This document shows positions 1-64,000 of a stretch of 64,000 bases of DNA, one piece after another. Both the position numbers and the translations under genes were made by a program. Origin of the DNA: Actinoplanes teichomyceticus ATCC 31121 (lineage in GTDB: Bacteria > Actinomycetota > Actinomycetes > Mycobacteriales > Micromonosporaceae). A model generated the notes under the pieces. It saw only the letters and a program-made list of their open reading frames with translations. It was not told where the DNA came from and did no database searches. The stretch is taken from positions 6,741,001-6,805,000 of the forward strand of contig NZ_CP023865.1 in NCBI RefSeq assembly GCF_003711105.1, in the 5' to 3' direction. Every line of letters starts with the position of its first letter. Positions within the stretch are counted from its first letter, which is position 1.

Positions 1-345
1 GCCGAGGGGCACGGGCTGCGGCGCGACACCATGCCGTGGTTCTGGGACCAGTACGCCCCGGACGTCCCGGCCCGGGCCGAGATCACCGCGTCCCCGCTGC
101 GGGCGACCACGGAACAGCTCGCCGGGCTGCCACCGGCGCTGGTCATCGTCGCGGAGGCGGACGTGCTGCGCGACGAGGGCGAGGCGTACGCGGCCCGGCT
201 GCGCGCCGCCGGCGTCCCGGTCACCGCGGTGCGCTACCAGGGCGCCGTCCACGACTTCGTGACGCTGGACGCGCTGCGCGACACGTACGCGGCACGGGCC
301 GCCACCGCGCAGGCCGCCGCCTTCCTGCGCGACGCCCTGCGCTGA
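1..345 (+). CDS. alpha/beta hydrolase (esterase, HSL-like), C-terminal part
   Basis: The reading frame is open from the window edge, so this is the last ~114 residues of a longer enzyme; the Met at base 31 is internal. It resembles the end of alpha/beta-hydrolase fold-3 esterases/lipases. The segment VIVAEADVLRDEGEAYA carries the catalytic-acid Asp followed by the usual DEGE(A)YA helix, and AVHDF carries the catalytic His. The nucleophile Ser and oxyanion HGGG would lie upstream, outside the window. The stop codon sits inside a perfect hairpin shared with the convergent chemoreceptor gene. The family call is firm; the substrate cannot be inferred. Confidence 0.85.
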   Translation, partial: AEGHGLRRDTMPWFWDQYAPDVPARAEITASPLRATTEQLAGLPPALVIVAEADVLRDEGEAYAARLRAAGVPVTAVRYQGAVHDFVTLDALRDTYAARAATAQAAAFLRDALR

Positions 346-377
346 GCCGCGGGGGCCTGAGGCCCCCGCGGCTCAGC
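341..377. terminator. bidirectional hairpin terminator between convergent genes
   Basis: A perfect 17-bp inverted repeat (341-357 and 361-377) with a 3-nt loop TGA. The stop codon of the hydrolase (343-345) and the stop of the convergent chemoreceptor (373-375) both lie inside the stem. No T-run follows, as is usual for actinobacterial terminators. Confidence 0.85.
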
Positions 378-1290
378 TGTCGGCGAGCTTCGCTATCTCA
401 CCGCGCAGCGTCTCGGCCATCTGGGAGAGCCCGGCCTCGCCGGCCGTCCCGCCGTTGGCGGCCGCGGCGACGCCGGCCACCTGCTGCTCCATCTCGGCGA
501 TCACGTTGGCGATGGTGTGGATCACCTCGGCGGCGTTGTGCGCCGAGCCCTGCGCCGTGGCCACCTGCGAGGCGATGTCGTCGGAGGACCGGTTGACCTC
601 GTCGGCCAGCGCCTTCACCTCGCTGGCCACCACGGCGAAGCCGCGACCGGCATCCGCGGCCCGGGCCGCCTCGATGGTGGCGTTGAGGGCGAGCAGGCGG
701 GTCTGCGCGGCGATGTGCTTGATCAGCACCACCGCCTTGTGGATCTCCGCGGACGAGGCTTCCAGGCTCTGGACGGTCCGGACCGCCCCCTCCACCCGGT
801 CGACCGCCTGCCGCGCCGACGTCGAGAGGGTGTCCGAGGACGCGCCCAGCTCGGTCGAGGCGGCGGCCACCTGTTCGGCCACCTCCTGCACCCGGTCGGC
901 GAGCTCCAGGCGCTTGCGGGTGCCGCGCGCGACCGCGGCCGCGGTCTCGCTCATGTGCTCCCGGGCGGCGTTGATGCTGTCGGCGGCCTCGCCGTAGGCG
1001 CCGGGCAGGCCGCGCGACAGGAACCGCCGGTAGTACTCGCCGTGGCTGGCGGCGGTCAGCGAGGCGACCGCCTCCCGGATGAAGGCGTCGTTGACGTCGA
1101 TGACATCGTTGAACGCGTCCCGCAGGCGCTGCACCGGCTCCGGCCCGCGCAGCGCCGGCACCCGCGCCTCCAGGTCGCCCTGCTGCAGCCGGAGCAGCAC
1201 CGACAGCACCTCCTCGACGGCCTGCCGGTACTCCTGCAGTTCGGTGTCCGTGCCGGCGGCGGCCGGGCGGCGCTCGGCGAGCCGCTTCAT
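373..1290 (-). CDS. soluble methyl-accepting chemotaxis signalling protein (Aer-like partner)
   Basis: About 305 aa without any transmembrane segment. The C-terminal half is an MCP signalling domain: the hairpin-tip region reads [19 protein letters not shown], followed by [15 protein letters not shown], the CheA/CheW-contact signature. The N-terminal part is helical and HAMP-like. I chose the ATG at 1290 because it overlaps the stop of the upstream PAS gene (ATGA), indicating translational coupling; an earlier in-frame start at 1326 would lie deep in that gene. Together the two proteins look like an Aer-type energy sensor split into sensor and signaller. Likely cytoplasmic, signalling to CheA. 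Family certain; pairing inferred from overlap and motif content. Confidence 0.88.
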
Positions 1291-1838
1291 CGGACCGTTC
1301 CCGCGGGCGCGCCGGCGAGCTCCCACACGAACTCGTCGTAGTCCTGGCCGCGCTGCGCCAGGTACGCGTCGAGCATCCCGGTGGACGCCTCGATGGCGTC
1401 GGCCGGACGGGTGTGCCGCCGCTCCGTCGCGCTCAGGTCGGCGTAGAGCTGTTCGATCCGCTGCACCGCCGGGCGGCCGGGCGCGCGCCGGTTCGAGTGG
1501 TAGCCGGTCACCGCGCCACCGCGGTCGAAGGTCGGCGTCACGTGCGCCAGCACCCAGTAGTGGCTGCCGTCACCGGCGAGGTTCACCACGTACGCGAAGA
1601 TCTCCCGGCCCGCGGCCAGCCGGTCCCACAGCAGCCGGAAGACGCAGCGCGGCATGTCCGGGTGCCGGATCACGTTGTGCGGCTGGCCGACGATGTCCTC
1701 CTCCCGGTAGGCCGAGACCTCGAGGAACAGCGCGTTGACGTACCGGATGATCCCTTTCCGGTCGGTCTTCGACACGATCAGGCGGCCCTCGTCGAACGTG
1801 CGCTCGACCCCTGTGGCCCGTACCGGTCCCCGTCTCAT
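1287..1838 (-). CDS. Aer-type PAS domain sensor protein
   Basis: 183 aa with one PAS domain of the aerotaxis-receptor class: [21 protein letters not shown] near residues 42-62, then a [14 protein letters not shown] strand typical of FAD-binding Aer PAS domains. A short helical tail follows (residues ~125-183). No membrane segment and no signalling domain in the same chain; its stop codon overlaps the ATG of the MCP gene. The ATG at 1838 follows a purine-rich GGACGGAG. Role inferred: redox or oxygen sensing passed to the neighbouring soluble MCP. FAD binding is expected from the motif but not demonstrated. Confidence 0.85.
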
Positions 1839-2010
1839 CCGTCTCCGTCCGTAGCGACCCGTTGCCGGATGAATCGGCTCGGCGCCGGCTCAGGTGAGGC
1901 ATACGACGCCCGGGGCGGCGGAATGGCTCAACCGCGGGCCGGGCCGGTCGATCGGTCTGACGTACCGACGGTCAGCGCCGGCCGGCCGGCGCAGCTTCGA
2001 AAGGCCCGCC

Positions 2011-2532
2011 ATGCCGCACCCGCCCATCGCGCTCGACGACCAGGCACGGTTGGCGACGATCGCCACGTTCGACCTGTTCCGGCCGGAACTGCGCCGACGG
2101 CTCGACGAGATCTGCAGGGACACCGCGGGCACGCTCGGCTGGCCCGTGGGCGCCGTCACCATCGTCCTCGACTACGCCCAGTACCTCGCCGGGCTGCACG
2201 ACGAGCGCCGCCCGGACGAGCCGGACCGCGCCGTGCACGTGGACTGGTCGTTCTGCGCGAGCACGGTGCGCGGCGCGGACGCCTACACCGTGGCCGACGC
2301 CGCACGGTCGGCGGACGACCAGCACCGGTCGATCTTCGCCGACACCGGGATCCGCAGCTACGCCGGCGTGCCGCTGGTCGCCGCGGACGGCGCGGTCATC
2401 GGCGCGCACTGCGTCAGCGACGTGCAGCCCCGCGACATCGGCGGCGCCGAGCTGCGGGCCCTGCGGGAGGCGGCGGACCGGGTGCTCGCCGTGCTGGAGG
2501 AGTTCCGCGTCGGCGGCCGATCGGGCCGGTGA
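2011..2532 (+). CDS. GAF domain protein
   Basis: 173 aa, essentially a single GAF domain. Typical elements are the D-SFC core (VDWSFCASTV, ~residue 80) and the closing YAGVPLVAADGAVIGAHCVSD segment. Such stand-alone GAF proteins in actinobacteria bind small molecules or form sensory partners; the ligand cannot be read from sequence. The ATG at 2011 has a GAAAGG 7 nt upstream; the longer open frame back to 1894 lacks GAF-like or conserved sequence. It is divergent from the PAS gene (172-bp shared promoter region) and convergent with the slipin gene, leaving only 6 bp between stops. Confidence 0.8.
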   Translation: MPHPPIALDDQARLATIATFDLFRPELRRRLDEICRDTAGTLGWPVGAVTIVLDYAQYLAGLHDERRPDEPDRAVHVDWSFCASTVRGADAYTVADAARSADDQHRSIFADTGIRSYAGVPLVAADGAVIGAHCVSDVQPRDIGGAELRALREAADRVLAVLEEFRVGGRSGR

Positions 2533-2538
2533 CCGGTC

Positions 2539-3459
2539 CTACGGCGACCTGGTCGTCGTGGCGGATCCGTTGCCGGCGGCCGGTTCGGCGCCGCCGGGTG
2601 TGCGCGCCGGCGGCGGCACCGCCGGGACCGGTGGTGCGACGTCCGGTGCCCGCGGGGCCGGCGGGTGCTGCAGGAACGGGGCGATCAGGTCGATCGGTAA
2701 CGGGAAGACCACCGTCGTCCGCTGGTCACCGCCCAGCTCCAGCAGGGTCTGCAGGTAGCGCAGCTGCAGCGCGGACGGGCTGCCGGCCAGGATGTGCGCG
2801 GCGTCGGCCAACGCCTGCGCGGCCTCGTGCTCCCCGGCGGCGTTGATGATCTTGGCGCGGCGCTCCCGCTCGGCCTCCGCCTGCCGGGCCATGGCGCGCT
2901 GCATGGCCTCCGGGATCTCGACGTCCTTGATCTCGACAGTGGTGACCTTGACGCCCCAGGGCCCGGTCTGCTCGTCGATGATCGCCCGGAGGTTCTCGTT
3001 GAGCTCTTCCCGCTCCGCCAGCAGGGTGTCCAGGTCGGCGTGGCCGAGCACGCTGCGCAGCGTGGTCTGCGCGATCTGCGAGGTGGCGACCGGATACGCC
3101 TCCACCTCCACGATGGCCCGGACCGGGTCGACGACGCGGAAGTAGGCGACCGCGTTGACCCGGGCCGGCACGTTGTCACGGGTGATGATCTCCTGCGGCG
3201 GGATGGTCAGGGTGATGGTGCGCAGCGGCACCCGTTCCATCCGGTCCAGCAACGGCAGCAGCAGCACCGGGCCCGGGCCGCGGGCGCCGCGCAGGCGGCC
3301 GAGGCGGAAGACGACCGCGCGTTCGTACTCCCGCAGCACCCGCAGGGAGCCGGCGGCGACCAGGGCCGCCGCGACGATCAGGGCGGAGCCGATCCCCAGG
3401 CCGATCACGGCCGGTCCTGCGCGCCGCGGTTCCGCGCTGCCGGCGCCGGCCCGGCCCAC
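2539..3459 (-). CDS. SPFH/band-7 (slipin/stomatin-like) membrane protein
   Basis: 306 aa. One N-terminal membrane segment (~residues 18-38, [20 protein letters not shown]) is followed by the SPFH/band-7 domain: [13 protein letters not shown], the [17 protein letters not shown] strand pair and the Ala/Glu-rich coiled helix ([19 protein letters not shown]). The Pro/Ala/Gly-rich tail (~260-306) is low complexity. Slipins oligomerise on membranes and usually pair with NfeD or proteases; no NfeD is visible here. The start lies 7 nt after the stop of the CxxC membrane gene, so it probably belongs to the nitric oxide reductase transcript. A GTG at 3408 is an alternative start just before the membrane helix. 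Confidence 0.88.
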
Positions 3460-3466
3460 CGGCCGG

Positions 3467-4150
3467 TCACGGCCGGTCCTTCCGGTCGCGTGCCCGCGCG
3501 GCCCGCACCGAGCGGTAGCCGCTGCCGGAGCGGTGCCGGTCGAAGCCCCACGCCCGGCCGGGACGCTGACGCGTCGGCGCCGCCGGATCCGGGCCGTGCG
3601 GCGCGGTCGTCCGCCGGTCGTGACGCACCGTGGCGACCTCCGGAAACCCCGACGGGGTACGCCGCAGATCGCCCGCCCAGCGCCACAGCAGCCAGCCGGC
3701 CAGCGCGGCGGCCGGGCCGAGCACCGCCAGGTCGCCGGGCCGGTGGTAGGCGGCGGTGGCGGTCAGCGGGAAGGCCGCCGCGACCGCGCTCAGGGTGACC
3801 GACACGCCGCGATGGAACCGGCCGGCCTCGGAGTGCGGCCACGGGTCGATCGGCCGTACCACCTCCCGGCCGGCGTGCGAGGTGGTGCAGTCGGCCTTGA
3901 CCGGGCAGGCGTTGCAGACGCCGGGCCGGCCCCGGTAGCGGATCAGCCGGTGCCGCCGGTCCACCTCGGCCGGCCACAGTGGCTCGTCGCGCGGGCACAT
4001 CCACAGGTCGTGCCGGGGGTGGTAGGTGAAGCCGGCGGTGCGGTACCGCTCGGACCGGGCCGCGGTGTGCCGGGCCAGCCGCTCCAGGGCGCCGGCCGCG
4101 GCCAGGATCAGCCCGGCGTAACCGGCGACGAGCCAGACCTGCGCGTGCAC
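3467..4150 (-). CDS. membrane protein with CxxC-type cysteine cluster, downstream of qNOR
   Basis: 227 aa from a GTG at 4150, eight bases after the qNOR stop. An N-terminal helix ([21 protein letters not shown]) precedes a soluble cysteine motif: one Cys in [12 protein letters not shown] and a trio in [11 protein letters not shown], reminiscent of the cysteine cluster in some DDE transposase C-termini and of metal-binding ribbons. Two further hydrophobic segments follow (~residues 125-170), then a basic tail. The same reading frame continues upstream through the qNOR gene, but that part is a shadow. Function unknown; position suggests a role with NO reductase, perhaps in metal or redox handling. 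I did not recognise a named family with confidence. Confidence 0.65.
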
Positions 4151-4158
4151 GGCCGGGC

Positions 4159-6537
4159 TCAGCTCTGCTCGCCGCTGGTCGCGGCCGCCGCGGACGCCTC
4201 CCGCTGGCGGCCGTCCGAGGCCGGCACGGTGATGTCGGTGAACAGCATGTCGTCCGGCTCCTCCAGGGTGGCGCGCAGTCCGCGCCGCAGGCTGTGCCGC
4301 ACCCCCAGCCAGCAGATCCAGAGGAAGGGCAGCGCGCCGCCGGCGATGAACACGATGTCGCCGGGCATCCGCAGCCACTCGACGAAGCTGTTGGTGGGGT
4401 TGGTGACGTACTCCAGGGTCCGGGCCGCGTGGTAGCCGGCGTCGACGGACTTGTACAGCTGCAGCACGCCCAGCGGCAGCAGGGTGGCGAAACACATCCA
4501 CAGCAGCCCGATGTTCGCCGACCAGAACGAGATCGTCGCCAGGCGCTCCGGCCAGTACCGCTCCGGGATCAGGTAGCGCAGGCAGAACAGGGCCAGGCCG
4601 ATGGCCAGCATGCCGTAGACACCCATCATCGCGGCGTGGCCGTGGTTGGCGGTCAGCGCCGTGCCGATCTCGTAGTAGGACACGATCGGCAGGTTGATCA
4701 GGAACCCGAAGATGCCGGCGCCGACGAAGTTCCAGAAGCCGACGGCGACCAGGAACATCACCGCCCACCGGTGCGGGAACGGCGTGGCCGTCCGGGCCTC
4801 CTGCCGCGAGCCGAGTTGCAGGAAGCTCCACGCCTCGACGGTCAGGAAGGTCAGCGGGATGACCTCGGCGGCGGAGAAGAACGCGCCCAGCGCCATGTGT
4901 TCGGCCGGCTCGCCGGAGAAGTACAGGTGGTGCATCGTGCCGATCACACCGCCGGCGGAGTACAGCACCACGTCGAGGTAGATGACGGTCATCGCGACGC
5001 GCTCGCGGATCACGCCGAGCATCACGAAGATGTACGCCACCATCACCGTGGTGAACAGCTCGAGGAAGTCCTCCACCCACAGGTGGACCACCCAGAAGCG
5101 CCAGAAGTCGGCGTGGGTGAAGTTGTCGCCGCTGTCGACCAGCAGGCCGACCGCGTAGAACGCCGGGATCGCGCACGCGGCCAGGAAGAACAGCCACGGC
5201 ATGTTGCCCATGTGGTCGCGGGCCAGCCGTACCCGTACGCCGCGGAACAGGATCGCCGCCCAGACGAACAGCCCCAGCGTCAGCAGCACCTGCCACACCT
5301 TGGCCAGGTCCAGGTACTCGAAGCCCTGGCTGGCGAAGAACGAGCCGGGCTCGGAGAACACGCCGTGGATGCTCATCGCCTCACCGGCGAGGCTGCCGAA
5401 CACGACCACGGCCACCGCGCCCAGCAGCACGTAGGCCAGCACGTTCTGCCGTTTCGGCTCCCGCCCGGCGATGATCGGGGCCAGGAAGATCCCGGCGGCC
5501 AGGAACGCCGCCGACACCCAGAACAGCGCCAGCTGCAGGTGCCAGGTGCGCACCAGGTTGTACGGCAACAGCCGGGCCAGGTCGATGCCGAAGAAGCTGG
5601 TGACGTCCGCCCGGTAGTGCTCGCTGGCCGCGCCCAGCAGCGTCTGCGCCAGGAACAGGACGCCGGTCACCAGGAAGAACCAGGCGGTGGCCCGCTGCGC
5701 CGGGGTCAGGGTGACCGCGTCCGGCCGGCGGAACGAGATGGTGTCGGCCTGCCGGCCCCGCCAGCCGAGCCGGTCCCCCCAGCGCCCGAAGACCGCGAAC
5801 AGCGCGCCGATCCCGGCCAGCAACGCCACCAGCGACAGCACGCTCCACACCACCACGTTCGCCGTCGGCTGGTTGCCGACCAGCGGCTCCGGCGGCCAGT
5901 TGTTGGTGTACGAGTAGTTCTTGCCCGGCCGCTGCGCCGACGCCGCCCAGGCGCTCCACGAGAAGAACGCGGTCAGCTGCCGGGTCTCGGTCGGATCGGT
6001 GATCGCCTTCGGGCGCAGGCCGCGCCTGGTGTCGTTCGCGCCGAAGAACGCGGTGTTGTGGGCGACGTTCTCCTCGAACGCCACGGCCTGCTCACCGGTG
6101 AACGTGAGCGTCCCGGTCGCCGGGTCGTACCGGTTGGCCTGGAAGTCCCGGACGACCTGCCGGGCCACCGCGTCGGAGCCGCCGCCGAGCTGGCGGGTCA
6201 CCGACTCCGCCGCCCGGTGCAGGTAGTCGTCGGTGAAGTCGGGGCCCAGGTAGGCGCCGTGCCCGAAGACCGACCCGTACTCCATCAGCCCGTTGTGCAG
6301 GAACACCTGCTGGCCGCGACTGACGTCCGGACCGGTGTAGAGCACCCGGCCGTCGGTGGCGACCACCCGGTCCGGGATCGGCGGCTCCGCGGTGTAGGTG
6401 CGGTAGGCGAGCAGCCCCATCACCGCGAAACCGCACAGCAGCACCAGGGCGACGGCCTGGATCCACCCCTTGCCGACCAGCAACGGACGCCGCGCCGGGC
6501 TCTCCGACCGGTCTGTCGCAGCCACCGGACACCCCAT
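4159..6537 (-). CDS. norZ: quinol-dependent nitric oxide reductase (qNOR, single subunit)
   Basis: 792 aa. It reduces 2 NO to N2O with electrons from quinol in the cytoplasmic membrane. One N-terminal membrane helix and a ~200-residue extracytoplasmic cytochrome-c-like domain without a CxxCH haem motif mark the quinol type; then ~12 helices of the haem-copper oxidase fold. Visible metal ligands: WHLQLALFWV, VVHLWVEDFLELF (His plus the Glu of the NOR-type FeB site), GTMHHLYFSG, and NHGHAAMMGVYG. I chose the ATG at 6537 because it directly precedes the conserved start of the family; the frame extends to 6687 without homologous sequence. Likely a detoxifying enzyme, as no norC, norQ or norD is nearby. 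Confidence 0.93.
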   Translation of the reverse strand: MGCPVAATDRSESPARRPLLVGKGWIQAVALVLLCGFAVMGLLAYRTYTAEPPIPDRVVATDGRVLYTGPDVSRGQQVFLHNGLMEYGSVFGHGAYLGPDFTDDYLHRAAESVTRQLGGGSDAVARQVVRDFQANRYDPATGTLTFTGEQAVAFEENVAHNTAFFGANDTRRGLRPKAITDPTETRQLTAFFSWSAWAASAQRPGKNYSYTNNWPPEPLVGNQPTANVVVWSVLSLVALLAGIGALFAVFGRWGDRLGWRGRQADTISFRRPDAVTLTPAQRATAWFFLVTGVLFLAQTLLGAASEHYRADVTSFFGIDLARLLPYNLVRTWHLQLALFWVSAAFLAAGIFLAPIIAGREPKRQNVLAYVLLGAVAVVVFGSLAGEAMSIHGVFSEPGSFFASQGFEYLDLAKVWQVLLTLGLFVWAAILFRGVRVRLARDHMGNMPWLFFLAACAIPAFYAVGLLVDSGDNFTHADFWRFWVVHLWVEDFLELFTTVMVAYIFVMLGVIRERVAMTVIYLDVVLYSAGGVIGTMHHLYFSGEPAEHMALGAFFSAAEVIPLTFLTVEAWSFLQLGSRQEARTATPFPHRWAVMFLVAVGFWNFVGAGIFGFLINLPIVSYYEIGTALTANHGHAAMMGVYGMLAIGLALFCLRYLIPERYWPERLATISFWSANIGLLWMCFATLLPLGVLQLYKSVDAGYHAARTLEYVTNPTNSFVEWLRMPGDIVFIAGGALPFLWICWLGVRHSLRRGLRATLEEPDDMLFTDITVPASDGRQREASAAAATSGEQS

Positions 6538-6751
6538 CTCGTGACGGAAAGTCAAGATTCGAACACGATGAGGTAATGACAACACAGACACCGAGCCAAG
6601 ATCCGGCGAAACCTGCTTCCGGCGACAACCGGCGCGGCTCCGGACGCTCCACCCGGCACGGGCCGGCCGGACCGGGCGAAGCGTCACGTTGTCTCATCCC
6701 GCCGCCGCGCCGACCGATCAAAGCCGACATGTCCGGCGGTGGGAGGCAGCG

Positions 6752-9079
6752 ATGAGCGGCGCGGCGACGACCCGGGACCGGCGGCGCCGGATCCGGCCAC
6801 TGAGCCGTGCGGTCACCGGCTCGCTGGCCATCGCCGTGGTCGCCGTCGTGGTGTTCGCCTGGAACGTGCCCACCCCGCGGGAGCCGCTGTTCCTGCTGTG
6901 GGTGGCCCCGTGCACCTCGGTGATCATTCCGTTCGTGGTGTCCCGGCAGGTCGCCCGGATGCCGGACCTGCCGCCCGCCACCCGCCGCTTCTGGCGCACC
7001 GTGGCGACCTGCCTGCTGATGGCCGGGGCCGGCGTGCTCGCGCACGGCTACGATTCGCTCAGCGCCGGAGCAGCCGGCCGGCACATGTCCATCGTCACGG
7101 TCTCGCTGTACGGCGCCACGATGGGCCTGCTGCTGTGGAGCCTGATCCGGCTGCCGATGGGCGCCTCCGGCCGCGGCGACGTGCTGCGCATCGCGCTGGA
7201 CGCCGGCACGGTGCTCATCGCCGGCGCCGCGTTCCTCTGGCACTACGAGGCCCGCCCGGCCCTGGAGACCGCCGGCTACCGGCCCGCCACCCTGCTCGCC
7301 ATGACCGTCACCCTGCTGCTGGAACTCGTCACGGTGTTCGCGCTGATCAAGGTGGCCCTGGCCGGACAGGCACACGTCGCCCGCGGGGCCCTGCGCCTGC
7401 TCGCGGCCGCCCTGCTGGTCGGGGCGCTGAGCAGCCTCCTGCAGGGGCTGGTGCAGAGTCGCCCGCACCTGGACATGGTCCAGCTCACGCTCCCCGCCAT
7501 CGTGGTCTGCGTGACGGCCGCCGCACAGTGGCAACGGACCGAGGTGACCCGCAGGACGCCGGGCGGGAAGGCCACCGGGCGCCCCTTCAGCCGGCTGGCC
7601 TACCTGGCCGTCGCCGCCATCGACGTACTTCTGCTGATCTCGACCTGGTCGGGCTCGGACACGGTGGCGACGGCGATCGCCGTGGTGGCGCTGACCGCGC
7701 TGGTGATGTGGCGGCAGATGACCGCCTTCCGGGAGAACACCGATCTGCTCGCCCGGCTCGACCACAGCGCCACCCACGACCCGCTCACCCAGCTGCCCAA
7801 CCGGGCGCTGTTCACCGCGCGGCTCACCACGGCCCTGGCCGGCCACCCCGCCGGCCGGGGCATCGGGGTGGCCCTCATCGACCTGGACGACTTCAAAGTC
7901 GTCAACGACACGCTGGGGCACCGGGCCGGCGACGTGTTGCTGGTCGCCGTCGCGCAGCGGCTGCTCGCCTGCGTCCGGCCGGGCGACACGGCGGCCCGGC
8001 TCGGTGGGGACGAATTCGTCGTCCTGCTCGAGGACGTCACCCCGGACGAGGCGGACCAGGTGACCCGCCGGATGCTCGACGTGCTCACCGAGCCGGTCGT
8101 CGCGGAGGGGCACCACCTGCTGGTCCGGGCCAGCATCGGCCTCGCCGACGGCCACGCCGGCGACGAGGCCGGCGAGTTGCTGCGCCGCGCCGACATCGCG
8201 ATGTACGCCGGCAAGCACGGTGGCGGCAGCCGGGTGCAGCGTTACCGGCCCGGCATGAGCGGCACGGTGGCGGGCTCCGCGGCACTGGGCGCCGAGCTGC
8301 AGCAGGCCATCGCCGGGCAGCAGATGTTCCTGGAGTACCAGCCGATCGTGTCGCTCGCCGACGGCCGGACGGCCGGCGTGGAGGCGTTGATCCGGTGGTC
8401 GCACCCGGCCCGCGGGACCGTCTCGCCCGCCGAGTTCATCCCGGTGGCCGAGCGCACCGGCCTGATCGTCGCGCTCGGCGGCTGGGCCCTGCACGAGGCG
8501 TGCCGCCAGTTCGCCGCCTGGTGGCAGGAGCACGGCGCCGCCGCGCCCGCCGAGCTCAACGTCAACGTCTCGCCCCGCCAGCTCTCCGACGCCGGCTTCG
8601 TCGACCAGGTGGCCGCCGCTCTGGCCGACACCGGGGTGCCGGCGCACCGGCTGACCCTGGAGATCACCGAGAGCGCCGCGGTGGACGTGGCCGAGGCCGC
8701 GGCCCAGCTGCGGGCGCTGCGCGGGCTCGGCGTGCGCATCGCCCTCGACGACTTCGGGACCGGGCAGTCGTCGCTGACCCTGCTCCACGAGCTCCCGGTC
8801 GACCAGCTCAAGCTCGACCGGTCCTTCCTGCGCCCGGGCGGGGCCGGCGCGGAGGTCTCGATGCCGGCGGCCGTGCTGGCCCTGGCCCACGCCGCCCACC
8901 TGGAGATCGTCGCCGAAGGGGTGGAGACCGCGGAACAGGCGGCGGCCCTGGCCCGATGCGGTTACCGGTGGGCGCAGGGCTTCCACTTCGCCCGGCCGGC
9001 GCCGGCGGACGAGTTCGGCCGGCGCCTGGCGCGCCCGGCCCCCGGTGAGCCGGCGGTCACCGCCCGCGTTCCCCGGTAG
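6752..9079 (+). CDS. GGDEF-EAL bifunctional cyclic-di-GMP enzyme, membrane-bound
   Basis: 775 aa. An N-terminal block of about eight hydrophobic helices (~residues 20-320) forms an integral membrane sensor. A GGDEF domain follows (RLGGDEFVVLLEDV, with upstream DPLTQLPNR), and then an EAL domain with VEALIRW, the ITES strand, DDFGTGQSSL and IVAEGVET, i.e. the metal and catalytic residues of both domains are present. It may make or degrade c-di-GMP; the direction cannot be decided from sequence. The ATG at 6752 has GGGAGG 5-10 nt upstream, better than the upstream in-frame ATG at 6689. Divergent from qNOR. Confidence 0.93.
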   Translation: MSGAATTRDRRRRIRPLSRAVTGSLAIAVVAVVVFAWNVPTPREPLFLLWVAPCTSVIIPFVVSRQVARMPDLPPATRRFWRTVATCLLMAGAGVLAHGYDSLSAGAAGRHMSIVTVSLYGATMGLLLWSLIRLPMGASGRGDVLRIALDAGTVLIAGAAFLWHYEARPALETAGYRPATLLAMTVTLLLELVTVFALIKVALAGQAHVARGALRLLAAALLVGALSSLLQGLVQSRPHLDMVQLTLPAIVVCVTAAAQWQRTEVTRRTPGGKATGRPFSRLAYLAVAAIDVLLLISTWSGSDTVATAIAVVALTALVMWRQMTAFRENTDLLARLDHSATHDPLTQLPNRALFTARLTTALAGHPAGRGIGVALIDLDDFKVVNDTLGHRAGDVLLVAVAQRLLACVRPGDTAARLGGDEFVVLLEDVTPDEADQVTRRMLDVLTEPVVAEGHHLLVRASIGLADGHAGDEAGELLRRADIAMYAGKHGGGSRVQRYRPGMSGTVAGSAALGAELQQAIAGQQMFLEYQPIVSLADGRTAGVEALIRWSHPARGTVSPAEFIPVAERTGLIVALGGWALHEACRQFAAWWQEHGAAAPAELNVNVSPRQLSDAGFVDQVAAALADTGVPAHRLTLEITESAAVDVAEAAAQLRALRGLGVRIALDDFGTGQSSLTLLHELPVDQLKLDRSFLRPGGAGAEVSMPAAVLALAHAAHLEIVAEGVETAEQAAALARCGYRWAQGFHFARPAPADEFGRRLARPAPGEPAVTARVPR

Positions 9080-9208
9080 CCGCGGCGGCCACCGGCCGCC
9101 GGGTGTGGTGATCGCTCCTGGGACGTGGAGCGCGCCTTGACGTGGTCGTGGCCGACGGCGGCGTCGGACATGACCGCCCCGCCGTAGGAGTGACCGGCGG
9201 CAGAAGCA

Positions 9209-9231
9209 CCTCCGCACCCGGGCCGCGGAGG
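9209..9231. terminator. hairpin terminator between convergent genes
   Basis: CCTCCGC (9209-9215) and GCGGAGG (9225-9231) form a 7-bp stem with a 9-nt loop, between the stop of the GGDEF-EAL gene and the stop of the convergent HTH/NB-ARC gene. Probably used in both directions. Confidence 0.55.
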
Positions 9232-9233
9232 CT

Positions 9234-10571
9234 TCAGCCGGCGAGCGCCCGGCGTCGTGGCAGCCGGCCGGCCGGGCGCCGCTGCGCCGTATCGCGCGCG
9301 GCGGCCGGGCGCCGCTGCGCCGTGTCGTGCGCGGCGGCCGGTTCCTCCTCGGCCAGCCGCTGCCGGGCGAACAGCCGGATGAGGTTGTGGAGGCGGTACC
9401 GGCCGTTCGTCTCGGCCTGCAGCAGGCTCAGCTCGACGAGTTCCTCGAGGGCGTCCTCGGTGTCGTCCGGGCCGGCCGGTCCGAACACGGCCGCCAGCCG
9501 CGCGTCGAACTCCGGCCAGGGCAGCAGCGACAGGCGGCGGAACAGGCACCGGGCCGACGGGGACAGCTGGTCGTAGGACAGGTTGAACGCGGCGGCGAGC
9601 CGCAGGTCCCCGGCGGTGAGCTGATCGAGTCGCCGGCGCTCGTCGGCCAGCCGGTCGGCCAGGTGCCGCACGCTCCATTGCGGCCGGCTCGTCAGCCGGT
9701 TGCCGGCGATACGCAACGCGAGGGGCAGCCGGCCGCACAGCTCGACCACCTCGCGGACCGCGTCCGCCTGCCGCTGCGGGCCGACACCGACGATGCTCCG
9801 CAGCAGCGCGGCCGCGTCCTCGGCGCTCAGGTGCCCGAGACTGAGCCGGTGCACGCCGTCCAGGCCGGCCAGCAACCGGCGACTGGTGACGATGGTCAGG
9901 GACGGCCCGGGACCCGGCAGCATCGGCCGGACCTGCGCCTCGTCCGCGGCGTTGTCCAGCACCACCAGGGCTGGCCGGCCGCGCAGCAGGTCCCGGTACA
10001 GGCCGGCACGGTCCGCATCGTGCACCGGGGTCTCGCCCTCCGGGACGCCCAGCGCGGCGAGCAGCCGGGCGAGCGCTTCCCCGGGACCGGTCGGACGGGC
10101 GTGCATCCCCCGCAGGTCGAGGAAGAACGTGCCGCCGGGGAAGCGCTCGCCCAGCGCATGGGCCGCCTGCACCGCCAACGCCGTCTTGCCCACCCCGGCC
10201 ACCCCGGACACCGTCGCCACCGGCGCGGCGGCCGGCGCCGGTCGGGCCAGCGCCGCGACCCGGCCCAGCCGGTCGAGTTCGCCACCGCGGCCGGTGAAAT
10301 CAGCGATCGGGCGCGGCAGCGCGCAGCGACTGGCCGGCCGCGCCGGAGCGGCCCGGGTCCGCCCGGCCAGGAACGTCGAGCGGTCCGCCTCGGACAGCGC
10401 GAGCGCCCCAGCCAGCGCTTGGACGGTACGCCGCTGCGGGGCGACGCTGCGCCCGCGCTCCATGTCGCTGATCGCGCGGGCGCTGACCCCGGACGCCTCG
10501 GCCAGCTGTTCCATCGTCAGCCCGGCCGCGTGCCGATGTGCGCGCAGCCGGGCACCGAAGGTGCTCCTCAC
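9234..10571 (-). CDS. XRE-type HTH plus NB-ARC ATPase transcriptional regulator
   Basis: 445 aa from a GTG at 10571. Residues ~1-65 are a Cro/C1-type HTH (FGARLRAHRHAAGLTMEQLA, then SDMERGR). An NB-ARC/STAND ATPase follows: Walker A GVAGVGKTALAVQ, Walker B ALVVLDNAAD, RNBS-like TIVTSRR, and GRLPLALRIAGNRL. A winged-helix segment and a basic tail end the protein, without the TPR array common in AfsR/SARP relatives, so the effector part is short. The last ~30 codons contain a 33-bp tandem duplication. The GTG overlaps the stop of a truncated hydrolase gene (GTGA), so translation is probably coupled. Target genes unknown. Confidence 0.85.
   Translation of the reverse strand: MRSTFGARLRAHRHAAGLTMEQLAEASGVSARAISDMERGRSVAPQRRTVQALAGALALSEADRSTFLAGRTRAAPARPASRCALPRPIADFTGRGGELDRLGRVAALARPAPAAAPVATVSGVAGVGKTALAVQAAHALGERFPGGTFFLDLRGMHARPTGPGEALARLLAALGVPEGETPVHDADRAGLYRDLLRGRPALVVLDNAADEAQVRPMLPGPGPSLTIVTSRRLLAGLDGVHRLSLGHLSAEDAAALLRSIVGVGPQRQADAVREVVELCGRLPLALRIAGNRLTSRPQWSVRHLADRLADERRRLDQLTAGDLRLAAAFNLSYDQLSPSARCLFRRLSLLPWPEFDARLAAVFGPAGPDDTEDALEELVELSLLQAETNGRYRLHNLIRLFARQRLAEEEPAAAHDTAQRRPAAARDTAQRRPAGRLPRRRALAG
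9270..9335 (-). repeat. 33-bp tandem duplication inside the regulator gene
   Basis: Two adjacent 33-bp units (9270-9302, 9303-9335) differ at three or so positions and encode two copies of an 11-residue AAxDTAQRRPA-like motif near the C-terminus of the HTH/NB-ARC protein. Because 33 is a multiple of 3, the frame is kept. Confidence 0.75.
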
Positions 10572-10813
10572 CGTTGCGGCATCTCGCCGAGCACCTCGGT
10601 GGACCACGCGTGGCGCAGCGCCACCTCGCGCGCTACGCCATCGCGGTAGCCGCCGCACAGGTCGACCACCTTCCGGCCGCCCCGGTACACCGCCCGCGCG
10701 CTCCCGATCTCACGTTTCTCCGCGAAGTTGCGCCGGACCGCATCGACCACGGGGCCGTAGCCCTCGTCCGCGCCACCATGGAGCATGGTGGACGGCACGT
10801 CCACTGTGAGCAC
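10568..10813 (-). pseudogene. truncated EstB-like serine hydrolase (class C beta-lactamase family), N-terminal fragment
   Basis: 81 aa from a GTG at 10813. Residues ~1-60 match the start of EstB-type beta-lactamase-family esterases: HGGADEGYGPVVDAVRRNF, then AVYRGGRKVVDLCGGYRD. The family continues for another ~320 residues and has its catalytic SxxK after this point; here the frame switches to unrelated sequence (AREVALRHAWSTEVLGEMPQ) and stops. The catalytic Ser is therefore absent. The stop overlaps the GTG of the HTH/NB-ARC regulator. It may survive only as a translated leader for that gene. The truncation is seen directly; any retained role is a guess. Confidence 0.6.
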
Positions 10814-10867
10814 CAACTCGAAACCTTTCTGCTGTGCGGGACATCGAACGGTGGCATGGCGCGGCTC

Positions 10868-10900
10868 GCCGTACCAGGGACGGACAGTCCCTGGTACGGC
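10868..10900. promoter_or_regulatory. perfect 14-bp inverted repeat upstream of the regulator operon
   Basis: GCCGTACCAGGGAC (10868-10881) and its exact reverse complement (10887-10900) with a 5-nt spacer. It lies ~55 bp upstream of the GTG at 10813 and ~170 bp past the response regulator stop, so it could be an operator for the regulator operon or a terminator of the two-component operon. A second, imperfect hairpin follows at 10901-10929. Confidence 0.5.
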
Positions 10901-11070
10901 CGGCTCGAACCCGGTCGGCGACCGAGCCGGTCGCGGCGTCGCCCGGGGTCCGGCCGCCATGCCCGGTGCCCCTGCCCTGCGTGGTGACTGCGGTGCGCGC
11001 ACGGGAAACGCTAGGGAAAACGACGGCCGGCACCCATCCCGCCGGCTGCCCAGCCGGGGTACAGCAGGCA

Positions 11071-11727
11071 CTACCGCCGAGCCGTGTCCTCCAGGTAGCG
11101 CAGCACGGCGACGACCCGCCGGTCGGCCCGATCGGTCGGGGTGAGATCCAGCTTGGCGAAGATGCTGCGGATGTTCTTGTGTACGGCGCCCTCGGTCACG
11201 AACAGGCGCTCCGCGATGGCGGTGTTGCCCAGCCCCTCGGCCATCAGCGACAGCACCTCCCGCTCACGCGGGCTGAGCCGGCTCAGCGCGGTGTCCGGGC
11301 GGCTGCGTGCCAGCAACTGCCCGACCACCTCCGGATCCACCGCGGTGCCGCCCCCGGCCACCCGGTGCAGCGCGGCGAGGAACTCCTCCACCCGTCCCAC
11401 CCGTTCCTTGAGCAGGTAGCCCAGCCGCCCGGCGCCGCCGGCCAGCAGTTCGGTGGCGAAGGCCTGCTCCACGTACGCGGAGAGCACCAGCACGGCCAGA
11501 CCGGGACGCCGCCGGCGCGCCTCCCCGGCCGCGACGATGCCCTCGTCGGTGTGCGTGGGCGGCATCCGCACGTCCACGATCGCGACGTCCGGCTCGTGCT
11601 CGCCGACCGCGGCGAGGAACTCGGCGGGCGTGCCGGCGGTGGCCACCACGTCGAGCCCTTCCGCCCTCAGCAGCAGGGCCAGCCCCTCGCGCAGCAGGGC
11701 GTCGTCCTCGGCGATCACGATCCGCAC
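11071..11727 (-). CDS. NarL/LuxR-family response regulator
   Basis: 218 aa. Receiver domain at ~1-120: acidic pair in VIAEDDALLREG, phospho-acceptor Asp in VAIVDVRMP, and the later Lys in YLLKERVG. LuxR-type HTH at ~150-215: LSPREREVLSLMAEGLGN and TEGAVHKNIRSIFAKL. The GTG at 11727 lies 13 bp inside the 3' end of the kinase gene, so the two are co-translated. A 22-bp motif overlaps its stop codon and is repeated before the kinase start (see the repeat entry). It is the output of the adjacent kinase; targets are unknown, although the 13090 membrane protein across the divergent promoter is a candidate. Confidence 0.93.
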   Translation of the reverse strand: MRIVIAEDDALLREGLALLLRAEGLDVVATAGTPAEFLAAVGEHEPDVAIVDVRMPPTHTDEGIVAAGEARRRRPGLAVLVLSAYVEQAFATELLAGGAGRLGYLLKERVGRVEEFLAALHRVAGGGTAVDPEVVGQLLARSRPDTALSRLSPREREVLSLMAEGLGNTAIAERLFVTEGAVHKNIRSIFAKLDLTPTDRADRRVVAVLRYLEDTARR

Positions 11728-12947
11728 GGCAGCTCCAGGTCCATCGTCGTCGGCCCACCCGGTGGGCTGGTCAGGGCGAACCGCCCGTCGGACGCCTCGA
11801 CCCGGCGGCGGATGCCGGCCAGCCCGGACCCGGCCGTCTCGTCGGCGCCGCCCCGGCCGTCGTCGGCGACGCTGAGCCGCAGCCGGTCGCCGTCGAGGCG
11901 GACCGAGACGGACACGGCCGTGGCGCCGCTGTGCTTGACCGCGTTGGTCAACGCCTCGGCCACCACGAAGTACGCGGTGGCCTCGACCGACGCGGCACAC
12001 CGGACGGGCAGGTCGACGTCGAGGCGGCAGGGCAGCGCGCATCCCGCGACGAGACCGTCGAGCGCGCCGGCCAGCCCCCGGTCGTCGAGCACCGGCGGAA
12101 GGATGCCCCGCACCACCGTACGCAGCTCGGCGAGCGCCTGCTCGGCGGCGTGCTGCGCCCGGTCGAGGAGCTGCACGGCCGCCGCCACGTCCCGGTCGAT
12201 CGCACGCCGGGACGCGCCGAGCAGCACGGTCACCGCGACCAGGCGGTTCTGCGTACCGTCATGCAGGGAACGCTCGATGCGGCGCAGCTCGGCGGCATGC
12301 GCGTCGAGCGCCGCGGCCCGGGTCGCGGTCAGCTCGGCGACCCGCAGCGTGAGGTCGGTGCCGGGAGCCGGCGCCAGCAGACGGCGGCCCGGCCAGGCCT
12401 GCGCCCGGGCCAGCCACTGTCCCGCTCCGAGCAGGACAGCCAGCCAGCCCACCCCGGTCAGGGCCACGCCGACCGCGTCGGCCAGGCCGTCCACGTGCCA
12501 GTACGCCACGCCGGGCCCGCCCTCGTCGGGCGGCACCAGGGTGTACCAGAGCGGGAACGTCAGGCTCTGCACCCCGGTGAGCGGCAGGCTCAGGCCGAAC
12601 AGGCCCACCCCGAACCCGAACGAGGCGTGCAACGGCAGCCAGGCCAGCTCACGACGCACCGCGGGATCGCGCAGGGCGGCCGGCGCGTGCTCCGGCACGG
12701 GCGGCGGGCCGAGGACCTGCGGGCCCCAGCGGGACAGGCGGGCCCGCTCGCGGTCGGCGACCGACCGCAGGATCCGCAGCGCGCCGGGGATCAGCGGCAG
12801 CCCGACACCGACCACGCTGACGGCGAGCACGATCAGCAGCCCGACCAGAGTCGCGATGGCCAGCACCGATGTACCGAGCCCACCGACGAGATGTTCCAGC
12901 GCGTCGACCGCGGCCAGCACCCGGTCGTTGACGTACCGCCGCCGCAT
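11715..12947 (-). CDS. NarL-type sensor histidine kinase (HisKA_3)
   Basis: 410 aa. N-terminal membrane region: a helix pair at ~30-70 (SVLAIATLVGLLIVLAVSVV) and two or three more hydrophobic segments at ~125-210. HisKA_3 dimerisation domain with the phospho-acceptor in IERSLHDGTQNRLVAV, then HATPase with VVAEALTNAVKHSGA (N-box) and VADDGRGG (G1). The start at 12947 (ATG, MRRRYVND) is favoured; a frame to 13010 exists but runs into the putative operator. Co-translated with the response regulator. The stimulus is not evident; the membrane-embedded sensor has no large extracytoplasmic domain. Confidence 0.92.
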   Translation of the reverse strand: MRRRYVNDRVLAAVDALEHLVGGLGTSVLAIATLVGLLIVLAVSVVGVGLPLIPGALRILRSVADRERARLSRWGPQVLGPPPVPEHAPAALRDPAVRRELAWLPLHASFGFGVGLFGLSLPLTGVQSLTFPLWYTLVPPDEGGPGVAYWHVDGLADAVGVALTGVGWLAVLLGAGQWLARAQAWPGRRLLAPAPGTDLTLRVAELTATRAAALDAHAAELRRIERSLHDGTQNRLVAVTVLLGASRRAIDRDVAAAVQLLDRAQHAAEQALAELRTVVRGILPPVLDDRGLAGALDGLVAGCALPCRLDVDLPVRCAASVEATAYFVVAEALTNAVKHSGATAVSVSVRLDGDRLRLSVADDGRGGADETAGSGLAGIRRRVEASDGRFALTSPPGGPTTMDLELPCGS

Positions 12948-12991
12948 GCCCACCACCGCAGTGACGATAGGCGACCGGTGGTGGCCCGGCA

Positions 12992-13013
12992 GTACAGCAG
13001 GCTGTACCACCGA
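12992..13013. promoter_or_regulatory. operator-like inverted repeat, repeated at the end of the operon
   Basis: GTACAG-CAGG-CTGTAC (12992-13007) is a perfect 6-bp palindrome 45 bp upstream of the kinase ATG, in the shared region with the divergent 13090 gene. The 22-bp sequence 12992-13013 recurs with 19 identical positions at 11059-11080, at the response regulator stop. Suits an autoregulatory site; no binding evidence. Confidence 0.4.
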
Positions 13014-13089
13014 TCGTCGCGGTGGCGGGATCGTCGCCGGCCTCGGGTTTGCCTAGCGTGGGCGACACCCCACTGTCGAGGGAGGACCC

Positions 13090-13314
13090 ATGACCGACCG
13101 TTTCCGCGTCGACGGCACGCCCGAGCCGTCGTCCGCCCCGCCGCCCATCGGACGCCTGCGCCCGGCGCTGTGGCTGCTGCTGATCGTCAGCCTCACGGTC
13201 AACGCCGTCGCCTCGGCGATCGGGGCAACGCTCGCCGGCATCGCATTCGGGCTGGTCACCCTGGCATGTGCCGGCTGGCTGGTGGTCGACCACTACCGGC
13301 GCCGCAACCAATGA
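13090..13314 (+). CDS. small two-helix membrane protein
   Basis: 74 aa. A Pro/Ser-rich 20-residue head is followed by two hydrophobic helices (RPALWLLLIVSLTVNAVASA and GATLAGIAFGLVTLACAGWLV) and a basic tail. A GAGGGAGG box lies ~5 nt before the ATG. Transcribed divergently from the kinase/regulator pair, which is the usual position for a regulated target. No family recognised. Its stop overlaps an ATG (ATGA at 13311) that opens a decayed frame. Confidence 0.75.
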   Translation: MTDRFRVDGTPEPSSAPPPIGRLRPALWLLLIVSLTVNAVASAIGATLAGIAFGLVTLACAGWLVVDHYRRRNQ

Positions 13315-13647
13315 CACCGCGGCTGTCGGGGCTCGGCGGCCGGACCGACGCGCGGGCGAGCCGGCGTCGAATGCCCGCCCGCGACGCGGCCAGGCTCGCA
13401 GGCCTGGTCGCGCAGCTTGAGGCCGACGGCGTGACGGCGGCCGCGCCCGCAAGGGCGTCTACCTCGGCACCTTGACCATCGCGACGCAGCTCGCGGAGGG
13501 CGCCGGAGAGGGCGATCCGCCACCGTCGCCGCACGTTACCGGGACATGTACCAGAAGCACGACCGGGCCGAGGAGACCGTCGGCGACGTCGAAGCCTGCA
13601 AGACGACGGTGGCCTCGATCACCGAACGCCGCGAGCAGGCCGCCTGA
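13311..13647 (+). pseudogene. decayed small gene, frame broken at least once
   Basis: An ATG at 13311 overlaps the stop of the small membrane protein, but its frame closes after 54 codons (13475). Protein-like sequence then continues in other frames: KGVYLGTLTIATQLAEGAGEG around 13451-13515, then ATVAARYRDMYQKHDRAEE and on to a stop near 13647 in a third frame. The last part looks like a helical coiled tail, such as the end of a MerR-like or small regulatory protein, but I cannot name the family. Frame changes are seen directly; the reconstruction is tentative. The following stretch to 14044 has no convincing gene. Confidence 0.4.
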
Positions 13648-13985
13648 CGGTGAGGGGTTCCCTCCCCGCTACGTGGTCATGATCGCCCCGAATCAACGTC
13701 GCCGTCACCAGCCCACAAGCGGCAGCGACCTGGTCGCCCTCAGCGCAGGCGGGCTCCGCCGTCTCCTGGCCCACGTGATCCACGGCGTCACCGTCTCCTT
13801 CGACCGCATCACCGCCGCGCGCGACGCGGGTCGGGGCATGGACCCCTCATCGGCGCGCGCTGTCCGGAACCGAGCCGCGACCTGGCGGAAAGCGGTTGCT
13901 CGTGCGTGCACCGCCTCCGAGAGATCGGGCCTGAACGCCTTCGCCACAGCGGGACCGTGGTACCCACAGCCTCAGGTGCGCGTCT

Positions 13986-14027
13986 GTCCCGCCGACTGAC
14001 ACAGGGGAAGCGTCGGGCATCCGGGAC
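13986..14027 (+). promoter_or_regulatory. stem-loop in the leader of the GGDEF gene
   Basis: GTCCCG plus CCGAC (13986-13996) pair with GTCGG (14012-14016) and CGGGAC (14022-14027), giving an 11-bp stem with a 5-nt bulge just before the ribosome binding site (GGGAG, ~14028) of the cyclase. It does not match the GEMM c-di-GMP riboswitch core, so only a structured leader is claimed. Confidence 0.3.
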
Positions 14028-14044
14028 GGGAGAAAGCGGCACAG

Positions 14045-15511
14045 ATGCTGAAGCGTCCTCCGGCATGGGTAGGTTTCCTGATCTTCGGCATGCTCTTCGT
14101 CGCCGTCTACCTGCGGCTCCCGGACAACGTGTGGGGAATGCTCGCGTGGGACGGCGTGGCGGTGGCCGGCGCCGCGGCGATCGTGGTCGGCATCCGGCGC
14201 AACCGTCCCGGCGGGGCGGCGGCCTGGTGGCTGCTCATGGCCGGCCAGCTGGCCAACGTCGCCGGCGACGTCATCTACTTCTTCGGCCCGGAGAGCGACG
14301 ACCCGGTTCATCCGTACGACGTCCCGTACCTGCTGGGCTATGTCGTGCAGGTGGCCGGGCTGCTGATCCTGCTGCGGCGGCGAAGTGCCGGGCGGGACTG
14401 GGCCACGCTCGTCGACTCCCTGATCATCACGAGTGCCTTCGCGCTGCTGAGCTGGGTGTTCCTGATGAAGCCGGTGGCCGAGGACGCGTCGCTCGGGCTA
14501 GTCGGCCAGATCATGGCGGTCTCGTACCCGGCACTCGATCTCCTGCTGCTCGCCATGGTCGCCTGGCTGCTGACCGCCGACGGGTCCCGCAACGTCGCGT
14601 TCTTCCTGGTCGCCGCGAACATGGTGGTCTTCCTCGTCGGCGACTACTTCTGGTCCTTCGCCAATCAGACCCACTACGACCCCGGCACACTCGGCGGCCG
14701 GCTCATCGACTGCGCGTACCTGACCGGCTACGTGGCCTTCGGCGCGGGCGCGCTGCACCCCGGCATGGTCGAGATCGGCCGGCCGGCCGGTTCGGAGCGG
14801 GTCCGGCCGATGACGCTGCGACGCCTGTTGCTGCTCACCGCCGCCGCGCTGATCGCGCCGGCGTTGCTGGCCTGGCAGGCGTACCACGACGGCGGGCGGG
14901 TGCTCGACGCGTACGCGATCGTGGCCGGCTCGGTGACCGTGTTCCTGCTGGTCATCGCCCGCATGACCATGCTCGTCCGGCAGGTCCAGGCGCAGGCCGT
15001 CGTGCTGGAGAAGCACGCCGACCTGTTCCGCGAGGCGGCCCAGCTGGACCCGCTCACCAATCTGCCCAACCGCCGGGCCTGGAACGCCGCGCTGCCGTCG
15101 GCGCTGCAGTACGCCGCCCGCCACGGCGCCCCGCTGGCCCTGGCGGTGCTCGACCTCGACCACTTCAAGGCGTTCAACGACACGCACGGCCACCAGGCGG
15201 GCGACCGGCTGCTCACCGCGGCGTCGGCCGCGTGGTCGGCGAACCTGCGCTCGGTGGACGTGCTCGCCCGCTACGGCGGCGAGGAGTTCGCGGTGCTGCT
15301 GCCCGGCGCCACCACCGCCGAGGTCACCGGCCTGTTCGAGCGCCTCCGCGCGGTCACACCGATGGGCTGCACCTTCTCGGCCGGCGTCGCGACGTGGGAC
15401 GGCGTCGAGAGCGGCGACGAGCTTCTCGCCCGCGCCGACCGGGCGCTGTACCGGGCCAAGGACGCGGGCCGCGATCGGGTGGTGAGCGACGACGTCCTGC
15501 CCGCGGCGTGA
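14045..15511 (+). CDS. membrane-bound diguanylate cyclase (GGDEF)
   Basis: 488 aa. Around nine hydrophobic helices over residues 1-310 form a sensor region, then a short coiled linker (VQAQAVVLEKHADLFREAAQ) and one GGDEF domain. DPLTNLPNRR, DLDHFKAFND and the active-site RYGGEEFAVLLPG are intact, so cyclase activity is expected. No RxxD inhibitory site is obvious before GGEEF. The ATG at 14045 is preceded by GGGAG about 13 nt upstream and a stem-loop. A decayed relative of its N-terminal membrane region lies immediately downstream, suggesting a past tandem arrangement. Confidence 0.92.
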   Translation: MLKRPPAWVGFLIFGMLFVAVYLRLPDNVWGMLAWDGVAVAGAAAIVVGIRRNRPGGAAAWWLLMAGQLANVAGDVIYFFGPESDDPVHPYDVPYLLGYVVQVAGLLILLRRRSAGRDWATLVDSLIITSAFALLSWVFLMKPVAEDASLGLVGQIMAVSYPALDLLLLAMVAWLLTADGSRNVAFFLVAANMVVFLVGDYFWSFANQTHYDPGTLGGRLIDCAYLTGYVAFGAGALHPGMVEIGRPAGSERVRPMTLRRLLLLTAAALIAPALLAWQAYHDGGRVLDAYAIVAGSVTVFLLVIARMTMLVRQVQAQAVVLEKHADLFREAAQLDPLTNLPNRRAWNAALPSALQYAARHGAPLALAVLDLDHFKAFNDTHGHQAGDRLLTAASAAWSANLRSVDVLARYGGEEFAVLLPGATTAEVTGLFERLRAVTPMGCTFSAGVATWDGVESGDELLARADRALYRAKDAGRDRVVSDDVLPAA

Positions 15512-15544
15512 CATACGGGCGATCACCGGCCGCCGTACCCGCCC

Positions 15545-15900
15545 GGCCTGGGCGTGGATGAGGGTGGGGGACGTTGATCTGCCGCGGCTACCCGCTGCTT
15601 CCGGCCGAGGGCGTGGTCGCCCGCTGCTTCCGGCCGAGGGCGTGGTCGCCCGCTGCTGTACCACGTGGTCGGTCTCGTCGCGTTCGTGGCCATCCTCGCC
15701 GGGGTGCGCCGGAAACAGCCGGCCCGCCCCGTACGCGGGTACGTGTTCGCCGCCGGTGTCCCCACGTTCGCGGCCGGTGACGTCGTCCCCAGGGCCGGCG
15801 GCCGTGTTGCCGGGCGAGCACCCGTACCCGCACTGGACCGACGCGCTCCACCTCGTCGCGTACCCCTTGCTCTGATCCGGCCTGCTCCCGGCCGCCGGCA
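15545..15900 (+). pseudogene. remnant of a second membrane-bound diguanylate cyclase N-terminus
   Basis: Translated pieces match the membrane part of the upstream cyclase family: YHVVGLVAFVAILAGVRRKQ and VFAAGVPTFAAGDVV in one frame (15665-15790), then LPGEHPYPHWTDALHLVAYPLL in another (15810-15875), ending at a stop exactly where the family continues. The same order (VGIRRNRPGG, MAGQLANVAGDVI, YLLGYVV) is seen in the intact gene. At least one frameshift and one stop, with no GGDEF part left. Its 5' side carries a 29-bp tandem repeat. Confidence 0.6.
15591..15657 (+). repeat. 29-bp tandem repeat, 2.3 copies
   Basis: Two identical 29-bp units (15591-15619 and 15620-15648) beginning CCCGCTGCTTCCGGCC, then nine bases of a third copy to 15657. 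They lie at the 5' edge of the decayed cyclase. 29 is not a multiple of 3, so the expansion itself would break a reading frame. Confidence 0.85.
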
Positions 15901-16227
15901 TCCCGGCCCGGCGCGATGCGCACGGCATGGCCGCGGTCAGCCCGGCGAAGGTGATATCAAGGACGCCGCCTGCCGAACGTCGAGCCGGGCGGCAACGCGG
16001 TGACGCGGCCGAAGACTTTCGCACGCACCTGCCAGCGGCAACCCGATCGGGTGACGGATGGAACGACCGCTACGGCAAGCTACGCGAATGGCGCGAGGAG
16101 GATGGCGCAGCGGTCGCTGATCAGCTGTTCGGGCCTTGTCAGCGCACCGGCGGACGCCCCGGGGATCCAGGCCGATCCAGGACGGGCCGGCGCAGACGCC
16201 GTGACCGCGACGTGCAATGCGGCTAGT

Positions 16228-16263
16228 GCTCCGGTAGCGGAGCGTCTGCTCCGGTAGCGGAGC
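16228..16263. repeat. two identical adjacent hairpins
   Basis: GCTCCG-GTAG-CGGAGC occurs twice, at 16228-16243 and 16248-16263, separated by GTCT. Each copy is a perfect 6-bp stem with a GTAG loop. They sit in the ~500-bp gene-poor stretch between the decayed cyclase and the convergent chemoreceptor stop (16407), so a tandem terminator is the simplest reading. The rest of 15900-16406 shows no supportable gene. Confidence 0.6.
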
Positions 16264-16406
16264 CGTCGGCGTAGGCGCCGGTCCGGTCGCGGCGGATGAC
16301 ATCTCTCGGAGGTGGTTCGTTTGAGCCAGGTGGCGAGGCAGCCGGCGGTGCGGTCGTCGAGTGCGTCGATCCCCTGGTGGGTGGCCATGGTCCGGCGTCC
16401 GGGGCC

Positions 16407-18023
16407 TCAACCCTCGCGTACGGTGAACCGTCCCGCCACCTCGCGCAGCCCCGTCGCTGTGGCGGTCAGCTGCTGCACCTGGTCCGCGGCCGTCAAGGTG
16501 GCGGACGCCATCCGCTCGGTGGAACCCTTGTTAGCCCCAGCGAACGAGCCCACGGCGTCCAGCGCGGAGTGCAGCTCGGCAGTGCCCCCGGCGATCCGCT
16601 CGAACGCGCCACGCGCTTGGTCGTCGACCACGGTGACCGCTTCCGCGCTGGTCTTCTGGATCTCGGACACCAGCGCGGCGATGGTCTGGGCCGCCTCCGC
16701 GCTCTCCTCGGCCAGGTTGCGCACCTCACCGGCGACCACGGCGAATCCCGCGCCTTGCGTACCGGCCCGAGCCGCCTCGATCGACGCGTTGAGCGCCAAG
16801 AGGTTCGTCTGCCCGGCGATCCGGGTGATCGCCTCAACGATCCCCCCGATCCTGGCGGCCTTGTCGTCCAGGTCGCGCATGACCCGGGTCAGGTTGCCTA
16901 CCGTGCCCACACCCTCGTCAACATAACCAGAGGTCTCCCGGGCCGCCTGCTGCGCCACGGAGATCAGCTCCACCTGCCGCTCGGCGTTGTCGACCACCTC
17001 CGCGGCGGCGGAGCGGATCTCGTGGGACACGCCGTCCAGCTCGGCCGAGGCGCCATCGAGGTCGGCGACTGAGCGGTGCACCTGGCGCACCGAGTCGTTC
17101 AGGTTCTCGATCATTGCGGTGAAGGCGGTGCCGAGCCGGTCGCCGGTGGACGCGGCCGGGGCGGACACGGCCAGGTCCCCGGTGGCCATCCGCTGCGAGA
17201 TCTCCGCCTTGGCGGTCAGATACGCGACCATGTCGTCGAAAGCGGCCGCCACCTGGGCTACTTCGTCTTCCGCCTCGACGTGCACCCGCTGGTCCAGCTC
17301 TCCACGGGCGATGCCGCGGGCCGCGGTGGCCAGCTGGCCCAGACCGTCAGTGATGCGGCTGGTGAGGATCCGACGTACCACCAGGGCGACGGTCACGGCG
17401 GCGGCCAGCAGCACCAGCAGAGCGCCGAACGCGATGATCGCCTGGCGGTCGGCTGACCTGCTGGTCGCGTTCGACTCGGCGGTGTGCTGCTCGCCCAGCG
17501 CGGCCAGGCTCTCCTTGAGGCCGTCCCACTGCTCGTCGCCGGCCCCGGCGTCGAACGTCTCCCGGGCCGCGGTCGCCTTGCCCGCGTCCGCGAGCGCGAT
17601 CTCCGAGGCGGTAGCCGTGACGTAGCTGTCCCAGTGCTCCTCGAAACGGGCAAGGATGGCGCGGGTCTCCGCGCTGGTCGCCAGGGCCCGGTAGTCGCCG
17701 AACAGGGCCCGCATGTCGGCGTCCTCCTCGGCCATCCCGTCGACGGTGTCCTTACGGGTTTCCTTGTCGTGCAACGGCAGTGCGATGTACTCCCACTGTT
17801 CCTTGCGGTATTTGTTCATCAGACCGCTGATGTCGCCGGCCACCTGCATCGCGGGCACGCCGGTCTTGGCCAGGTCGCCGACCTGGCGAGTGGCTCGCTG
17901 CAGGAAAAACGCCGCGAGCCCGGCCGAGATCAGCAGCAAGGCGATGACCATCGTGAACGCGGCGCGCAGGGCGCGGCTGATCGGCATACGCTTCAGCGGA
18001 GCGGACAACTTCGTGAGGGACAC
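16407..18023 (-). CDS. transmembrane methyl-accepting chemotaxis protein
   Basis: 538 aa with the classical layout: membrane helix (~residues 20-43), a four-helix-bundle ligand domain with conserved [13 protein letters not shown] (~45-190), a second helix (~194-215), HAMP (~216-270) and a long MCP signalling domain. The hairpin tip reads [19 protein letters not shown] followed by [15 protein letters not shown]. Senses an extracytoplasmic ligand and signals to CheA; no ligand can be deduced. No che genes in the window. The ATG at 18023 is followed directly by a basic amphipathic start. The upstream 80 bp lead into the left 159-bp repeat. Confidence 0.93.
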
Positions 18024-18111
18024 GTCCTGCTATCGGCGCGAGATCACCTGACCGAAGACCGAAGCCGCCGAGTGACAAGTTTCACCGCGCTGCGCAGCGA
18101 GGTGACCGCCC

Positions 18112-18270
18112 GCACCGCCGGCTTCACGCGGCCTGCCCGAACCCCACACCCGGATCCACCGGGGCCGGAGCACCAGCACCGCAACGGTGATCCCGCGCTC
18201 TCATTCTGCTCCCCGAGTGAGCACCACAACAGCAGCGGCTCGTTACCGGACATCCGGTGACGAGCCGTGG
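18112..18270 (+). repeat. left copy of the 159-bp direct repeat
   Basis: 159 bp that align without length change to 31676-31834, same orientation, with about four fifths of bases identical by eye. Shared landmarks: GGCTTCACGCGGCCTG, CCCGGATCC, GGAGCACCA, CATTCTGCTCCC and the end hairpin GGCTCGTTACCGGA...ACGAGCC. At the right-hand copy this hairpin is the terminator of the tRNA cluster. No tRNA is present at this left copy. Confidence 0.8.
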
Positions 18271-18407
18271 CGTGGGTGAGATGGGTGCTGGTGTCGGTCA
18301 GGAGCGTGTGCATCTCGGTCGCCTCTTTCGTCGCGGGTAAGCGGGTGGGCCCGGTGCTCCGCCGGAGCCGGTGAGCTCCGGCGGAGCGCTGGGACAGCAC
18401 CCGGGTG

Positions 18408-19835
18408 TCATCGGGTGGCCGATGTGTTCTCGGCTTGCGGGGCGGCGGGCGCGCCGTCGCGGCCCTTGAGGGTGACCGCCGCGAGGACCGCTGCCCCGGC
18501 GGCGATGCCGGCGGCGCCGAGCAGCGCTGCCGAGTAGCCGTTGGTAAGTGAGGCCGGGTCGCCGAGTTCCTCGGCACCGTGGGCGGCGGCCAGCGCGGTC
18601 ATGGCGGCCAGGCCGAGGGCGGAGCCGATCTGGTAGCTGGTGTTGACGATGCCGGAGGCGAGGCCGCCCTCCTCGGGGAGGGCGCTGGACAGGGCGGTGC
18701 CCAGCGACGGGATGAACGCCAGGGCCATACCGAGGGCGGCGACCAGTGACGCGGGCAGCACGTCGGCCAGGTAGCTGCCGGTGGGGCGGATCAGGGCGAG
18801 CCAGCCGAGGCCGGCGGCCAGCACCGCGAGCCCGACGACCACAGTGTTCTTGGTGCCGAACCGTGCGATGACCCGCGGGGCGAGCACGATCATGCCGGCC
18901 ATGATCAGCACGGTCATCGGCAGCAGCGCCGCGCCGCTGGGGAACGCGCTGAAGCCGAGGACCTGCTGCAGGTAGAGGTTGAGGTAGAACCACATCGGGA
19001 TCCACGCCGCGCCGAGCAGGAGCTGGGCGAGGTTCGCCGCGGACAGGTTGCGGCTGGCGAAGATGCCCAGCCGCATCAGCGGCTGTCGGCGACGTGCCTG
19101 GATGGTCAGGAACGCGGCGAGCAGCGCCGCGGATCCGGTGAGGGTGAGCCATGTCTGCGTCGAGGTCCAACCGGTCTCCGGGGCGCGGACGATGGCGTAG
19201 ACGGCGGCGGCCAGGCCGCCGGTGACGGTGAGAGCGCCGGCCAGGTCGAGGCTGCCGGGCCGGTTGCCGCCGGCGGGCATGAGCGCCGGGGTGGCGATCA
19301 GGGCCAGGACGGCGATCGGGATGTTGAGGTAGAACACCCACGGCCAGCTGACGTATTCGGTGATGACGCCGCCGAGGAACACGCCGGCGGTGCCGCCTGC
19401 CGGTGCGGCCGCCCCGTACAGGGCGAGGGCCTTGGTGAGTTCCGTGGGCCGGTTGCCGAACAGCATCATCAGCAGGGTCAGCGCGGACGGGGCGATGAGG
19501 GCGGAGCCAGCGCCCTGCACGGCGCGGGCGGCGAGTTCGACTTCGACGGTGCTGGCCAGCCCGGCGGCGGCGGAACCGGCGAGCAGGACGGCCCAGCCGG
19601 TGGCGAAGATCCGGCGGGCGCCGTACAGGTCGGAGAGGCGGCCGCCGAGCAGCAGCAGGCCGCCGAAGGCGACGACGTAGGCGTTGAAGACCCAGGACAG
19701 ATTGCTCGGGGTGAACCCGAGGTCGTTCTGCATCTTCGGCAAGGCAACGCCGATGATCGAGGTGTCCATAATGACCATGAACTGGGCGAGGGCGATGAGC
19801 GCGAGAGCCCACCACCGGTGCGGACTGCGGGACAT
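18408..19835 (-). CDS. MFS drug/metal efflux transporter, DHA2-like 14-helix
   Basis: 475 aa, with hydrophobic segments spread over the length as in the 14-helix DHA2 family. Early motif DTSIIGVALPKMQNDLG (helix 1) and the GGRLSDLYGARRIF loop (motif A) are clear; LAARAVQGAGSALIAPSA is motif C-like. Proton-coupled export from the cytoplasm; substrate unknown. AAGGAGG lies ~8 nt before the ATG. The promoter holds two CsoR-type boxes and diverges from a csoR gene, so expression is probably metal-responsive, which is unusual for this family. A C-terminal Ala-rich tail follows the last helix. Confidence 0.9.
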   Translation of the reverse strand: MSRSPHRWWALALIALAQFMVIMDTSIIGVALPKMQNDLGFTPSNLSWVFNAYVVAFGGLLLLGGRLSDLYGARRIFATGWAVLLAGSAAAGLASTVEVELAARAVQGAGSALIAPSALTLLMMLFGNRPTELTKALALYGAAAPAGGTAGVFLGGVITEYVSWPWVFYLNIPIAVLALIATPALMPAGGNRPGSLDLAGALTVTGGLAAAVYAIVRAPETGWTSTQTWLTLTGSAALLAAFLTIQARRRQPLMRLGIFASRNLSAANLAQLLLGAAWIPMWFYLNLYLQQVLGFSAFPSGAALLPMTVLIMAGMIVLAPRVIARFGTKNTVVVGLAVLAAGLGWLALIRPTGSYLADVLPASLVAALGMALAFIPSLGTALSSALPEEGGLASGIVNTSYQIGSALGLAAMTALAAAHGAEELGDPASLTNGYSAALLGAAGIAAGAAVLAAVTLKGRDGAPAAPQAENTSATR

Positions 19836-19851
19836 GACCGAACCTCCTTAG

Positions 19852-19866
19852 TACCCCCAGGGGGTA
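19852..19866. promoter_or_regulatory. CsoR-type operator 1 (MFS promoter)
   Basis: TACCCCCAGGGGGTA, a G/C-tract palindrome flanked by T-A, matching the CsoR consensus (TACCCC...GGGGTA). It is ~17 bp upstream of the MFS start codon, overlapping its ribosome binding region. Confidence 0.8.
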
Positions 19867-19886
19867 TATGCGTTCGGCGCCATTGT

Positions 19887-19901
19887 TACCCCCCGGGGGT
19901 A
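19887..19901. promoter_or_regulatory. CsoR-type operator 2
   Basis: TACCCCCCGGGGGTA, a second box 35 bp (centre to centre) from the first, in the shared region between the MFS gene and csoR. Confidence 0.8.
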
Positions 19902-19967
19902 TTCGGGGTCAAGGCTGCCCACCGATTGACTTTCGAGTCACATCCCTCGACGTGCCGCTTTACCGCG

Positions 19968-19983
19968 ATACCCTAGGGGGGTA
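19968..19983. promoter_or_regulatory. CsoR-type operator 3 (csoR promoter)
   Basis: GATACCCTAGGGGGGTAC, less symmetrical than the other two, ~30 bp before the csoR start; likely autoregulation of csoR-copZ. Confidence 0.7.
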
Positions 19984-20012
19984 CGGTAAAAGCGGCTGGA
20001 GGGGTCCGGGTC

Positions 20013-20297
20013 ATGGCTCACGGCTACATCAGCGACAAGGACGACTACCTGAAGCGGCTGCGCCGCATCGAGGGCCAGATCCGTGGCCTGCAGCGCATGG
20101 TCGACGACGAGGCGTACTGCATCGACATCCTCACGCAGGTGCCGGCGGCGACCAAGGCGCTGCAGACCGTGGCACTCGGGCTGCTCGACGACCACTTGGC
20201 GCACTGCGTCGCCGACGCGGCCCGTGACGGCGGACCAGACGCCGACGCGAAGCTGAAGGAGGCCTCCGACGCCATCGCACGGCTCGTGCGGGCGTGA
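20013..20297 (+). CDS. csoR: CsoR-family metal-responsive repressor
   Basis: 94 aa, DUF156 helical repressor. Cu(I) ligands appear in order as expected for CsoR: Cys in EAYCIDILTQ, then His and Cys in DDHLAHCV. The core RRIEGQIRGLQRMVDDE is canonical. Apo-protein binds the G/C-tract boxes and is released by Cu(I). GGAGG stands ~11 nt before the ATG. It is followed after 48 bp by a copZ-like gene and diverges from the MFS transporter; all are covered by three operators. A second paralogue is at 22202. RcnR/FrmR-type sensing is less likely because of the Cys-His-Cys pattern. Confidence 0.92.
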   Translation: MAHGYISDKDDYLKRLRRIEGQIRGLQRMVDDEAYCIDILTQVPAATKALQTVALGLLDDHLAHCVADAARDGGPDADAKLKEASDAIARLVRA

Positions 20298-20345
20298 TCC
20301 GTTCCTCCAGCTCAGCACCGTCAACACGACAGCAAGGAGAAGCCG

Positions 20346-20621
20346 ATGTGCGGCAGCGACACCGCCTGCACCTGCGCCAGCAGCCCCACCACCGAGCCGG
20401 CCACCTCGCCGGACGGCACGCGAACGGTGTATCAGATCGCCGGGATGACCTGCGGCGGCTGCGCGGGCCGAGTCAGTAGGCAACTGACCGACCTTCCCGG
20501 CGTCCGTGACGTCAGCGTCGACGTCGCCTCCGGTGCCGTCACCGTGACCAGCACCGAGAGGCTCGACGACGACAGCGTCGCCGCAGCCGTCACCGCGGCC
20601 GGCTACCAGCTGGTGCGCTGA
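20346..20621 (+). CDS. copZ: CopZ-like heavy-metal-associated protein with Cys-rich head
   Basis: 91 aa. A 27-residue N-terminal extension with three Cys (MCGSDTACTCASS) precedes an HMA domain (~28-91) with the metal site GMTCGGC and the beta-alpha-beta pattern (VRDVSVDVASGAVTVTS). Acts as a cytoplasmic Cu(I) chaperone. The Cys-rich head is absent from the second copZ at 27957 and may add another metal site. AAGGAG precedes the ATG by ~7 nt. Co-transcribed with csoR and followed by a hairpin terminator. Confidence 0.88.
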   Translation: MCGSDTACTCASSPTTEPATSPDGTRTVYQIAGMTCGGCAGRVSRQLTDLPGVRDVSVDVASGAVTVTSTERLDDDSVAAAVTAAGYQLVR

Positions 20622-20650
20622 CCGGTCCTGGCACAACGGTCATCGGTGTT

Positions 20651-20685
20651 CCTGGCGCAAGGGCTCGTGCCGCTCCTGCGCCAGG
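20651..20685. terminator. hairpin between copZ and the convergent hydrolase
   Basis: CCTGGCGCA (20651-20659) and TGCGCCAGG (20677-20685) form a perfect 9-bp stem, 30 bp after the copZ stop and 67 bp before the stop of the convergent hydrolase gene. Confidence 0.65.
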
Positions 20686-20751
20686 CCACACCGGTGTGCC
20701 GCGCCTCTTACGAGGATGCCGGGCGGGGCCGGCCCGTGACGGCACCGGCGC

Positions 20752-21465
20752 TCACAGCATTGTTCGCAGGTCAGTGATGAACCGGCGGACGGCGGCCAGG
20801 GGCGCGAACCGGCCGGGAACGCCGTAGATCTCGTGCCGCCACGTGCCGGTGGCCTGCGGGTCCGTTTCGGGTCCGGACGGTGGCCGGCTGTGTACGGCGA
20901 GCCGCGCCGGGTCGACGCCGATGGTGGTGGCTGGGCGGCGGTGCCGCAGGCCGGTCGCGTAGGCGGCGAGCAGGCGCGGATCGTGGGTGGCCTGCATCAG
21001 GCTGCGGTACTGCTCGGGCGTGTCGGCGAGCTGCCGGCTGCGCAGGTAGGCGTCGACACCGGCGCACAGAACCTCTGCGGGCGCGGGGTCGACGGCTACC
21101 ACGGCGTGGGTCACATAGCGGGTGGCGAACAGGGCCGCCAGCGTCGCCGACGGGCCGTGCCCGACGATCACCGGGGCGCGCCTGAGTTGCAGGCTGTCGA
21201 TGAGCATGGCCAGATCGTCGACGAGCTCGTCGAGTTCGTAACGCTCCCGGCCGGCGGAGTCCCCGTGCCCGGGCAGGTCGACGGCCACGACGGTGGCATA
21301 CGGGCGAAGGTCGGCAGCGGTCGGCCACCAGCAGGTCCGGTCGAACAGCACCGCGGGGATGAGGACGAGCGGCCGACCGGATCCGGCCCACAGATCGAAA
21401 CACCACTGTCCGCCAGCGGCGTCGAACACGTGAGTGGTACGCAGCGGCGGGAGGATCTCGGTCAC
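20752..21465 (-). CDS. alpha/beta hydrolase fold protein lacking the nucleophile serine
   Basis: 237 aa from a GTG at 21465 with GGGAGG 8 nt before it. The fold is clear: PLVLIPAVLFDRTCWWPT (oxyanion strand and loop), TVVAVDLPGHGDSAG, and the nucleophile elbow region VIVGHGPSATLAALFA. The usual GxSxG is GHGPS here, i.e. Gly replaces the nucleophile, and the C-terminal segment where the catalytic His is expected reads GVPGRFAPLAAVRRFI with no His. It is probably catalytically inactive or uses another residue. Located between two csoR loci; the relation to copper is unknown. Confidence 0.78.
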   Translation of the reverse strand: MTEILPPLRTTHVFDAAGGQWCFDLWAGSGRPLVLIPAVLFDRTCWWPTAADLRPYATVVAVDLPGHGDSAGRERYELDELVDDLAMLIDSLQLRRAPVIVGHGPSATLAALFATRYVTHAVVAVDPAPAEVLCAGVDAYLRSRQLADTPEQYRSLMQATHDPRLLAAYATGLRHRRPATTIGVDPARLAVHSRPPSGPETDPQATGTWRHEIYGVPGRFAPLAAVRRFITDLRTML

Positions 21466-21665
21466 CGCGGCACCCTCCCGGCCGGCAGGCAACAGGTGTC
21501 GGTCGAGCGGTGCGGGTGGCGCTGTCCCGCGGTGAGGGCGGCGGGCGGTAGGGCGTAAAGGTTCACGAAGGTTCCGTTTTCCGCGCAAGGGAACACAGGG
21601 ACACCACCGCCGGGCGGGGGTGTGACGGCCACGGCTGCCGTGGCCGGGCGGGCATGAGCACGTAT

Positions 21666-21679
21666 CCCCGATATCGGGG
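21666..21679. terminator. perfect 14-bp palindrome after the DUF6153 gene
   Basis: CCCCGATATCGGGG, 22 bp downstream of the DUF6153 stop. Could act as terminator; as a loopless palindrome it could equally be a protein site. Confidence 0.4.
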
Positions 21680-21700
21680 CAAGCACTCAGGACCGGTGCC

Positions 21701-22081
21701 CTATATGCGGCTTATACCGATTTGCGTCAAGGTGACAGTGGGCGTCCGCAAGGCGGTCAGCGTCACCACGGTGGCCGGGGTACTGCTGCCGGCGCAGGCG
21801 GTCACCGCCGGGAGGGTGACGGTACCGGTACGTACGCCCGGCTCGGCGACAGGGGCGTTCACCTCGCAGTGCCCGGCTGCGGTGTCCGTCGTCCGGGTTG
21901 CCGCGGCGTGCTGCCCGGCCGCGGGGCCATCGTGATGATGGCCGGCGGCAGCCGCGTGGTGTGCGGCGGCTGGCCCGTCGGCGCAATGGGCGCTGTGCAC
22001 GTGACCGACACCGGCAAGGGTGATCACGACCAGCAGCCAGCGCAGCAGCCACGTCGCTGGCAGCTGCTGGGGTCGGGTCAC
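21701..22081 (-). CDS. DUF6153-like His-rich membrane/secreted protein
   Basis: 126 aa from a GTG. A basic start and one hydrophobic helix (WLLRWLLVVITLAGVGHV) lead into a His/Ala-rich extracytoplasmic stretch with two Cys (HSAHCADGP, AAGHHHDGP, AAGHCEVNAP). The protein ends LTQIGISRI, like the conserved C-terminus of the DUF6153 family of actinobacteria. The His clusters suggest metal binding outside the membrane. It is divergent from the second csoR, sharing a promoter with an operator-like box. Family call from overall pattern; function unproven. Confidence 0.7.
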   Translation of the reverse strand: MTRPQQLPATWLLRWLLVVITLAGVGHVHSAHCADGPAAAHHAAAAGHHHDGPAAGQHAAATRTTDTAAGHCEVNAPVAEPGVRTGTVTLPAVTACAGSSTPATVVTLTALRTPTVTLTQIGISRI

Positions 22082-22174
22082 CGGGCCAGGTTACGACATC
22101 GCGGGCGCCTCGGGCGTCGTGTCCCTTCGGCGGGCACGGCGCCGCCGGGACGGGTTCGCAGCCGGCGCCGGTTC

Positions 22175-22191
22175 ATACCGGTGCCGGGTAT
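22175..22191. promoter_or_regulatory. possible CsoR box between DUF6153 and csoR2
   Basis: ATACCGGTGCCGGGTAT has the ATACC...GGTAT ends of a CsoR site but shorter G/C tracts than the other boxes. It is 11 bp before the second csoR start, in the divergent promoter. Confidence 0.45.
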
Positions 22192-22201
22192 CTTGCACGG
22201 C

Positions 22202-22501
22202 ATGAGTGAGGCGAAACCGGCCGGGCCACATGGGTATTCGGCGGAGAAACAAGCGCTGATGGCCCGGCTGAAGCGGGTCGAGGGGCAGATCCGCGGGTTG
22301 CAGCGGATGGTCGACGAGGACACCTACTGCATCGACATCCTGACCCAGATCTCGGCCGCCAAGAGCGCCTTGCACGCGGTGGCGGTCGGCCTGCTCGAGG
22401 ATCACCTGCGGCATTGTGTGGTGCACGCCGCCGCCGAAGGCGACGTGGACGCGAAGATCAAGGAGGCGAGCGCGGCGATCGCCCGGCTCGTGAAGTCCTG
22501 A
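22202..22501 (+). CDS. second CsoR-family metal-responsive repressor
   Basis: 99 aa, close paralogue of the protein at 20013: RLKRVEGQIRGLQRMVDED, Cys in DTYCIDILTQ and the His/Cys pair in EDHLRHCVV are conserved, so Cu(I) sensing is likely. The N-terminal extension (MSEAKPAGPHGYSAEKQ) differs. The ATG at 22202 lies directly behind a weak operator-like palindrome. Which of the two repressors acts on the copA operon box at 28226 cannot be told. Confidence 0.88.
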   Translation: MSEAKPAGPHGYSAEKQALMARLKRVEGQIRGLQRMVDEDTYCIDILTQISAAKSALHAVAVGLLEDHLRHCVVHAAAEGDVDAKIKEASAAIARLVKS

Positions 22502-22574
22502 CCGCGGTGCAACCCGCGGGATGTCCCGGCTGTATGTCCGTGAGGCGGGACATGCCTCGGGTCGGCTGTCCGGT

Positions 22575-23267
22575 TCACCGGCCGGGTCCGATCCAGCCTC
22601 GTAGCTGCTGCGCGGCTCCCGCGGGGTCTACCGACGCGATCGCGCGTTGCTGCTTCAGGCCGCGATCGGATGCGGCGGTGACCGCCGAGGCCGGTGGGTG
22701 CGGGTCATCCGGCCGGACACGGAGCGGAGCCCGCCGGTGCGCTGCCGCCGCTGTCCGGGTCCGCTGTTGCCGGACGGCCAGCAGCACGCCGCCGATCAGC
22801 ACGATCAGGGCCGCGGCGACGATAGCCGCCCGTAGTGGGGCACGGGTGTCGATGCCGGACGCGGCAACGGCGGGGGCGGCCGTTCCGGTGTGCATCGGCA
22901 TGGCGGCGACCGCCAGCCGGTCACCGCGGCCGGCGTCGATACCGGCGGCGGCACCGATCAATTCCCGCAGTCGATCCAGATCGATGGTCGCCGCGGCGAC
23001 GTCGTCGACGAGGACGGCGACGCCGAGCCGGACGATGTTGCCGGGCACCGCCCAGGGGAGGTTGATGCCGGCGACCGGTGCAGCGGCGTAGCCGCTCACG
23101 ATCGCCTGCCGCGACGTCGCCGCGGCTGCCGCGTGCGCGGGCACGGCGGCGAGACTCGCGCCCCCGTCAAGAGCCAGCGCCACGACAACAGCAGCCGGCC
23201 TGCCGGCACGCCCCGCGCGGCACCCGGTGCCCGCGTTCGCCGCCGACACGGCGAGCCCGTCGTTCAT
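22575..23267 (-). CDS. FliF C-terminal-like membrane protein, probably truncated
   Basis: 230 aa. The middle resembles the C-terminal (YscJ/FliF_C) domain of the flagellar MS-ring protein: AVPGNIVRLGVAVLVDD, then LRELIGAAAGIDAGRGDRL and AAMPMHT, a spacing typical of FliF. One membrane helix (AAIVAAALIVLIGGVLLAV) and a short tail ending in AAQQLRGWI follow, as in FliF, which binds FliG. The first ~330 residues of FliF are missing; the N-terminus is Ala-rich and hydrophobic instead. Probably a FliF fragment moved into the copper island, or an exapted version. No other flagellar gene is nearby. Start codon uncertain. Confidence 0.6.
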   Translation of the reverse strand: MNDGLAVSAANAGTGCRAGRAGRPAAVVVALALDGGASLAAVPAHAAAAATSRQAIVSGYAAAPVAGINLPWAVPGNIVRLGVAVLVDDVAAATIDLDRLRELIGAAAGIDAGRGDRLAVAAMPMHTGTAAPAVAASGIDTRAPLRAAIVAAALIVLIGGVLLAVRQQRTRTAAAAHRRAPLRVRPDDPHPPASAVTAASDRGLKQQRAIASVDPAGAAQQLRGWIGPGR

Positions 23268-23844
23268 CAGCGTGCCTCCTCACCGGCTGTCGGGACCCGC
23301 CGGTGGACCGCCGCCCGTCGTACGGGCCCGGCGGCGTGTCGGCCCGGCCTGCCCCATCGTTCGACGGCACGGCCGGTCCAGACGCCCGGTGGGTGCGGCT
23401 CGGTTGCACTGCGGCCGCGGCCACCTCCGGTCGCGTCATCGGATGTAGCCGCCGCAACGCACGTCACCGACGGCCGGCGCAGGAGGCAGCACAGTCGCCC
23501 GATCGGTCACGTTCGACGAGCCGCTCGTCGCGCCGGAACGGCGGTGCGGGGGAACACCGACGGGGCCACGCAGAGCAACGGCTCAGCTTTCGTCGTGTTC
23601 CCTTTCACAGATCAAGATCACCTCAGTGTCACCAACCCTAAGCACCGCGTGCCGACAAACCTCGCACCGCCCTTCCGAACGGACACGGCCCGATGTGAAC
23701 GTGACTGTCGGTGAGCGATGGGTCCGGTGGAGGCCGTCGCGGGCTGGGCTATCAAGGAGGGGCGGCGAGCACCTGTTCGCCGGTCGTGCCGATCCGGACC
23801 ACGCCGAGCCCTGCCCCGGTCCGGCGGCACGAGAGACATGACGA

Positions 23845-24002
23845 GTCATGAGGCAGTCGGGGGCAGGGACGGGGGAACCACTATCGGTCCTCGACCGGCA
23901 CGCCGTCCGCGGCAGCCCGGGCGCAGGGCCTTGGGGTGAAGCCGCCACCGCGCGGCCGGGCAATCCTTCGCGCCCGAATCCGACAGCTAACCTCGCAGGC
24001 GT
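23845..24002 (+). ncRNA. c-di-AMP riboswitch (ydaO/yuaA class)
   Basis: The stretch upstream of the NlpC/P60 gene carries the conserved blocks of the actinobacterial ydaO leader in order: GGGGGAACCA (23871-23880), CTTGGGGTGAAGCC (23930-23943), and the 3' hallmark CCCGAATCCGACAGCTAACC (23972-23991) with CGCAGGCG just after. Such RNAs control cell-wall hydrolases in actinobacteria, c-di-AMP binding turning expression off. The 5' edge is approximate. Confidence 0.85.
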
Positions 24003-24022
24003 GCCGGAGGGATTCCTTCACC

Positions 24023-24607
24023 GTGCGCGTAAGCACTCTGAGCCGGCCCGCCCGTACCCTGGGGACCGGCACTCTCGCCCTGTCCGTGGGTCTCGGTCTG
24101 CTGACCGGCGGGTTCGGCACACCGCAGCCCGCCTCTGCCGCGACGCCGTCCTCGGCGGTCGTCACCACGCCGGTGTTCTCGCAGACCAGCGTGGCGTTGA
24201 GTCAGACCGGCATCACCGTCAAGACGGCGGCGTCCCAGGCCGCCAAGTCCAAGGCGGCGGCAAACCGGGTCCTGTCCGAAGCGGCGAAGCACAAGGGCAA
24301 GAAGTACAAGTTCGGTGCGGCCGGGCCCAAACGGTTCGACTGCTCGGGCTACACGATGTACGTCTACAAGAAGGCGGCGGGCAAGAAGCTGCCGCACAAG
24401 GCCCACCTGCAGCAGCGGTACGGCAAGGCTGTCGCCAAGTCCAACGCCCGCCCCGGTGACCTGATCATCATCCGCAAGGGCGCGCGCGGCACGCACGCCG
24501 GCATCTACGCCGGCGGCGGCAAGATGTGGGCGTCGCCGCGGACCGGTAAGACGGTCACCAAGCAGAAGATCTGGAGCAAGAGCTACGTGGTCCGGCGTCT
24601 GGTCTGA
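24023..24607 (+). CDS. secreted NlpC/P60 peptidoglycan endopeptidase
   Basis: 194 aa from a GTG at 24023 with GGAGG 12 nt before it. Signal peptide with a hydrophobic core (LGTGTLALSVGLGLLTGG) and an Ala cleavage region (ASA). A Lys/Ala-rich linker leads to the NlpC/P60 domain (~85-194): catalytic Cys in RFDCSGYTMYVYKK, His in GTHAGIYAGGG. It cleaves peptide stems of peptidoglycan outside the cell. Sitting behind a c-di-AMP riboswitch supports a wall-remodelling role, such as spore germination or growth. Unusually Lys-rich for such a GC-rich genome. Complete at both ends. Confidence 0.92.
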   Translation: MRVSTLSRPARTLGTGTLALSVGLGLLTGGFGTPQPASAATPSSAVVTTPVFSQTSVALSQTGITVKTAASQAAKSKAAANRVLSEAAKHKGKKYKFGAAGPKRFDCSGYTMYVYKKAAGKKLPHKAHLQQRYGKAVAKSNARPGDLIIIRKGARGTHAGIYAGGGKMWASPRTGKTVTKQKIWSKSYVVRRLV

Positions 24608-24705
24608 CGACGATGCGACACGCCCGTCCGTGGTTCACGCTCGGGCGTCGCCCAGCGCCGCCCGCACCCGTCCTTGGCGGGGTGCAGGCGGCGCTGTCGT
24701 ACGAC

Positions 24706-26970
<2,265 letters not shown>

Positions 26971-26982
26971 GACGCTCTCCTC

Positions 26983-27954
26983 CTAGTCGTGGGTGTGGCC
27001 GTCGGCGCCGTGCCGGGCCGGGCTCGGCGTGGTGGACGCGGCGGCCGTGGCCGGCGTGCCGCTCATCGGGGCGGCGGTGGAGCCGGCGACGGCGGTGAAC
27101 TCGGCGGTGCGGACCTTCCCGCCGTGCTGGAAGTCCAGGTACAGCCGGTAGGCGCCGGCGGACGGGACTTCCGCGTGGAAGGCGATCGCGGGGCCGGCCG
27201 TGGTGCGGCCGTCGCCGGGGGTGCCGTCGGGGTGCACGTGCAGGTAGGCCAGATCGCCGTCGCGCAGTGCGACCAGATGGCCGTAGGCGCCGAGGTAGGG
27301 CTGCAGGTCGGTGACCGGCCGGCCGTCCTTGCTGACCGACAGGGTCACCGTCGAGGAGGCGCCGGGTGCGAGGTCGCCGGTGAGGGTGACCGTGTAGCCG
27401 TCGACCGTCGCGGTCCGCGCGGTCGCGGGCAGCGGGGTGGGCCGGTAGTCGCCGACGGCGGGTACGTCGGCGCCGAGGGTGAGTCCGTCGTTGCCGGCGG
27501 GCTGGAAGTCGGCGAAGACCCGGTACTGCCCGGCGGCGGGCACCGCCAGGGGGATCGACCAGGTGCCGTCGCGGCCGAGCTCGGGGTGCACGTGCTGGAA
27601 CCCGGACAGGTCACGGCGGACCACGATCAGGTGCAGGTCCTTGTCGTGGCTGGTCGTGTAGGCGGTGACCGGCCGGGAGTCAGGGCCGGTGATCTGGAAC
27701 CGGAACGGCTGCGGCGTTCCCGTCGACAGGCTGCCGTTGAGCAGGGTGAGCCGGTAGCCGTCCTGGCTGATCTGCAGCCCGGCCGGCAGCGCCGCTGCCG
27801 GGGTGTTCTGCTCGGCTGGTGTGCCGGTGTGGCCGCCGTGCGCGGCCGGGGTGGCGGGTGCGGATGCGGGGAAGAGGCTGCCGAGGCCGAGGGCGGCCGT
27901 GAACACGGCCGCCAGCCCGATCCCGAAGCCGCCCAGCTTGATGGCGGTGTTCAT
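26983..27954 (-). CDS. secreted/anchored copper-operon protein with two HVHP repeats
   Basis: 323 aa. N-terminal membrane/signal helix (IKLGGFGIGLAAVFTAALGL) followed by His-containing linkers. Two similar extracytoplasmic beta domains: one with DLHLIVVRRDLSGFQHVHPE and YRVFADFQPAG, the second with HLVALRDGDLAYLHVHPDG and YRLYLDFQHGG. The paired His (HVHP) and C-terminal HGADGHTHD suggest metal binding. Such proteins commonly accompany copA/copZ in actinobacteria, but the precise role is not established. The ATG is 2 nt after the copZ stop, so translation is coupled. Confidence 0.75.
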   Translation of the reverse strand: MNTAIKLGGFGIGLAAVFTAALGLGSLFPASAPATPAAHGGHTGTPAEQNTPAAALPAGLQISQDGYRLTLLNGSLSTGTPQPFRFQITGPDSRPVTAYTTSHDKDLHLIVVRRDLSGFQHVHPELGRDGTWSIPLAVPAAGQYRVFADFQPAGNDGLTLGADVPAVGDYRPTPLPATARTATVDGYTVTLTGDLAPGASSTVTLSVSKDGRPVTDLQPYLGAYGHLVALRDGDLAYLHVHPDGTPGDGRTTAGPAIAFHAEVPSAGAYRLYLDFQHGGKVRTAEFTAVAGSTAAPMSGTPATAAASTTPSPARHGADGHTHD

Positions 27955-27956
27955 GA

Positions 27957-28163
27957 CTACCTCGCGAGTTCGTAGCCGGCCCCGTCGACGGCCGCGGCCA
28001 CCGCGGTCTCGTCGACGGGCTGGTCGCTGGTGACGGTCACCGTGCCGGAGGCCAGGTCGACCTGGACGTCGGTGACACCGGGGATCGCGCCGGCTTCGGC
28101 GCTGACGGAGTTGACGCAGTGCGAGCAGGTCATGCCGGTCACGGTGTAGGTCTGGGTAGCCAT
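27957..28163 (-). CDS. copZ: CopZ-like copper chaperone
   Basis: 68 aa, a single HMA domain: YTVTGMTCSHCVNSV with the CxxC site, then VQVDLASGTVTVTSD and GYELAR. Delivers Cu(I) to the N-terminal HMA of CopA. First gene of the operon; AAGGAG lies ~7 nt before the ATG at 28163, and a perfect CsoR box is ~63 bp upstream. The frame stays open to 28217, across the promoter; that extension is not conserved. Confidence 0.92.
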   Translation of the reverse strand: MATQTYTVTGMTCSHCVNSVSAEAGAIPGVTDVQVDLASGTVTVTSDQPVDETAVAAAVDGAGYELAR

Positions 28164-28225
28164 CACGATCTCCTTGCCGTCGGACGTCAGCGGCGCGACG
28201 TCGCCGCCCACCAACAACCATACCC

Positions 28226-28242
28226 ATACCCCCCAGGGGTAT
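28226..28242. promoter_or_regulatory. CsoR operator of the copZ-copA operon
   Basis: ATACCCCCCAGGGGTAT, the best match in the window to the CsoR consensus, ~63 bp upstream of copZ. Confidence 0.85.
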
Positions 28243-28693
28243 CAAGGACCGAGGGGGACGCGTCGCACGCCTTCGGCGGCAGCACCCACGGCGGTGCCCG
28301 CCCTGACGATTCCCGCCTGCATGACCGCCAACCGGCGATGCCTCGATGCGCTCCACCGTTGTCGGTGTGACGGTCAGCCGTGCCCGTCGCCGTCGGCCGG
28401 TCACGTGGCCACGGCGGGGCAGCCAGGCAGGTCGATCACACGGACGGCGCCGTCGTGGATGTCGGGGTCTGTGCCTGACGGCCGGACTCCGACGGGCACG
28501 CGGTGGCGAGCGTATCCGATCGTGATCGCCTCGCCTGGCGTCATGCCCGGGGCCGATCGCGGTGCGGGCCGGCCCCGATGGACGGGCCCGGCCGACGTCA
28601 GCGCTGGACGGTCAGTCCTCGGCGCCGGCGACGAGCTCGCCGGGAAGGGAAGTCTGCCGGACCGACGCCGGGCGATGCCATCGGCCGCCGTGG
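28243..28693. other. 450-bp stretch without a supportable gene
   Basis: Between the copZ operon promoter and the cueP stop. Open frames exist on both strands but none has recognisable sequence or a good ribosome site, and no strong repeat is seen. Confidence 0.5.
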
Positions 28694-29299
28694 TCAGACG
28701 AGTCGTAGCGTGGTCAGACAGGTCGGGGCGTCATCGCCGGTGCTGATCTTCGACTCGGCGGTCTTGCCGTCGGAGGTGATCTGCAGGGTGCCGGTGATGT
28801 TGCGCGGCAGCCACAACCCGACGAAGCCGTTGGCGAAGGTGGTACGCGACTCGTCCGCCAGGACTGTGCCGTCGGCGGCGTTCACGATTTTGACCTGTAC
28901 CTGTTTGCCGGCCAGTTCACCCTTGCAGCCGGTGGGTGCATGGAAAAAGCAGTCGTGGGTCTGCTGCAGGTACGGGGCGACCGACAGGTAGAACCGGTCG
29001 GCGGGGATGGGCAGGCTGTGCTCCTGTCCGCCGTCGGAGATCAGCAGTTCACCGGCCCGCACGGACGCCTTCAGTTCGGCTGGGCGCTGCTGCAGGTCCA
29101 ACCGGTCGAGCTGGTCGATGACCTCGACCGTGCTCTTGCCCGCCAGGCCGTAGCGGGCCAGCAGCGGCTGCGCCTCGGCCGACGCCGCCGCGGTCGCGGT
29201 CGCGCGGGCCGGTCCCGCGACGGGCGCCGCATCGCCGGCGCCGGCGCAACCTGCCATCGCCAGGACCGACACCGCACCAACAAGGAGAAGCCGTCTCAT
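28694..29299 (-). CDS. cueP: CueP-like periplasmic copper-binding lipoprotein
   Basis: 201 aa. Signal sequence with lipobox (LAMAGC; lipidated Cys ~residue 18). The mature part follows CueP closely: RYGLAGKSTVEVIDQLDRL, ADRFYLSVAPYLQQTHDCFFH, GCKGELAG and the final TGDDAPTCLTTL. The three Cys in conserved positions (HDCF, TGCKGE, APTCL) are the Cu-binding cysteines of the family. Holds copper outside the membrane. The ATG at 29299 is preferred; a GTG at 29329 would add ten residues before the signal peptide. Stands alone with ~250 bp of non-coding DNA upstream; no CsoR box visible. Confidence 0.88.
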   Translation of the reverse strand: MRRLLLVGAVSVLAMAGCAGAGDAAPVAGPARATATAAASAEAQPLLARYGLAGKSTVEVIDQLDRLDLQQRPAELKASVRAGELLISDGGQEHSLPIPADRFYLSVAPYLQQTHDCFFHAPTGCKGELAGKQVQVKIVNAADGTVLADESRTTFANGFVGLWLPRNITGTLQITSDGKTAESKISTGDDAPTCLTTLRLV

Positions 29300-29553
29300 A
29301 CTCACGATTCTCCATCCGCAGTCGGTCACACGGTCGATCAGGCGCGCGGGTCAGGACCAGGACAGGCCTTCTTTCCGCTCTGTGACCGCTTCCCGGCAGG
29401 CAGGCACCGGAGTCCTGGCCCTTGCCGGGTGGCTCAGGGCATCGATGCGCTGGCGATCATCAGCGGCCACGGGGGCAACTGGAGCAGGGCATGCTGATCG
29501 CCGCGCAGATCGGCGCCAAGGTCGCCAAGAGCGAGATGAGCTGGGGCTGAACC
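29300..29553. other. intergenic stretch upstream of cueP
   Basis: 254 bp that would hold the cueP promoter. Short protein-like snippets (AAQIGAKVAKSEMSWG, ending at a stop near 29550) suggest a gene remnant, but I cannot name it. Confidence 0.3.
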
Positions 29554-29730
29554 ATGACCGGCTTCACCACCTCGACCGCACCCGCTGACGTGGTCCGCCG
29601 CCAGTACCTGGCCTCGGCAGCCGGGGACCTCGACGCGCAGCGTGCCACCCTGGCCCCCGACGTCGAATGGACCGAGATGGCCGGCTTCCCGCTCGCCGGC
29701 ACGTACCGCACCCCCGAAGGTGTGACCGGC
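29554..29730 (+). pseudogene. truncated SnoaL/NTF2-like protein, N-terminal fragment
   Basis: About 58 codons match the start of SnoaL-like (ketosteroid isomerase-related) proteins: ADVVRRQYLASAAGDLDAQR and WTEMAGFPLAGTYRTPEGVT. After 29730 the frame runs into non-homologous sequence that overlaps the antisense 3' end of the hxlR gene. The remaining ~75 residues of the domain are missing, so this is a broken gene at a recombination junction. Confidence 0.65.
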
Positions 29731-29797
29731 GAAAGGCACGGCCCGGCTGGGGTGGCCGGGTCCCGGCGAGGTCACCTCGCTTCTCCGGAGGCGCCCG

Positions 29798-30205
29798 CTA
29801 TTTTGTGGTGCGTTCGTCGTACTTCTTGCGGGCGTCGACAACTTCCTCGATGTGCTGCGTTGACCACTCGGTGAGCGCCTTCAGGGGCCCGCGCAGGGTC
29901 TGGCCGAGCGGCGTCACCTCGTACTCCACACGGATCGGCGCCTCCGGATACACCGTCCGCAGGATCAGCCCGTCGCGTTCGAGCGTGCGCAGCGTCTGGG
30001 TGAGCATCTTCTCGCTGATCCCCCCGAGCTGCTGCCGCAGCTGCGTGAACCGACGCGCCCCATGCCTGCCGAGCTCGCCCATCACCAGGACAGCCCATTT
30101 GCTGCCGATCTGGTCGAGCACGTCACGCGACGGGCAGCCCCGCGTATACGGGTCCCACGATGGTGTGGACTCGCTCACTTCCCGGATCGTCGCCACAAAC
30201 CTCAC
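29798..30205 (-). CDS. HxlR-family winged-helix regulator
   Basis: 135 aa. The HxlR signature is present: Cys in TRGCPSRDVLDQIGSKWAV, the recognition region RFTQLRQQLGGISEKMLTQT, and the wing VEYEVTPLG. The single Cys in the GCP motif is the redox-sensing residue in QorR/HypR-type members. Divergent from an NmrA-type oxidoreductase gene, the arrangement of the ytfH/ytfG (qorB) pair, so it probably represses that gene and senses quinones or electrophiles. GTG start at 30205; a second GTG lies four codons downstream. Confidence 0.88.
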   Translation of the reverse strand: MRFVATIREVSESTPSWDPYTRGCPSRDVLDQIGSKWAVLVMGELGRHGARRFTQLRQQLGGISEKMLTQTLRTLERDGLILRTVYPEAPIRVEYEVTPLGQTLRGPLKALTEWSTQHIEEVVDARKKYDERTTK

Positions 30206-30323
30206 CTGGATTCTTTCGCCCGGGTGGGCACCTTACCCGAAAGTTCGCCCTTACCGAAGGAGAGCGACCAGGTCATCGTGGGTTCACGTCGCGGAAGGCC
30301 TGCGGCAGAAAGGTGTAACCGCC

Positions 30324-31178
30324 ATGTCGATCGTTGTCACTGCAGCCTCCGGAAATCTGGGCCGGCTCACCGTCGAAGCGCTGCTGAGCCGTGGGGTGCC
30401 GGCCTCCGAGATCGTCGCGACCAGCCGTGACATCAGCAGGATTAAGGACTTCGCCGACCGCGGTGTCGAGGTCCGCCGAGCCGACTTCGCGGAGTCCGAC
30501 AGCCTCCCCGCAGCCTTCGAGGGCGTGGACAAGCTTCTGCTGATCTCCACCACGACCCCGAGCGAGCGCGTCGCCAACCACCGCCGCGCCATCGACGCCG
30601 CGGTGGTGGCGGGCGCGTCGCTGGTCGCGTTCACGAGCATGCTGCACGCGGACACGTCCACCACCAGTCTTTCTCCCACCCACCGGGCCACGGAGGAGTA
30701 CTTGCGCGAGCGCCTCCCCAGCGTGATGCTGCGCAACGGCTGGTACCTGGAGAACTACACCGACCAGCTCCCTCAGGTACTGCAGGGCGGAGCGCTCGTC
30801 GGGGCCGTCGGCCAGGGCAGGATCAGCGCTGCGACCCGAGCTGACTACGCCGATGCCGCCGCGGTCGTGCTGACTACCGAAGGCCACGACGGCAAGGCGT
30901 ACGAGCTGGGCGGCGATGAGGCCTTCACCCTGACGCAGCTGGCCGCGGCGATCTCGGCCGCGACGGGCAAGCGGATCGGCTACACCGATCTGCCGGTCGA
31001 CGAGTTCGCCCAGGTGCTGGTCGACGCGGGCGTGCCCGCCGAGCTGGCGCAGGTCCTTGCGGACGCCGACCGCGCCATGAGCCACGACGAAATGTTCACC
31101 GACTCCGGCGACTTGCGGCGCCTGATCGGACGGCCGACGACGACCCCGGCGGAAGCCATCGCCGCCGCCCTCCGCTGA
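30324..31178 (+). CDS. NmrA-like NAD(P)H-dependent quinone oxidoreductase (QOR2/YtfG type)
   Basis: 284 aa, atypical short-chain dehydrogenase. Nucleotide-binding VVTAASGNLGRLTVEALL near the start, then LLLISTTTPSERVANHRRAI and VMLRNGWYLENYTDQLP, as in the YtfG/QOR2 group. Reduces quinones with NAD(P)H; cytoplasmic. The ATG at 30324 follows GAAAGG. Divergent from an HxlR repressor, probably induced by quinone or electrophile stress, which fits copper-island surroundings. Followed within ~20 bp by an ISL3 remnant on the other strand. Confidence 0.88.
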   Translation: MSIVVTAASGNLGRLTVEALLSRGVPASEIVATSRDISRIKDFADRGVEVRRADFAESDSLPAAFEGVDKLLLISTTTPSERVANHRRAIDAAVVAGASLVAFTSMLHADTSTTSLSPTHRATEEYLRERLPSVMLRNGWYLENYTDQLPQVLQGGALVGAVGQGRISAATRADYADAAAVVLTTEGHDGKAYELGGDEAFTLTQLAAAISAATGKRIGYTDLPVDEFAQVLVDAGVPAELAQVLADADRAMSHDEMFTDSGDLRRLIGRPTTTPAEAIAAALR

Positions 31179-31194
31179 CCGGGCGGCGCTGCGC

Positions 31195-31675
31195 CGTCCC
31201 GCCTGATTGTGACAGCGAGAACCGGGTTCCGTCCCTCCTTGCGTGATTGATCCTGCCTTTACGCTCGGGAGGACGCGTTTTCGGAGGAGGTCGAAGTTGG
31301 CTCGGCCGTACATCTGCCGTTTGAGCATTTTGATGCGGTTGACGTTGCCTTCGACGGGGCCGGAGCTGAAGGGCAGGCGGAGGCCAGCAGTGACCGCGGC
31401 CAGGTCGGACTTCACGCCGTTGATGAATCGGTTGATGCCGGGCAGGTCCGCTTCTTCCGCGGTGCTGATCGGAGTCAGTGAGGCGACGACCATGCTGGCG
31501 GGTCATGATCTCGCCGAAGGAGCGGACGAGTTCTGCCGCGGTGCGTACTCCGGGGGCGCGACCGAGGACGGCATGCAGTCGGCTGGTGTCGTGCTCGGTG
31601 ACGTTGTCGGGATGTCGGCATATCCAGCCGGTGACCTGCCGCGGTGACAGCAGGCGCCCACACCGCCGCCAGCCG
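31195..31675 (-). mobile_element. ISL3-family transposase remnant (3' end)
   Basis: The last ~150 residues of an ISL3 transposase, in two frames. First SPRQVTGWICRHPDNVTEHD to FGEIMTRQHG (31656-31490), then LPGINRFINGVKSDLAAV, GPVEGNVNRIKMLKRQMYGR and NFDLLRKRVL (31440-31255). A frameshift near 31490 separates them; the N-terminal two thirds are gone. The right end ATCACGCAAGGAGGG (~31230) resembles the family's terminus. Inactive. It abuts the right 159-bp repeat. Confidence 0.8.
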
Positions 31676-31834
31676 CCACCGACGGCTTCACGCGGCCTGA
31701 CCGCACCACCCTCCCGGATCCCCGGGGCCTGGAGCACCACCACCGCAGAGGTGATCTTGCGCTCCCATTCTGCTCCCACAGTAAGCGCCAAAACAGCAAC
31801 GGCTCGTTACCGGAAATCCGGTAACGAGCCGTTG
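31676..31834 (+). repeat. right copy of the 159-bp direct repeat, with tRNA-cluster terminator
   Basis: Partner of 18112-18270 (same length, same orientation). Its right end is the perfect hairpin CGGCTCGTTACCGGA / TCCGGTAACGAGCCG (31800-31831), 17 bp past the 3' end of tRNA-Val and followed on the minus strand by a T-rich stretch, so it is the terminator of the tRNA transcript. Confidence 0.8.
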
Positions 31835-31848
31835 ACCTGCACAAGCTC

Positions 31849-31923
31849 TGGTGGGCGATACTGGGATCGAACCAGTGACCTCTTCCGTGTCAAGGAAGCG
31901 CGCTCCCGCTGCGCCAATCGCCC
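31849..31923 (-). tRNA. tRNA-Val(GAC)
   Basis: Acceptor GGGCGAT pairs with ATCGCCC, T-loop GGTTCGATCC, anticodon GAC in loop TTGACAC. The 3' CCA is encoded (31849-31851). Third of a Gly-Cys-Val cluster. Confidence 0.95.
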
Positions 31924-31951
31924 CAGCTCCGGCTTCCTGGGAAGCCTCGCG

Positions 31952-32022
31952 AGGTGGAGACGGGATTTGAACCCGTGTACACGGCTTTGCAGGCCGTTGC
32001 CTCGCCTCTCGGCCACTCCACC
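31952..32022 (-). tRNA. tRNA-Cys(GCA)
   Basis: 71 nt, acceptor GGTGGAG / CTCCACC, T-loop GGTTCAAATCC, anticodon GCA in loop CTGCAAA. No encoded CCA. Middle gene of the cluster. Confidence 0.95.
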
Positions 32023-32063
32023 GAGCAGGCCGGTGCCCAATGGAACCGGCAACAGCCTCTCCG

Positions 32064-32136
32064 AGCGGACGACGGGATTCGAACCCGCGACCCTCACCTT
32101 GGCAAGGTGATGCGCTACCAGCTGCGCTACGTCCGC
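32064..32136 (-). tRNA. tRNA-Gly(GCC)
   Basis: 73 nt, acceptor GCGGACG / CGTCCGC, T-loop GGTTCGAATCC, anticodon GCC in loop TTGCCAA. First gene of the cluster, transcribed leftwards. Confidence 0.95.
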
Positions 32137-32360
32137 GTTGCCGCCCGGTTTCCCTGGCGACGGATGAAACCTTAGCCGAGCCGTCGGCCGGATGCCAAAG
32201 CGGGTCCCCTCCATCGGGTCCGCCGGCTGCTCGACCACCCGCCCAGAACCACCATTTTCCCTGGTCAGAGGGCACAATGCGGGGGAATCGGAGCACTGGC
32301 CGACCTGACCGGCGACCGCGCCGCCCCGCGCCGGGGGCGCGACCGGCGGGCCGCCACGGG

Positions 32361-32505
32361 CCCGGACACCCGGCCCGGCCGACCGGGCACGGCCGCTCGC
32401 CGGCCCCGGACACCCGCCCCCGCCAACCGGGCACGGCCGCTCGCCGATCCCGGACACCCGCCCCCGCGAACCGGGCACGGCCGCTCGCCGGCCCCGGCAC
32501 GCGGC
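32361..32505. repeat. 44-bp tandem repeat, three copies plus a partial one
   Basis: Units start at 32361, 32405, 32449 and (partial) 32493, each beginning CCCGG(A)CAC and containing ACCGGGCACGGCCGCTCGCC. Copies differ by a few bases. The 430 bp between the tRNA-Gly gene and the small protein at 32566 hold this array and no gene. Confidence 0.85.
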
Positions 32506-32565
32506 CCGCGCTCCTGGCCCGGCCGGGGTCCGGGGCACGCGGCGGCCCGCCGGTCCGGCACCGGC

Positions 32566-32754
32566 TCAGTGCGCGTCCCCGAGCAGCCGGCGCACCTCGG
32601 CGATCAGTTCCGCCTGGAACGCCGCCACACTCCCGTCCACCACGCCGATCCGGTAGTCCGGCCCGGTCTCCGGGTGGTCGGCCAGGGCCGCGTCACGGCG
32701 GCCGGCCGAGCCGTCGGCGTGGCCGGCGGCGTACGCCTGAATTGCTTCCTCCAT
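32566..32754 (-). CDS. small acidic protein of unknown function
   Basis: 62 aa: MEEAIQAYAAGHADGSAGRR, then HPETGPDYRIGVVDG and a helical end AELIAEVRRLLGDAH. A strong GAGGAGG lies ~6 nt before the ATG. The Tyr-Gly-Asp pattern (AYAAGHADG, DYRIGVVDG) recalls small actinobacterial proteins of unassigned role. Located 97 bp behind the P450 stop; may be the last gene of that transcript. No function can be assigned. Confidence 0.6.
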   Translation of the reverse strand: MEEAIQAYAAGHADGSAGRRDAALADHPETGPDYRIGVVDGSVAAFQAELIAEVRRLLGDAH

Positions 32755-32851
32755 CGGGGCCTCCTCGAACACGCGCGCCAATCTCGCACGCCCGGGGGGC
32801 CGGGCGGGCCATCCGTTCGACCGATCCGGCCGGGGAAACGTCGGACCGGGG

Positions 32852-34045
32852 TCAGGCCGCCAGGCGGATCTCGGTGAAGGCGCGCAGCACGAAGGTCGGG
32901 CGCCGCGGCGGCTCGGCGGCCAGGGTGAGTTCCGGCGTCCGCTGCAGCAGGGCGGCCAGCGCGGCCCGCAGCTCCAGGCGGGCGAGCGGGGCGCCGAGGC
33001 AGAAGTGCAGACCGGCGCCGAAGCCGAGGTGCGGGTTCGGGTCCCGGCCGACGTCGAAGGTGTCCGGGTGCGCGAAGACCGCCGGGTCGCGGTTGGCCGC
33101 GCCGAGCAGGGCGGCCACCCGGTCACCGGCGGGCACCGCGACGCCGCCGACGACCACGTCGGTGGCGGCGGTGCGGACGAACATCTGCAGCGGCGGGTCG
33201 TACCGGAGGAACTCCTCGACCGCGGTCCGGACCAGACCGCGGTCGGCGAGCAGCCGGTCCCACTGCTCGCGGTGGCGCATCAGCGCCACCACCCCGCTGC
33301 CGAGGGCGTTCACCGACGCCTCGTGCCCGGCGTTGAGCAGCAGGATCGCCGAGGCGACGAGTTCCGGCCCGGTGAGCCGGTGCGCGGCGTCGCCGGCCGC
33401 GACAAGGTGGGAGATCAGGTCGTCGCGCGGCCGCGCGCGGCGGGCCTCGGCCAGGTCGGCGAGGTAGTCGGCGAACTCCCGGCAGGCGGTGAGCGCGGCC
33501 CGCTCGTCCGCCCGGGTACGGGACATCTCGTACATCCGCACGATCGCCGCCGACCACGGGCGCAGCCGGTGCCGATCGGCCTCCGGCACCCCGAGCAGTT
33601 CCGCGATGACCGTCACCGCGAGGGGTTCGGCCAGGTCCGCGAGCAGGTCGAAGTCGCGGCCGGCCCGGTCCAGCAGGGTGTCCGCCTCGGCGGCGATCGC
33701 CGGGCCGAGCCGGTCCACGTGGCCGCGCCCGAAGGCCTGGGCGACCAGCGACCGCAGCCGGGTGTGCACGGGCGGCTCGTTCTCCATCATCTGGTTGCGG
33801 TGCAGCGTGTTGAACGGCTCCCAGACGTCGGCCGGCCGGCGGTCGGTCCAGAACCGGCCGAGCCCGCGGTTCCGCAGCACCGCGCCGGCCTCGGCGTGCC
33901 CGGCGGCGAGCCACTGGCCGGTCGGTTCGTGCCGGCTCAGCGGGGCCCGCGCCCGCAGCCGGGCCAGCGCCGGGTACGGGTCGTCCAGGAACCCCGGGTC
34001 GGCGAAGTCGAGCGCGGCTCGCGGGCCCCGGCCGGGCTCACCCAC
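32852..34045 (-). CDS. cytochrome P450
   Basis: 397 aa, bacterial class I type. I-helix LLLNAGHEASVNALG (the usual acid-Thr pair is Glu-Ala-Ser here), ExxR in VEEFLRYDPP, and haem loop FGAGLHFCLGAPLARLE with the thiolate Cys. Monooxygenase; substrate unknown, redox partners not nearby. The GTG start at 34045 lies 8 bp inside the upstream VWA gene, so it is co-translated with the MoxR/VWA operon, an odd place for a P450. The I-helix lacks the conserved Thr, which may affect oxygen activation. Confidence 0.93.
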   Translation of the reverse strand: MGEPGRGPRAALDFADPGFLDDPYPALARLRARAPLSRHEPTGQWLAAGHAEAGAVLRNRGLGRFWTDRRPADVWEPFNTLHRNQMMENEPPVHTRLRSLVAQAFGRGHVDRLGPAIAAEADTLLDRAGRDFDLLADLAEPLAVTVIAELLGVPEADRHRLRPWSAAIVRMYEMSRTRADERAALTACREFADYLADLAEARRARPRDDLISHLVAAGDAAHRLTGPELVASAILLLNAGHEASVNALGSGVVALMRHREQWDRLLADRGLVRTAVEEFLRYDPPLQMFVRTAATDVVVGGVAVPAGDRVAALLGAANRDPAVFAHPDTFDVGRDPNPHLGFGAGLHFCLGAPLARLELRAALAALLQRTPELTLAAEPPRRPTFVLRAFTEIRLAA

Positions 34046-35117
34046 GGCGTCGCACCGGCGGCGGCGCCGGTCCGGGCGCGCGGTGCGACCGGAGCGAGAG
34101 CCCCGTGCCGGCGATCACCAGCAGCGTCCCGGCCAGCACGAACCAGAAGCTGATCTCGACGTCCGCCTGCTGCAGGCCGATCTCCCGGGGCAGGTCGCCG
34201 AGCACCCCGTCGAGCTCGTCGGCGTCCTGGGCCTTGAAGTAGCGGCCGCCGGTCAGGTCGGCCACCCGGGTCAGCGCGTCCTCGTCGATCTCCTGCACCC
34301 GGCCCGGGCCGGCGCCGAACCCGCCGCGGAAGCCGCCGGTGAACGCGTCCACGCCGGCCTGGTCGGGGGTGCAGACCATCGGGGACGGCTCGGTGGTGCC
34401 GAACCCGATGGTGAAGACCCGGACCCGGCGGGCCGCCGCCTGCTCGGCCGCGGTGACCGGGTCGACGCCGGTGGTGTTCGAGCCGTCGGTGAGCACCACG
34501 ATGGTGTCCGGCTCGAAGTCGCCGGCCGGGTCCGGCGTGGCGGCGCCGAGGTCCACCCCGGTCGCCGCCACGTCCGGGTTCATCTCCGCGATGGCGTCGA
34601 TCGAGGTGAGGATGGCCTGCCCGATCGCGGTGCCCCGGGCGGTCCGCAGGGCGCCGATCGCGTCGAGCAGCTGGTCCCGGTCGGTGGTCGGGGCGACCAG
34701 CAGGCCGGCGATCCCGGCGAACGCGACGAGGCCGATCTTCGTGCCGCCGTCCTGCGACCCGACGAAGTCGCGGGCCGCCTCGACCGCCGCGGACAGCCGG
34801 TTGGGTGGCACGTCGGTGCTGCACATCGAGCCGGAGACGTCGATGGCCAGCAGGATCGAGGTGCGCTCGGCCGGCACCGTGAGCCGGGCCTGCGGCCGCG
34901 CCACGGCCCCGGCCAGGGCCGCCAGACCGGCCAGGAACAGGTATGTCGGAAGGCGGCGGTGCCAGGCGGACCGCCCGGGCAGCGCGGCCCGGATCAGCGC
35001 GACGCTGGAGACGGTGACCGCGGTGCGCCTGCGGCGCCGGTTCAGCCACCACCGGGCGAGCGGCAGCAACGGTACGACCACCAGGGCCGCCAGCGCCCAC
35101 GGCCAGTGGAACGACAT
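34038..35117 (-). CDS. VWA-domain membrane protein (BatA-like), second copy
   Basis: 359 aa. Two N-terminal membrane helices (ALAALVVVPLLPLARWW, YLFLAGLAALAGAVA), a von Willebrand A domain with intact MIDAS AIDVSGSMCSTD and later VVLTDGSNTTG, then a C-terminal helix (FWFVLAGTLLVIAGTGLSL). A Gly/Ala-rich insert with one Cys occurs at ~225-260. Start ATG at 35117 overlaps the upstream stop (TGATG). Functions with MoxR and DUF58 proteins in envelope or complex assembly; the target is unknown. Confidence 0.88.
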   Translation of the reverse strand: MSFHWPWALAALVVVPLLPLARWWLNRRRRRTAVTVSSVALIRAALPGRSAWHRRLPTYLFLAGLAALAGAVARPQARLTVPAERTSILLAIDVSGSMCSTDVPPNRLSAAVEAARDFVGSQDGGTKIGLVAFAGIAGLLVAPTTDRDQLLDAIGALRTARGTAIGQAILTSIDAIAEMNPDVAATGVDLGAATPDPAGDFEPDTIVVLTDGSNTTGVDPVTAAEQAAARRVRVFTIGFGTTEPSPMVCTPDQAGVDAFTGGFRGGFGAGPGRVQEIDEDALTRVADLTGGRYFKAQDADELDGVLGDLPREIGLQQADVEISFWFVLAGTLLVIAGTGLSLRSHRAPGPAPPPVRRRG

Positions 35118-36085
35118 CACACGATCCTCCCCTGCCAGCGCGCGCCGAGCAGCCCGCCGAGCGCCAGCAGCAGCAGGGCGGCCCCGGCGAACGGCGCGGT
35201 CAGCTCCAGCGGCTCCCGCTTCGTGGTCAGGCGCAGGTCGACGGACCGGGTGGCGTCGGCCAGCGTGTCCGCGTCCCCGGCCGGGCGGTACGCCCCGCCG
35301 GTGGTCTGCGCGACCGTGGTCAGCAGGCTCTCGTCCAGTGCGGTGCTCAGCTGGTAGCCGTCCACCTGGACGGTCGCGCCCCGGGCGGTGCCCACGCCGA
35401 CGGTCTGGATCCGCACCCCGGCCGCGGCGGCCAGCTCGGCGGCGGCCACGGCGTCCGGGCCGCCGGTGTCCTCACCGTCGGAGAAGAGCACGATGGTCGC
35501 CGACGGCCAGTAGCCGAGCGCGCCGGGCTCCGGGGCGGCGCCGTTCTCCGGCAGGCTGACCGGTTGGCCGGTGATGGCCCCCAGCCCGACCAGGATGGCC
35601 TGGCCGAGCGAGGTGCCACCGCTCGCCCTGATCCGGGCGATCGCGGCGGCCGCGGCGCGGTGGTCGCCGGTCGGCGCCTGGGTGAGCAGCGCCTGGTCGC
35701 CGAAGACCAGCACGCCGACGTCGACGGTGCCCGGCTGCTCCTCGACGAATCCGGTGGCGGCGGCCTGGGCGGCGGCCAGCCGGGTCGGGGTGACGTCGGT
35801 GGCGGCCATGCTGTTGGAGATGTCGAAGGCCAGTAGAACGGTGCCGGCCACCCTGGGCACGCCCACCTGGGCCTGCGGGCGGGCCAGGGCGACCAGCAGG
35901 ACGGGCAGGGCGGCGAGCAGCAGAGCGTACGGCAGATGGCGCCGCAGGCGCCCGCCGCCCGGTGTGCCGAGACCGGCCCGCCGCAGCGCGGCGCGGCGGC
36001 GCCGCTGCCACCTCGCGTAGCCGGCGACCGCGCCGCCGGGGACCAGCACCGCGAGCACCAGCACGGCGGGATGCAGGAAGCTCAT
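35117..36085 (-). CDS. VWA-domain membrane protein (BatA-like), first copy
   Basis: 322 aa with the same plan: N-terminal helices (AVLVLAVLVPGGAVAGYA, YALLLAALPVLLVALA), VWA domain with MIDAS FDISNSMAATD and IVLFSDGEDTGG, and a C-terminal helix (LTAPFAGAALLLLALGGLLG). Paralogue of the next gene, so the pair arose by duplication and may form a heteromer. ~100 bp separates it from the DUF58 gene, and that gap contains a histidine kinase relic. Confidence 0.88.
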   Translation of the reverse strand: MSFLHPAVLVLAVLVPGGAVAGYARWQRRRRAALRRAGLGTPGGGRLRRHLPYALLLAALPVLLVALARPQAQVGVPRVAGTVLLAFDISNSMAATDVTPTRLAAAQAAATGFVEEQPGTVDVGVLVFGDQALLTQAPTGDHRAAAAAIARIRASGGTSLGQAILVGLGAITGQPVSLPENGAAPEPGALGYWPSATIVLFSDGEDTGGPDAVAAAELAAAAGVRIQTVGVGTARGATVQVDGYQLSTALDESLLTTVAQTTGGAYRPAGDADTLADATRSVDLRLTTKREPLELTAPFAGAALLLLALGGLLGARWQGRIV

Positions 36086-36120
36086 CGGCGCCTCCGCCCG
36101 GCCGGCCGGCCCGCCCCGGC

Positions 36121-36171
36121 GACGCCGCCCGGGAGATCCACGACATCGTCGCGCACTCCCTCACCGTCGTC
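36121..36171 (+). pseudogene. 17-codon histidine kinase H-box relic
   Basis: On the plus strand, between two minus-strand genes, DAAREIHDIVAHSLTVV can be read without interruption. This is the phospho-acceptor motif of NarL-type (HisKA_3) kinases. Nothing before or after belongs to a kinase. Either a tiny relic of an inserted gene or a chance match; the motif is long for chance. Confidence 0.4.
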
Positions 36172-36185
36172 CGCGGGCCGCCGGC

Positions 36186-37097
36186 TCATCGGCGCCCCCG
36201 GCCGGCGGCGCGGACCATCTGGACCAGGGCGGCCATCAGGTCCTGGTCGGTGGTGATCCGGTGAGCGGCGACCCCGGCCCGGCGCAGGGCGCCGGTCAGT
36301 TCCGCCTCGCGGGCGTCGGCCTGGCCGGCGAGCCGGCCGCGCAGCAGCGGGTCGCCGGTGTCGACCAGCAGCTGCTCACCGGTCTCGGCGTCCTCGACGA
36401 CGATCACGCCGAGGTCGGGAAGGTCCAGCTCGGCCGGATCCACCACGCGGATCGCCACCACCTCGTGGCGGTGGGTGAGCATACCGAGCGGGCGCTCCCA
36501 GCCGGGCTCGCCGATGAAGTCGGACATCACGAAGATCAGGCTGCGCCGCCGTGCCGTGGTGGCCGCCGCGAGGCGGAACATCGCGGCCAGGTCGGTGGTC
36601 GCCCGGGCGGGCTTGCGGCCCCGGATCCGCCGCTTCGCCGCCACCGGCGCGGGCGCCAGCAGCTCGTGGGCGATGCGGAGGATCTGGTCCCGTCCGGTAC
36701 GCGGCGCAAGCACCCGCTGCGCGGCGTTGTCGAACAGGATCGCGCCGACCCGGTTGCCGCCGCGGGACACCAGCCTCGCCAGGCTGACCGCCAGCTCGGT
36801 GGCGACCGAGTCCTTCCCGGGGCCGCCGAACCGCATCGAGGCCGACCGGTCGACCACCAGCCAGGCGGTGAGCTCGCGGTCCTCGGTGTACTGCCGGACG
36901 AACGGCTCGTCGAGCCGGGCGGTGACGTTCCAGTCGATGTGCCGGACGTCGTCCTCGCCGGTGTAGGCGCGCAGGTCGGTGAAGTCGAGGCCGGCGCCGT
37001 GCCGAACCGTGCGGTACGCGCCCCGCAGCCGCCCGTCGAGGCGGCGGCCGAGTCGCCACTCCAGGCGCCGCAGCAGCCGGTCGGGAGGGGTGGCCAC
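36186..37097 (-). CDS. DUF58 protein of the MoxR operon
   Basis: 303 aa. DUF58 core DFTDLRAYTGEDDVRHIDWN, then ARLDEPFVRQYTEDRE and a degenerate VWA-like fold (VVDRSASMRFGG, FVMSDFIGEPGWE). Cytoplasmic partner of MoxR ATPases and BatA-type VWA proteins. Follows MoxR with 2 bp between stop and start. Complete. Its biochemical role is not established in the family. Confidence 0.9.
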   Translation of the reverse strand: MATPPDRLLRRLEWRLGRRLDGRLRGAYRTVRHGAGLDFTDLRAYTGEDDVRHIDWNVTARLDEPFVRQYTEDRELTAWLVVDRSASMRFGGPGKDSVATELAVSLARLVSRGGNRVGAILFDNAAQRVLAPRTGRDQILRIAHELLAPAPVAAKRRIRGRKPARATTDLAAMFRLAAATTARRRSLIFVMSDFIGEPGWERPLGMLTHRHEVVAIRVVDPAELDLPDLGVIVVEDAETGEQLLVDTGDPLLRGRLAGQADAREAELTGALRRAGVAAHRITTDQDLMAALVQMVRAAGRGRR

Positions 37098-37099
37098 GG

Positions 37100-38092
<993 letters not shown>

Positions 38093-38132
38093 GTGTCCCG
38101 CCCCTCGGTTGCGTCTGGCCTGCTGTCGGTTC

Positions 38133-38999
38133 TCACCGCGGCGGCGCCCGGCCGTCGCCGTCCGGCCCGCCACCGATGGCCGCGCCGATCGGCACGGCGA
38201 AGCCGATGCCGATGAAGGTGCCCGCGTCGGTCGGGTTGGCCAGGGCCACCACGATGCCGACCACCTGACCCCGGTCGTTGATCAGCGGTCCGCCCGAGTT
38301 GCCGGGGTTGACCGCCGCGTCGAACTGGATCAGCCCGGCGAGGTCGTCCTGCTTCTCCCGGTTCAGCCGGCGGTCCAGCCCGGAGACGACGCCGCTGCTG
38401 GTGGAGTCGACCAGACCCAGCGGGTTGCCCATCGCCACCACCGCGTCGCCGACCCGCACGCCGCCGCCGAGCACCGCCGGGACCAGTGTCTCCGGCAGCG
38501 TCGCCGGGGTCAGCGTGGCGATGTCCCGCTCCGGGTCGCCGACGGCGACCCGGGCGGCCGACGTGGTCCCGTCCGCGTACGTCAGCTTGATCGTCTCGGC
38601 CCCGTCGACCACGTGGAACGCGGTCAGCACGGCCCCGTCCGCGTTCGCGATCACGCCGGTGCCGGTCGCCGACTCCAGCGCTTGGCGCGCGTCGTGGCCG
38701 GTGGTCCGGATCAGCACCACCGACGGCCGCACCGCCCGGTAGACCTCGGGGACGCCCAGCGGCCCCGCGGGGCCCGACGGGGACGGTTGCGGCGCGGCGG
38801 CCGGCAGCGTCCGGTCGCCGCCACCGCGGACCAGGACCACCACGGTCAAAGCGACGGCCCAGAGCACGGCCACCGCGATCAGCGCGCGACGGCGGAGCCG
38901 CGGGGTGTTCCAGCCGCCGAGCGCGCTCAGCCGGCTCGGGGCCGGCTGCGGCGCGGCGGGCTCCGGGGGCTCCGAGCCGTCCGGCCGCAGCACGGTCAT
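38133..38999 (-). CDS. membrane-anchored trypsin-like (HtrA/DegP-type) serine protease, no PDZ
   Basis: 288 aa. Pro-rich cytoplasmic head, one membrane helix (ALIAVAVLWAVALTVVVLV, ~39-57), a Pro/Ser linker, then an S1C-like protease: catalytic His in LTAFHVVDG, Asp in PERDIATL, Ser in NPGNSGGPLI. The usual PDZ domain is absent; the chain ends soon after GIGFAVPIG. Acts outside the membrane on secreted or envelope proteins. Position just before moxR suggests a shared envelope quality-control role. The start at 38999 is chosen by the protein plan; the ribosome site is weak. Confidence 0.85.
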   Translation of the reverse strand: MTVLRPDGSEPPEPAAPQPAPSRLSALGGWNTPRLRRRALIAVAVLWAVALTVVVLVRGGGDRTLPAAAPQPSPSGPAGPLGVPEVYRAVRPSVVLIRTTGHDARQALESATGTGVIANADGAVLTAFHVVDGAETIKLTYADGTTSAARVAVGDPERDIATLTPATLPETLVPAVLGGGVRVGDAVVAMGNPLGLVDSTSSGVVSGLDRRLNREKQDDLAGLIQFDAAVNPGNSGGPLINDRGQVVGIVVALANPTDAGTFIGIGFAVPIGAAIGGGPDGDGRAPPR

Positions 39000-39171
39000 C
39001 ACGGCACGACCGCCACACTCAGCATTTCTCGACCCTAGAAGCGATTCCTCGGAAATCGCCGTGAACCCGCCAATGGTTTCCGGTACGCGAGATCGCCCAT
39101 TTGCCCTGACAACCGGCATCTCGCCGCGGCCCGCGCCGGCCCCGGGCGGGACCGGCGCGTACCGGAGGAGA

Positions 39172-40425
39172 TCACCCGGCGTCGCTGACCTCCGCCAGGT
39201 AGGCCGCGGCCTTCTCCGGGTCGACGAACCAGTTGAGGAAGTCGTTCGGGTCGGCGAAGCCGGCCGCGAAGCGGCGGGCGATCCGCTCGTTGTGCGCGGC
39301 GGCGCCGAGCACCTGCTGCACGTGCGGCGGCAGCGGTTGCAGCATGGCGTTGGTCCAGCCGGTGACGGCCTGGCCGTGCGCGGTCCAGAAGCTCTCGAAC
39401 GTCTCGGTCATCCACCGCTCGTCGAACGGCTGCTCGCCGCGCGCCAGGATGGCCTGCAGGTAGTGGTGCGCGGCCTTGGCCGCGGTGTTGCTGCCCTGCC
39501 CGGTGATCGGATCGTTGGCGATCACCACGTCGGCCAGGCCGAGCACCCGGCCGCCGCCGGGCAGGGCGGCGACCGGGCGGCGGACCGTGGGCGTGTACCG
39601 GCCGTGCAGGGTGGCCTTGCCGTCGGTGAGCCGCACGTCGCCGGCGCGCTCGTGCACCCAGGGCAGGTACTCGCGGATCAGGTCGAGGGTGATCGCCAGG
39701 TGCTGCTCGGGGGCCATCCGGCCGGTGTGCCCCGCCCAACGGTCCAGCGGCCCGCCCGGGACCGCCTCCCAGAAGAGGATGTCGCACGGGCCGGTGTGGG
39801 TCAGGCCCGGGATCACGAACAGCTCACCCAGACCGGGTACGGCGTGGAAGCCGACGTGCGGCACCGGCCACGTCGGATCCGGCTCCAGCCCGTGCACGTA
39901 CGCGACGGCCAGCCCGCGCTGCGGCTGCGCGTACGGCGAGCGGCTCGGGTCCCGGTCGAACATCGCGACCAAGTCGCCCTTGCCGGCCGCGACCACGGTC
40001 AGGTCGTACCGCCCGAGCTGGGTGATCGCGTCCAGGTCCTGGGTGGTGACCGCGTTGTAGATGACGTCGACGCCGCGCTCCTGCGCGTCCTCCAGCCAGC
40101 GGGCCATCTTGATCCGCTGGTCGGTGGACTGGCCCGGCCGGTCCAGTGGCGCGGTGATCTGCAGGGCCAGCTGCCCGGGCGGGGCGGAGAGCGCGACCCG
40201 CAGGCCGTTGATCGGTGGGGCCACGCTCTCCCAGTGGTTCAGCCCGTAGGCCCGCTCGGTGCTCAACGAGAGGTCGAACATCGCCTGCGTCGAGGTGATC
40301 CAGCCGGTACGGATCTCCTCCGGGGTGCGCGCCGACATGAGGGTGACCTCGTAGCCCTCGGCGCGCAGGCTGAGGGCGAGCTGGAGACCGGCCTGACCGG
40401 CCCCCACGATGAGGATCTTGCGCAA
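39172..40425 (-). CDS. styrene/indole monooxygenase-like flavoprotein (StyA type)
   Basis: 417 aa. FAD-binding GxGxxG in ILIVGAGQAGLQLALSLRAEG, the styrene-monooxygenase segment RTGWITSTQAMFDLSL and a helix with DQRIKMARWLEDAQERG. FAD-dependent epoxidation or hydroxylation of an aromatic alkene; the reductase StyB is not nearby. It follows the conservon GTPase gene by 21 bp. In Streptomyces conservons the fifth gene is often a P450; here a flavoprotein takes that place. Substrate unknown. Confidence 0.88.
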   Translation of the reverse strand: MRKILIVGAGQAGLQLALSLRAEGYEVTLMSARTPEEIRTGWITSTQAMFDLSLSTERAYGLNHWESVAPPINGLRVALSAPPGQLALQITAPLDRPGQSTDQRIKMARWLEDAQERGVDVIYNAVTTQDLDAITQLGRYDLTVVAAGKGDLVAMFDRDPSRSPYAQPQRGLAVAYVHGLEPDPTWPVPHVGFHAVPGLGELFVIPGLTHTGPCDILFWEAVPGGPLDRWAGHTGRMAPEQHLAITLDLIREYLPWVHERAGDVRLTDGKATLHGRYTPTVRRPVAALPGGGRVLGLADVVIANDPITGQGSNTAAKAAHHYLQAILARGEQPFDERWMTETFESFWTAHGQAVTGWTNAMLQPLPPHVQQVLGAAAHNERIARRFAAGFADPNDFLNWFVDPEKAAAYLAEVSDAG

Positions 40426-40446
40426 CTCACTGCCTCCTGTAGAGCT

Positions 40447-41160
40447 CTATCCGATGCCGGAGATGGCGTAGGGGCCGGCCGGCACCCCGGCCGCGGTGGC
40501 CCGCTCGGTCGCGTGGTTCACCACGGACAGCAGGGCGTGGGCGACGTTGCGCGGGTCGCGGACGTCCGCGGCGATCAGCGGCACGTACGGGGGCAGGGTG
40601 AGCGCCTCCCGTACCTCGGCGAGGTCGTGGGTCTGCACGCCGTGGAACAGGTTCACGCAGACCACCCACGGCACGTTCGCGTCGTTCTCGAAGTAGTTGA
40701 CCGCGGGGAACGAGCTCTCCAGATGATTGGTGTCCACCAGGATCAGGGCCCCGACCGCGCCGCGCACCAGGTCGTCCCACATCGGCCAGAACCGTGGCTG
40801 GCCGGGCGTGCCGAACAGGTACAGCACCAGCGCCTCGTCGATGGTGACCCGGCCGAAGTCCATCGCCACGGTGGTGGTGACCTTGTCGATGCCCGGGTCC
40901 AGCCGGTCGATCTGGGCGGCCGCCGCGGTCATCCAGCTCTCCGTGCGGATCGCCGGGATCTCCGAGATGGCCGAGACCGCGGTGGTCTTGCCGACGCCGA
41001 AGCCGCCCGCGATGACGATCTTCGCGGACGTCATCGCGGGCGGCGGGTCCGTGTCCGGTACCGGCCGCGCGGCGGTGTCCGCTGAGGTCATCGGCTGCGC
41101 GGCGGCGTCGGGTGCGGTCATCGGCTGCGCGGCGTCAGGTGAGTCGCAGGAGGCCGGCAC
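40447..41160 (-). CDS. conservon small GTPase-like protein (CvnD type)
   Basis: 237 aa from a GTG at 41160 with TGGAGA 9 nt before it; the ATG at 41121 lacks a ribosome site. A Pro/Ala-rich head with repeats of AAQPMT precedes the GTPase core: P-loop IVIAGGFGVGKTT, G3-like LFGTPGQPRFWPMWDDL, and VCVNLFHGVQ in place of the NKxD G4. Membrane-associated switch of the Cvn system. Overlaps the DUF742 gene by 26 bp. Regulates differentiation or secondary metabolism in related Streptomyces systems. Confidence 0.9.
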   Translation of the reverse strand: MPASCDSPDAAQPMTAPDAAAQPMTSADTAARPVPDTDPPPAMTSAKIVIAGGFGVGKTTAVSAISEIPAIRTESWMTAAAAQIDRLDPGIDKVTTTVAMDFGRVTIDEALVLYLFGTPGQPRFWPMWDDLVRGAVGALILVDTNHLESSFPAVNYFENDANVPWVVCVNLFHGVQTHDLAEVREALTLPPYVPLIAADVRDPRNVAHALLSVVNHATERATAAGVPAGPYAISGIG

Positions 41161-41485
41161 GGAGTCTCTCCAGGAGCGCTAGATCTTGCGAGGGGCGGGC
41201 GTCGTGGACCACCAGCTGACCGATCTTGAGCAGGTCACTGATCAGCAGCCGGGTCAGGCCGAGCGGCAGCCCGGAGCTGGCCGACAGCTCGGCCACCGAG
41301 CACATCCGCCGAGCCTGCTCGTAGAGCGTCCGCGAGGCCGGGGCCAGGCTCGCGGCGAGGACCGGGTCGTACCGGTTGCCGGTGGACACCAGGGTGTGGA
41401 TCAGCAGCGGGCTGCGGCTGGCGGTGCGCCCCCGCGCGGTCATGTACGGGCGCACCTTCCAGTGCAGCCCCGGCCTTCGGGCCAT
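41135..41485 (-). CDS. conservon DUF742 protein (CvnC type)
   Basis: 116 aa. Typical DUF742 elements: RPYMTARGRT, IHTLVSTG and the winged-helix-like LSASSGLPLGLTRLLISDLL and LVVHDA. Adapter of the conservon, probably linking the roadblock and GTPase proteins. The ATG at 41485 follows the roadblock stop by 13 bp. Confidence 0.9.
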   Translation of the reverse strand: MARRPGLHWKVRPYMTARGRTASRSPLLIHTLVSTGNRYDPVLAASLAPASRTLYEQARRMCSVAELSASSGLPLGLTRLLISDLLKIGQLVVHDARPSQDLALLERLRAGLLRLT

Positions 41486-41498
41486 GCCGGGCCTCCGA

Positions 41499-41960
41499 TC
41501 AGCGAACCGGTGCGGGCAGGGTGCGCTGGTGCAGCGCGTGACGGGTCTCCGGGGTCAGCGCGTGACCGACGGCCTGGCTGAACGTGGTCATGGCGTAGCC
41601 GAGGTGGCCGATCTGGGTCTGCGGCTTGGCCGCCACCAGCAGCGCCGCGACGAACTCGCCGGACGGGTCGTCGATGCGCAGGAACGCCAGGTGGCCGTGC
41701 GGGTAGCGGATGCTCAGGTTCTCCGGGGCGCCGAGCTGCAGCAGGCCGCCGAGCTGGCCGGTGATGCCGAGGAAGCCGGCGGCGAGCGCCGCGACGCTCT
41801 CCGCGTGCTCCCGGCTCAGGTGGCCGGACGAGGCGAGTTGCAGTCCGTCGGCGGACACCAGGACGACCGCGGTGATCGTCGGCACCTCGCGGACGAGTTG
41901 GCCGATCAGCCAGGAGACATCCGGTTGGCCGCCGTCGGCGGTGGGGCGGTAGTCGGTCAT
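41499..41960 (-). CDS. conservon roadblock/LC7 protein (CvnB type)
   Basis: 153 aa. Roadblock/LC7 fold: VSWLIGQLVREVPTITAVVL, VSADGLQLASSGHL and a central AESVAALAAGFLGITGQLG helix. Dimeric regulator of small GTPases, here of CvnD. The ATG overlaps the kinase stop (ATGA). Complete, normal length for the family. Confidence 0.9.
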   Translation of the reverse strand: MTDYRPTADGGQPDVSWLIGQLVREVPTITAVVLVSADGLQLASSGHLSREHAESVAALAAGFLGITGQLGGLLQLGAPENLSIRYPHGHLAFLRIDDPSGEFVAALLVAAKPQTQIGHLGYAMTTFSQAVGHALTPETRHALHQRTLPAPVR

Positions 41961-43081
41961 TGCGGTCCTTCGGCTTTCGGGGGGACGCTCGGTGCTGGGG
42001 TCCTGGCCTCGGCGGCTTCCGGCTGGGGAGCCTTGGCGCGCGCGGCGTCGACACCGGCGTTGAAGTCGGCGGCGTCGTCGTGCCAGGCGGTCTGGTGGAC
42101 CCGGGTGGTGACCGGGGGCGGCGGTGGCTCGGCGCCGCGCACGCTGGCCGGCACCCGGCGCGGCATCGGCGCCGGGCTGGGCCGGTGCACCGGCAGCTGC
42201 ATGGTGATCTCGTCGGCCCGGGGCGGCGGGACCGGCGCCGGGGCCGGCTCCGGCTCGGCCGGCGGGACCGGGCTGCGCGGCGCCTCGCAGAGCAGGTCCG
42301 CGCCGATCAGCAGCATCGCCACGGTCCCCCGCGGCTGGCGCGGCACCAGCCGCACCCGCAGCGACCGGTGCCGGCGGGTGAGTTCGGCGGCGACGGCCAG
42401 GCCCAGGTGCGCCGGCTGCAGCTCGCCGGCGGCCGGGCCGTCCGGGTTCTCCAGCAGGCGCTCGATCCACGGCAGGTGCGCCGGGTTGAGGCCGATCCCG
42501 TTGTCCTCCACCCGGATCACCACGTCGCCGTCGCCGGTCAGGTGCGCGGCGATGGTGACCGGCTCGGTCGGCGGCGAGTACCGGTCGGCGTTGTCGATCA
42601 GCTCGGTCAGGATGCGGATCACGTCGTCGGCGGCGACCGCGGCCACCGCCAGGTCGGCCATCGGCCCGAAGTGCAGGCGCTCGTAGTGCTCGACGGCGGC
42701 GCCGGCCGCGTGCGCGACGTCCTGCAGCGAGGTGATCTGCTGGTCCGGGTCGTCGAGCGGCTCGCCGGTGAGCACCCGCAGGTTCTCGGCGAGGCGGCGG
42801 ACCCGGGTGACCGAGTGGTCGATCCGGAACAGGATCTTGCGCCGTTCGGCGTCCTGCTCGCGGAACTCGGCCTCCCCGATGTGGTGAACCGCCTCCCACG
42901 TAAGGGTGAGCAGCCGGAGCGCGAACTCCCCGGCGACCGGGCGCCACGGGTCCGCCGGGTCCGGCGCGCTCTGCGGCTGCGCCGGCGGCGGCGCCGGGTC
43001 CTGGTCCGGCTCGCCGAGGGGTACGGCCTGCTCGACCCGCCGCCGACGCCACCAGCTCATCCAGCGGCTCGCCTCGGGCAT
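41957..43081 (-). CDS. conservon histidine kinase-like ATPase (CvnA type), short form
   Basis: 374 aa. Conserved dimerisation helix RRKILFRIDHSVTRVRRLAE with a candidate His, then a HATPase domain: N-box LTELIDNADRYSPP, G1 RVEDNGIGLNP, and HLGLAVAAELTRRH. No membrane segments or extracytoplasmic nitrate-sensor domain, so it is a cytosolic short form; usual CvnA proteins are ~700-1000 aa and membrane-bound. A Pro-rich C-terminal tail (~265-374) is disordered. GGGAGC before the ATG. A 9-bp inverted repeat is 50 bp upstream. Confidence 0.85.
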   Translation of the reverse strand: MPEASRWMSWWRRRRVEQAVPLGEPDQDPAPPPAQPQSAPDPADPWRPVAGEFALRLLTLTWEAVHHIGEAEFREQDAERRKILFRIDHSVTRVRRLAENLRVLTGEPLDDPDQQITSLQDVAHAAGAAVEHYERLHFGPMADLAVAAVAADDVIRILTELIDNADRYSPPTEPVTIAAHLTGDGDVVIRVEDNGIGLNPAHLPWIERLLENPDGPAAGELQPAHLGLAVAAELTRRHRSLRVRLVPRQPRGTVAMLLIGADLLCEAPRSPVPPAEPEPAPAPVPPPRADEITMQLPVHRPSPAPMPRRVPASVRGAEPPPPPVTTRVHQTAWHDDAADFNAGVDAARAKAPQPEAAEARTPAPSVPPKAEGPQ

Positions 43082-43131
43082 CGATTGCTCCCTAATCAGC
43101 CTTCCGTCCTACCTAAACGGAAGAAGATCAC

Positions 43132-43157
43132 CGGGTACGGAATCTGTACCGTACCCG
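43132..43157. promoter_or_regulatory. inverted repeat upstream of the conservon
   Basis: CGGGTACGG (43132-43140) and CCGTACCCG (43149-43157), perfect, 8-nt spacer, 50 bp before the first conservon gene. Good candidate for an operator. Confidence 0.5.
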
Positions 43158-43375
43158 CCTGATTGTCGGGATGGCTATCGGGTGAGTCAGGCTTTCGGCG
43201 CACGGAGGCCGACAATCGCACCCGGTGTCCGAAGGACCGCGGGTCAGCGCGCCGGGACGGTCCATCATGGACGGGACGGGTTCCGGATACGCGGTTGAGG
43301 CTGTCCAAAACCCGGGACACGCCCGGCCGGCCGGGCCGGACACACCCGACCGTCCCGGCACCGGGGACACACAGC

Positions 43376-43409
43376 ATCGGTCCGGCCGACTGACGCCGGC
43401 CGGACCGAT
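43376..43409. terminator. hairpin terminator of the GH9 gene
   Basis: ATCGGTCCGGCC (43376-43387) and GGCCGGACCGAT (43398-43409): perfect 12-bp stem, 10-nt loop, 7 bp past the stop codon. Confidence 0.85.
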
Positions 43410-43416
43410 GACACCT

Positions 43417-46400
43417 TCAGCCGCAGACCGATCCGTTGAGCGTGATCAGCTCCGGCGCCGGGTTGGGACCGCCGGGGGTGGTGGCGTTGAAGCCGAAGTA
43501 GACCGTCTGCCCCGGCTGGATCCGCCGGTTGGTGGTGCTGTTCGTGACGGTCACCGTCGCGCCGTCCTGCGTCGCCGCCGCCGACCACGCCTCACGCAAC
43601 CGCTGGCCGCCGAGGAACGCGAACCGTGTGGTCCACCCGTCGATCACCGCGGTGCCGGTGTTGGTCACGGTGACCTGGGCGGTGAAGCCGCCGTTGCCCT
43701 GCCAGGGACCGTAGTCGGTGTACGTCGCGTCGCAGGACACCTTGCCGGCCGGTTGACCGTTGCCCTGGTCGGCGAGGAACGAGGACACCCAGGCGAGTGC
43801 CGAGTTCCAGTTGATCGCCACCTCGTTCGTCGCGTACGACTCGATGTGGTCGACGTAGCAGAACATCGGCTTGCAGCCTGTCAACAGGTCCTTGGCGAAG
43901 GGATCGTCGAGGTTCGCGTTGGCGCCGCCGGCGAGCGAGCCCGCCGGCGGGTGCGGCGTACCGGCGTCCGCCTGGTGGGCGAAGATCCGGCTGTGCTGGT
44001 TCTGCGAGAACTTCTCGCCCCAGCCGGTGACGTACGACTGGTTCAGCGCGTTGCGGCCGAAGATGTAGTCGACGCCCTGCAGCGCCCCGTCCCGGTACTT
44101 CGCGTCACCGGTCAGGTCGAACGCGGTGGCCAGCACCTGGACGTTGTTGAGGACGTTGCTGTTCGCGCCCCAGAAGTAGCTGCTCGCGGTGCCCGGCATG
44201 GGCAGCCCGTACGCCTGCGTCCTCAGGGTCGCCAGGTACCTGTCGGCGGCGTCCGCGACCGACTGCCGGACGCGCTGCCGGTCGGCTTGCGGGAGCAGGT
44301 TCGGCACCGTGGCCAGATCGAGGCGGCCGAGAGCGGCGGTGCTGCCCCAGCCGAAGCCGGTGGCGGCGAAGACGTCGCCGGTGTGGTGCCTGCTGGCCGT
44401 CAGGTCGGTCAGGTACGCCTGCTCGGCGGTGCTCAGGTACAGCTCGGCGGCGGCCCAGTAGAACTCGTCGCTGACGTCGCCGTCACCGTACCCACCGCCA
44501 CCGCCACCGAGGTCCTGCGCCGGCTTGGCCGGGTTCGCCTTCGCCGCGGCGTACGCCGTACGCGCCACGCTCAGGCACCGGCCGGCGAAGGCCGCGTCGT
44601 ACGGAGCGAACAGCCGCGCGCACTGGGCCGCGGTCGCCGCCAGGTTGAGCGTGGCGGCCGTCGACACCGGGTGCAGTTCCCGCTGCTCCGGGTCGTCCTC
44701 GGGCGACATCGGGATGCCGGTCCAGTTGGCGTCGTGGATCTTGTGGTGCGCCATCCCGGCGAACGGCTTGCCGGCCGGCACCTGCATCCGCATCAGGAAC
44801 TCCAGCTCCCAGCGGGCCTCGTCGAGGATGTCCGGTACCCTGTTGCCACGCTCCGGCACCCGCAGCGTGCTGTCCGCCAGCGCGGCGCCGTGCCCGGCCG
44901 TGGGCGCGGTCTTGGTGCGCTCGAACGTGCTCATCAGCTGCTGCACGGCGATACCACCGTTGACCACGTACTTGCCGTGGTCGCCCGCGTCGTACCAGCC
45001 ACCGCGGACGTCCAGCCGGTAGTCGCAGGTATCGGCACGGCACGGCACGTCGACGTCGCCGCGGTTCGGCGCGATGCCGACATGTCCGGCGGGGCGGGCG
45101 TACTCCGCACCGACCAGGTCACCCTCGATCTCGATGCCACTGCGCTGGATGTAGAAGAACTGCAGCGCATCGGAACGCAGCTGCCGGTAGACGGTGCCGG
45201 AGATGTCGAACGGGTGGCTGGTCTGCCCGTCGGCGACCAGCCGGTATCCGGTTCCGGCAGCGCGGAAGGAGCTGAAGTCGATGCTGTGCACGTTCTGCCC
45301 GGACGCCGCGTCCACTCCGCGCGGCGTGCTGCTGCCGCTGGCGACCACGTCGCCCTCGGAGTTCTTCAGCTGCCAGCCGAGGGCGTCGGTGGCGTCGGTG
45401 ACCACCGTCGCGTTCTTGGGCCCGGCGGGCAGGTAGCCGACCTGGTTGACCCGGACCCGCGGTCCGGTCTCCGGCACGTAGGGCGGCTCCTCCTCCCCAC
45501 CGACCAGGGAGACATTGTCCAGACAGAACGTGTGCCCGGCCGCGTTTCCACCCAGCTGGAAGGCGACCTGGCCGGCGGTGGTGTCGGTGGAGGCGGTGAA
45601 GGTGTACTCGAAGTGCTGCGGGCTCGCGGTCAGCGCGACGTCACGAGACAGGAACGAGGTGTACGGCTCGGCGCCGAGCTGCACGTTCGCGCGGACCGTG
45701 GCCCCCGGCGTGGTGGAGGCGTCGAACGCGAACGTGTAGGACGAGCCCGCCACCAGCGAGATCCCGTTCTGCCCGAGGCCGGCGTCCCAGGGGTTGGCCA
45801 GCCCGGCCGGCACCGCCGAGCACAGCCGCCCGTCGTCCACCCCGGTGGACGTGGTGCCGTACGAGTACCAGCCCGACGTCCCCTCGGCGAAGTCCCCGTT
45901 CTCGATCTGTTCCGGGCCGTCCGGCGGCGGCACGGCGTCGTCGCTGGTCAGGCTGACGTCGTCCAGGCAGAAGGTGAAGTCGTCGGCGCTGCCGCCGAGC
46001 TGGAAGGTCAGCGTGCCGTTGGGCGAGTCCAGCCCGGCCGTGAACTCGTACTCGAAGGTCTGCGCCTCGGCGGTGAGCGCGACGGCACGCGACAGCGCCG
46101 GGGTGTAGGGCGCCTCGTTGAGCTGGACGTTGGCGCGGACGCTGACCTCTTCGCTGGCCGACGCACGGAAGCTCAGAGCGTACTCGGCCCCGTCGATCAG
46201 CGGGACGTCGTTGTGGCCCAGACTGACGTCCCAGGCGTTGGTGGTCCCGCCGGGGATCTGAGCGCAGAGCTGCCCGTCGACGATCGATATCGGTGCGTTG
46301 TCGGTGGACCACCACCCGGTGGTGCCAGAGCTGAAGGCGCCGTTGGGGATGTGCTGGACCGGCTCGGCGGAAGCGGGCGCAGCTGTCAGAAAAGTCAGCG

Positions 46401-46464
46401 CGAAGGTGGTCGCGGCCCCTGCCGCGAGCGAGGCGGTGACCTGTCGCCGTCGATGTGGATTCAC
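43417..46464 (-). CDS. secreted multidomain GH9 endoglucanase (CenC/CelD type)
   Basis: 1015 aa from a GTG with AAGGA before it. Signal peptide (~1-34), two CBM4/9 modules (~35-190 and ~200-345, each with a disulfide-like Cys pair), an Ig-like CelD_N domain (~355-450), the GH9 catalytic domain (~460-900) and a C-terminal CBM2 (~910-1015). Catalytic Asp pair in [14 protein letters not shown] and Glu in [14 protein letters not shown] are intact. Cleaves cellulose outside the cell. The promoter carries a CebR palindrome, so it should be induced by cellobiose. Monocistronic, with its own terminator. Confidence 0.94.
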
Positions 46465-46492
46465 AGACGTCCTTCCAGTGGCATCACCATTC

Positions 46493-46506
46493 TGGGAGCG
46501 CTCCCA
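46493..46506. promoter_or_regulatory. CebR-type operator
   Basis: TGGGAGCGCTCCCA, the exact CebR (LacI family) consensus of actinobacterial cellulase genes, 29 bp before the GH9 start. Confidence 0.9.
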
Positions 46507-46834
46507 GACAGGGCTGATTGTTGCCAGCGAATTAACGCCTGTCAATCGAGACGAGTCGATCAGGCCGGGCCGGCGGGGTCACCGGTCGACACCGTCATGC
46601 GGTCAACGATCTGCCGGTGGCCGATTCGCCATGCGGTACAGCTTCCGGGCCCGGGCGATGTCAAGCGACATGCCGTCGTTCACGGGCAGGACCCACGGGT
46701 CGGTCGCCGGCGGATAGCCACGGATTGTCATGGGCCGCCGCAATGGTGCGCTCATGCCCGAAGAGTAGCGACGAGCCGGCCAGCGGCCAGACAACGAGCA
46801 CCCTGAGTAACAGGGTGGCATCGACGGTTTCTCG

Positions 46835-47041
46835 GTGCCGGCCGCGCTGGGTCGCTTCCTGTTCGCGGCGGCAGGTGGCGTTGCCGTGGGCGTGCTGATC
46901 GCCTTCGCGGTGCGCCTCCTCTCCCGGCCGCTGAGTGGCGATCCGGTGATGGCCGAGTTGGCCCAGTCGCTACCCGGCTCGTGGCACACCTGGCTCGACC
47001 ACGAGGAGCGATTGCTGCCCGACCGACCGGCCCGCCGGTGA
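46835..47041 (+). pseudogene. possible cation antiporter fragment
   Basis: 68 codons from a GTG. One hydrophobic stretch (FLFAAAGGVAVGVLIAFAVRLL) followed by LSGDPVMAELAQSLPG resembles the pattern of an internal piece of a CPA1-type Na+/H+ antiporter. No further helix. It is probably a fragment in the recombined 46.6-48.1 kb region; a chance ORF is possible. Confidence 0.3.
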
Positions 47042-47715
47042 GCTGCCCGCACCGTGCGGGGCGGCCGGGCCGGTGCGGCCCAGGCGCAGCAGCAGGTACG
47101 GGTTGCCGACACTTGCGATCATCGCCCGCATCGCTTGCCGGCTCGCGATGACCTCGATCGGCGCACTGTACGGCACCACGCCGATACCGCGGCCGGTAGC
47201 GGTGAGCCAACCGGCGGACAAGGCCTCGCCGGCACGCAACCAGTCGACCGGGTCGTCGCTGCGGCCGAAGAGCACGACGAATACCGCCCCGGTGTCATGT
47301 CCGGCGCGGACCGATGATGCCCCACGACGGCCCGAGTCGGGGCTCGACGCCAGGGCGGGCGTTGCCCGTTCGGGGACGCCGGAGCCGGACGGGCGGGTGC
47401 CTCCCGCCCAGGCAGCCAGTTCCACCTGCCAGGCGGGGGCCGCCGCTCCGATGCGCTGCGCGTGGTAGACCGCCGAGGCCAGTTCCAGGATCTGATCGGC
47501 TCGCAGGGTGTGCAGCTCTGTCTCCTGGGCACGCATCGCCGCGACGACGGCAGCCAGGTCCACCGGGTCGATCGGCGTGCCGATGATCGGACGTCGGTCC
47601 GTGTGCCGCAACAAGATGAGTCGGAGGAAGTCCAGCGACGCCGGGTCGGCCGGCTCCCGTCCGCTGACTCGGACCCGGGCGAGCACATCCGCGATCGCGC
47701 GCACCATGCTTGCGG
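46970..47715 (-). pseudogene. truncated Acg-type nitroreductase, C-terminal part
   Basis: About 240 codons matching the second half of the Acg/Rv-type NAD(P)H nitroreductases: LILLRHTDRRPIIGTPID, HTLRADQILELASAVYHAQR, AWAGGTRPSGSG, WLRAGEALSAGWLTATG and IASVGNPYLLLRLG. The first half of the enzyme (FMN-binding Arg/Ser loop) is missing; just upstream the same strand reads IS5-type transposase sequence. The frame runs straight from the transposase piece into this one. Inactive; caused by insertion and deletion. Confidence 0.72.
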
Positions 47716-47782
47716 GCTCCGGACAACTTCCTCCGAGCAACGACCGCGATGGACGGCACGATGGCGGGCGGCATGATCGGGG

Positions 47783-48050
47783 CGCCCGGTTGACCGCCCT
47801 CTGCCCACGTCCGGTCACGTCGGCGATGACCTGAACGTTGACGCCGTGACGGCGGTGCTTGCCGGAGTGGTACGGCCTGTGGTCGGCGACCCGGTCGGTC
47901 GGGATCAGCGTGCCGTCCAGGATCGCGTACGCCAGCTGCCGGATGCGCCGCATCGCGCTGTCGAGGTCGTCGGCAGCCGCTCTGAGCAGGACGATCGCGT
48001 CCTGGACGTAGCGCCAGGCGGCCGCTATCGCGATCTCGAAGCCGGTTTGT
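47783..48050 (-). mobile_element. IS5-family transposase remnant
   Basis: About 85 codons: EIAIAAAWRYVQDAIVLL, RRIRQLAYAILDGTLIPTDR and DHRPYHSGKHRRHGVNVQVI, which is the helix and first DDE Asp region (DGTLIPTDR) of IS5-type transposases. Neither end of the element nor the remaining catalytic residues are present. Joined to the nitroreductase fragment. Confidence 0.8.
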
Positions 48051-48141
48051 CGCGTGGGAGGTAAAGCGGCAGCCGGAGATCGGCGGCGCACGTGCGCGGC
48101 CGGACTGATCGCGCCGCGCGGACGACTCCCGGTGACCGGGA

Positions 48142-49152
48142 CTACGCCTTGGCGGACGAGAACGCCGTGTCGAAGGCCGCCGCCGGCGCGTCGAACGCCA
48201 GCCGCCGGACGAAACTCAACGCCTCCGGCGCGCCGACCAGCCGGTCCATCCCGGCGTCCTCCCATTCGATGGAGAGCGGGCCGGCGTAACCGATGGCGTT
48301 GAGCGCCCGGAAACAGTCCTCCCACGGCACGTCGCCGTGGCCGGTGGAGACGAAGTCCCACCCACGCCGCAGGTCGGCCCAGGGCAGGTGGGAGCTGAGC
48401 CGGCCGCGGCGCCCGTCGCCGGTGCGTACCTTCGCGTCCTTGCAGTCGACGTGGTAGATCCGGTCCGCGAAGTCGAGGATGAAGTTGACCGGGTCGAGAT
48501 CCTGCCAGACGAAGTGCGACGGGTCCCAGTTGAGACCGAACTCCGGCCGGTTGCCGATCGCCTCCAGCGTTCGCCTGGTCGTCCAGTAGTCGTAGGCGAT
48601 CTCGCTCGGGTGAACCTCGTGGGCGAAACGGACACCCACCTCCGCGAAGACGTCGAGGATGGGGTTCCACCGCGCGGCGAAATCGGCATATCCCCGTTCG
48701 ATCATCTCGGCCGGCACCGGCGGGAACATGGCGACGGTGTGCCAGATCGACGATCCGGTGAAGCCGACGACGATGTTCACGCCCAGCTTGGCAGCGGCCC
48801 GGGCGGTGTCCTTCATCTCCTCGGCGGCGCGCCGCCGCACCGCCTCGGGCTCGCCGTCACCCCAGATCCGGGCGGGGAGGATGTCGCGGTGCCGCTCGTC
48901 GATCGGGTGGTCGCAGACCGCCTGCCCGACCAGGTGGTTGGAGATGGCGAACACCTGCAGGTTGTGCTTGGCCAGCAGCTCGCGCTTGCGCTCGACGTAG
49001 CCGTCGTCGGCGAGCGCCTTGTCGACCTCGAAGTGGTCGCCCCAGCAGGCGATCTCCAGGCCGTCGTAGCCCCATTCCGAGGCCAGCCGGCACATCTCGT
49101 CGAACGGCAGGTCGGCCCACTGGCCGGTGAAGAGGGTGATCGGTCGCGCCAT
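48142..49152 (-). CDS. sugar phosphate isomerase/epimerase (TIM barrel)
   Basis: 336 aa, xylose isomerase-like barrel. Metal ligands visible in order: Glu in [14 protein letters not shown], Glu in [15 protein letters not shown], Asp/His in [14 protein letters not shown], His/Asp in [12 protein letters not shown], Glu in [11 protein letters not shown]. Cytoplasmic sugar or cyclitol epimerase; substrate unknown. The ATG at 49152 has GAGGAAG before it; the upstream frame is not conserved. Related to proteins encoded next to ThuA and Gfo/Idh genes, both of which occur in this window. Upstream 49153-49383 holds its promoter and nothing else recognisable. Confidence 0.88.
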
Positions 49153-49383
49153 GTTCTCACTTCCTCGCGGGTGTCCCGGGACTGTGTGCGGGATTCCGGT
49201 GCCGTCGAGCGGCGGGGCGGCACGAGGGACCACCCGAAGATGACGACGCGGCAGCGAGACGACGCGAGCATGCCGAGTGGGCTTGCGCCTCCCACCCGGG
49301 CGCCGCTGCGCGTCCGCGATCGTTGACCATCACTCTAGGCGGCCCGCGGTGCCGGCGGTAGATCAGCCGCGGTACGGGGTTGC

Positions 49384-49422
49384 GCCGCGTACCCGATGCC
49401 CGGGGGCACCCGGGTACGCGGC
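49384..49422. terminator. hairpin terminator of the ThuA gene
   Basis: GCCGCGTACCCG (49384-49395) and CGGGTACGCGGC (49411-49422): perfect 12-bp stem, 15-nt loop that can pair further, 16 bp after the stop. Confidence 0.85.
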
Positions 49423-49427
49423 CTCAT

Positions 49428-49819
49428 CGGTGGTCACGTCAGGGCAGGGTCCACAGCTGGTTGGCGCCGGCGTGGCAGTCCCAGAGGTGGATCTGCTGAC
49501 CGTCGGTGGACTTGGCCTCGGAGACGTCCAGGCACTTGTTCGACTGCGGGTTCTTCACCGTCTTGTCCGGCTGGGCCACCCAGTTCTGCGCGGCGGAGCC
49601 GTTGCACGTCCACAACTGCGCCTTGGTGCCGTTCGCGGTAGCCCCGCCGGCGACGTCCAGGCACTTGTTGGACTGCGGGTTGCGCCACACCTGACCGTCG
49701 ACGGTCCAGGTCTGCGCGCCCGTGCCGTTGCACGTCCACAACTGGATCCTCGTGCCGTCGGCACTGCCGCCGGCGTCGACGTCCAGGCACTTGCCGGCGA
49801 AGCCGGCCACCGGCCCGGT
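49428..49819 (-). repeat. ricin-B coding repeat, copy 1 (392 bp)
   Basis: Identical to 51604-51995 except at two positions: 49489 (G versus A, changing His to Tyr) and 49718 (G versus A, silent). It spans the whole ricin-B lectin segment and 11 bp past the stop. Confidence 0.95.
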
Positions 49820-51541
49820 AGCGGTGCCGCCGCCGGACGCGTCCAGGGTGAAGTCGTCCACGTCGAAGAGCCCGCTACCGGATCCGGTGTAGGTCAGGTA
49901 CAGGGTGCGGGTGCCGGACGGCACGGCGGACAGGGTGGTGGTGACGTCGGCGAAGGTTCCCCAGCTGCCGGTGTTGGGCACCGTCACCGAGCCCAGCACG
50001 GTGCCCGTGGCGGATCCGGTGCGCACCTGGATGGTGCCCCCGGCACCGCCGGAGACGACTCGCGCCGTGAAGGTGGTGATCCCGGTCAGGTCGACGCCGC
50101 TGTAGGAGCTCCAGTCACCCGGGTCGATGTAGCCCAGCGTCTGGCCGTTGTGGGCGCCGCTCTTGGTGAACGGCTGCACCCCGCTGGCGGAGGTGTACGC
50201 CTCGGCCTCGAGGGTCCGGGCGCCACCCCCGCCGCCGTTCAGCTCCTTGAGCCGAACATTGCGGAACGACACCTCGTCGCCGGTGCCGTGGTTCTGCAGG
50301 CCGATGTAACCGTCCAGGTTGCGCGCCGGGTTGGTGTTGGTGAAGTCGTTGATCTTCACGCCGTTGAGGAAAATCTGGAGTCGCTGGCCCTCCACGAGCA
50401 ACTCGAAGGTGTTCCACTCGCCCGGCGGATTCAGCGCGGCGTCACGAGCGGCGGTGTTCGCGCCCTGGAAGCTGTAGACCGCGCCGGTGGTGCGGTCGGC
50501 GCTGTCGGTGGCGTCGATCTGGATCTCGTAGCCGTTGTCCACTGCCGACCACGGGTCGCTCGACGCCGGGAAGCCGATGAAGACGCCCGAGTTGTCGTCG
50601 CCGGACATCCGCCAGTCGAGCTTCAGGGAGTAGTTCGTGTACGCCTTCGCGGAGTACCACAGCATCCCGAGGCCGCCGACCGAGGTCAACGTGGCATCAC
50701 TGTTCGTGAAGCTTCCCGGCCCGGCCTGGGACCAGCCGGATGTCGAGCCGTTGTAGAGCGGCGTGTAGCCGGTCTCCGGCCGGCAGTCGGCCTGGGCGCG
50801 CCCGGCCGTGTAGCGGATCCCACCGAGCAGGTGCCGGCGGAACCCCGGGTCCGCGTACGACGCGATGGTGTGCCCACCGCCGGTGTAGAAGGAGCGGCCC
50901 GAGTCGAGGGTCTTGCACCAGGCGTGCGGGTGGTCGCCGCCCATGCCGCCGCCGGAATACGACGTCTCGTCAAGGGACGCGAGCACGTGGGCGGTGCTGC
51001 GGGCATTGGTCTTGTAGTTGTACCACTCGTCGGTACGGGTCCAGGTCTGCGGCAGGTGCGCGGTGGCCGCGTGCGCCCGGTCCTCGACCTTGATGTCGGC
51101 CTGCTGGATCGACGGGTGGGAGGCGAACCAGGCGCCGACGAGTTGACCGTAGAAGGGCCAGTTGTACTCGGTGTCGGCGGCGGCGTGTACGCCGGCGAAC
51201 CCGCCGCCGCCTCGGATGTACGACTCGAAGGCGGTCCGCTGGGTCGCGTCGAACACGTCACCGGTGGTGTTCAGGAACACCACCGTCTCGTACCCGGCGA
51301 GGTCGGACGTGGTGAAGGTGGCGGCGTCCTCGGTGGCGGTGACGGTGAAGTTGTTCGCGGCACCCAGGTCCTTGATCGCCTGCACGCCGGCGCCGATGGA
51401 ATCGTGGCGGAAACCGGCGGTCTTGGAGAAGACCAGCACGTCGTAGGCGGGATCGGCGGCGGAGGCGGGGGTGACGGTACATGCCAGAGTGGTCAACGCG
51501 GCGGTGGCCACGCCGAGTAGAGAGCGGAAAGGTTTGCGCAC
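49439..51541 (-). CDS. secreted ThuA-DUF1080-CBM6-ricin B multidomain protein
   Basis: 700 aa from a GTG with GAGGGG 7 nt before it. Signal peptide (~1-28), ThuA-like domain (~30-260: LVFSKTAGFRHDSIGAGV, GGGFAGVHAAADTEYNWPFY), DUF1080 (3-keto-disaccharide hydrolase-like, ~265-440, SGDDNSGVFIGFPAS), CBM6-like module (~445-575) and a ricin-B lectin (~580-700) with three QxW-type repeats. Secreted; probably acts on keto-sugars or glycosides bound by the lectin. The lectin part is nearly identical in DNA to that of the next gene. Family calls firm; substrate unknown. Confidence 0.9.
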   Translation of the reverse strand: MRKPFRSLLGVATAALTTLACTVTPASAADPAYDVLVFSKTAGFRHDSIGAGVQAIKDLGAANNFTVTATEDAATFTTSDLAGYETVVFLNTTGDVFDATQRTAFESYIRGGGGFAGVHAAADTEYNWPFYGQLVGAWFASHPSIQQADIKVEDRAHAATAHLPQTWTRTDEWYNYKTNARSTAHVLASLDETSYSGGGMGGDHPHAWCKTLDSGRSFYTGGGHTIASYADPGFRRHLLGGIRYTAGRAQADCRPETGYTPLYNGSTSGWSQAGPGSFTNSDATLTSVGGLGMLWYSAKAYTNYSLKLDWRMSGDDNSGVFIGFPASSDPWSAVDNGYEIQIDATDSADRTTGAVYSFQGANTAARDAALNPPGEWNTFELLVEGQRLQIFLNGVKINDFTNTNPARNLDGYIGLQNHGTGDEVSFRNVRLKELNGGGGGARTLEAEAYTSASGVQPFTKSGAHNGQTLGYIDPGDWSSYSGVDLTGITTFTARVVSGGAGGTIQVRTGSATGTVLGSVTVPNTGSWGTFADVTTTLSAVPSGTRTLYLTYTGSGSGLFDVDDFTLDASGGGTATGPVAGFAGKCLDVDAGGSADGTRIQLWTCNGTGAQTWTVDGQVWRNPQSNKCLDVAGGATANGTKAQLWTCNGSAAQNWVAQPDKTVKNPQSNKCLDVSEAKSTDGQQIHLWDCHAGANQLWTLP

Positions 51542-51579
51542 GGCGATCCCCTCGGCTGAGCGGTTATGCGGCGGATGGG

Positions 51580-51606
51580 CCGGTCCCGGCCGCACGCCGG
51601 GACCGG
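51580..51606. terminator. hairpin terminator of the PQQ-dehydrogenase-like gene
   Basis: CCGGTCCCGGC (51580-51590) and GCCGGGACCGG (51596-51606): perfect 11-bp stem, 5-nt loop, 8 bp past the stop at 51615. Confidence 0.85.
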
Positions 51607-51995
51607 TGGTCACGTCAGGGCAGGGTCCACAGCTGGTTGGCGCCGGCGTGGCAGTCCCAGAGGTAGATCTGCTGACCGTCGGTGGACTTGGCCTCGGAGA
51701 CGTCCAGGCACTTGTTCGACTGCGGGTTCTTCACCGTCTTGTCCGGCTGGGCCACCCAGTTCTGCGCGGCGGAGCCGTTGCACGTCCACAACTGCGCCTT
51801 GGTGCCGTTCGCGGTAGCCCCGCCGGCGACGTCCAGGCACTTGTTGGACTGCGGGTTGCGCCACACCTGACCGTCGACGGTCCAGGTCTGCGCACCCGTG
51901 CCGTTGCACGTCCACAACTGGATCCTCGTGCCGTCGGCACTGCCGCCGGCGTCGACGTCCAGGCACTTGCCGGCGAAGCCGGCCACCGGCCCGGT
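51604..51995 (-). repeat. ricin-B coding repeat, copy 2 (392 bp)
   Basis: Partner of 49428-49819, offset 2176 bp, two mismatches. Confidence 0.95.
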
Positions 51996-54443
51996 GCGGG
52001 CGGCACTGCCGGTGGTGAAGGTGAACGCGTCGACGTCGAAGAGTGCCCCGCTACCGCCCGCGAAGGTCAGAAGGAGGGTGGTGGTGCCGGCCGGAGGGCT
52101 GGCGATCGTACCGGAGACCGTGGTGAAGGTCTCCCAGCTGCCGGTGACCGGCACCGTGGCGGAGCCGAGCACCGGGCCGGTGGCCGAGCCGGCGCGCAGT
52201 TGCAGGGTGCCGCCGGCCCCGCCGGAGGAGACCCGGGCGGAGAACGACGTCGCGTTGCTCAGCTGGTACGGCTCGAAGGAGATCCAGTCGCCGTTGCTGA
52301 TGTCGCCGACCGTCTTACCGCCCTCGGCCGCGACCTTGCCGTAGACGGTGACGCCCGAGGCGTTCTTGTAGTGCTCGGCCTGGCGGTGCCTGGGCTGCAA
52401 GGTGTGCTGCGTGTGCGTGGCCAGGCCGCCGGCGTCGGTGTATTCGGCGTCGAACACCGCGAAGATGTTCGCGGCCGCGTCGTGTTCACCGTCGACCGGG
52501 ATGGTCACCGAGCCGGAGCAGCCGGTGGTGGAGGAGATCTGGTGGCCGTGCTGGTCGTGACCGAGCACGTAGGTCATCTTGACCTTGGAGCAGTCGATGG
52601 CCGACTCCTCCGGGTCGGTGACGGTCACCGTGTACGGGATCGTGTCACCGAAGTCGAAGAGCCGCCCGTTGCCGGGGGTGGAGATGGTCACCGTGGGCGC
52701 GGTGTTGCCCACGCCGATCTGCACGCCGGCGCTGCCGGTGGCGCCCTGGGCGTCGGTGACGGTGAGCGTGACGTTGTAGGTGCCGTTGCTGGTGAACGTC
52801 TTGGCCGGGTTGGCGGACGTGGAGGTGGTGCCGTCGCCGAAGTTCCAGGAGTAGGTCAGAGCCGAACCCTCGGGGTCGCTGGAGCCGGCCGAGGAGAACG
52901 TGACGGTCAGTGGCGCCTGGCCGGAGACCTTGTCGGCCGTGACGTTGGCGGTCGGGCTCTTGTTGCCGCTACCGACGTAGTCGTACCGGTACAGCGCCGA
53001 GTTCTCGTCGCCGTTGAAGTAGCCGGTGCCGTAGTCAAGCACGTAGAGCGAGCCGTCCGGGCCGAAGGCCATGTCCATGACCTGCTTGCCGTTCCACGGG
53101 AAGGTGGCGATCTCCCCCACCGAGCCGTCGCTGCCGACGTGGACCGGTTTGATCCAGCCGCGCCCGAACTCGCCGGCGAAGAAGTGCCCCTCGAACGACT
53201 GCGGGAACTTGGTGGTCGACGTCGAGGAGGCGTTGTAGCGGTAGACCGGCCCGGCCATCGGAGATTCGGAGCCGCCACCGAACTCCGGCGGGCTGCCGGC
53301 GTCGCCGGCGTAGCGGATCCAGGCGGCCTTCGCCGGGGGCAGGGTACTGCGTCCGGTGTTGCGGAACGAGTTGTTGGCCGGCCCACCGGTGCAGTCGTAC
53401 TTGGCGCCGGCCGTACCGGCGTCGAAATCCCACTCGGCGTACGTCTCGGTGGCGGTGTTGGTGCCGGTGCAGTACGGCCAGCCGTAGTTGCCGGGCCCGG
53501 TGACCCGGTTGAACTCGACCTGTCCGCTCGGGCCCCGGCTGGAGGTGGAGCCGGCGTCCGGCCCGTAATCACCGACGTACACCACTCCGGTGGCCTTGTC
53601 CACGCTCATCCGGAACGGGTTGCGGAAGCCCATCGCGTAGATCTCCGGCCGGGTCCTCGCGGTGCCCTGCGGGAACAGGTTGCCCGCCGGGATCGAGTAC
53701 GAGCCATCCGCGTTCACCTTGATCCGCAGGATCTTGCCCCGCAGGTCGTTGGTGTTGCCGGCGGTGCGCTGGGCGTCGAAGGCCGGGTTGCGGTTGGCGC
53801 GCTCGTCGAGCGGGGAGTAGCCGTTCGACTGGAACGGGTTGCTGTCGTCGCCGGTGGACAGATAGAGGTTGCCCGCGGCGTCGAAGTCGATGTCACCGCC
53901 GACGTGGCAGCAGATGCCCCGGTCGGCCGGGACATCGAGGATCTTGGTCTCGGCGGAGAGCTTCCAGTCGCTGGTGAGGGTGAAGCGCGAGAGCCGGTTG
54001 ACACCCTGCCAGGCGGACCAGTCGGTGCCGGTGCTCGGCGCATCCCCGCCCGGGGTGCTCAGCGGCGGGGCGTAGTACAGGTAGATGTGCCGGTTGGTCG
54101 AGAAGTACGGGTCGACGCCGACGCCCTGCAGCCCTTCCTCGTCGTGGCTGTAGACCGCCAGGGTGCCGACGACGGCGGTGTTGCCGTTGCTGTCGGTGCG
54201 CCTCAGGGTGCCGTTGCGCGCGGTGTGCAGGACCGAGCGATCCGGCAGCACCGCCAGCGTCAGCGGCTCGCCGACCTCCGGCTCTCCCTTGGCGAGGGTG
54301 ATCTGCGCAAAGTCGGTGGCGTCGATGGGGTGGGCCTGCACCGCGGTGGCCGAGCCTACGACGGTCACCGCTGCTACGAGCAGGGAACTCGCTGCAGCGG
54401 CGCACCAGCGGAACCGGGACGAACGACCTCGGAGGGATTGCAT
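51615..54443 (-). CDS. secreted PQQ-type sugar dehydrogenase with PKD, CBM and ricin-B modules
   Basis: 942 aa. Signal peptide (~1-37), then a glucose/sorbosone dehydrogenase beta-propeller (~40-500): HVGGDIDFDAAGNLYLSTGD, MGFRNPFRMSVD, GPGNYGWPYC. A PKD domain (LTYSWNFGDGT, ~515-600), an Ig-like segment, a CBM6-like module (~700-815) and the ricin-B lectin (~825-942). Oxidises sugars outside the cell, with PQQ as expected cofactor; PQQ genes are not in the window. AGGAAGAGG before the ATG at 54443. Its own terminator separates it from the ThuA gene. The lectin shares near-identical DNA with that gene. Confidence 0.9.
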   Translation of the reverse strand: MQSLRGRSSRFRWCAAAASSLLVAAVTVVGSATAVQAHPIDATDFAQITLAKGEPEVGEPLTLAVLPDRSVLHTARNGTLRRTDSNGNTAVVGTLAVYSHDEEGLQGVGVDPYFSTNRHIYLYYAPPLSTPGGDAPSTGTDWSAWQGVNRLSRFTLTSDWKLSAETKILDVPADRGICCHVGGDIDFDAAGNLYLSTGDDSNPFQSNGYSPLDERANRNPAFDAQRTAGNTNDLRGKILRIKVNADGSYSIPAGNLFPQGTARTRPEIYAMGFRNPFRMSVDKATGVVYVGDYGPDAGSTSSRGPSGQVEFNRVTGPGNYGWPYCTGTNTATETYAEWDFDAGTAGAKYDCTGGPANNSFRNTGRSTLPPAKAAWIRYAGDAGSPPEFGGGSESPMAGPVYRYNASSTSTTKFPQSFEGHFFAGEFGRGWIKPVHVGSDGSVGEIATFPWNGKQVMDMAFGPDGSLYVLDYGTGYFNGDENSALYRYDYVGSGNKSPTANVTADKVSGQAPLTVTFSSAGSSDPEGSALTYSWNFGDGTTSTSANPAKTFTSNGTYNVTLTVTDAQGATGSAGVQIGVGNTAPTVTISTPGNGRLFDFGDTIPYTVTVTDPEESAIDCSKVKMTYVLGHDQHGHQISSTTGCSGSVTIPVDGEHDAAANIFAVFDAEYTDAGGLATHTQHTLQPRHRQAEHYKNASGVTVYGKVAAEGGKTVGDISNGDWISFEPYQLSNATSFSARVSSGGAGGTLQLRAGSATGPVLGSATVPVTGSWETFTTVSGTIASPPAGTTTLLLTFAGGSGALFDVDAFTFTTGSAARTGPVAGFAGKCLDVDAGGSADGTRIQLWTCNGTGAQTWTVDGQVWRNPQSNKCLDVAGGATANGTKAQLWTCNGSAAQNWVAQPDKTVKNPQSNKCLDVSEAKSTDGQQIYLWDCHAGANQLWTLP

Positions 54444-54564
54444 GGGACAACCTCTTCCTGAGCGGGACAAAACGCTAAGCGAGGCGCGCGCCGTCGCGCC
54501 CGATGGCCTAGCCGGAGTGAAGAGACCGCCAAGGGAAACCGCGCCGCCGGTCCACTTCGACGTA

Positions 54565-54579
54565 ACACCGAAGGTGTTG
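54565..54579. promoter_or_regulatory. small inverted repeat in the promoter of the PQQ-type gene
   Basis: AACACC-GAA-GGTGTT within an unusually AT-rich 100-bp patch, ~120 bp before the start of the dehydrogenase gene. Possible operator. Confidence 0.3.
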
Positions 54580-54640
54580 TGTCAGAAACATTAAGGAGTC
54601 GATTGACCACTGTCTATACTTTTGCAGAGCCAATATGGAC

Positions 54641-54660
54641 TTTCGCTTTTCCTGGCGAAA
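54641..54660. terminator. hairpin after the ebo-like operon
   Basis: TTTCGC (54641-54646) and GCGAAA (54655-54660), 6-bp stem directly behind the last stop codon of the operon (54661). Confidence 0.4.
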
Positions 54661-55379
54661 CTACTGCCGGTGCGGGCGGTTCGTCGCCTCCTCGGCCAAG
54701 GCCGTCAAGGCAGCGGCCACCTGCGCCGGCACGGGCGCGGCGCCGATCTGCAACGGGCGGGTCACCGTGTACCGCGCCGTCTTCATGCGGATCACGGTCA
54801 GGGCGCTGGCCGCCGAGCCGTCGCCGACGCTGGACACCAGGTCGAGATACTGACCGGCGATGATCTCGGTGCGCATACCGGCGAAGACGGCGTAGCCGCG
54901 GTACACCTGCTCGCGAGTCAGCCCACACCCCTGGAACATCTCGTCCGCCCAGGCCGCACACAGGTCGCCGCAGAGCAGGGCGGTGTTGCGCCCGTACCGC
55001 GCCGCGTCGCCGCGCCACGAGGAGCGGGTGTGCGGATCGGCGAAGAGCTGGTGCACCGACGGCTCCCCGCGCCGCCGCTCACTGCCGTCCATGATGTCGT
55101 CGTGGATGAGCGCGAACGCGTGGAAGAGCTCCAGCGCCGCGGCCGCGGTGACGATCGGGGCGCATTCCTCGCCGCCGGCACTGCGCCGGCCCCAGTAGCA
55201 GAACATCGGGCGCAGCCGCTTGCGCCTGCGAGCACGAAACGGTGCAGCGCGGTCAAGAGCCCGCGGGGGGCGCCGTCCGGCCACCCGGGTCCCTGTCGAT
55301 GCAGGAACGCGGCCAGCTCGGCGTCGAAGCGGGCCCGCAGCTTCGCGTTGTCGCATCCGCGCGTGACCAGCTGAGTCAT
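54661..55379 (-). pseudogene. polyprenyl diphosphate synthase with frameshift and internal deletion
   Basis: From an ATG at 55379: DAELAAFLHRQGPGWPDGAP, then TALHRFVLAG in one frame. The family continues GKRLRPMFCYWG; here KRLRPMFCYWG is found in another frame, and a single missing G near 55228 explains it. The first Asp-rich motif LIHDDIMDG is intact. After TRPLQIGAA the sequence jumps to PVPAQVAAALTALAEEATNR, the normal C-terminus, so ~100 residues with the second Asp-rich motif (DDxxD) are gone. No synthase activity is expected. It would have supplied the prenyl donor for the UbiA protein. Confidence 0.82.
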
Positions 55380-55446
55380 GGCCTGCCCCGCACCGGCGAG
55401 ACACGGCCGCGCCACAGTGCGGGCGGCGGGTCGGGGACGCTCGGCA

Positions 55447-56832
55447 TCACTCCCCCTCCAGACCGGCCAACTCCAGCAGCACGCCCTTGACGTCGGTGGC
55501 GGCGAGCCGGGTGCGAGCGGCGGACGCGTCCGAACACAGCAGGACCGGGGCGTCGGCCGGGTCGCCCGGCAGCCGCCCGTGCGAGCCGCGCACCGCCTGT
55601 GCGCCCGCATCCAGCCCCACCACGTTCATCAGATACCGCATCCCGAGCTTCCTGCGCGCCAGCGCCAGCACCGCGCGCCGCTTCGCCGCGCCCGGGGCGG
55701 CCGGATCGAAGAACAGTTCGGCGGGGTCGTATCCGGGCTTGCGGTGAATCTCCACCAGGCGCGCGAAGTCGGGCGCCCGGGCGGTGTCGAGCCAGTAGTA
55801 ATAGGTGAACCAGGCGTCCGGCTCGGCCACCAGCACCAGCTCCCCGGCTCGCGCGTGATCCAGCCCCTGCCGGCGCTTGCCCTCGGCATTCAGCACGTCG
55901 GCCACCCCGGGCAGGCCGGTGAGCAGTTCGGTCACGTACGGCAGGTCGGCCGGCTGCCGGACGTAGACGTGCGCCACCTGGTGGTCGGCCACCGCGAACG
56001 CCCGCGAGGTCCACGGATCCAGGTACTCCATGCCGTCCTGACGGTGCACCCGCAACAGGCCTCCGGCCCGCAGCGCACGGTTGACGTGCACCGGGCGTTG
56101 CACGGGCGTGATGCCGTACTCCGACAGCGCCACCACCGTCGCTCCGCGCGCGACTGCCGCCCGCAGCAGCGGCCCGAGCACGGCGTCCAGTGCGGCGGCG
56201 GCCGCCGCGGCCCGCGGATCCGCCGGGCCGTAGCGTTGCAGGTCGTAGTCCAGATGCGGGACGTAGACCAGCGTCAGGTCCGGGTCGTGCGCCGCCATCA
56301 CCTGCTCGGCGGCCCGGCAGATCCAGTGCGAGGACGCCAGGCCCGCGCCCGGCCCCCAGTAGCTGAACAGCGGGAAGGCGCCGAGCCTCGCGGTCAGCTC
56401 GTCGTGCAGCTCGGGTGGATCGGTGTAACAGTCCGGGTCCTTGCGGCCATCCGCCCGATAGATCGGACGTGGCGTGACGGTCCAGTCCACGTCGGCACCC
56501 ATCGCGTACCACCAGCAGATGTTCGCCACGGTGAACCCGGGCCGGCGCCGGCGTGCGGTGTGCCACAGCTTCTCCCCGCCGACCAGGGCGTTGTGCTGGC
56601 GCCACAGCAGAACCTCCCCGAGATCCCGGAAGTACCATCCGTTGCCGACGACCCCGTGCCCGGCCGGCCGCTCGCCGGTCAGGAACGTGGCCTGCACCGA
56701 GCAGGTGACCGCCGGCAACACGGGATCGAGCCGGGCCGAGAATCCTCCGTCGGCGACCGCCCGCAGGCGGGGCATGTGTGCCAGCAGCCGCGGCGTGAGC
56801 CCCACCACGTCGAGGACGACAAGCTTGCTCAT
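55447..56832 (-). CDS. alkaline phosphatase/nucleotide pyrophosphatase-fold protein (EboF-like)
   Basis: 461 aa. N-terminal KLVVLDVVGLTPRLL (the usual DG(M)T metal Asp region), nucleophile-like segment PAVTCSVQATFLTGERPAGHG, metal ligands VYVPHLDYDLQRYGP and VALSEYGITPV, and late DHQVAHVYV. All are in the order of the type I phosphodiesterase/AlkP fold; the nucleophile Thr (AVTCS) appears conserved. Corresponds to EboF-type proteins of ebo clusters. The ATG overlaps the EboE stop (ATGA). Probably removes a phosphate from a prenyl-cyclitol intermediate; unproven. Confidence 0.82.
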   Translation of the reverse strand: MSKLVVLDVVGLTPRLLAHMPRLRAVADGGFSARLDPVLPAVTCSVQATFLTGERPAGHGVVGNGWYFRDLGEVLLWRQHNALVGGEKLWHTARRRRPGFTVANICWWYAMGADVDWTVTPRPIYRADGRKDPDCYTDPPELHDELTARLGAFPLFSYWGPGAGLASSHWICRAAEQVMAAHDPDLTLVYVPHLDYDLQRYGPADPRAAAAAAALDAVLGPLLRAAVARGATVVALSEYGITPVQRPVHVNRALRAGGLLRVHRQDGMEYLDPWTSRAFAVADHQVAHVYVRQPADLPYVTELLTGLPGVADVLNAEGKRRQGLDHARAGELVLVAEPDAWFTYYYWLDTARAPDFARLVEIHRKPGYDPAELFFDPAAPGAAKRRAVLALARRKLGMRYLMNVVGLDAGAQAVRGSHGRLPGDPADAPVLLCSDASAARTRLAATDVKGVLLELAGLEGE

Positions 56833-57992
56833 CGGTTCGCCTCCACCGGGCCGGCCGGCCTCAGGCCGAGGTCACCGAGCAGGTCACGGGTGTACGCCAG
56901 CTCACCGGCGATGCCGTCGGCCAGCTCGGCGGCGGTACCGGGTCGCCGGTCGGGCGGCAGCACGTCCCACGTGTAGGTCTCGACATCGAGGTGGTCGCAC
57001 CAGGGCTCGGCAGCGGTCATGAGCTCCCGCAGCCCGGCCTCCAGCACCGGGGTGGTGCTCGCCAGCGGCACGGCCGGCGCCGCATGCAGCGGAACGTGGA
57101 AATGCACCCGCCACGGTCCGGGCAGATCCTCGGCAAGGGCGAGGTCCAGGTCGTCCGTGCCCGCGCCCCCGGCCGAGCGGGTCTGGTGCAGGAACCGGGG
57201 CTCCGCATAGGGCCCGATCACCTGCCGGGCCGCCACCGGGTCGGTGACTTCCAGAGCCGCACTGACCTGTACCTTCACCACGGGCAGGCCGGCCGCCGCC
57301 AAGCGGTCGAGGGCCGCGGCCGGCTCCTCCCAGGCGCACGCCAGGTGGGCCAGGTCGAGGCAGACACCCAGCCGGTCGCGGTCGACCGCCGAGAACAGCC
57401 GCGCCGCCTGCGCGGTGGTCTCCACCACACAGCCGGGCTCGGGTTCGAAGCCGACCCGCACCTCACGGCCGCTGTCCCGGCCGATCTCGGCGAGGCCACC
57501 GGCCAACCGGTCCAGCATCGCCAGCGCCGCCTCGTGCTGGTCCGGGCGCCACGGCTTTCGCCACGCCAGCGGCAGGGTGGAGATGGATCCGCGACGTACG
57601 TCGCCGGGCAGCAGGTCGACCAGCACCCGGGCGAGGTCGAGGGTGTAGTCCAGGCGCTCGGCGGTCGTCCAGTCCGGATGGTAGACGGCGTGCTTCACCA
57701 CCGGGGCATGGAACGCTCGGTAGGGAAAGCCGTTCAGGGTCACCACCTCCAGCCCGCGGGCGTCGAGTTCGGCTCGCAGGCGCCGCCGCGACCCGGCGTC
57801 GCGGGCGAGAGCGGCGGCAACCGGAGCCGCCAGCCACAGGCCCAGGCCCAGCACGCCGACGTCGAGGCGTTGGCGCACCGGTACCGCGTACGCGTCCAGC
57901 TGCCGCACGATGCCGGGCAGATCCTCGGCCGGATGCACGTTGGTGCAGTAACTCACATGCACCGTCCCGCCGCTGACGTGTCGCAGTCTCAT
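56829..57992 (-). CDS. EboE-like TIM-barrel isomerase (metabolite traffic protein)
   Basis: 387 aa, sugar-phosphate-isomerase-like barrel of the EboE group: HVSYCTNVHPAEDLPGIVRQ, VVTLNGFPYRAFH, KHAVYHPDWTTAERLDYTL and SISTLPLAWRKPW are distinctive. Metal-site residues appear in VGFEPEPGCVVETT and VCLDLAHLACAWEE, and in CDHLDVETYTWDVLP. EboE is named from ebo operons of cyanobacteria and algae symbionts. Start overlaps the TatD stop (TGATG). Substrate unknown. Confidence 0.88.
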   Translation of the reverse strand: MRLRHVSGGTVHVSYCTNVHPAEDLPGIVRQLDAYAVPVRQRLDVGVLGLGLWLAAPVAAALARDAGSRRRLRAELDARGLEVVTLNGFPYRAFHAPVVKHAVYHPDWTTAERLDYTLDLARVLVDLLPGDVRRGSISTLPLAWRKPWRPDQHEAALAMLDRLAGGLAEIGRDSGREVRVGFEPEPGCVVETTAQAARLFSAVDRDRLGVCLDLAHLACAWEEPAAALDRLAAAGLPVVKVQVSAALEVTDPVAARQVIGPYAEPRFLHQTRSAGGAGTDDLDLALAEDLPGPWRVHFHVPLHAAPAVPLASTTPVLEAGLRELMTAAEPWCDHLDVETYTWDVLPPDRRPGTAAELADGIAGELAYTRDLLGDLGLRPAGPVEANR

Positions 57993-58843
57993 CAGCTGCC
58001 ACCCCGCAGGATCGAGCTGCCCTGGAAGCTTGCCGGGCCGGGCGCCGTCGCGGTCAGGTGCGGCCGTCCGGACTGCCCGTAGAACTCCACCGGATTACGC
58101 CACAGGACCTGGTCGACGTCGTCGTCGGTGAACCCGGCGGCGAGCATGGCCTCACCGGTGCGGCGGGTCAGCAGCGGGTCGGAGCGACCCCAGTCGGCGG
58201 CGGAGTTGACCAGCATCCGGTGCAGGCCGTGGCCGCGCAGGATCTCCACCATGCGCGACGGCGACATCTTCGTGTCGGGGTAGATGGAGAAGCCCATCCA
58301 GCAACCGGAGTCGTGCACCGCGCCGACCGTCACCTCGTTGAGGTGGTCGACGACGACCAGGCCGGGCTCGATGCCGGATTCCCGCACCACGTCGAGGGTG
58401 CGGCTCACCCCCCGCGCCTTGTCCCGGTGGGGGGTGTGCACCAGCGCGGGCAGGGCGTACTCGACGGCCAGCCGCAGCTGAACGGCGAAGACCTCGTCCT
58501 CCTCCGGCGTCATCGCGTCGTAGCCGATCTCACCGACCGCCACCACCGAATCCTTGTCCAGGTAGCGGGGCACCAGCGAAAGCGCCTCCCGGCAGTGTGG
58601 GTCGTTGGCCTCCTTGGGGTTGAGGGCGATGGTGGCGTGGTGCCGGATCCCGAACTGAGCCGCCCGGAACGGTTCCCAGCCCACCAGCGAATCGAAGTAG
58701 TCGGCGAACGAGCCGGCGTTGGTGCGTGGCTGGCCCACCCAGAACGCGGGCTCCACCACGGCCTGAACTCCGGCCGCGGCCATCCGCTCGTAGTCGTCGG
58801 TGGTGCGTGAGGTCATGTGGATATGCGGGTCGAAGATGCGCAT
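57992..58843 (-). CDS. TatD-family hydrolase (EboB-like)
   Basis: 283 aa. Metal-dependent hydrolase barrel: first His pair in FDPHIHMTSRT, Glu in VAVGEIGYDAMTPEE, His in ALVHTPHRDK, His in VVVDHLNEVTV and Asp in VNSAADWGRSDP. All five ligands of the TatD group are present. In ebo clusters this is EboB. Reaction in the pathway unknown. Overlaps EboA by 31 bp at its start. Confidence 0.88.
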   Translation of the reverse strand: MRIFDPHIHMTSRTTDDYERMAAAGVQAVVEPAFWVGQPRTNAGSFADYFDSLVGWEPFRAAQFGIRHHATIALNPKEANDPHCREALSLVPRYLDKDSVVAVGEIGYDAMTPEEDEVFAVQLRLAVEYALPALVHTPHRDKARGVSRTLDVVRESGIEPGLVVVDHLNEVTVGAVHDSGCWMGFSIYPDTKMSPSRMVEILRGHGLHRMLVNSAADWGRSDPLLTRRTGEAMLAAGFTDDDVDQVLWRNPVEFYGQSGRPHLTATAPGPASFQGSSILRGGS

Positions 58844-59451
58844 CGAACCTCCAGAACCGGTCGGGTGAACTGGCGCACCAGCGCGAGGGCGTCAGCAGGG
58901 AGGTGGCGTCCGGCGGCTTCGCGCTCCTCGCGCAGGCCGGCCATCATCGCCACCAGTTCGCGGTCGGCCCGCCGCGTCAGGTCGTGCACCCGCGACAGCG
59001 GAACGCCCAGGAAGACGCACTTCAGGACCGCTTGCCGCCAGGCGCGCTGGTCCAGGTGCCGGGCGTACGGGCCGAGGGCGGCGCTGAGCAGGCGGGTGTC
59101 GTTCGTGCGGATGGCGTCGTGCAGCAACGGCACGGCCTCGGCACCGATCGGCACCAGCGCCAGGGCCCGCAGAACGGCGTGCTTCTCGACCGCGTCGCCG
59201 TAGCGGTACAGCTCGTCGAGGTATCGCGGCAGGTCGGTGCGCGGCAGGGCGAGCAGCAGCAGGGCACGGGCCGCCTCGTCGGCGGTCCAGTCCGACGCCT
59301 CCGGCAACCGGGAGCGGCCGCACCGGCGGCCGGCGGCCGGGAACAACCGGGTGATGCTCGGCGGGTCGGCGCTGACTCGCGCCACCCCCGCGGCGAGCCA
59401 GGCGCCGCCGCAACAGTCGTGCAGTGCCGTACGCAGTGTGTCGGGGTCCAT
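58813..59451 (-). CDS. EboA-domain protein
   Basis: 212 aa, all-helical. EboA-type features: WTADEAARALLLLALPRTD, ELYRYGDAVEKHAVLRAL, AIRTNDTRLLSAALGPYA and QAVLKCVFLGVPLSRV. No catalytic motif is known for the family. GGGAGA precedes the ATG. The family name rests on this helical pattern and on the neighbours (EboB, EboE, EboF, UbiA). Likely a scaffold of the pathway. Confidence 0.82.
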   Translation of the reverse strand: MDPDTLRTALHDCCGGAWLAAGVARVSADPPSITRLFPAAGRRCGRSRLPEASDWTADEAARALLLLALPRTDLPRYLDELYRYGDAVEKHAVLRALALVPIGAEAVPLLHDAIRTNDTRLLSAALGPYARHLDQRAWRQAVLKCVFLGVPLSRVHDLTRRADRELVAMMAGLREEREAAGRHLPADALALVRQFTRPVLEVRCASSTRIST

Positions 59452-59506
59452 GACGTCTCCCTCTGTCGGGCATCAGGCGTGTGCCGGCCGGGCAGCCGGG
59501 TGCCGG

Positions 59507-60346
59507 TCACCCCCTCCGGGCTGCGGCCTTGAGGAACTGGATGGATCGGGCGGCCACCGCGGGGGCGGCGTGGGAATGCCGGGGCAGCTCGACCGCGACC
59601 AGACCCCGGTAGCCTGCCGCGTGCAGCGCGGCCAGCACCGGCGGGAAATCGATCTCGCCGGTGCCGAAGGGCAGGTGTTCGTGCACGCCGCGGCGCATGT
59701 CGTCGATCTGCACGTTGACCAGGTGGTCGGCCACCGCGGCGACACAGTCCGGCACCGGCTCCGGTTCCCGGCACCGGCAGTGGCCGATGTCGAGCGTGAT
59801 CCCGAAGCGGGCGGGCGATCCGAGCGCGTCGTGGAGTCGCCGCCAGCCGGCGATGTCCTCGACCAGCATCCCGGGTTCGGGCTCGAAGCCGAGCACCACC
59901 GCGTGCTCCTCGGCGGCGGCCACGACGTCGGCGCAGCCGCCGACCAGCCGTTGCCAAGCCGTGCGCTCGTCCACGCCGGGCGGCCGCACCCCGGCCCAGA
60001 ACGACACCGCCTCGGCGCCGAGGTCGGCGCCCACGGCCACCGCCCGGCGCAGGAAGTCGATCCGCAGCTCCCGCTCGTCGTGCAACAAGGTGGGTGCGTG
60101 CTTCTCCCAGGGGTCGAGAAGGTACCGGGCACCGGTTTCGATGACCAGCGACAACCCGAGGCGGGCCAGATCGGCGGCGACCGCGTCGACCCGGCGGGCC
60201 AGTCCGGGCGCGAAGGGATCGAGGTGACCGTGGTCCAGGGTGAGCGCCACGCCGTGGTAGCCGAGGTCGGCGAGAATGGTCAGGGTGTCGGTGAGCCGAT
60301 GGTTGGCGAAGCCGTTGGTGCCGTACCCGAAGCGCAGACCGGTCAC
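59507..60346 (-). CDS. sugar phosphate isomerase/epimerase of the ebo-like operon
   Basis: 279 aa, TIM barrel. LGYHGVALTLDHGHLDPF, LGFEPEPGMLVEDI (metal Glu), GITLDIGHCRCREPEP (Asp/His), NVQIDDMRRGVHEHLPFG (Asp/His) and VAVELPRHSHAAP (Glu). GTG start overlaps the UbiA stop (GTGA). Distinct from EboE but of the same superfamily; may act on the inositol-derived product. 55 bp to EboA. Confidence 0.87.
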   Translation of the reverse strand: MTGLRFGYGTNGFANHRLTDTLTILADLGYHGVALTLDHGHLDPFAPGLARRVDAVAADLARLGLSLVIETGARYLLDPWEKHAPTLLHDERELRIDFLRRAVAVGADLGAEAVSFWAGVRPPGVDERTAWQRLVGGCADVVAAAEEHAVVLGFEPEPGMLVEDIAGWRRLHDALGSPARFGITLDIGHCRCREPEPVPDCVAAVADHLVNVQIDDMRRGVHEHLPFGTGEIDFPPVLAALHAAGYRGLVAVELPRHSHAAPAVAARSIQFLKAAARRG

Positions 60347-61220
60347 GTCGGGCTCACCGCCCTGGCCAGCCGCGCGGCGAGCTCCGCGACGCAGGCGGTG
60401 GCCGCACCGGCAGCCACCGCACCCTGGCGCGCCGTCAATGCACCCTGCAAGACCGGCAAGGTGGTGATGCCGGCCCCGACCGCGGCCCGGACGCGCGCCG
60501 CGCTGGGGTCACCGATCACGGCGGCTTGGACCGCCCCGTAGCGGGCCGCGTACCAGCCGGCCAGCGCGGCCGGTACGAGCGTGCGCCGCAGCCGGGTGCC
60601 GGGCCCGGGCCGGGTGGACCCGGCCAGCCCGGCAACCGCGGCCGTCGCGGCGAGCGTACGCACCGGCAGTGATGCTTTCGCGCCGTGGACCTCGGCACGC
60701 GAGAGCATCGTGACCGTGTGGTGTGCGCGGCAACCGTCAACGTGGTGGCCAGGACCGCGCGTGGCCGGGCCCGCCACTGGCCGTCCGCGCCGAGCAGCAC
60801 GTCGAGGCCTCGGCAGGCGGCCATCACGGCCGGTCCGGCCATCGTGTTCTTCGCTCCCAGGTCGTACGCCCAGATGGCGCCGGCCAGAGCGAGCGCCACC
60901 GGAAGCCGCCGGCGCCCGCCGGCCAGTCCGGCCACCGCCATCCCGGCGGCGGTCAGGCCGACCGCCAGTCCCACCGCTGTGGTCGCGGGCACCCGACCGG
61001 ACGGGATCGGCCGGTCGGGGCGCTCGACCGCGTCGAGGTGGCGGTCGGCCCAGTCGTTGGCCGCCATTCCCGCCCAGTAAAGGCAGACCGAGGCGCCGGC
61101 CAGTGCCAGGGTGCGTGGCCGCAGGGTGCCCGCCGCGGCGGCACCGGCGACCGCGTCACCGGGCACGGAGAGGGCGGCCGGGGCGCGGGTGAGTTCGATG
61201 AGATCCCGCCAGCCGGTCAT
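60343..61220 (-). pseudogene. UbiA-family prenyltransferase (EboC-like) with one frameshift
   Basis: From an ATG at 61220 (overlapping the previous stop, ATGA): LIELTRAPAALSVPGDAVAG, membrane helices, and the first Asp-rich motif AANDWADRHLDAVERPDRP. The frame holds to LATTLTVAAHTT (~60720), after which VTMLSRAEVHGAKASLPVRT and two or three more helices follow in another frame. One missing base near 60718 would restore a ~290-aa UbiA protein. The rest is complete, so either recent inactivation, a sequencing error or a programmed event is possible. Would attach a prenyl chain to a cyclitol or sugar. Confidence 0.8.
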
Positions 61221-62365
61221 GCCGGCGACTCCGCCCCGAGCCCGGCGGCGAACGCGGTCAGCGCCTGCCACTGCTCGGCGAAACCATGCGCCACGTCGCC
61301 GAGCGGATCCTTGAAGAAGAAGGCAAGTTCGTGCAGCGGGCCGACACGCCCGGCGGCGTGCGCCGCGCCGGTGAGCCGGGCCAGGTCCAGCACCAAGGGC
61401 GCGGCCAGCGCCGAGTCACAGCCGTGCCAGGTGAATTCCAGGCGCATGCCGGTGCCCAGGAAGCCGGAGAAGGTGACCAGGTCCCAGGCCGTCTTGAAGT
61501 CACCGATGTCCTCGACGTACTCGATTCGCACCGCACCCTGCGGCTGATAGCCGAGCGTCTCCTTGAGGACGCGCTGCTTGCTGGCGCTCTTGGCCGCGTT
61601 GGCGCCCGGGTCGGCCAGGGTGGCCCCGTCGCCTCCGCCGAGCAGGTTGACGCCGGACCAACTGCGCACGTGCAGGTGACGGCGGGCGAACATCGGCGCG
61701 AGCACCGACTTCAGCAGCGTCTCGCCGGTCTTGCCGTCGTTCCCGGCGTAGGGCAGCCCGCGTCGCCGGGCGATTTCGGCCAGTGCGGGCAGGCGCGCCC
61801 CGGTCGAGGGGGTGAAGTCGACATACGAGCATCCGGCGGAGAAGGCGGCATAGGCGTAGAGCGCGCTCGGTGGAAGCACCGCCTCGCCGCGGCGCAACGC
61901 CACGTTCAGGTCCGCTGCCGTGGCATGGGCCGGATGAGCGGCCGCAAGGGGCTCGGTGGAGGAGACGTTGACCACGACCACCCGGTCCAGGCCGTACCGA
62001 TCCCGGAAGTCGCGCAGGTCCGCCTGCAGCGTGGCGGCGGTCTCCGCCTGGCTCTCGCCCGCCGGGGCCAGCCGGATGTCGGCGTCGGCCCGGACGAGGT
62101 CGTCGTGCACCGCGCGCACCAGGGCGGCGGGCAGCACACCTGAGGCGGCCAGCTCCCCGGCACGCTTGGTCAACGGCGTGGACACCCGGTCATGGCCCCC
62201 GAAGACCAGATCGCCGAAGCCGGCGAGGCCGGCGGCCCGGAATTCAGGGAGTTCGGTGACGCACCCGGTACCGGGCACCAGGCCGGCACGCAGGGCTGAA
62301 GCTCCGACAATGCTGGTCACCGCGACGCTACCGCGCCCGCCGACCAACCAGACACCCACAGTCAT
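61217..62365 (-). CDS. myo-inositol-1-phosphate synthase family protein
   Basis: 382 aa. NAD-binding GVWLVGGRGSVAVTSIVGA at the start, VVVVNVSSTEP, YVDFTPSTGAR, and the catalytic-domain signature GNDGKTGETLLKSVLAPMF, then WSGVNLLGGGDGATLADP and KDPLGDVAHGF. Converts glucose-6-phosphate-like substrates to cyclitol phosphate using NAD. GGAGGATCC before the ATG at 62365. First gene of the operon; in cyanobacterial ebo clusters a dehydroquinate-synthase-like cyclase (EboD) holds the equivalent cyclising role. Confidence 0.9.
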   Translation of the reverse strand: MTVGVWLVGGRGSVAVTSIVGASALRAGLVPGTGCVTELPEFRAAGLAGFGDLVFGGHDRVSTPLTKRAGELAASGVLPAALVRAVHDDLVRADADIRLAPAGESQAETAATLQADLRDFRDRYGLDRVVVVNVSSTEPLAAAHPAHATAADLNVALRRGEAVLPPSALYAYAAFSAGCSYVDFTPSTGARLPALAEIARRRGLPYAGNDGKTGETLLKSVLAPMFARRHLHVRSWSGVNLLGGGDGATLADPGANAAKSASKQRVLKETLGYQPQGAVRIEYVEDIGDFKTAWDLVTFSGFLGTGMRLEFTWHGCDSALAAPLVLDLARLTGAAHAAGRVGPLHELAFFFKDPLGDVAHGFAEQWQALTAFAAGLGAESPA

Positions 62366-62817
62366 GGATCCTCCGAAAGCGCAGCTGCGGCGATGGTGGA
62401 GAGGGGCCCCGCCCGCACGCCGCCCGGTCACCTGTCGCGGCACGGAAGTCGGCGGTATCAGCACCGCCACGAGTGCGGCGGCGTACGGGCAGGGCTGGCA
62501 GGCCGAGCCGGGTGGCGGCCCGGCCGGCCCGCCGTCGACACCGAGCCCGGCCGTCTCGGCTGGGCCGGTCGGTGATGGTGGAGAACAGGGTTGGCCGGCA
62601 ACGGCGTACCGAGCCGTCCCGGTGGTCGCCCGGTGCGGACCGGGAATCCCGTCCGAGCCGCATCGCGGGTGAACCACCCGGCCGCCGACCGTCCGGACGG
62701 CCGGGGCGCAACCGGGTCCGGACCCTCGTGGAACGACGGCCGAGAAGGATGAAGGGAATCGCTGATTGTCGTCGCCGCCGGCACGAACGCGGCGGCTTGC
62801 CGGCCGCGAGGGGCCGG
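62366..62817. other. promoter region of the ebo-like operon, no gene seen
   Basis: 452 bp between the inositol-phosphate synthase start and the stop of the oxidoreductase gene on the same strand. Short GC hairpins near 62780-62815 could terminate the upstream gene. Open frames are not conserved. Confidence 0.4.
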
Positions 62818-64000
62818 TCAGGCGATGGCCTCGGTCGGGGCCGACTTCACCTCCAACCATGTCGAGCCCAGCTGCGCGGAGCGTACGACGGCATCGAGGA
62901 CGAGCTGCACCTGCAGGGCGTCGGCGAACGAAGGCGCCACGTCCGCCCCGGTGGCGATCGCCTCGATCAGGTCGCGTGCCTGGTGGGTGAAGGAGTGCTC
63001 GTAGCCGATGAGGTGGCCGGGAGGCCACCATCCGGACATGTACGGATGGGTGGGTTCGGTGACGAGGATGCGGGTGAAGCCCTGCTCCGCGGCGGGGAGG
63101 GTGGCGTCGTAGAACTCGAGCTCGTTCATGCGCTCGAAGTCGAAGACGAGGGACCCCCGCGAACCGTTGATCTCCACTCGCAGCCCGTTCTTACGGCCGG
63201 TGGCGAATCGGGTCGCCTCGTAGGTGGCGATCGCCCCGCCGTCCAGCCGGGCCAGGAACAGCGCGGCGTCATCGACGGTGACCTCGCCCCGGCCTGCCGG
63301 TCCGCCCCCGGAGCCATCGCTCGCCGCGGCGCTCAGGCCGCTCGACGCTCCCGGCAGCGGCCGGTGCTTGACGAACGTCTCGGTCAGCGCGCTGACTCCG
63401 GCGATGCGCTGACCGACGACGTACTGGGTGAGGTCGATGATGTGCGCACCGATGTCACCCAGGGCGCCGGAGCCCGCCTTGTCCTTCTGCAGCCGCCAGA
63501 CCAGCGGGAACTCCGGATCGGTGATCCAGTCCTGGAGGTACACCGCGCGAACGTGCCGGATCTCGCCGAGCCGCCCCTCGGCGATCATGCGGCGCATCAG
63601 GCTGACGGCGGGCACCCGTCGGTAGTTGAAGCCACACATCGACCGCACGCCGAGCGCGGCGGCCCGGGCCGCCGCGGCGGCCATGGCCTGGGCCTCGTCG
63701 AGCGTGTTGGCCAACGGTTTCTCGCACAGTACGTGCTTGCCAGCGTCCAGGGCTGCGATCGCGATCTCGGCGTGGCTGTCACCGGGCGTGCAGATGTCGA
63801 TGAGGTCGACGTCGTCACGGGCGACGAGCGCTCGCCAGTCACTCGTGTGCTCCTGCCAGCCGAGCTGGGCCGCCGCCTCGGCGACCTTCGCCTCGCCCCG
63901 GCCGCAGACGACAGCCATCCGGGCCTGCATCGGCAGGTCGAAGACACGGTTCACGGTGCGCCACGCCTGTGAGTGCGCGGTTCCCATGAACGCGTAGCCG
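62818..64000 (-). CDS. Gfo/Idh/MocA-family oxidoreductase, 5' end outside the window
   Basis: At least 393 residues; the frame is open to the window edge (GYAFMGTAHSQAW is read through 63999), so the true N-terminus with the GxGxxG-type loop lies beyond. NAD(P)-binding fold with DDVDLIDICTPGDSHAEIAI and the catalytic-loop CEKPLANT (Glu-Lys-Pro), then CGFNYRRVPAVSL and ALGDIGAHIIDLTQYV (Asp/His). Oxidises sugars or cyclitols such as inositol. A Gly/Ser-rich insert at ~225-245. Lies upstream of the inositol-phosphate synthase operon on the same strand; may belong to sugar use rather than the ebo-like pathway. Confidence 0.9.
   Translation of the reverse strand, partial: GYAFMGTAHSQAWRTVNRVFDLPMQARMAVVCGRGEAKVAEAAAQLGWQEHTSDWRALVARDDVDLIDICTPGDSHAEIAIAALDAGKHVLCEKPLANTLDEAQAMAAAAARAAALGVRSMCGFNYRRVPAVSLMRRMIAEGRLGEIRHVRAVYLQDWITDPEFPLVWRLQKDKAGSGALGDIGAHIIDLTQYVVGQRIAGVSALTETFVKHRPLPGASSGLSAAASDGSGGGPAGRGEVTVDDAALFLARLDGGAIATYEATRFATGRKNGLRVEINGSRGSLVFDFERMNELEFYDATLPAAEQGFTRILVTEPTHPYMSGWWPPGHLIGYEHSFTHQARDLIEAIATGADVAPSFADALQVQLVLDAVVRSAQLGSTWLEVKSAPTEAIA

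Follow-up and report, generated by a model that had tools for sequence, protein, structure and literature searches.

We found an ebo-type operon on the minus strand of the window, the whole stretch of 64,000 nucleotides analysed here, from the genome of Actinoplanes teichomyceticus ATCC 31121 (8.29 Mb, single contig). With moderate confidence, we propose that the ebo cluster has a distinct form conserved in Actinobacteria and that the window carries a damaged copy of it, a form in which an inositol-phosphate synthase homologue (INO1) and an extra TIM-barrel enzyme (TIM) replace the sugar phosphate cyclase EboD, and in which the shared core would make a membrane-anchored isoprenoid-cyclitol. 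The INO1 cluster is real and recurs widely enough to count as a general type instead of an isolated case, and it is a variant of ebo, not a separate kind.

Gene content of the operon

The region from 54661 to 62365 carries eight genes on the minus strand in the order INO1, UbiA, TIM, EboA, EboB, EboE, EboF and polyprenyl synthase (Table 1), as the first-pass annotation of this DNA had described. The same annotation stated that most junctions are ATGA or TGATG overlaps. Four of the seven junctions (INO1/UbiA, UbiA/TIM, EboB/EboE and EboE/EboF) overlap by 1-4 nt, the EboA/EboB junction is a 31-nt overlap, and the genes at the remaining two are separated by 55 and 67 nt.

Table 1. Genes of the ebo-type operon in the window, in the order of transcription, with the profile matches of their products.
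Feature	Coordinates	Strand	Profile match
INO1 (382 aa), archaeal-type homologue of myo-inositol-1-phosphate synthase	61217..62365	-	PF07994 158.4 bits, PF01658 103.8 bits
UbiA N-terminal part, SCO3242-type prenyltransferase, frame -3	60720..61220	-	NF045897 243.7 bits, model 1-160
UbiA C-terminal part, frame -2	60343..60720	-	NF045897 98.3 bits, model 160-287
TIM, extra TIM-barrel sugar isomerase/epimerase	59507..60346	-	PF01261 130 bits
EboA	58813..59451	-	NF035938 147.9 bits, cut-off 50
EboB, TatD-like metallohydrolase	57992..58843	-	PF01026 49.2 bits
EboE, TIM barrel	56829..57992	-	NF035939 408.9 bits, cut-off 250
EboF, type I phosphodiesterase/alkaline-phosphatase fold	55447..56832	-	PF01663 215.5 bits
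Polyprenyl (farnesyl/geranylgeranyl-type) diphosphate synthase, broken	54661..55379	-	PF00348 84 bits

Profile searches bore out the assignment of the operon to the ebo type. EboE and the EboA domain both exceed their cut-offs, and the TatD-like EboB and the PF01663 protein EboF adjoin EboE. The EboA assignment stands on the domain model, but not on the stricter model NF035937 (EboA_family), where the score was 80.4 bits against a cut-off of 320. No EboD sugar phosphate cyclase was found at the window operon, and an Rfam scan of positions 54000-64000 returned no match at the gathering threshold. Upstream of the operon, the window also holds a dehydrogenase of the Gfo/Idh family that is related to levoglucosan and inositol dehydrogenases.

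The INO1 type in Actinobacteria

We compared 44 actinobacterial ebo loci, made up of 24 same-genus loci, 19 loci from a search of the phylum and the window; one EboE paralogue (L066) was left out of this count. INO1 without EboD was found in 41 of the 44, where the same-genus loci had been found via the SCO3242-type UbiA, a search that favours the INO1 type. One locus carries EboD without INO1 (L051), two carry neither (L048 and L065) and none carries both. The 19 phylum loci were found via EboE alone, a search blind to type, and comprise 16 INO1 loci, one EboD locus and two with neither. INO1 in place of EboD is thus a general type, in agreement with the substitution described in the first-pass annotation. 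Of the two exceptions, L048 keeps a cluster without an adjoining INO1, while another cluster of the same genome (L049) does bear INO1, and L065 looks degraded, with a UbiA fragment and EboE in two pieces.

The extra TIM isomerase is present in 42 of the 44 loci and accompanies INO1 in all 41 INO1-bearing loci. It marks the INO1 type as consistently as INO1 itself, a point absent from the earlier annotation. Since the seven-gene order INO1-UbiA-TIM-EboA-EboB-EboE-EboF recurs in 41 of the 44 loci, window included, the arrangement is not due to chance, and the earlier reservation that the order might not be conserved does not apply. Of 35 other genomes in the genus, 24 carry an intact SCO3242-type UbiA above its cut-off. 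The cluster is conserved in form and sporadic in occurrence, because EboE exceeded its cut-off in only 18 of 396 genomes of the phylum, host included.

A prenyl-diphosphate synthase adjoins the cluster in 23 of the 24 other same-genus loci, and beyond the genus and family it mostly does not lie beside the cluster. Among the flanking genes beyond the core, none was seen to be common across families in an ORF clustering that was noisy, with antisense ORFs joining clusters.

Contrast with EboD types

The single actinobacterial EboD locus, L051, comes from Solirubrobacteraceae, lies on the same contig as L074, and has neither INO1 nor TIM. Using its EboE as the query, we examined 80 named loci, the best of 580 by similarity, mainly from Cyanobacteriota and Bacteroidota, with some from Acidobacteriota, Chloroflexota and others. 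EboD was found in 77 of these best 80 and INO1 in none; such a selection by similarity yields no frequencies, and since some of the loci are short contigs, each absence applies to the stretch at hand. A trimmed TIM query found no TIM in the clusters of these 80 loci and gave one weak match outside a cluster (L130). The untrimmed query (L063), itself a TIM-EboA fusion, had given weak matches in 7 of the 80. We rejected these as evidence of TIM in EboD-type clusters; in L151, the sole locus checked, the match lies in the EboA homologue.

Quick trees with SH-aLRT support alone were built for four core proteins. In the EboE tree (29 of 43 INO1-type-labelled loci and 27 of 80 EboD-type-labelled loci), a single change separates the two types, with a support of 100, and the actinobacterial EboD-type row from Solirubrobacteraceae groups with EboD types of Thermomicrobiota, Chloroflexota and Rhodothermota. 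The EboF tree (26 and 24 rows of the INO1 and EboD types) is likewise split by type with one change and a support of 100. The UbiA tree (25 and 23 rows, the window's broken copy left out) is split with one change and a support of 99, together with a warning of long branches meeting between types. The EboB tree (26 and 25 rows) also has one change, with a support of only 3 for the type split. L065 was left out of all trees. Labels follow cluster lineage, so that L048 is labelled INO1-type despite having no adjoining INO1, and loci in whose stretch EboD was not found are labelled EboD-type: L103 in the EboE, EboF, EboB and UbiA trees where present, and L104 and L136 in the EboE tree.

These patterns fit a history in which INO1 and TIM came or went with the core lineage, not gene by gene, with one locus separating type from phylum; cluster type and phylum are nearly confounded, as one actinobacterial EboD-type locus was found. 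Given the mutual exclusion of INO1 and EboD and the split of the EboE, EboF and UbiA trees by type, INO1 and TIM appear to form a head-group module that can be exchanged on a common core of EboA/B/C/E/F.

UbiA and the accessory enzymes

The two pieces of the window UbiA matched NF045897, "SCO3242 family prenyltransferase" (Table 1; whole-model cut-off 260). On the EboC equivalog NF035940 they reached 85 and 35.9 bits, below the cut-off of 250. An intact UbiA from the same genus (L069) passes the first model with 348.2 bits and fails the second with 135.6 bits. These scores fit a placement of UbiA with the SCO3242 family, outside the curated EboC equivalog.

The best matches of the TIM model were 3-epimerases, giving it the look of a UlaE-like sugar-phosphate epimerase; IolI and IolE were not among the matches listed. 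TIM is fused to EboA in two loci of different families, and hybrids of the TIM-EboA type in Actinobacteria are mentioned in parts of PMC5133447. The nearest solved chain to EboB was 3guw (AF_1765, 97 bits). For EboE, the best profile match among solved structures was IolI, a weak one (E 2e-5), and the fold matches include IolE and a 3-dehydroshikimate dehydratase. EboF was closest to phosphonoacetate hydrolase among solved structures (26 bits), and in that alignment the dhG motif of the solved chain is eyG in the window. All 43 EboF proteins from the INO1 lineage have EYG, as do 71 of 76 from the EboD types. The dhG motif of phosphonoacetate hydrolase presumably carries metal ligands. Judging by these alignments, with EYG where the solved chain has dhG, EboF may not be an ordinary phosphodiesterase.

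These enzymes also bear on a different product. INO1 might provide the carbon ring only: its product would be oxidised to an inosose and then dehydrated or isomerised by the two TIM-barrel enzymes in the direction of an aromatic or enedione ring, and UbiA would C-prenylate that ring to a prenylated phenol or quinone instead of an inositol lipid. We consider this unlikely. The fold matches of EboE are in keeping with it, as is the EboC homologue Ubi-297, for which in vitro assays with 14 aromatic acceptors showed farnesylation of six, with quinoline acids as the best substrates, in a report that mentions no cyclitol test in the parts consulted (PMC9235831). The upstream Gfo/Idh dehydrogenase would suit the first step and recurs at 5 of the 24 other same-genus loci and at one same-family locus, yet it stands beside a minority of clusters, which leaves the core set without an obvious inositol oxidase. 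Moreover, TIM resembles 3-epimerases best, and Pfam and NCBIfam scans recognised no aromatising enzyme in the cluster.

Identity of INO1

INO1 exceeds both of its Pfam cut-offs (25 bits for PF07994 and 27 bits for PF01658; Table 1). The closest protein matches to the window copy are from Actinoplanes, with 85% identity to that of Actinoplanes sp. NEAU-A12. The closest solved structure is the MIPS of Archaeoglobus fulgidus (1u1i, with 239.5 bits alone and 333 bits with a profile; further entries 3qvs and 3qvt, mutants 3qvw, 3qvx and 3qw2). This enzyme is archaeal whereas the window INO1 is actinobacterial, and we know of no link between it and an ebo cluster. In a profile of 15 INO1 relatives, the invariant residues match K274, K278, K306, K367 and N255 of the A. 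fulgidus enzyme, with which K259, K263, K291, K352 and N240 of the window INO1 align in that order. All five aligned active-site positions are identical in the 41 extracted INO1 sequences, window included. According to the alignments, K278 and K367 are the residues altered in the mutant entries 3qvw and 3qvx; we take K274, K306 and N255 to be important for MIPS function as well. Based on this conservation, MIPS chemistry is likely for the window INO1.

We also considered INO1 as the housekeeping mycothiol copy, an outcome that the first-pass annotation had named as a threat to its reading. A genome-wide search with the mycothiol INO1 model TIGR03450 (cut-off 638) found three INO1-like genes: one at C1:8256920 (664.6 bits), one at C1:3239030 (203.9 bits) and the window copy (30.6-30.7 bits). 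Since the mycothiol INO1 lies elsewhere in the genome, the window INO1 is not the housekeeping copy. A synthase of a five-membered cyclitol phosphate, of the 6k96 type, was rejected as well: the window INO1 scores 46.4 bits to 6k96 versus 239.5 to A. fulgidus MIPS. A paralogue in the same genome scores 615.1 bits to 6k96.

A broader change of specificity, by which INO1 would start from a different sugar phosphate, possibly supplied by the TIM epimerase, and form a cyclitol phosphate other than inositol phosphate, seems improbable to us. There is a precedent in 6k96, a solved MIPS-family enzyme named for another product, and the partner that accompanies INO1 throughout resembles a sugar-phosphate epimerase, but both the scores above and the unchanged active-site positions in 41 of 41 sequences speak for MIPS itself.

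Proposed pathway

We infer a prenylated-cyclitol product, for which the prenylated inositol derivative named in the first-pass annotation is a candidate. By its family and aligned active site, INO1 would cyclise glucose 6-phosphate to an inositol phosphate, and the extra TIM enzyme, with its epimerase-type fold, may reshape a keto sugar or keto-cyclitol. Together, the two would replace EboD, for which cyclisation of sedoheptulose 7-phosphate has been proposed in print. UbiA would then join a prenyl chain to the cyclitol or to a compound derived from it, and in this genus the adjoining prenyl-diphosphate synthase would supply the chain. EboE, EboB and EboF could trim or modify the prenylated product, with EboA as a putative accessory protein, and the predicted end product is a membrane-anchored isoprenoid-cyclitol.

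An isoprenoid-cyclitol had been proposed by Yurchenko et al. for the EboD types, from other arguments (parts of PMC5133447). The INO1 types agree with this idea on separate grounds, since in them the slot of EboD is taken by another family of cyclitol-forming enzymes. The neighbourhoods also offer a link to isoprenoids, with a prenyl-diphosphate synthase beside same-genus clusters and a type 2 isopentenyl-diphosphate isomerase adjoining the EboD-type cluster L051. Speaking against an isoprenoid-cyclitol are the aromatic substrates of Ubi-297 (PMC9235831), the excretory function described for Nostoc (PMC6282210), the L048 cluster that lacks an adjoining INO1, the low support of the EboB split, the near confounding of type with phylum, and the position of most prenyl-diphosphate synthases away from the cluster beyond the genus and family. 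It is very doubtful that the cluster product or proteins instead help to carry other metabolites across the membrane, with the inositol part as an anchor or head group only: the Nostoc punctiforme work assigns the ebo cluster to the excretion of scytonemin intermediates (parts of PMC6282210) and NCBIfam names EboA and EboE "metabolite traffic" proteins, but Pfam and NCBIfam scans gave no match to a transporter family for any of the eight genes, and seven of the eight look like enzymes that act on sugars, cyclitols, phosphate esters or isoprenoids.

Damage in this copy

Two of the eight genes in the window are broken, damage that the first-pass annotation did not mention. The reading frame of UbiA changes near 60720 from -3 to -2. 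The intact same-genus homologue L069 aligns with 61217-60720 in its N-terminal part. When the UbiA proteins of five intact relatives were aligned, four switched cleanly between the two frames near 60720, and one (L059) gave overlapping alignments. The polyprenyl synthase gene has a frame change near 55222 and has lost about 115 internal codons, estimated by length, ahead of a short C-terminal tail. The second aspartate-rich motif is expected in the missing part. For 6 of 9 relatives, the N-terminal part aligns in frame -3 to 55224 and the following part in frame -2 from 55221; L031, L033 and L037 stay in frame -2 along the whole alignment, and L028 shows both patterns. The L069 homologue, a 308-aa ORF, aligns only to residue 167. 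The 24 polyprenyl synthase ORFs of the genus and family are 298-356 aa as called, approximate lengths with start codons picked by script. Because of the frame change and the internal loss, the ORF start at 55404 is not the true gene start.

The other six genes of the operon are open. The operon seems to be decaying in this strain, with intact copies elsewhere in the genus, and the pathway is probably off, because both UbiA and the prenyl-diphosphate synthase are broken. Sequencing error is possible for the frame changes and unlikely for the internal loss in the prenyl-diphosphate synthase. Two codon-usage scans, which covered 400 kb from this genome and 395 kb from relatives, flagged neither of the known frame changes and so failed their own positive control.

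Relation to known systems and significance

The window UbiA fits the NCBIfam prenyltransferase family named for SCO3242 of Streptomyces coelicolor. From the gene names, we presume that the S. coelicolor locus holds the whole INO1-type set. SCO3242 and SCO3243 are listed among the genes of the CDA cluster, with SCO3243 named a myo-inositol phosphate synthase (parts of PMC3610822).

The eboA-F cluster of cyanobacteria, Bacteroidota and eustigmatophyte plastids shares EboA, EboB, a UbiA-type prenyltransferase, EboE and EboF with the window, as far as described in parts of PMC5133447 and PMC6282210. In contrast, the window type has no EboD, carries INO1 and the extra TIM, uses the SCO3242-type UbiA and is ordered INO1-UbiA-TIM-A-B-E-F. 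The BE-40644 pathway of Actinoplanes also combines a cyclitol synthase with a UbiA-family farnesyltransferase, but it starts from sedoheptulose 7-phosphate with EEVS, and its UbiA is not EboC (parts of PMC5133447). The open-access literature searched, with subscription papers mostly and bioRxiv preprints wholly outside its scope, contained no description of an INO1-type ebo cluster that we could find, and the word "inositol" does not occur in PMC5133447, PMC6282210 or PMC9235831 (main texts).

The ebo genes occur in several phyla and have been linked with the export of scytonemin and, in Pseudomonas fluorescens, with resistance to a grazing nematode (parts of PMC6282210). A recognisable inositol-phosphate synthase as the first enzyme would be a clue to ebo chemistry, namely that the pathway starts with a cyclitol. 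Tentatively, we suggest that ebo is modular, that bacteria exchange the cyclitol-making head on a conserved core for prenylation and processing, with EboD providing rings derived from sedoheptulose and INO1 with the TIM epimerase those derived from inositol, that actinobacteria would make a class of isoprenoid-inositol lipids, and that the genes listed with the CDA cluster of S. coelicolor belong to it. The INO1 variant would make substrate labelling by inositol or glucose feasible, and Streptomyces is a genetically tractable genus. Streptomyces probably holds the INO1-type cluster, judging by the NCBIfam name and parts of PMC3610822. The variant also hints that two of the genes now listed with the CDA antibiotic cluster could be part of another system.

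Features of the ebo operon and related clusters

We found that EboF (window 55447-56832) and its relatives carry EYG at the aligned DHG position of phosphonoacetate hydrolase. This EYG is common to both cluster types, being present in 43/43 EboF proteins of the INO1 lineage and 71/76 of the EboD types.

Of the 24 other loci from the same genus, 5 share the Gfo/Idh/MocA dehydrogenase as a neighbour, as does one locus from the same family. On the downstream side, the C-terminal ends of both large proteins carry near-identical repeats, presumably of the ricin-like carbohydrate-binding type.

Genes around the operon, in related clusters and elsewhere in the genome (C1, the window's contig)
Feature	Coordinates	Position	Evidence
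Gfo/Idh/MocA dehydrogenase	window 62818-63987	operon's strand, immediately upstream	levoglucosan dehydrogenase profile, 361 bits (cut-off 650)
Two large secreted-looking proteins	window 51615-54470; 49439-51613	downstream of operon	sequence reading
Phytoene-desaturase/CrtO-like FAD enzyme	L048:12912-14333 (INO1-lineage cluster, no INO1 alongside)	immediately upstream of UbiA	below curated cut-offs
Histidinol/inositol-monophosphatase-family gene	L048:14963-15808	slightly farther upstream of UbiA than CrtO-like gene	below curated cut-offs
Type 2 isopentenyl-diphosphate isomerase	L051:12122-13162 (EboD-type actinobacterial cluster)	follows EboF immediately	319.7 bits (cut-off 281.3)
EboE paralogue	L066:7825-8778	own genome, near C1:1440941	NF035939 (EboE profile), 101.5 bits (cut-off 250)
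Third INO1-like gene	L072:5959-7116 = C1:3238958-3240115	own genome	615 bits to 6k96 (five-membered-cyclitol-phosphate synthase)

Related genes elsewhere in the genome

No other core ebo genes were found in the 17-kb stretch that contains the EboE paralogue. The third INO1-like gene is accompanied by SDR, ribokinase-like, phosphohexomutase-like and two methylthioadenosine-phosphorylase-like genes. Together, they perhaps form a carbocyclic nucleoside cluster, whose product would be of the aristeromycin/neplanocin type.
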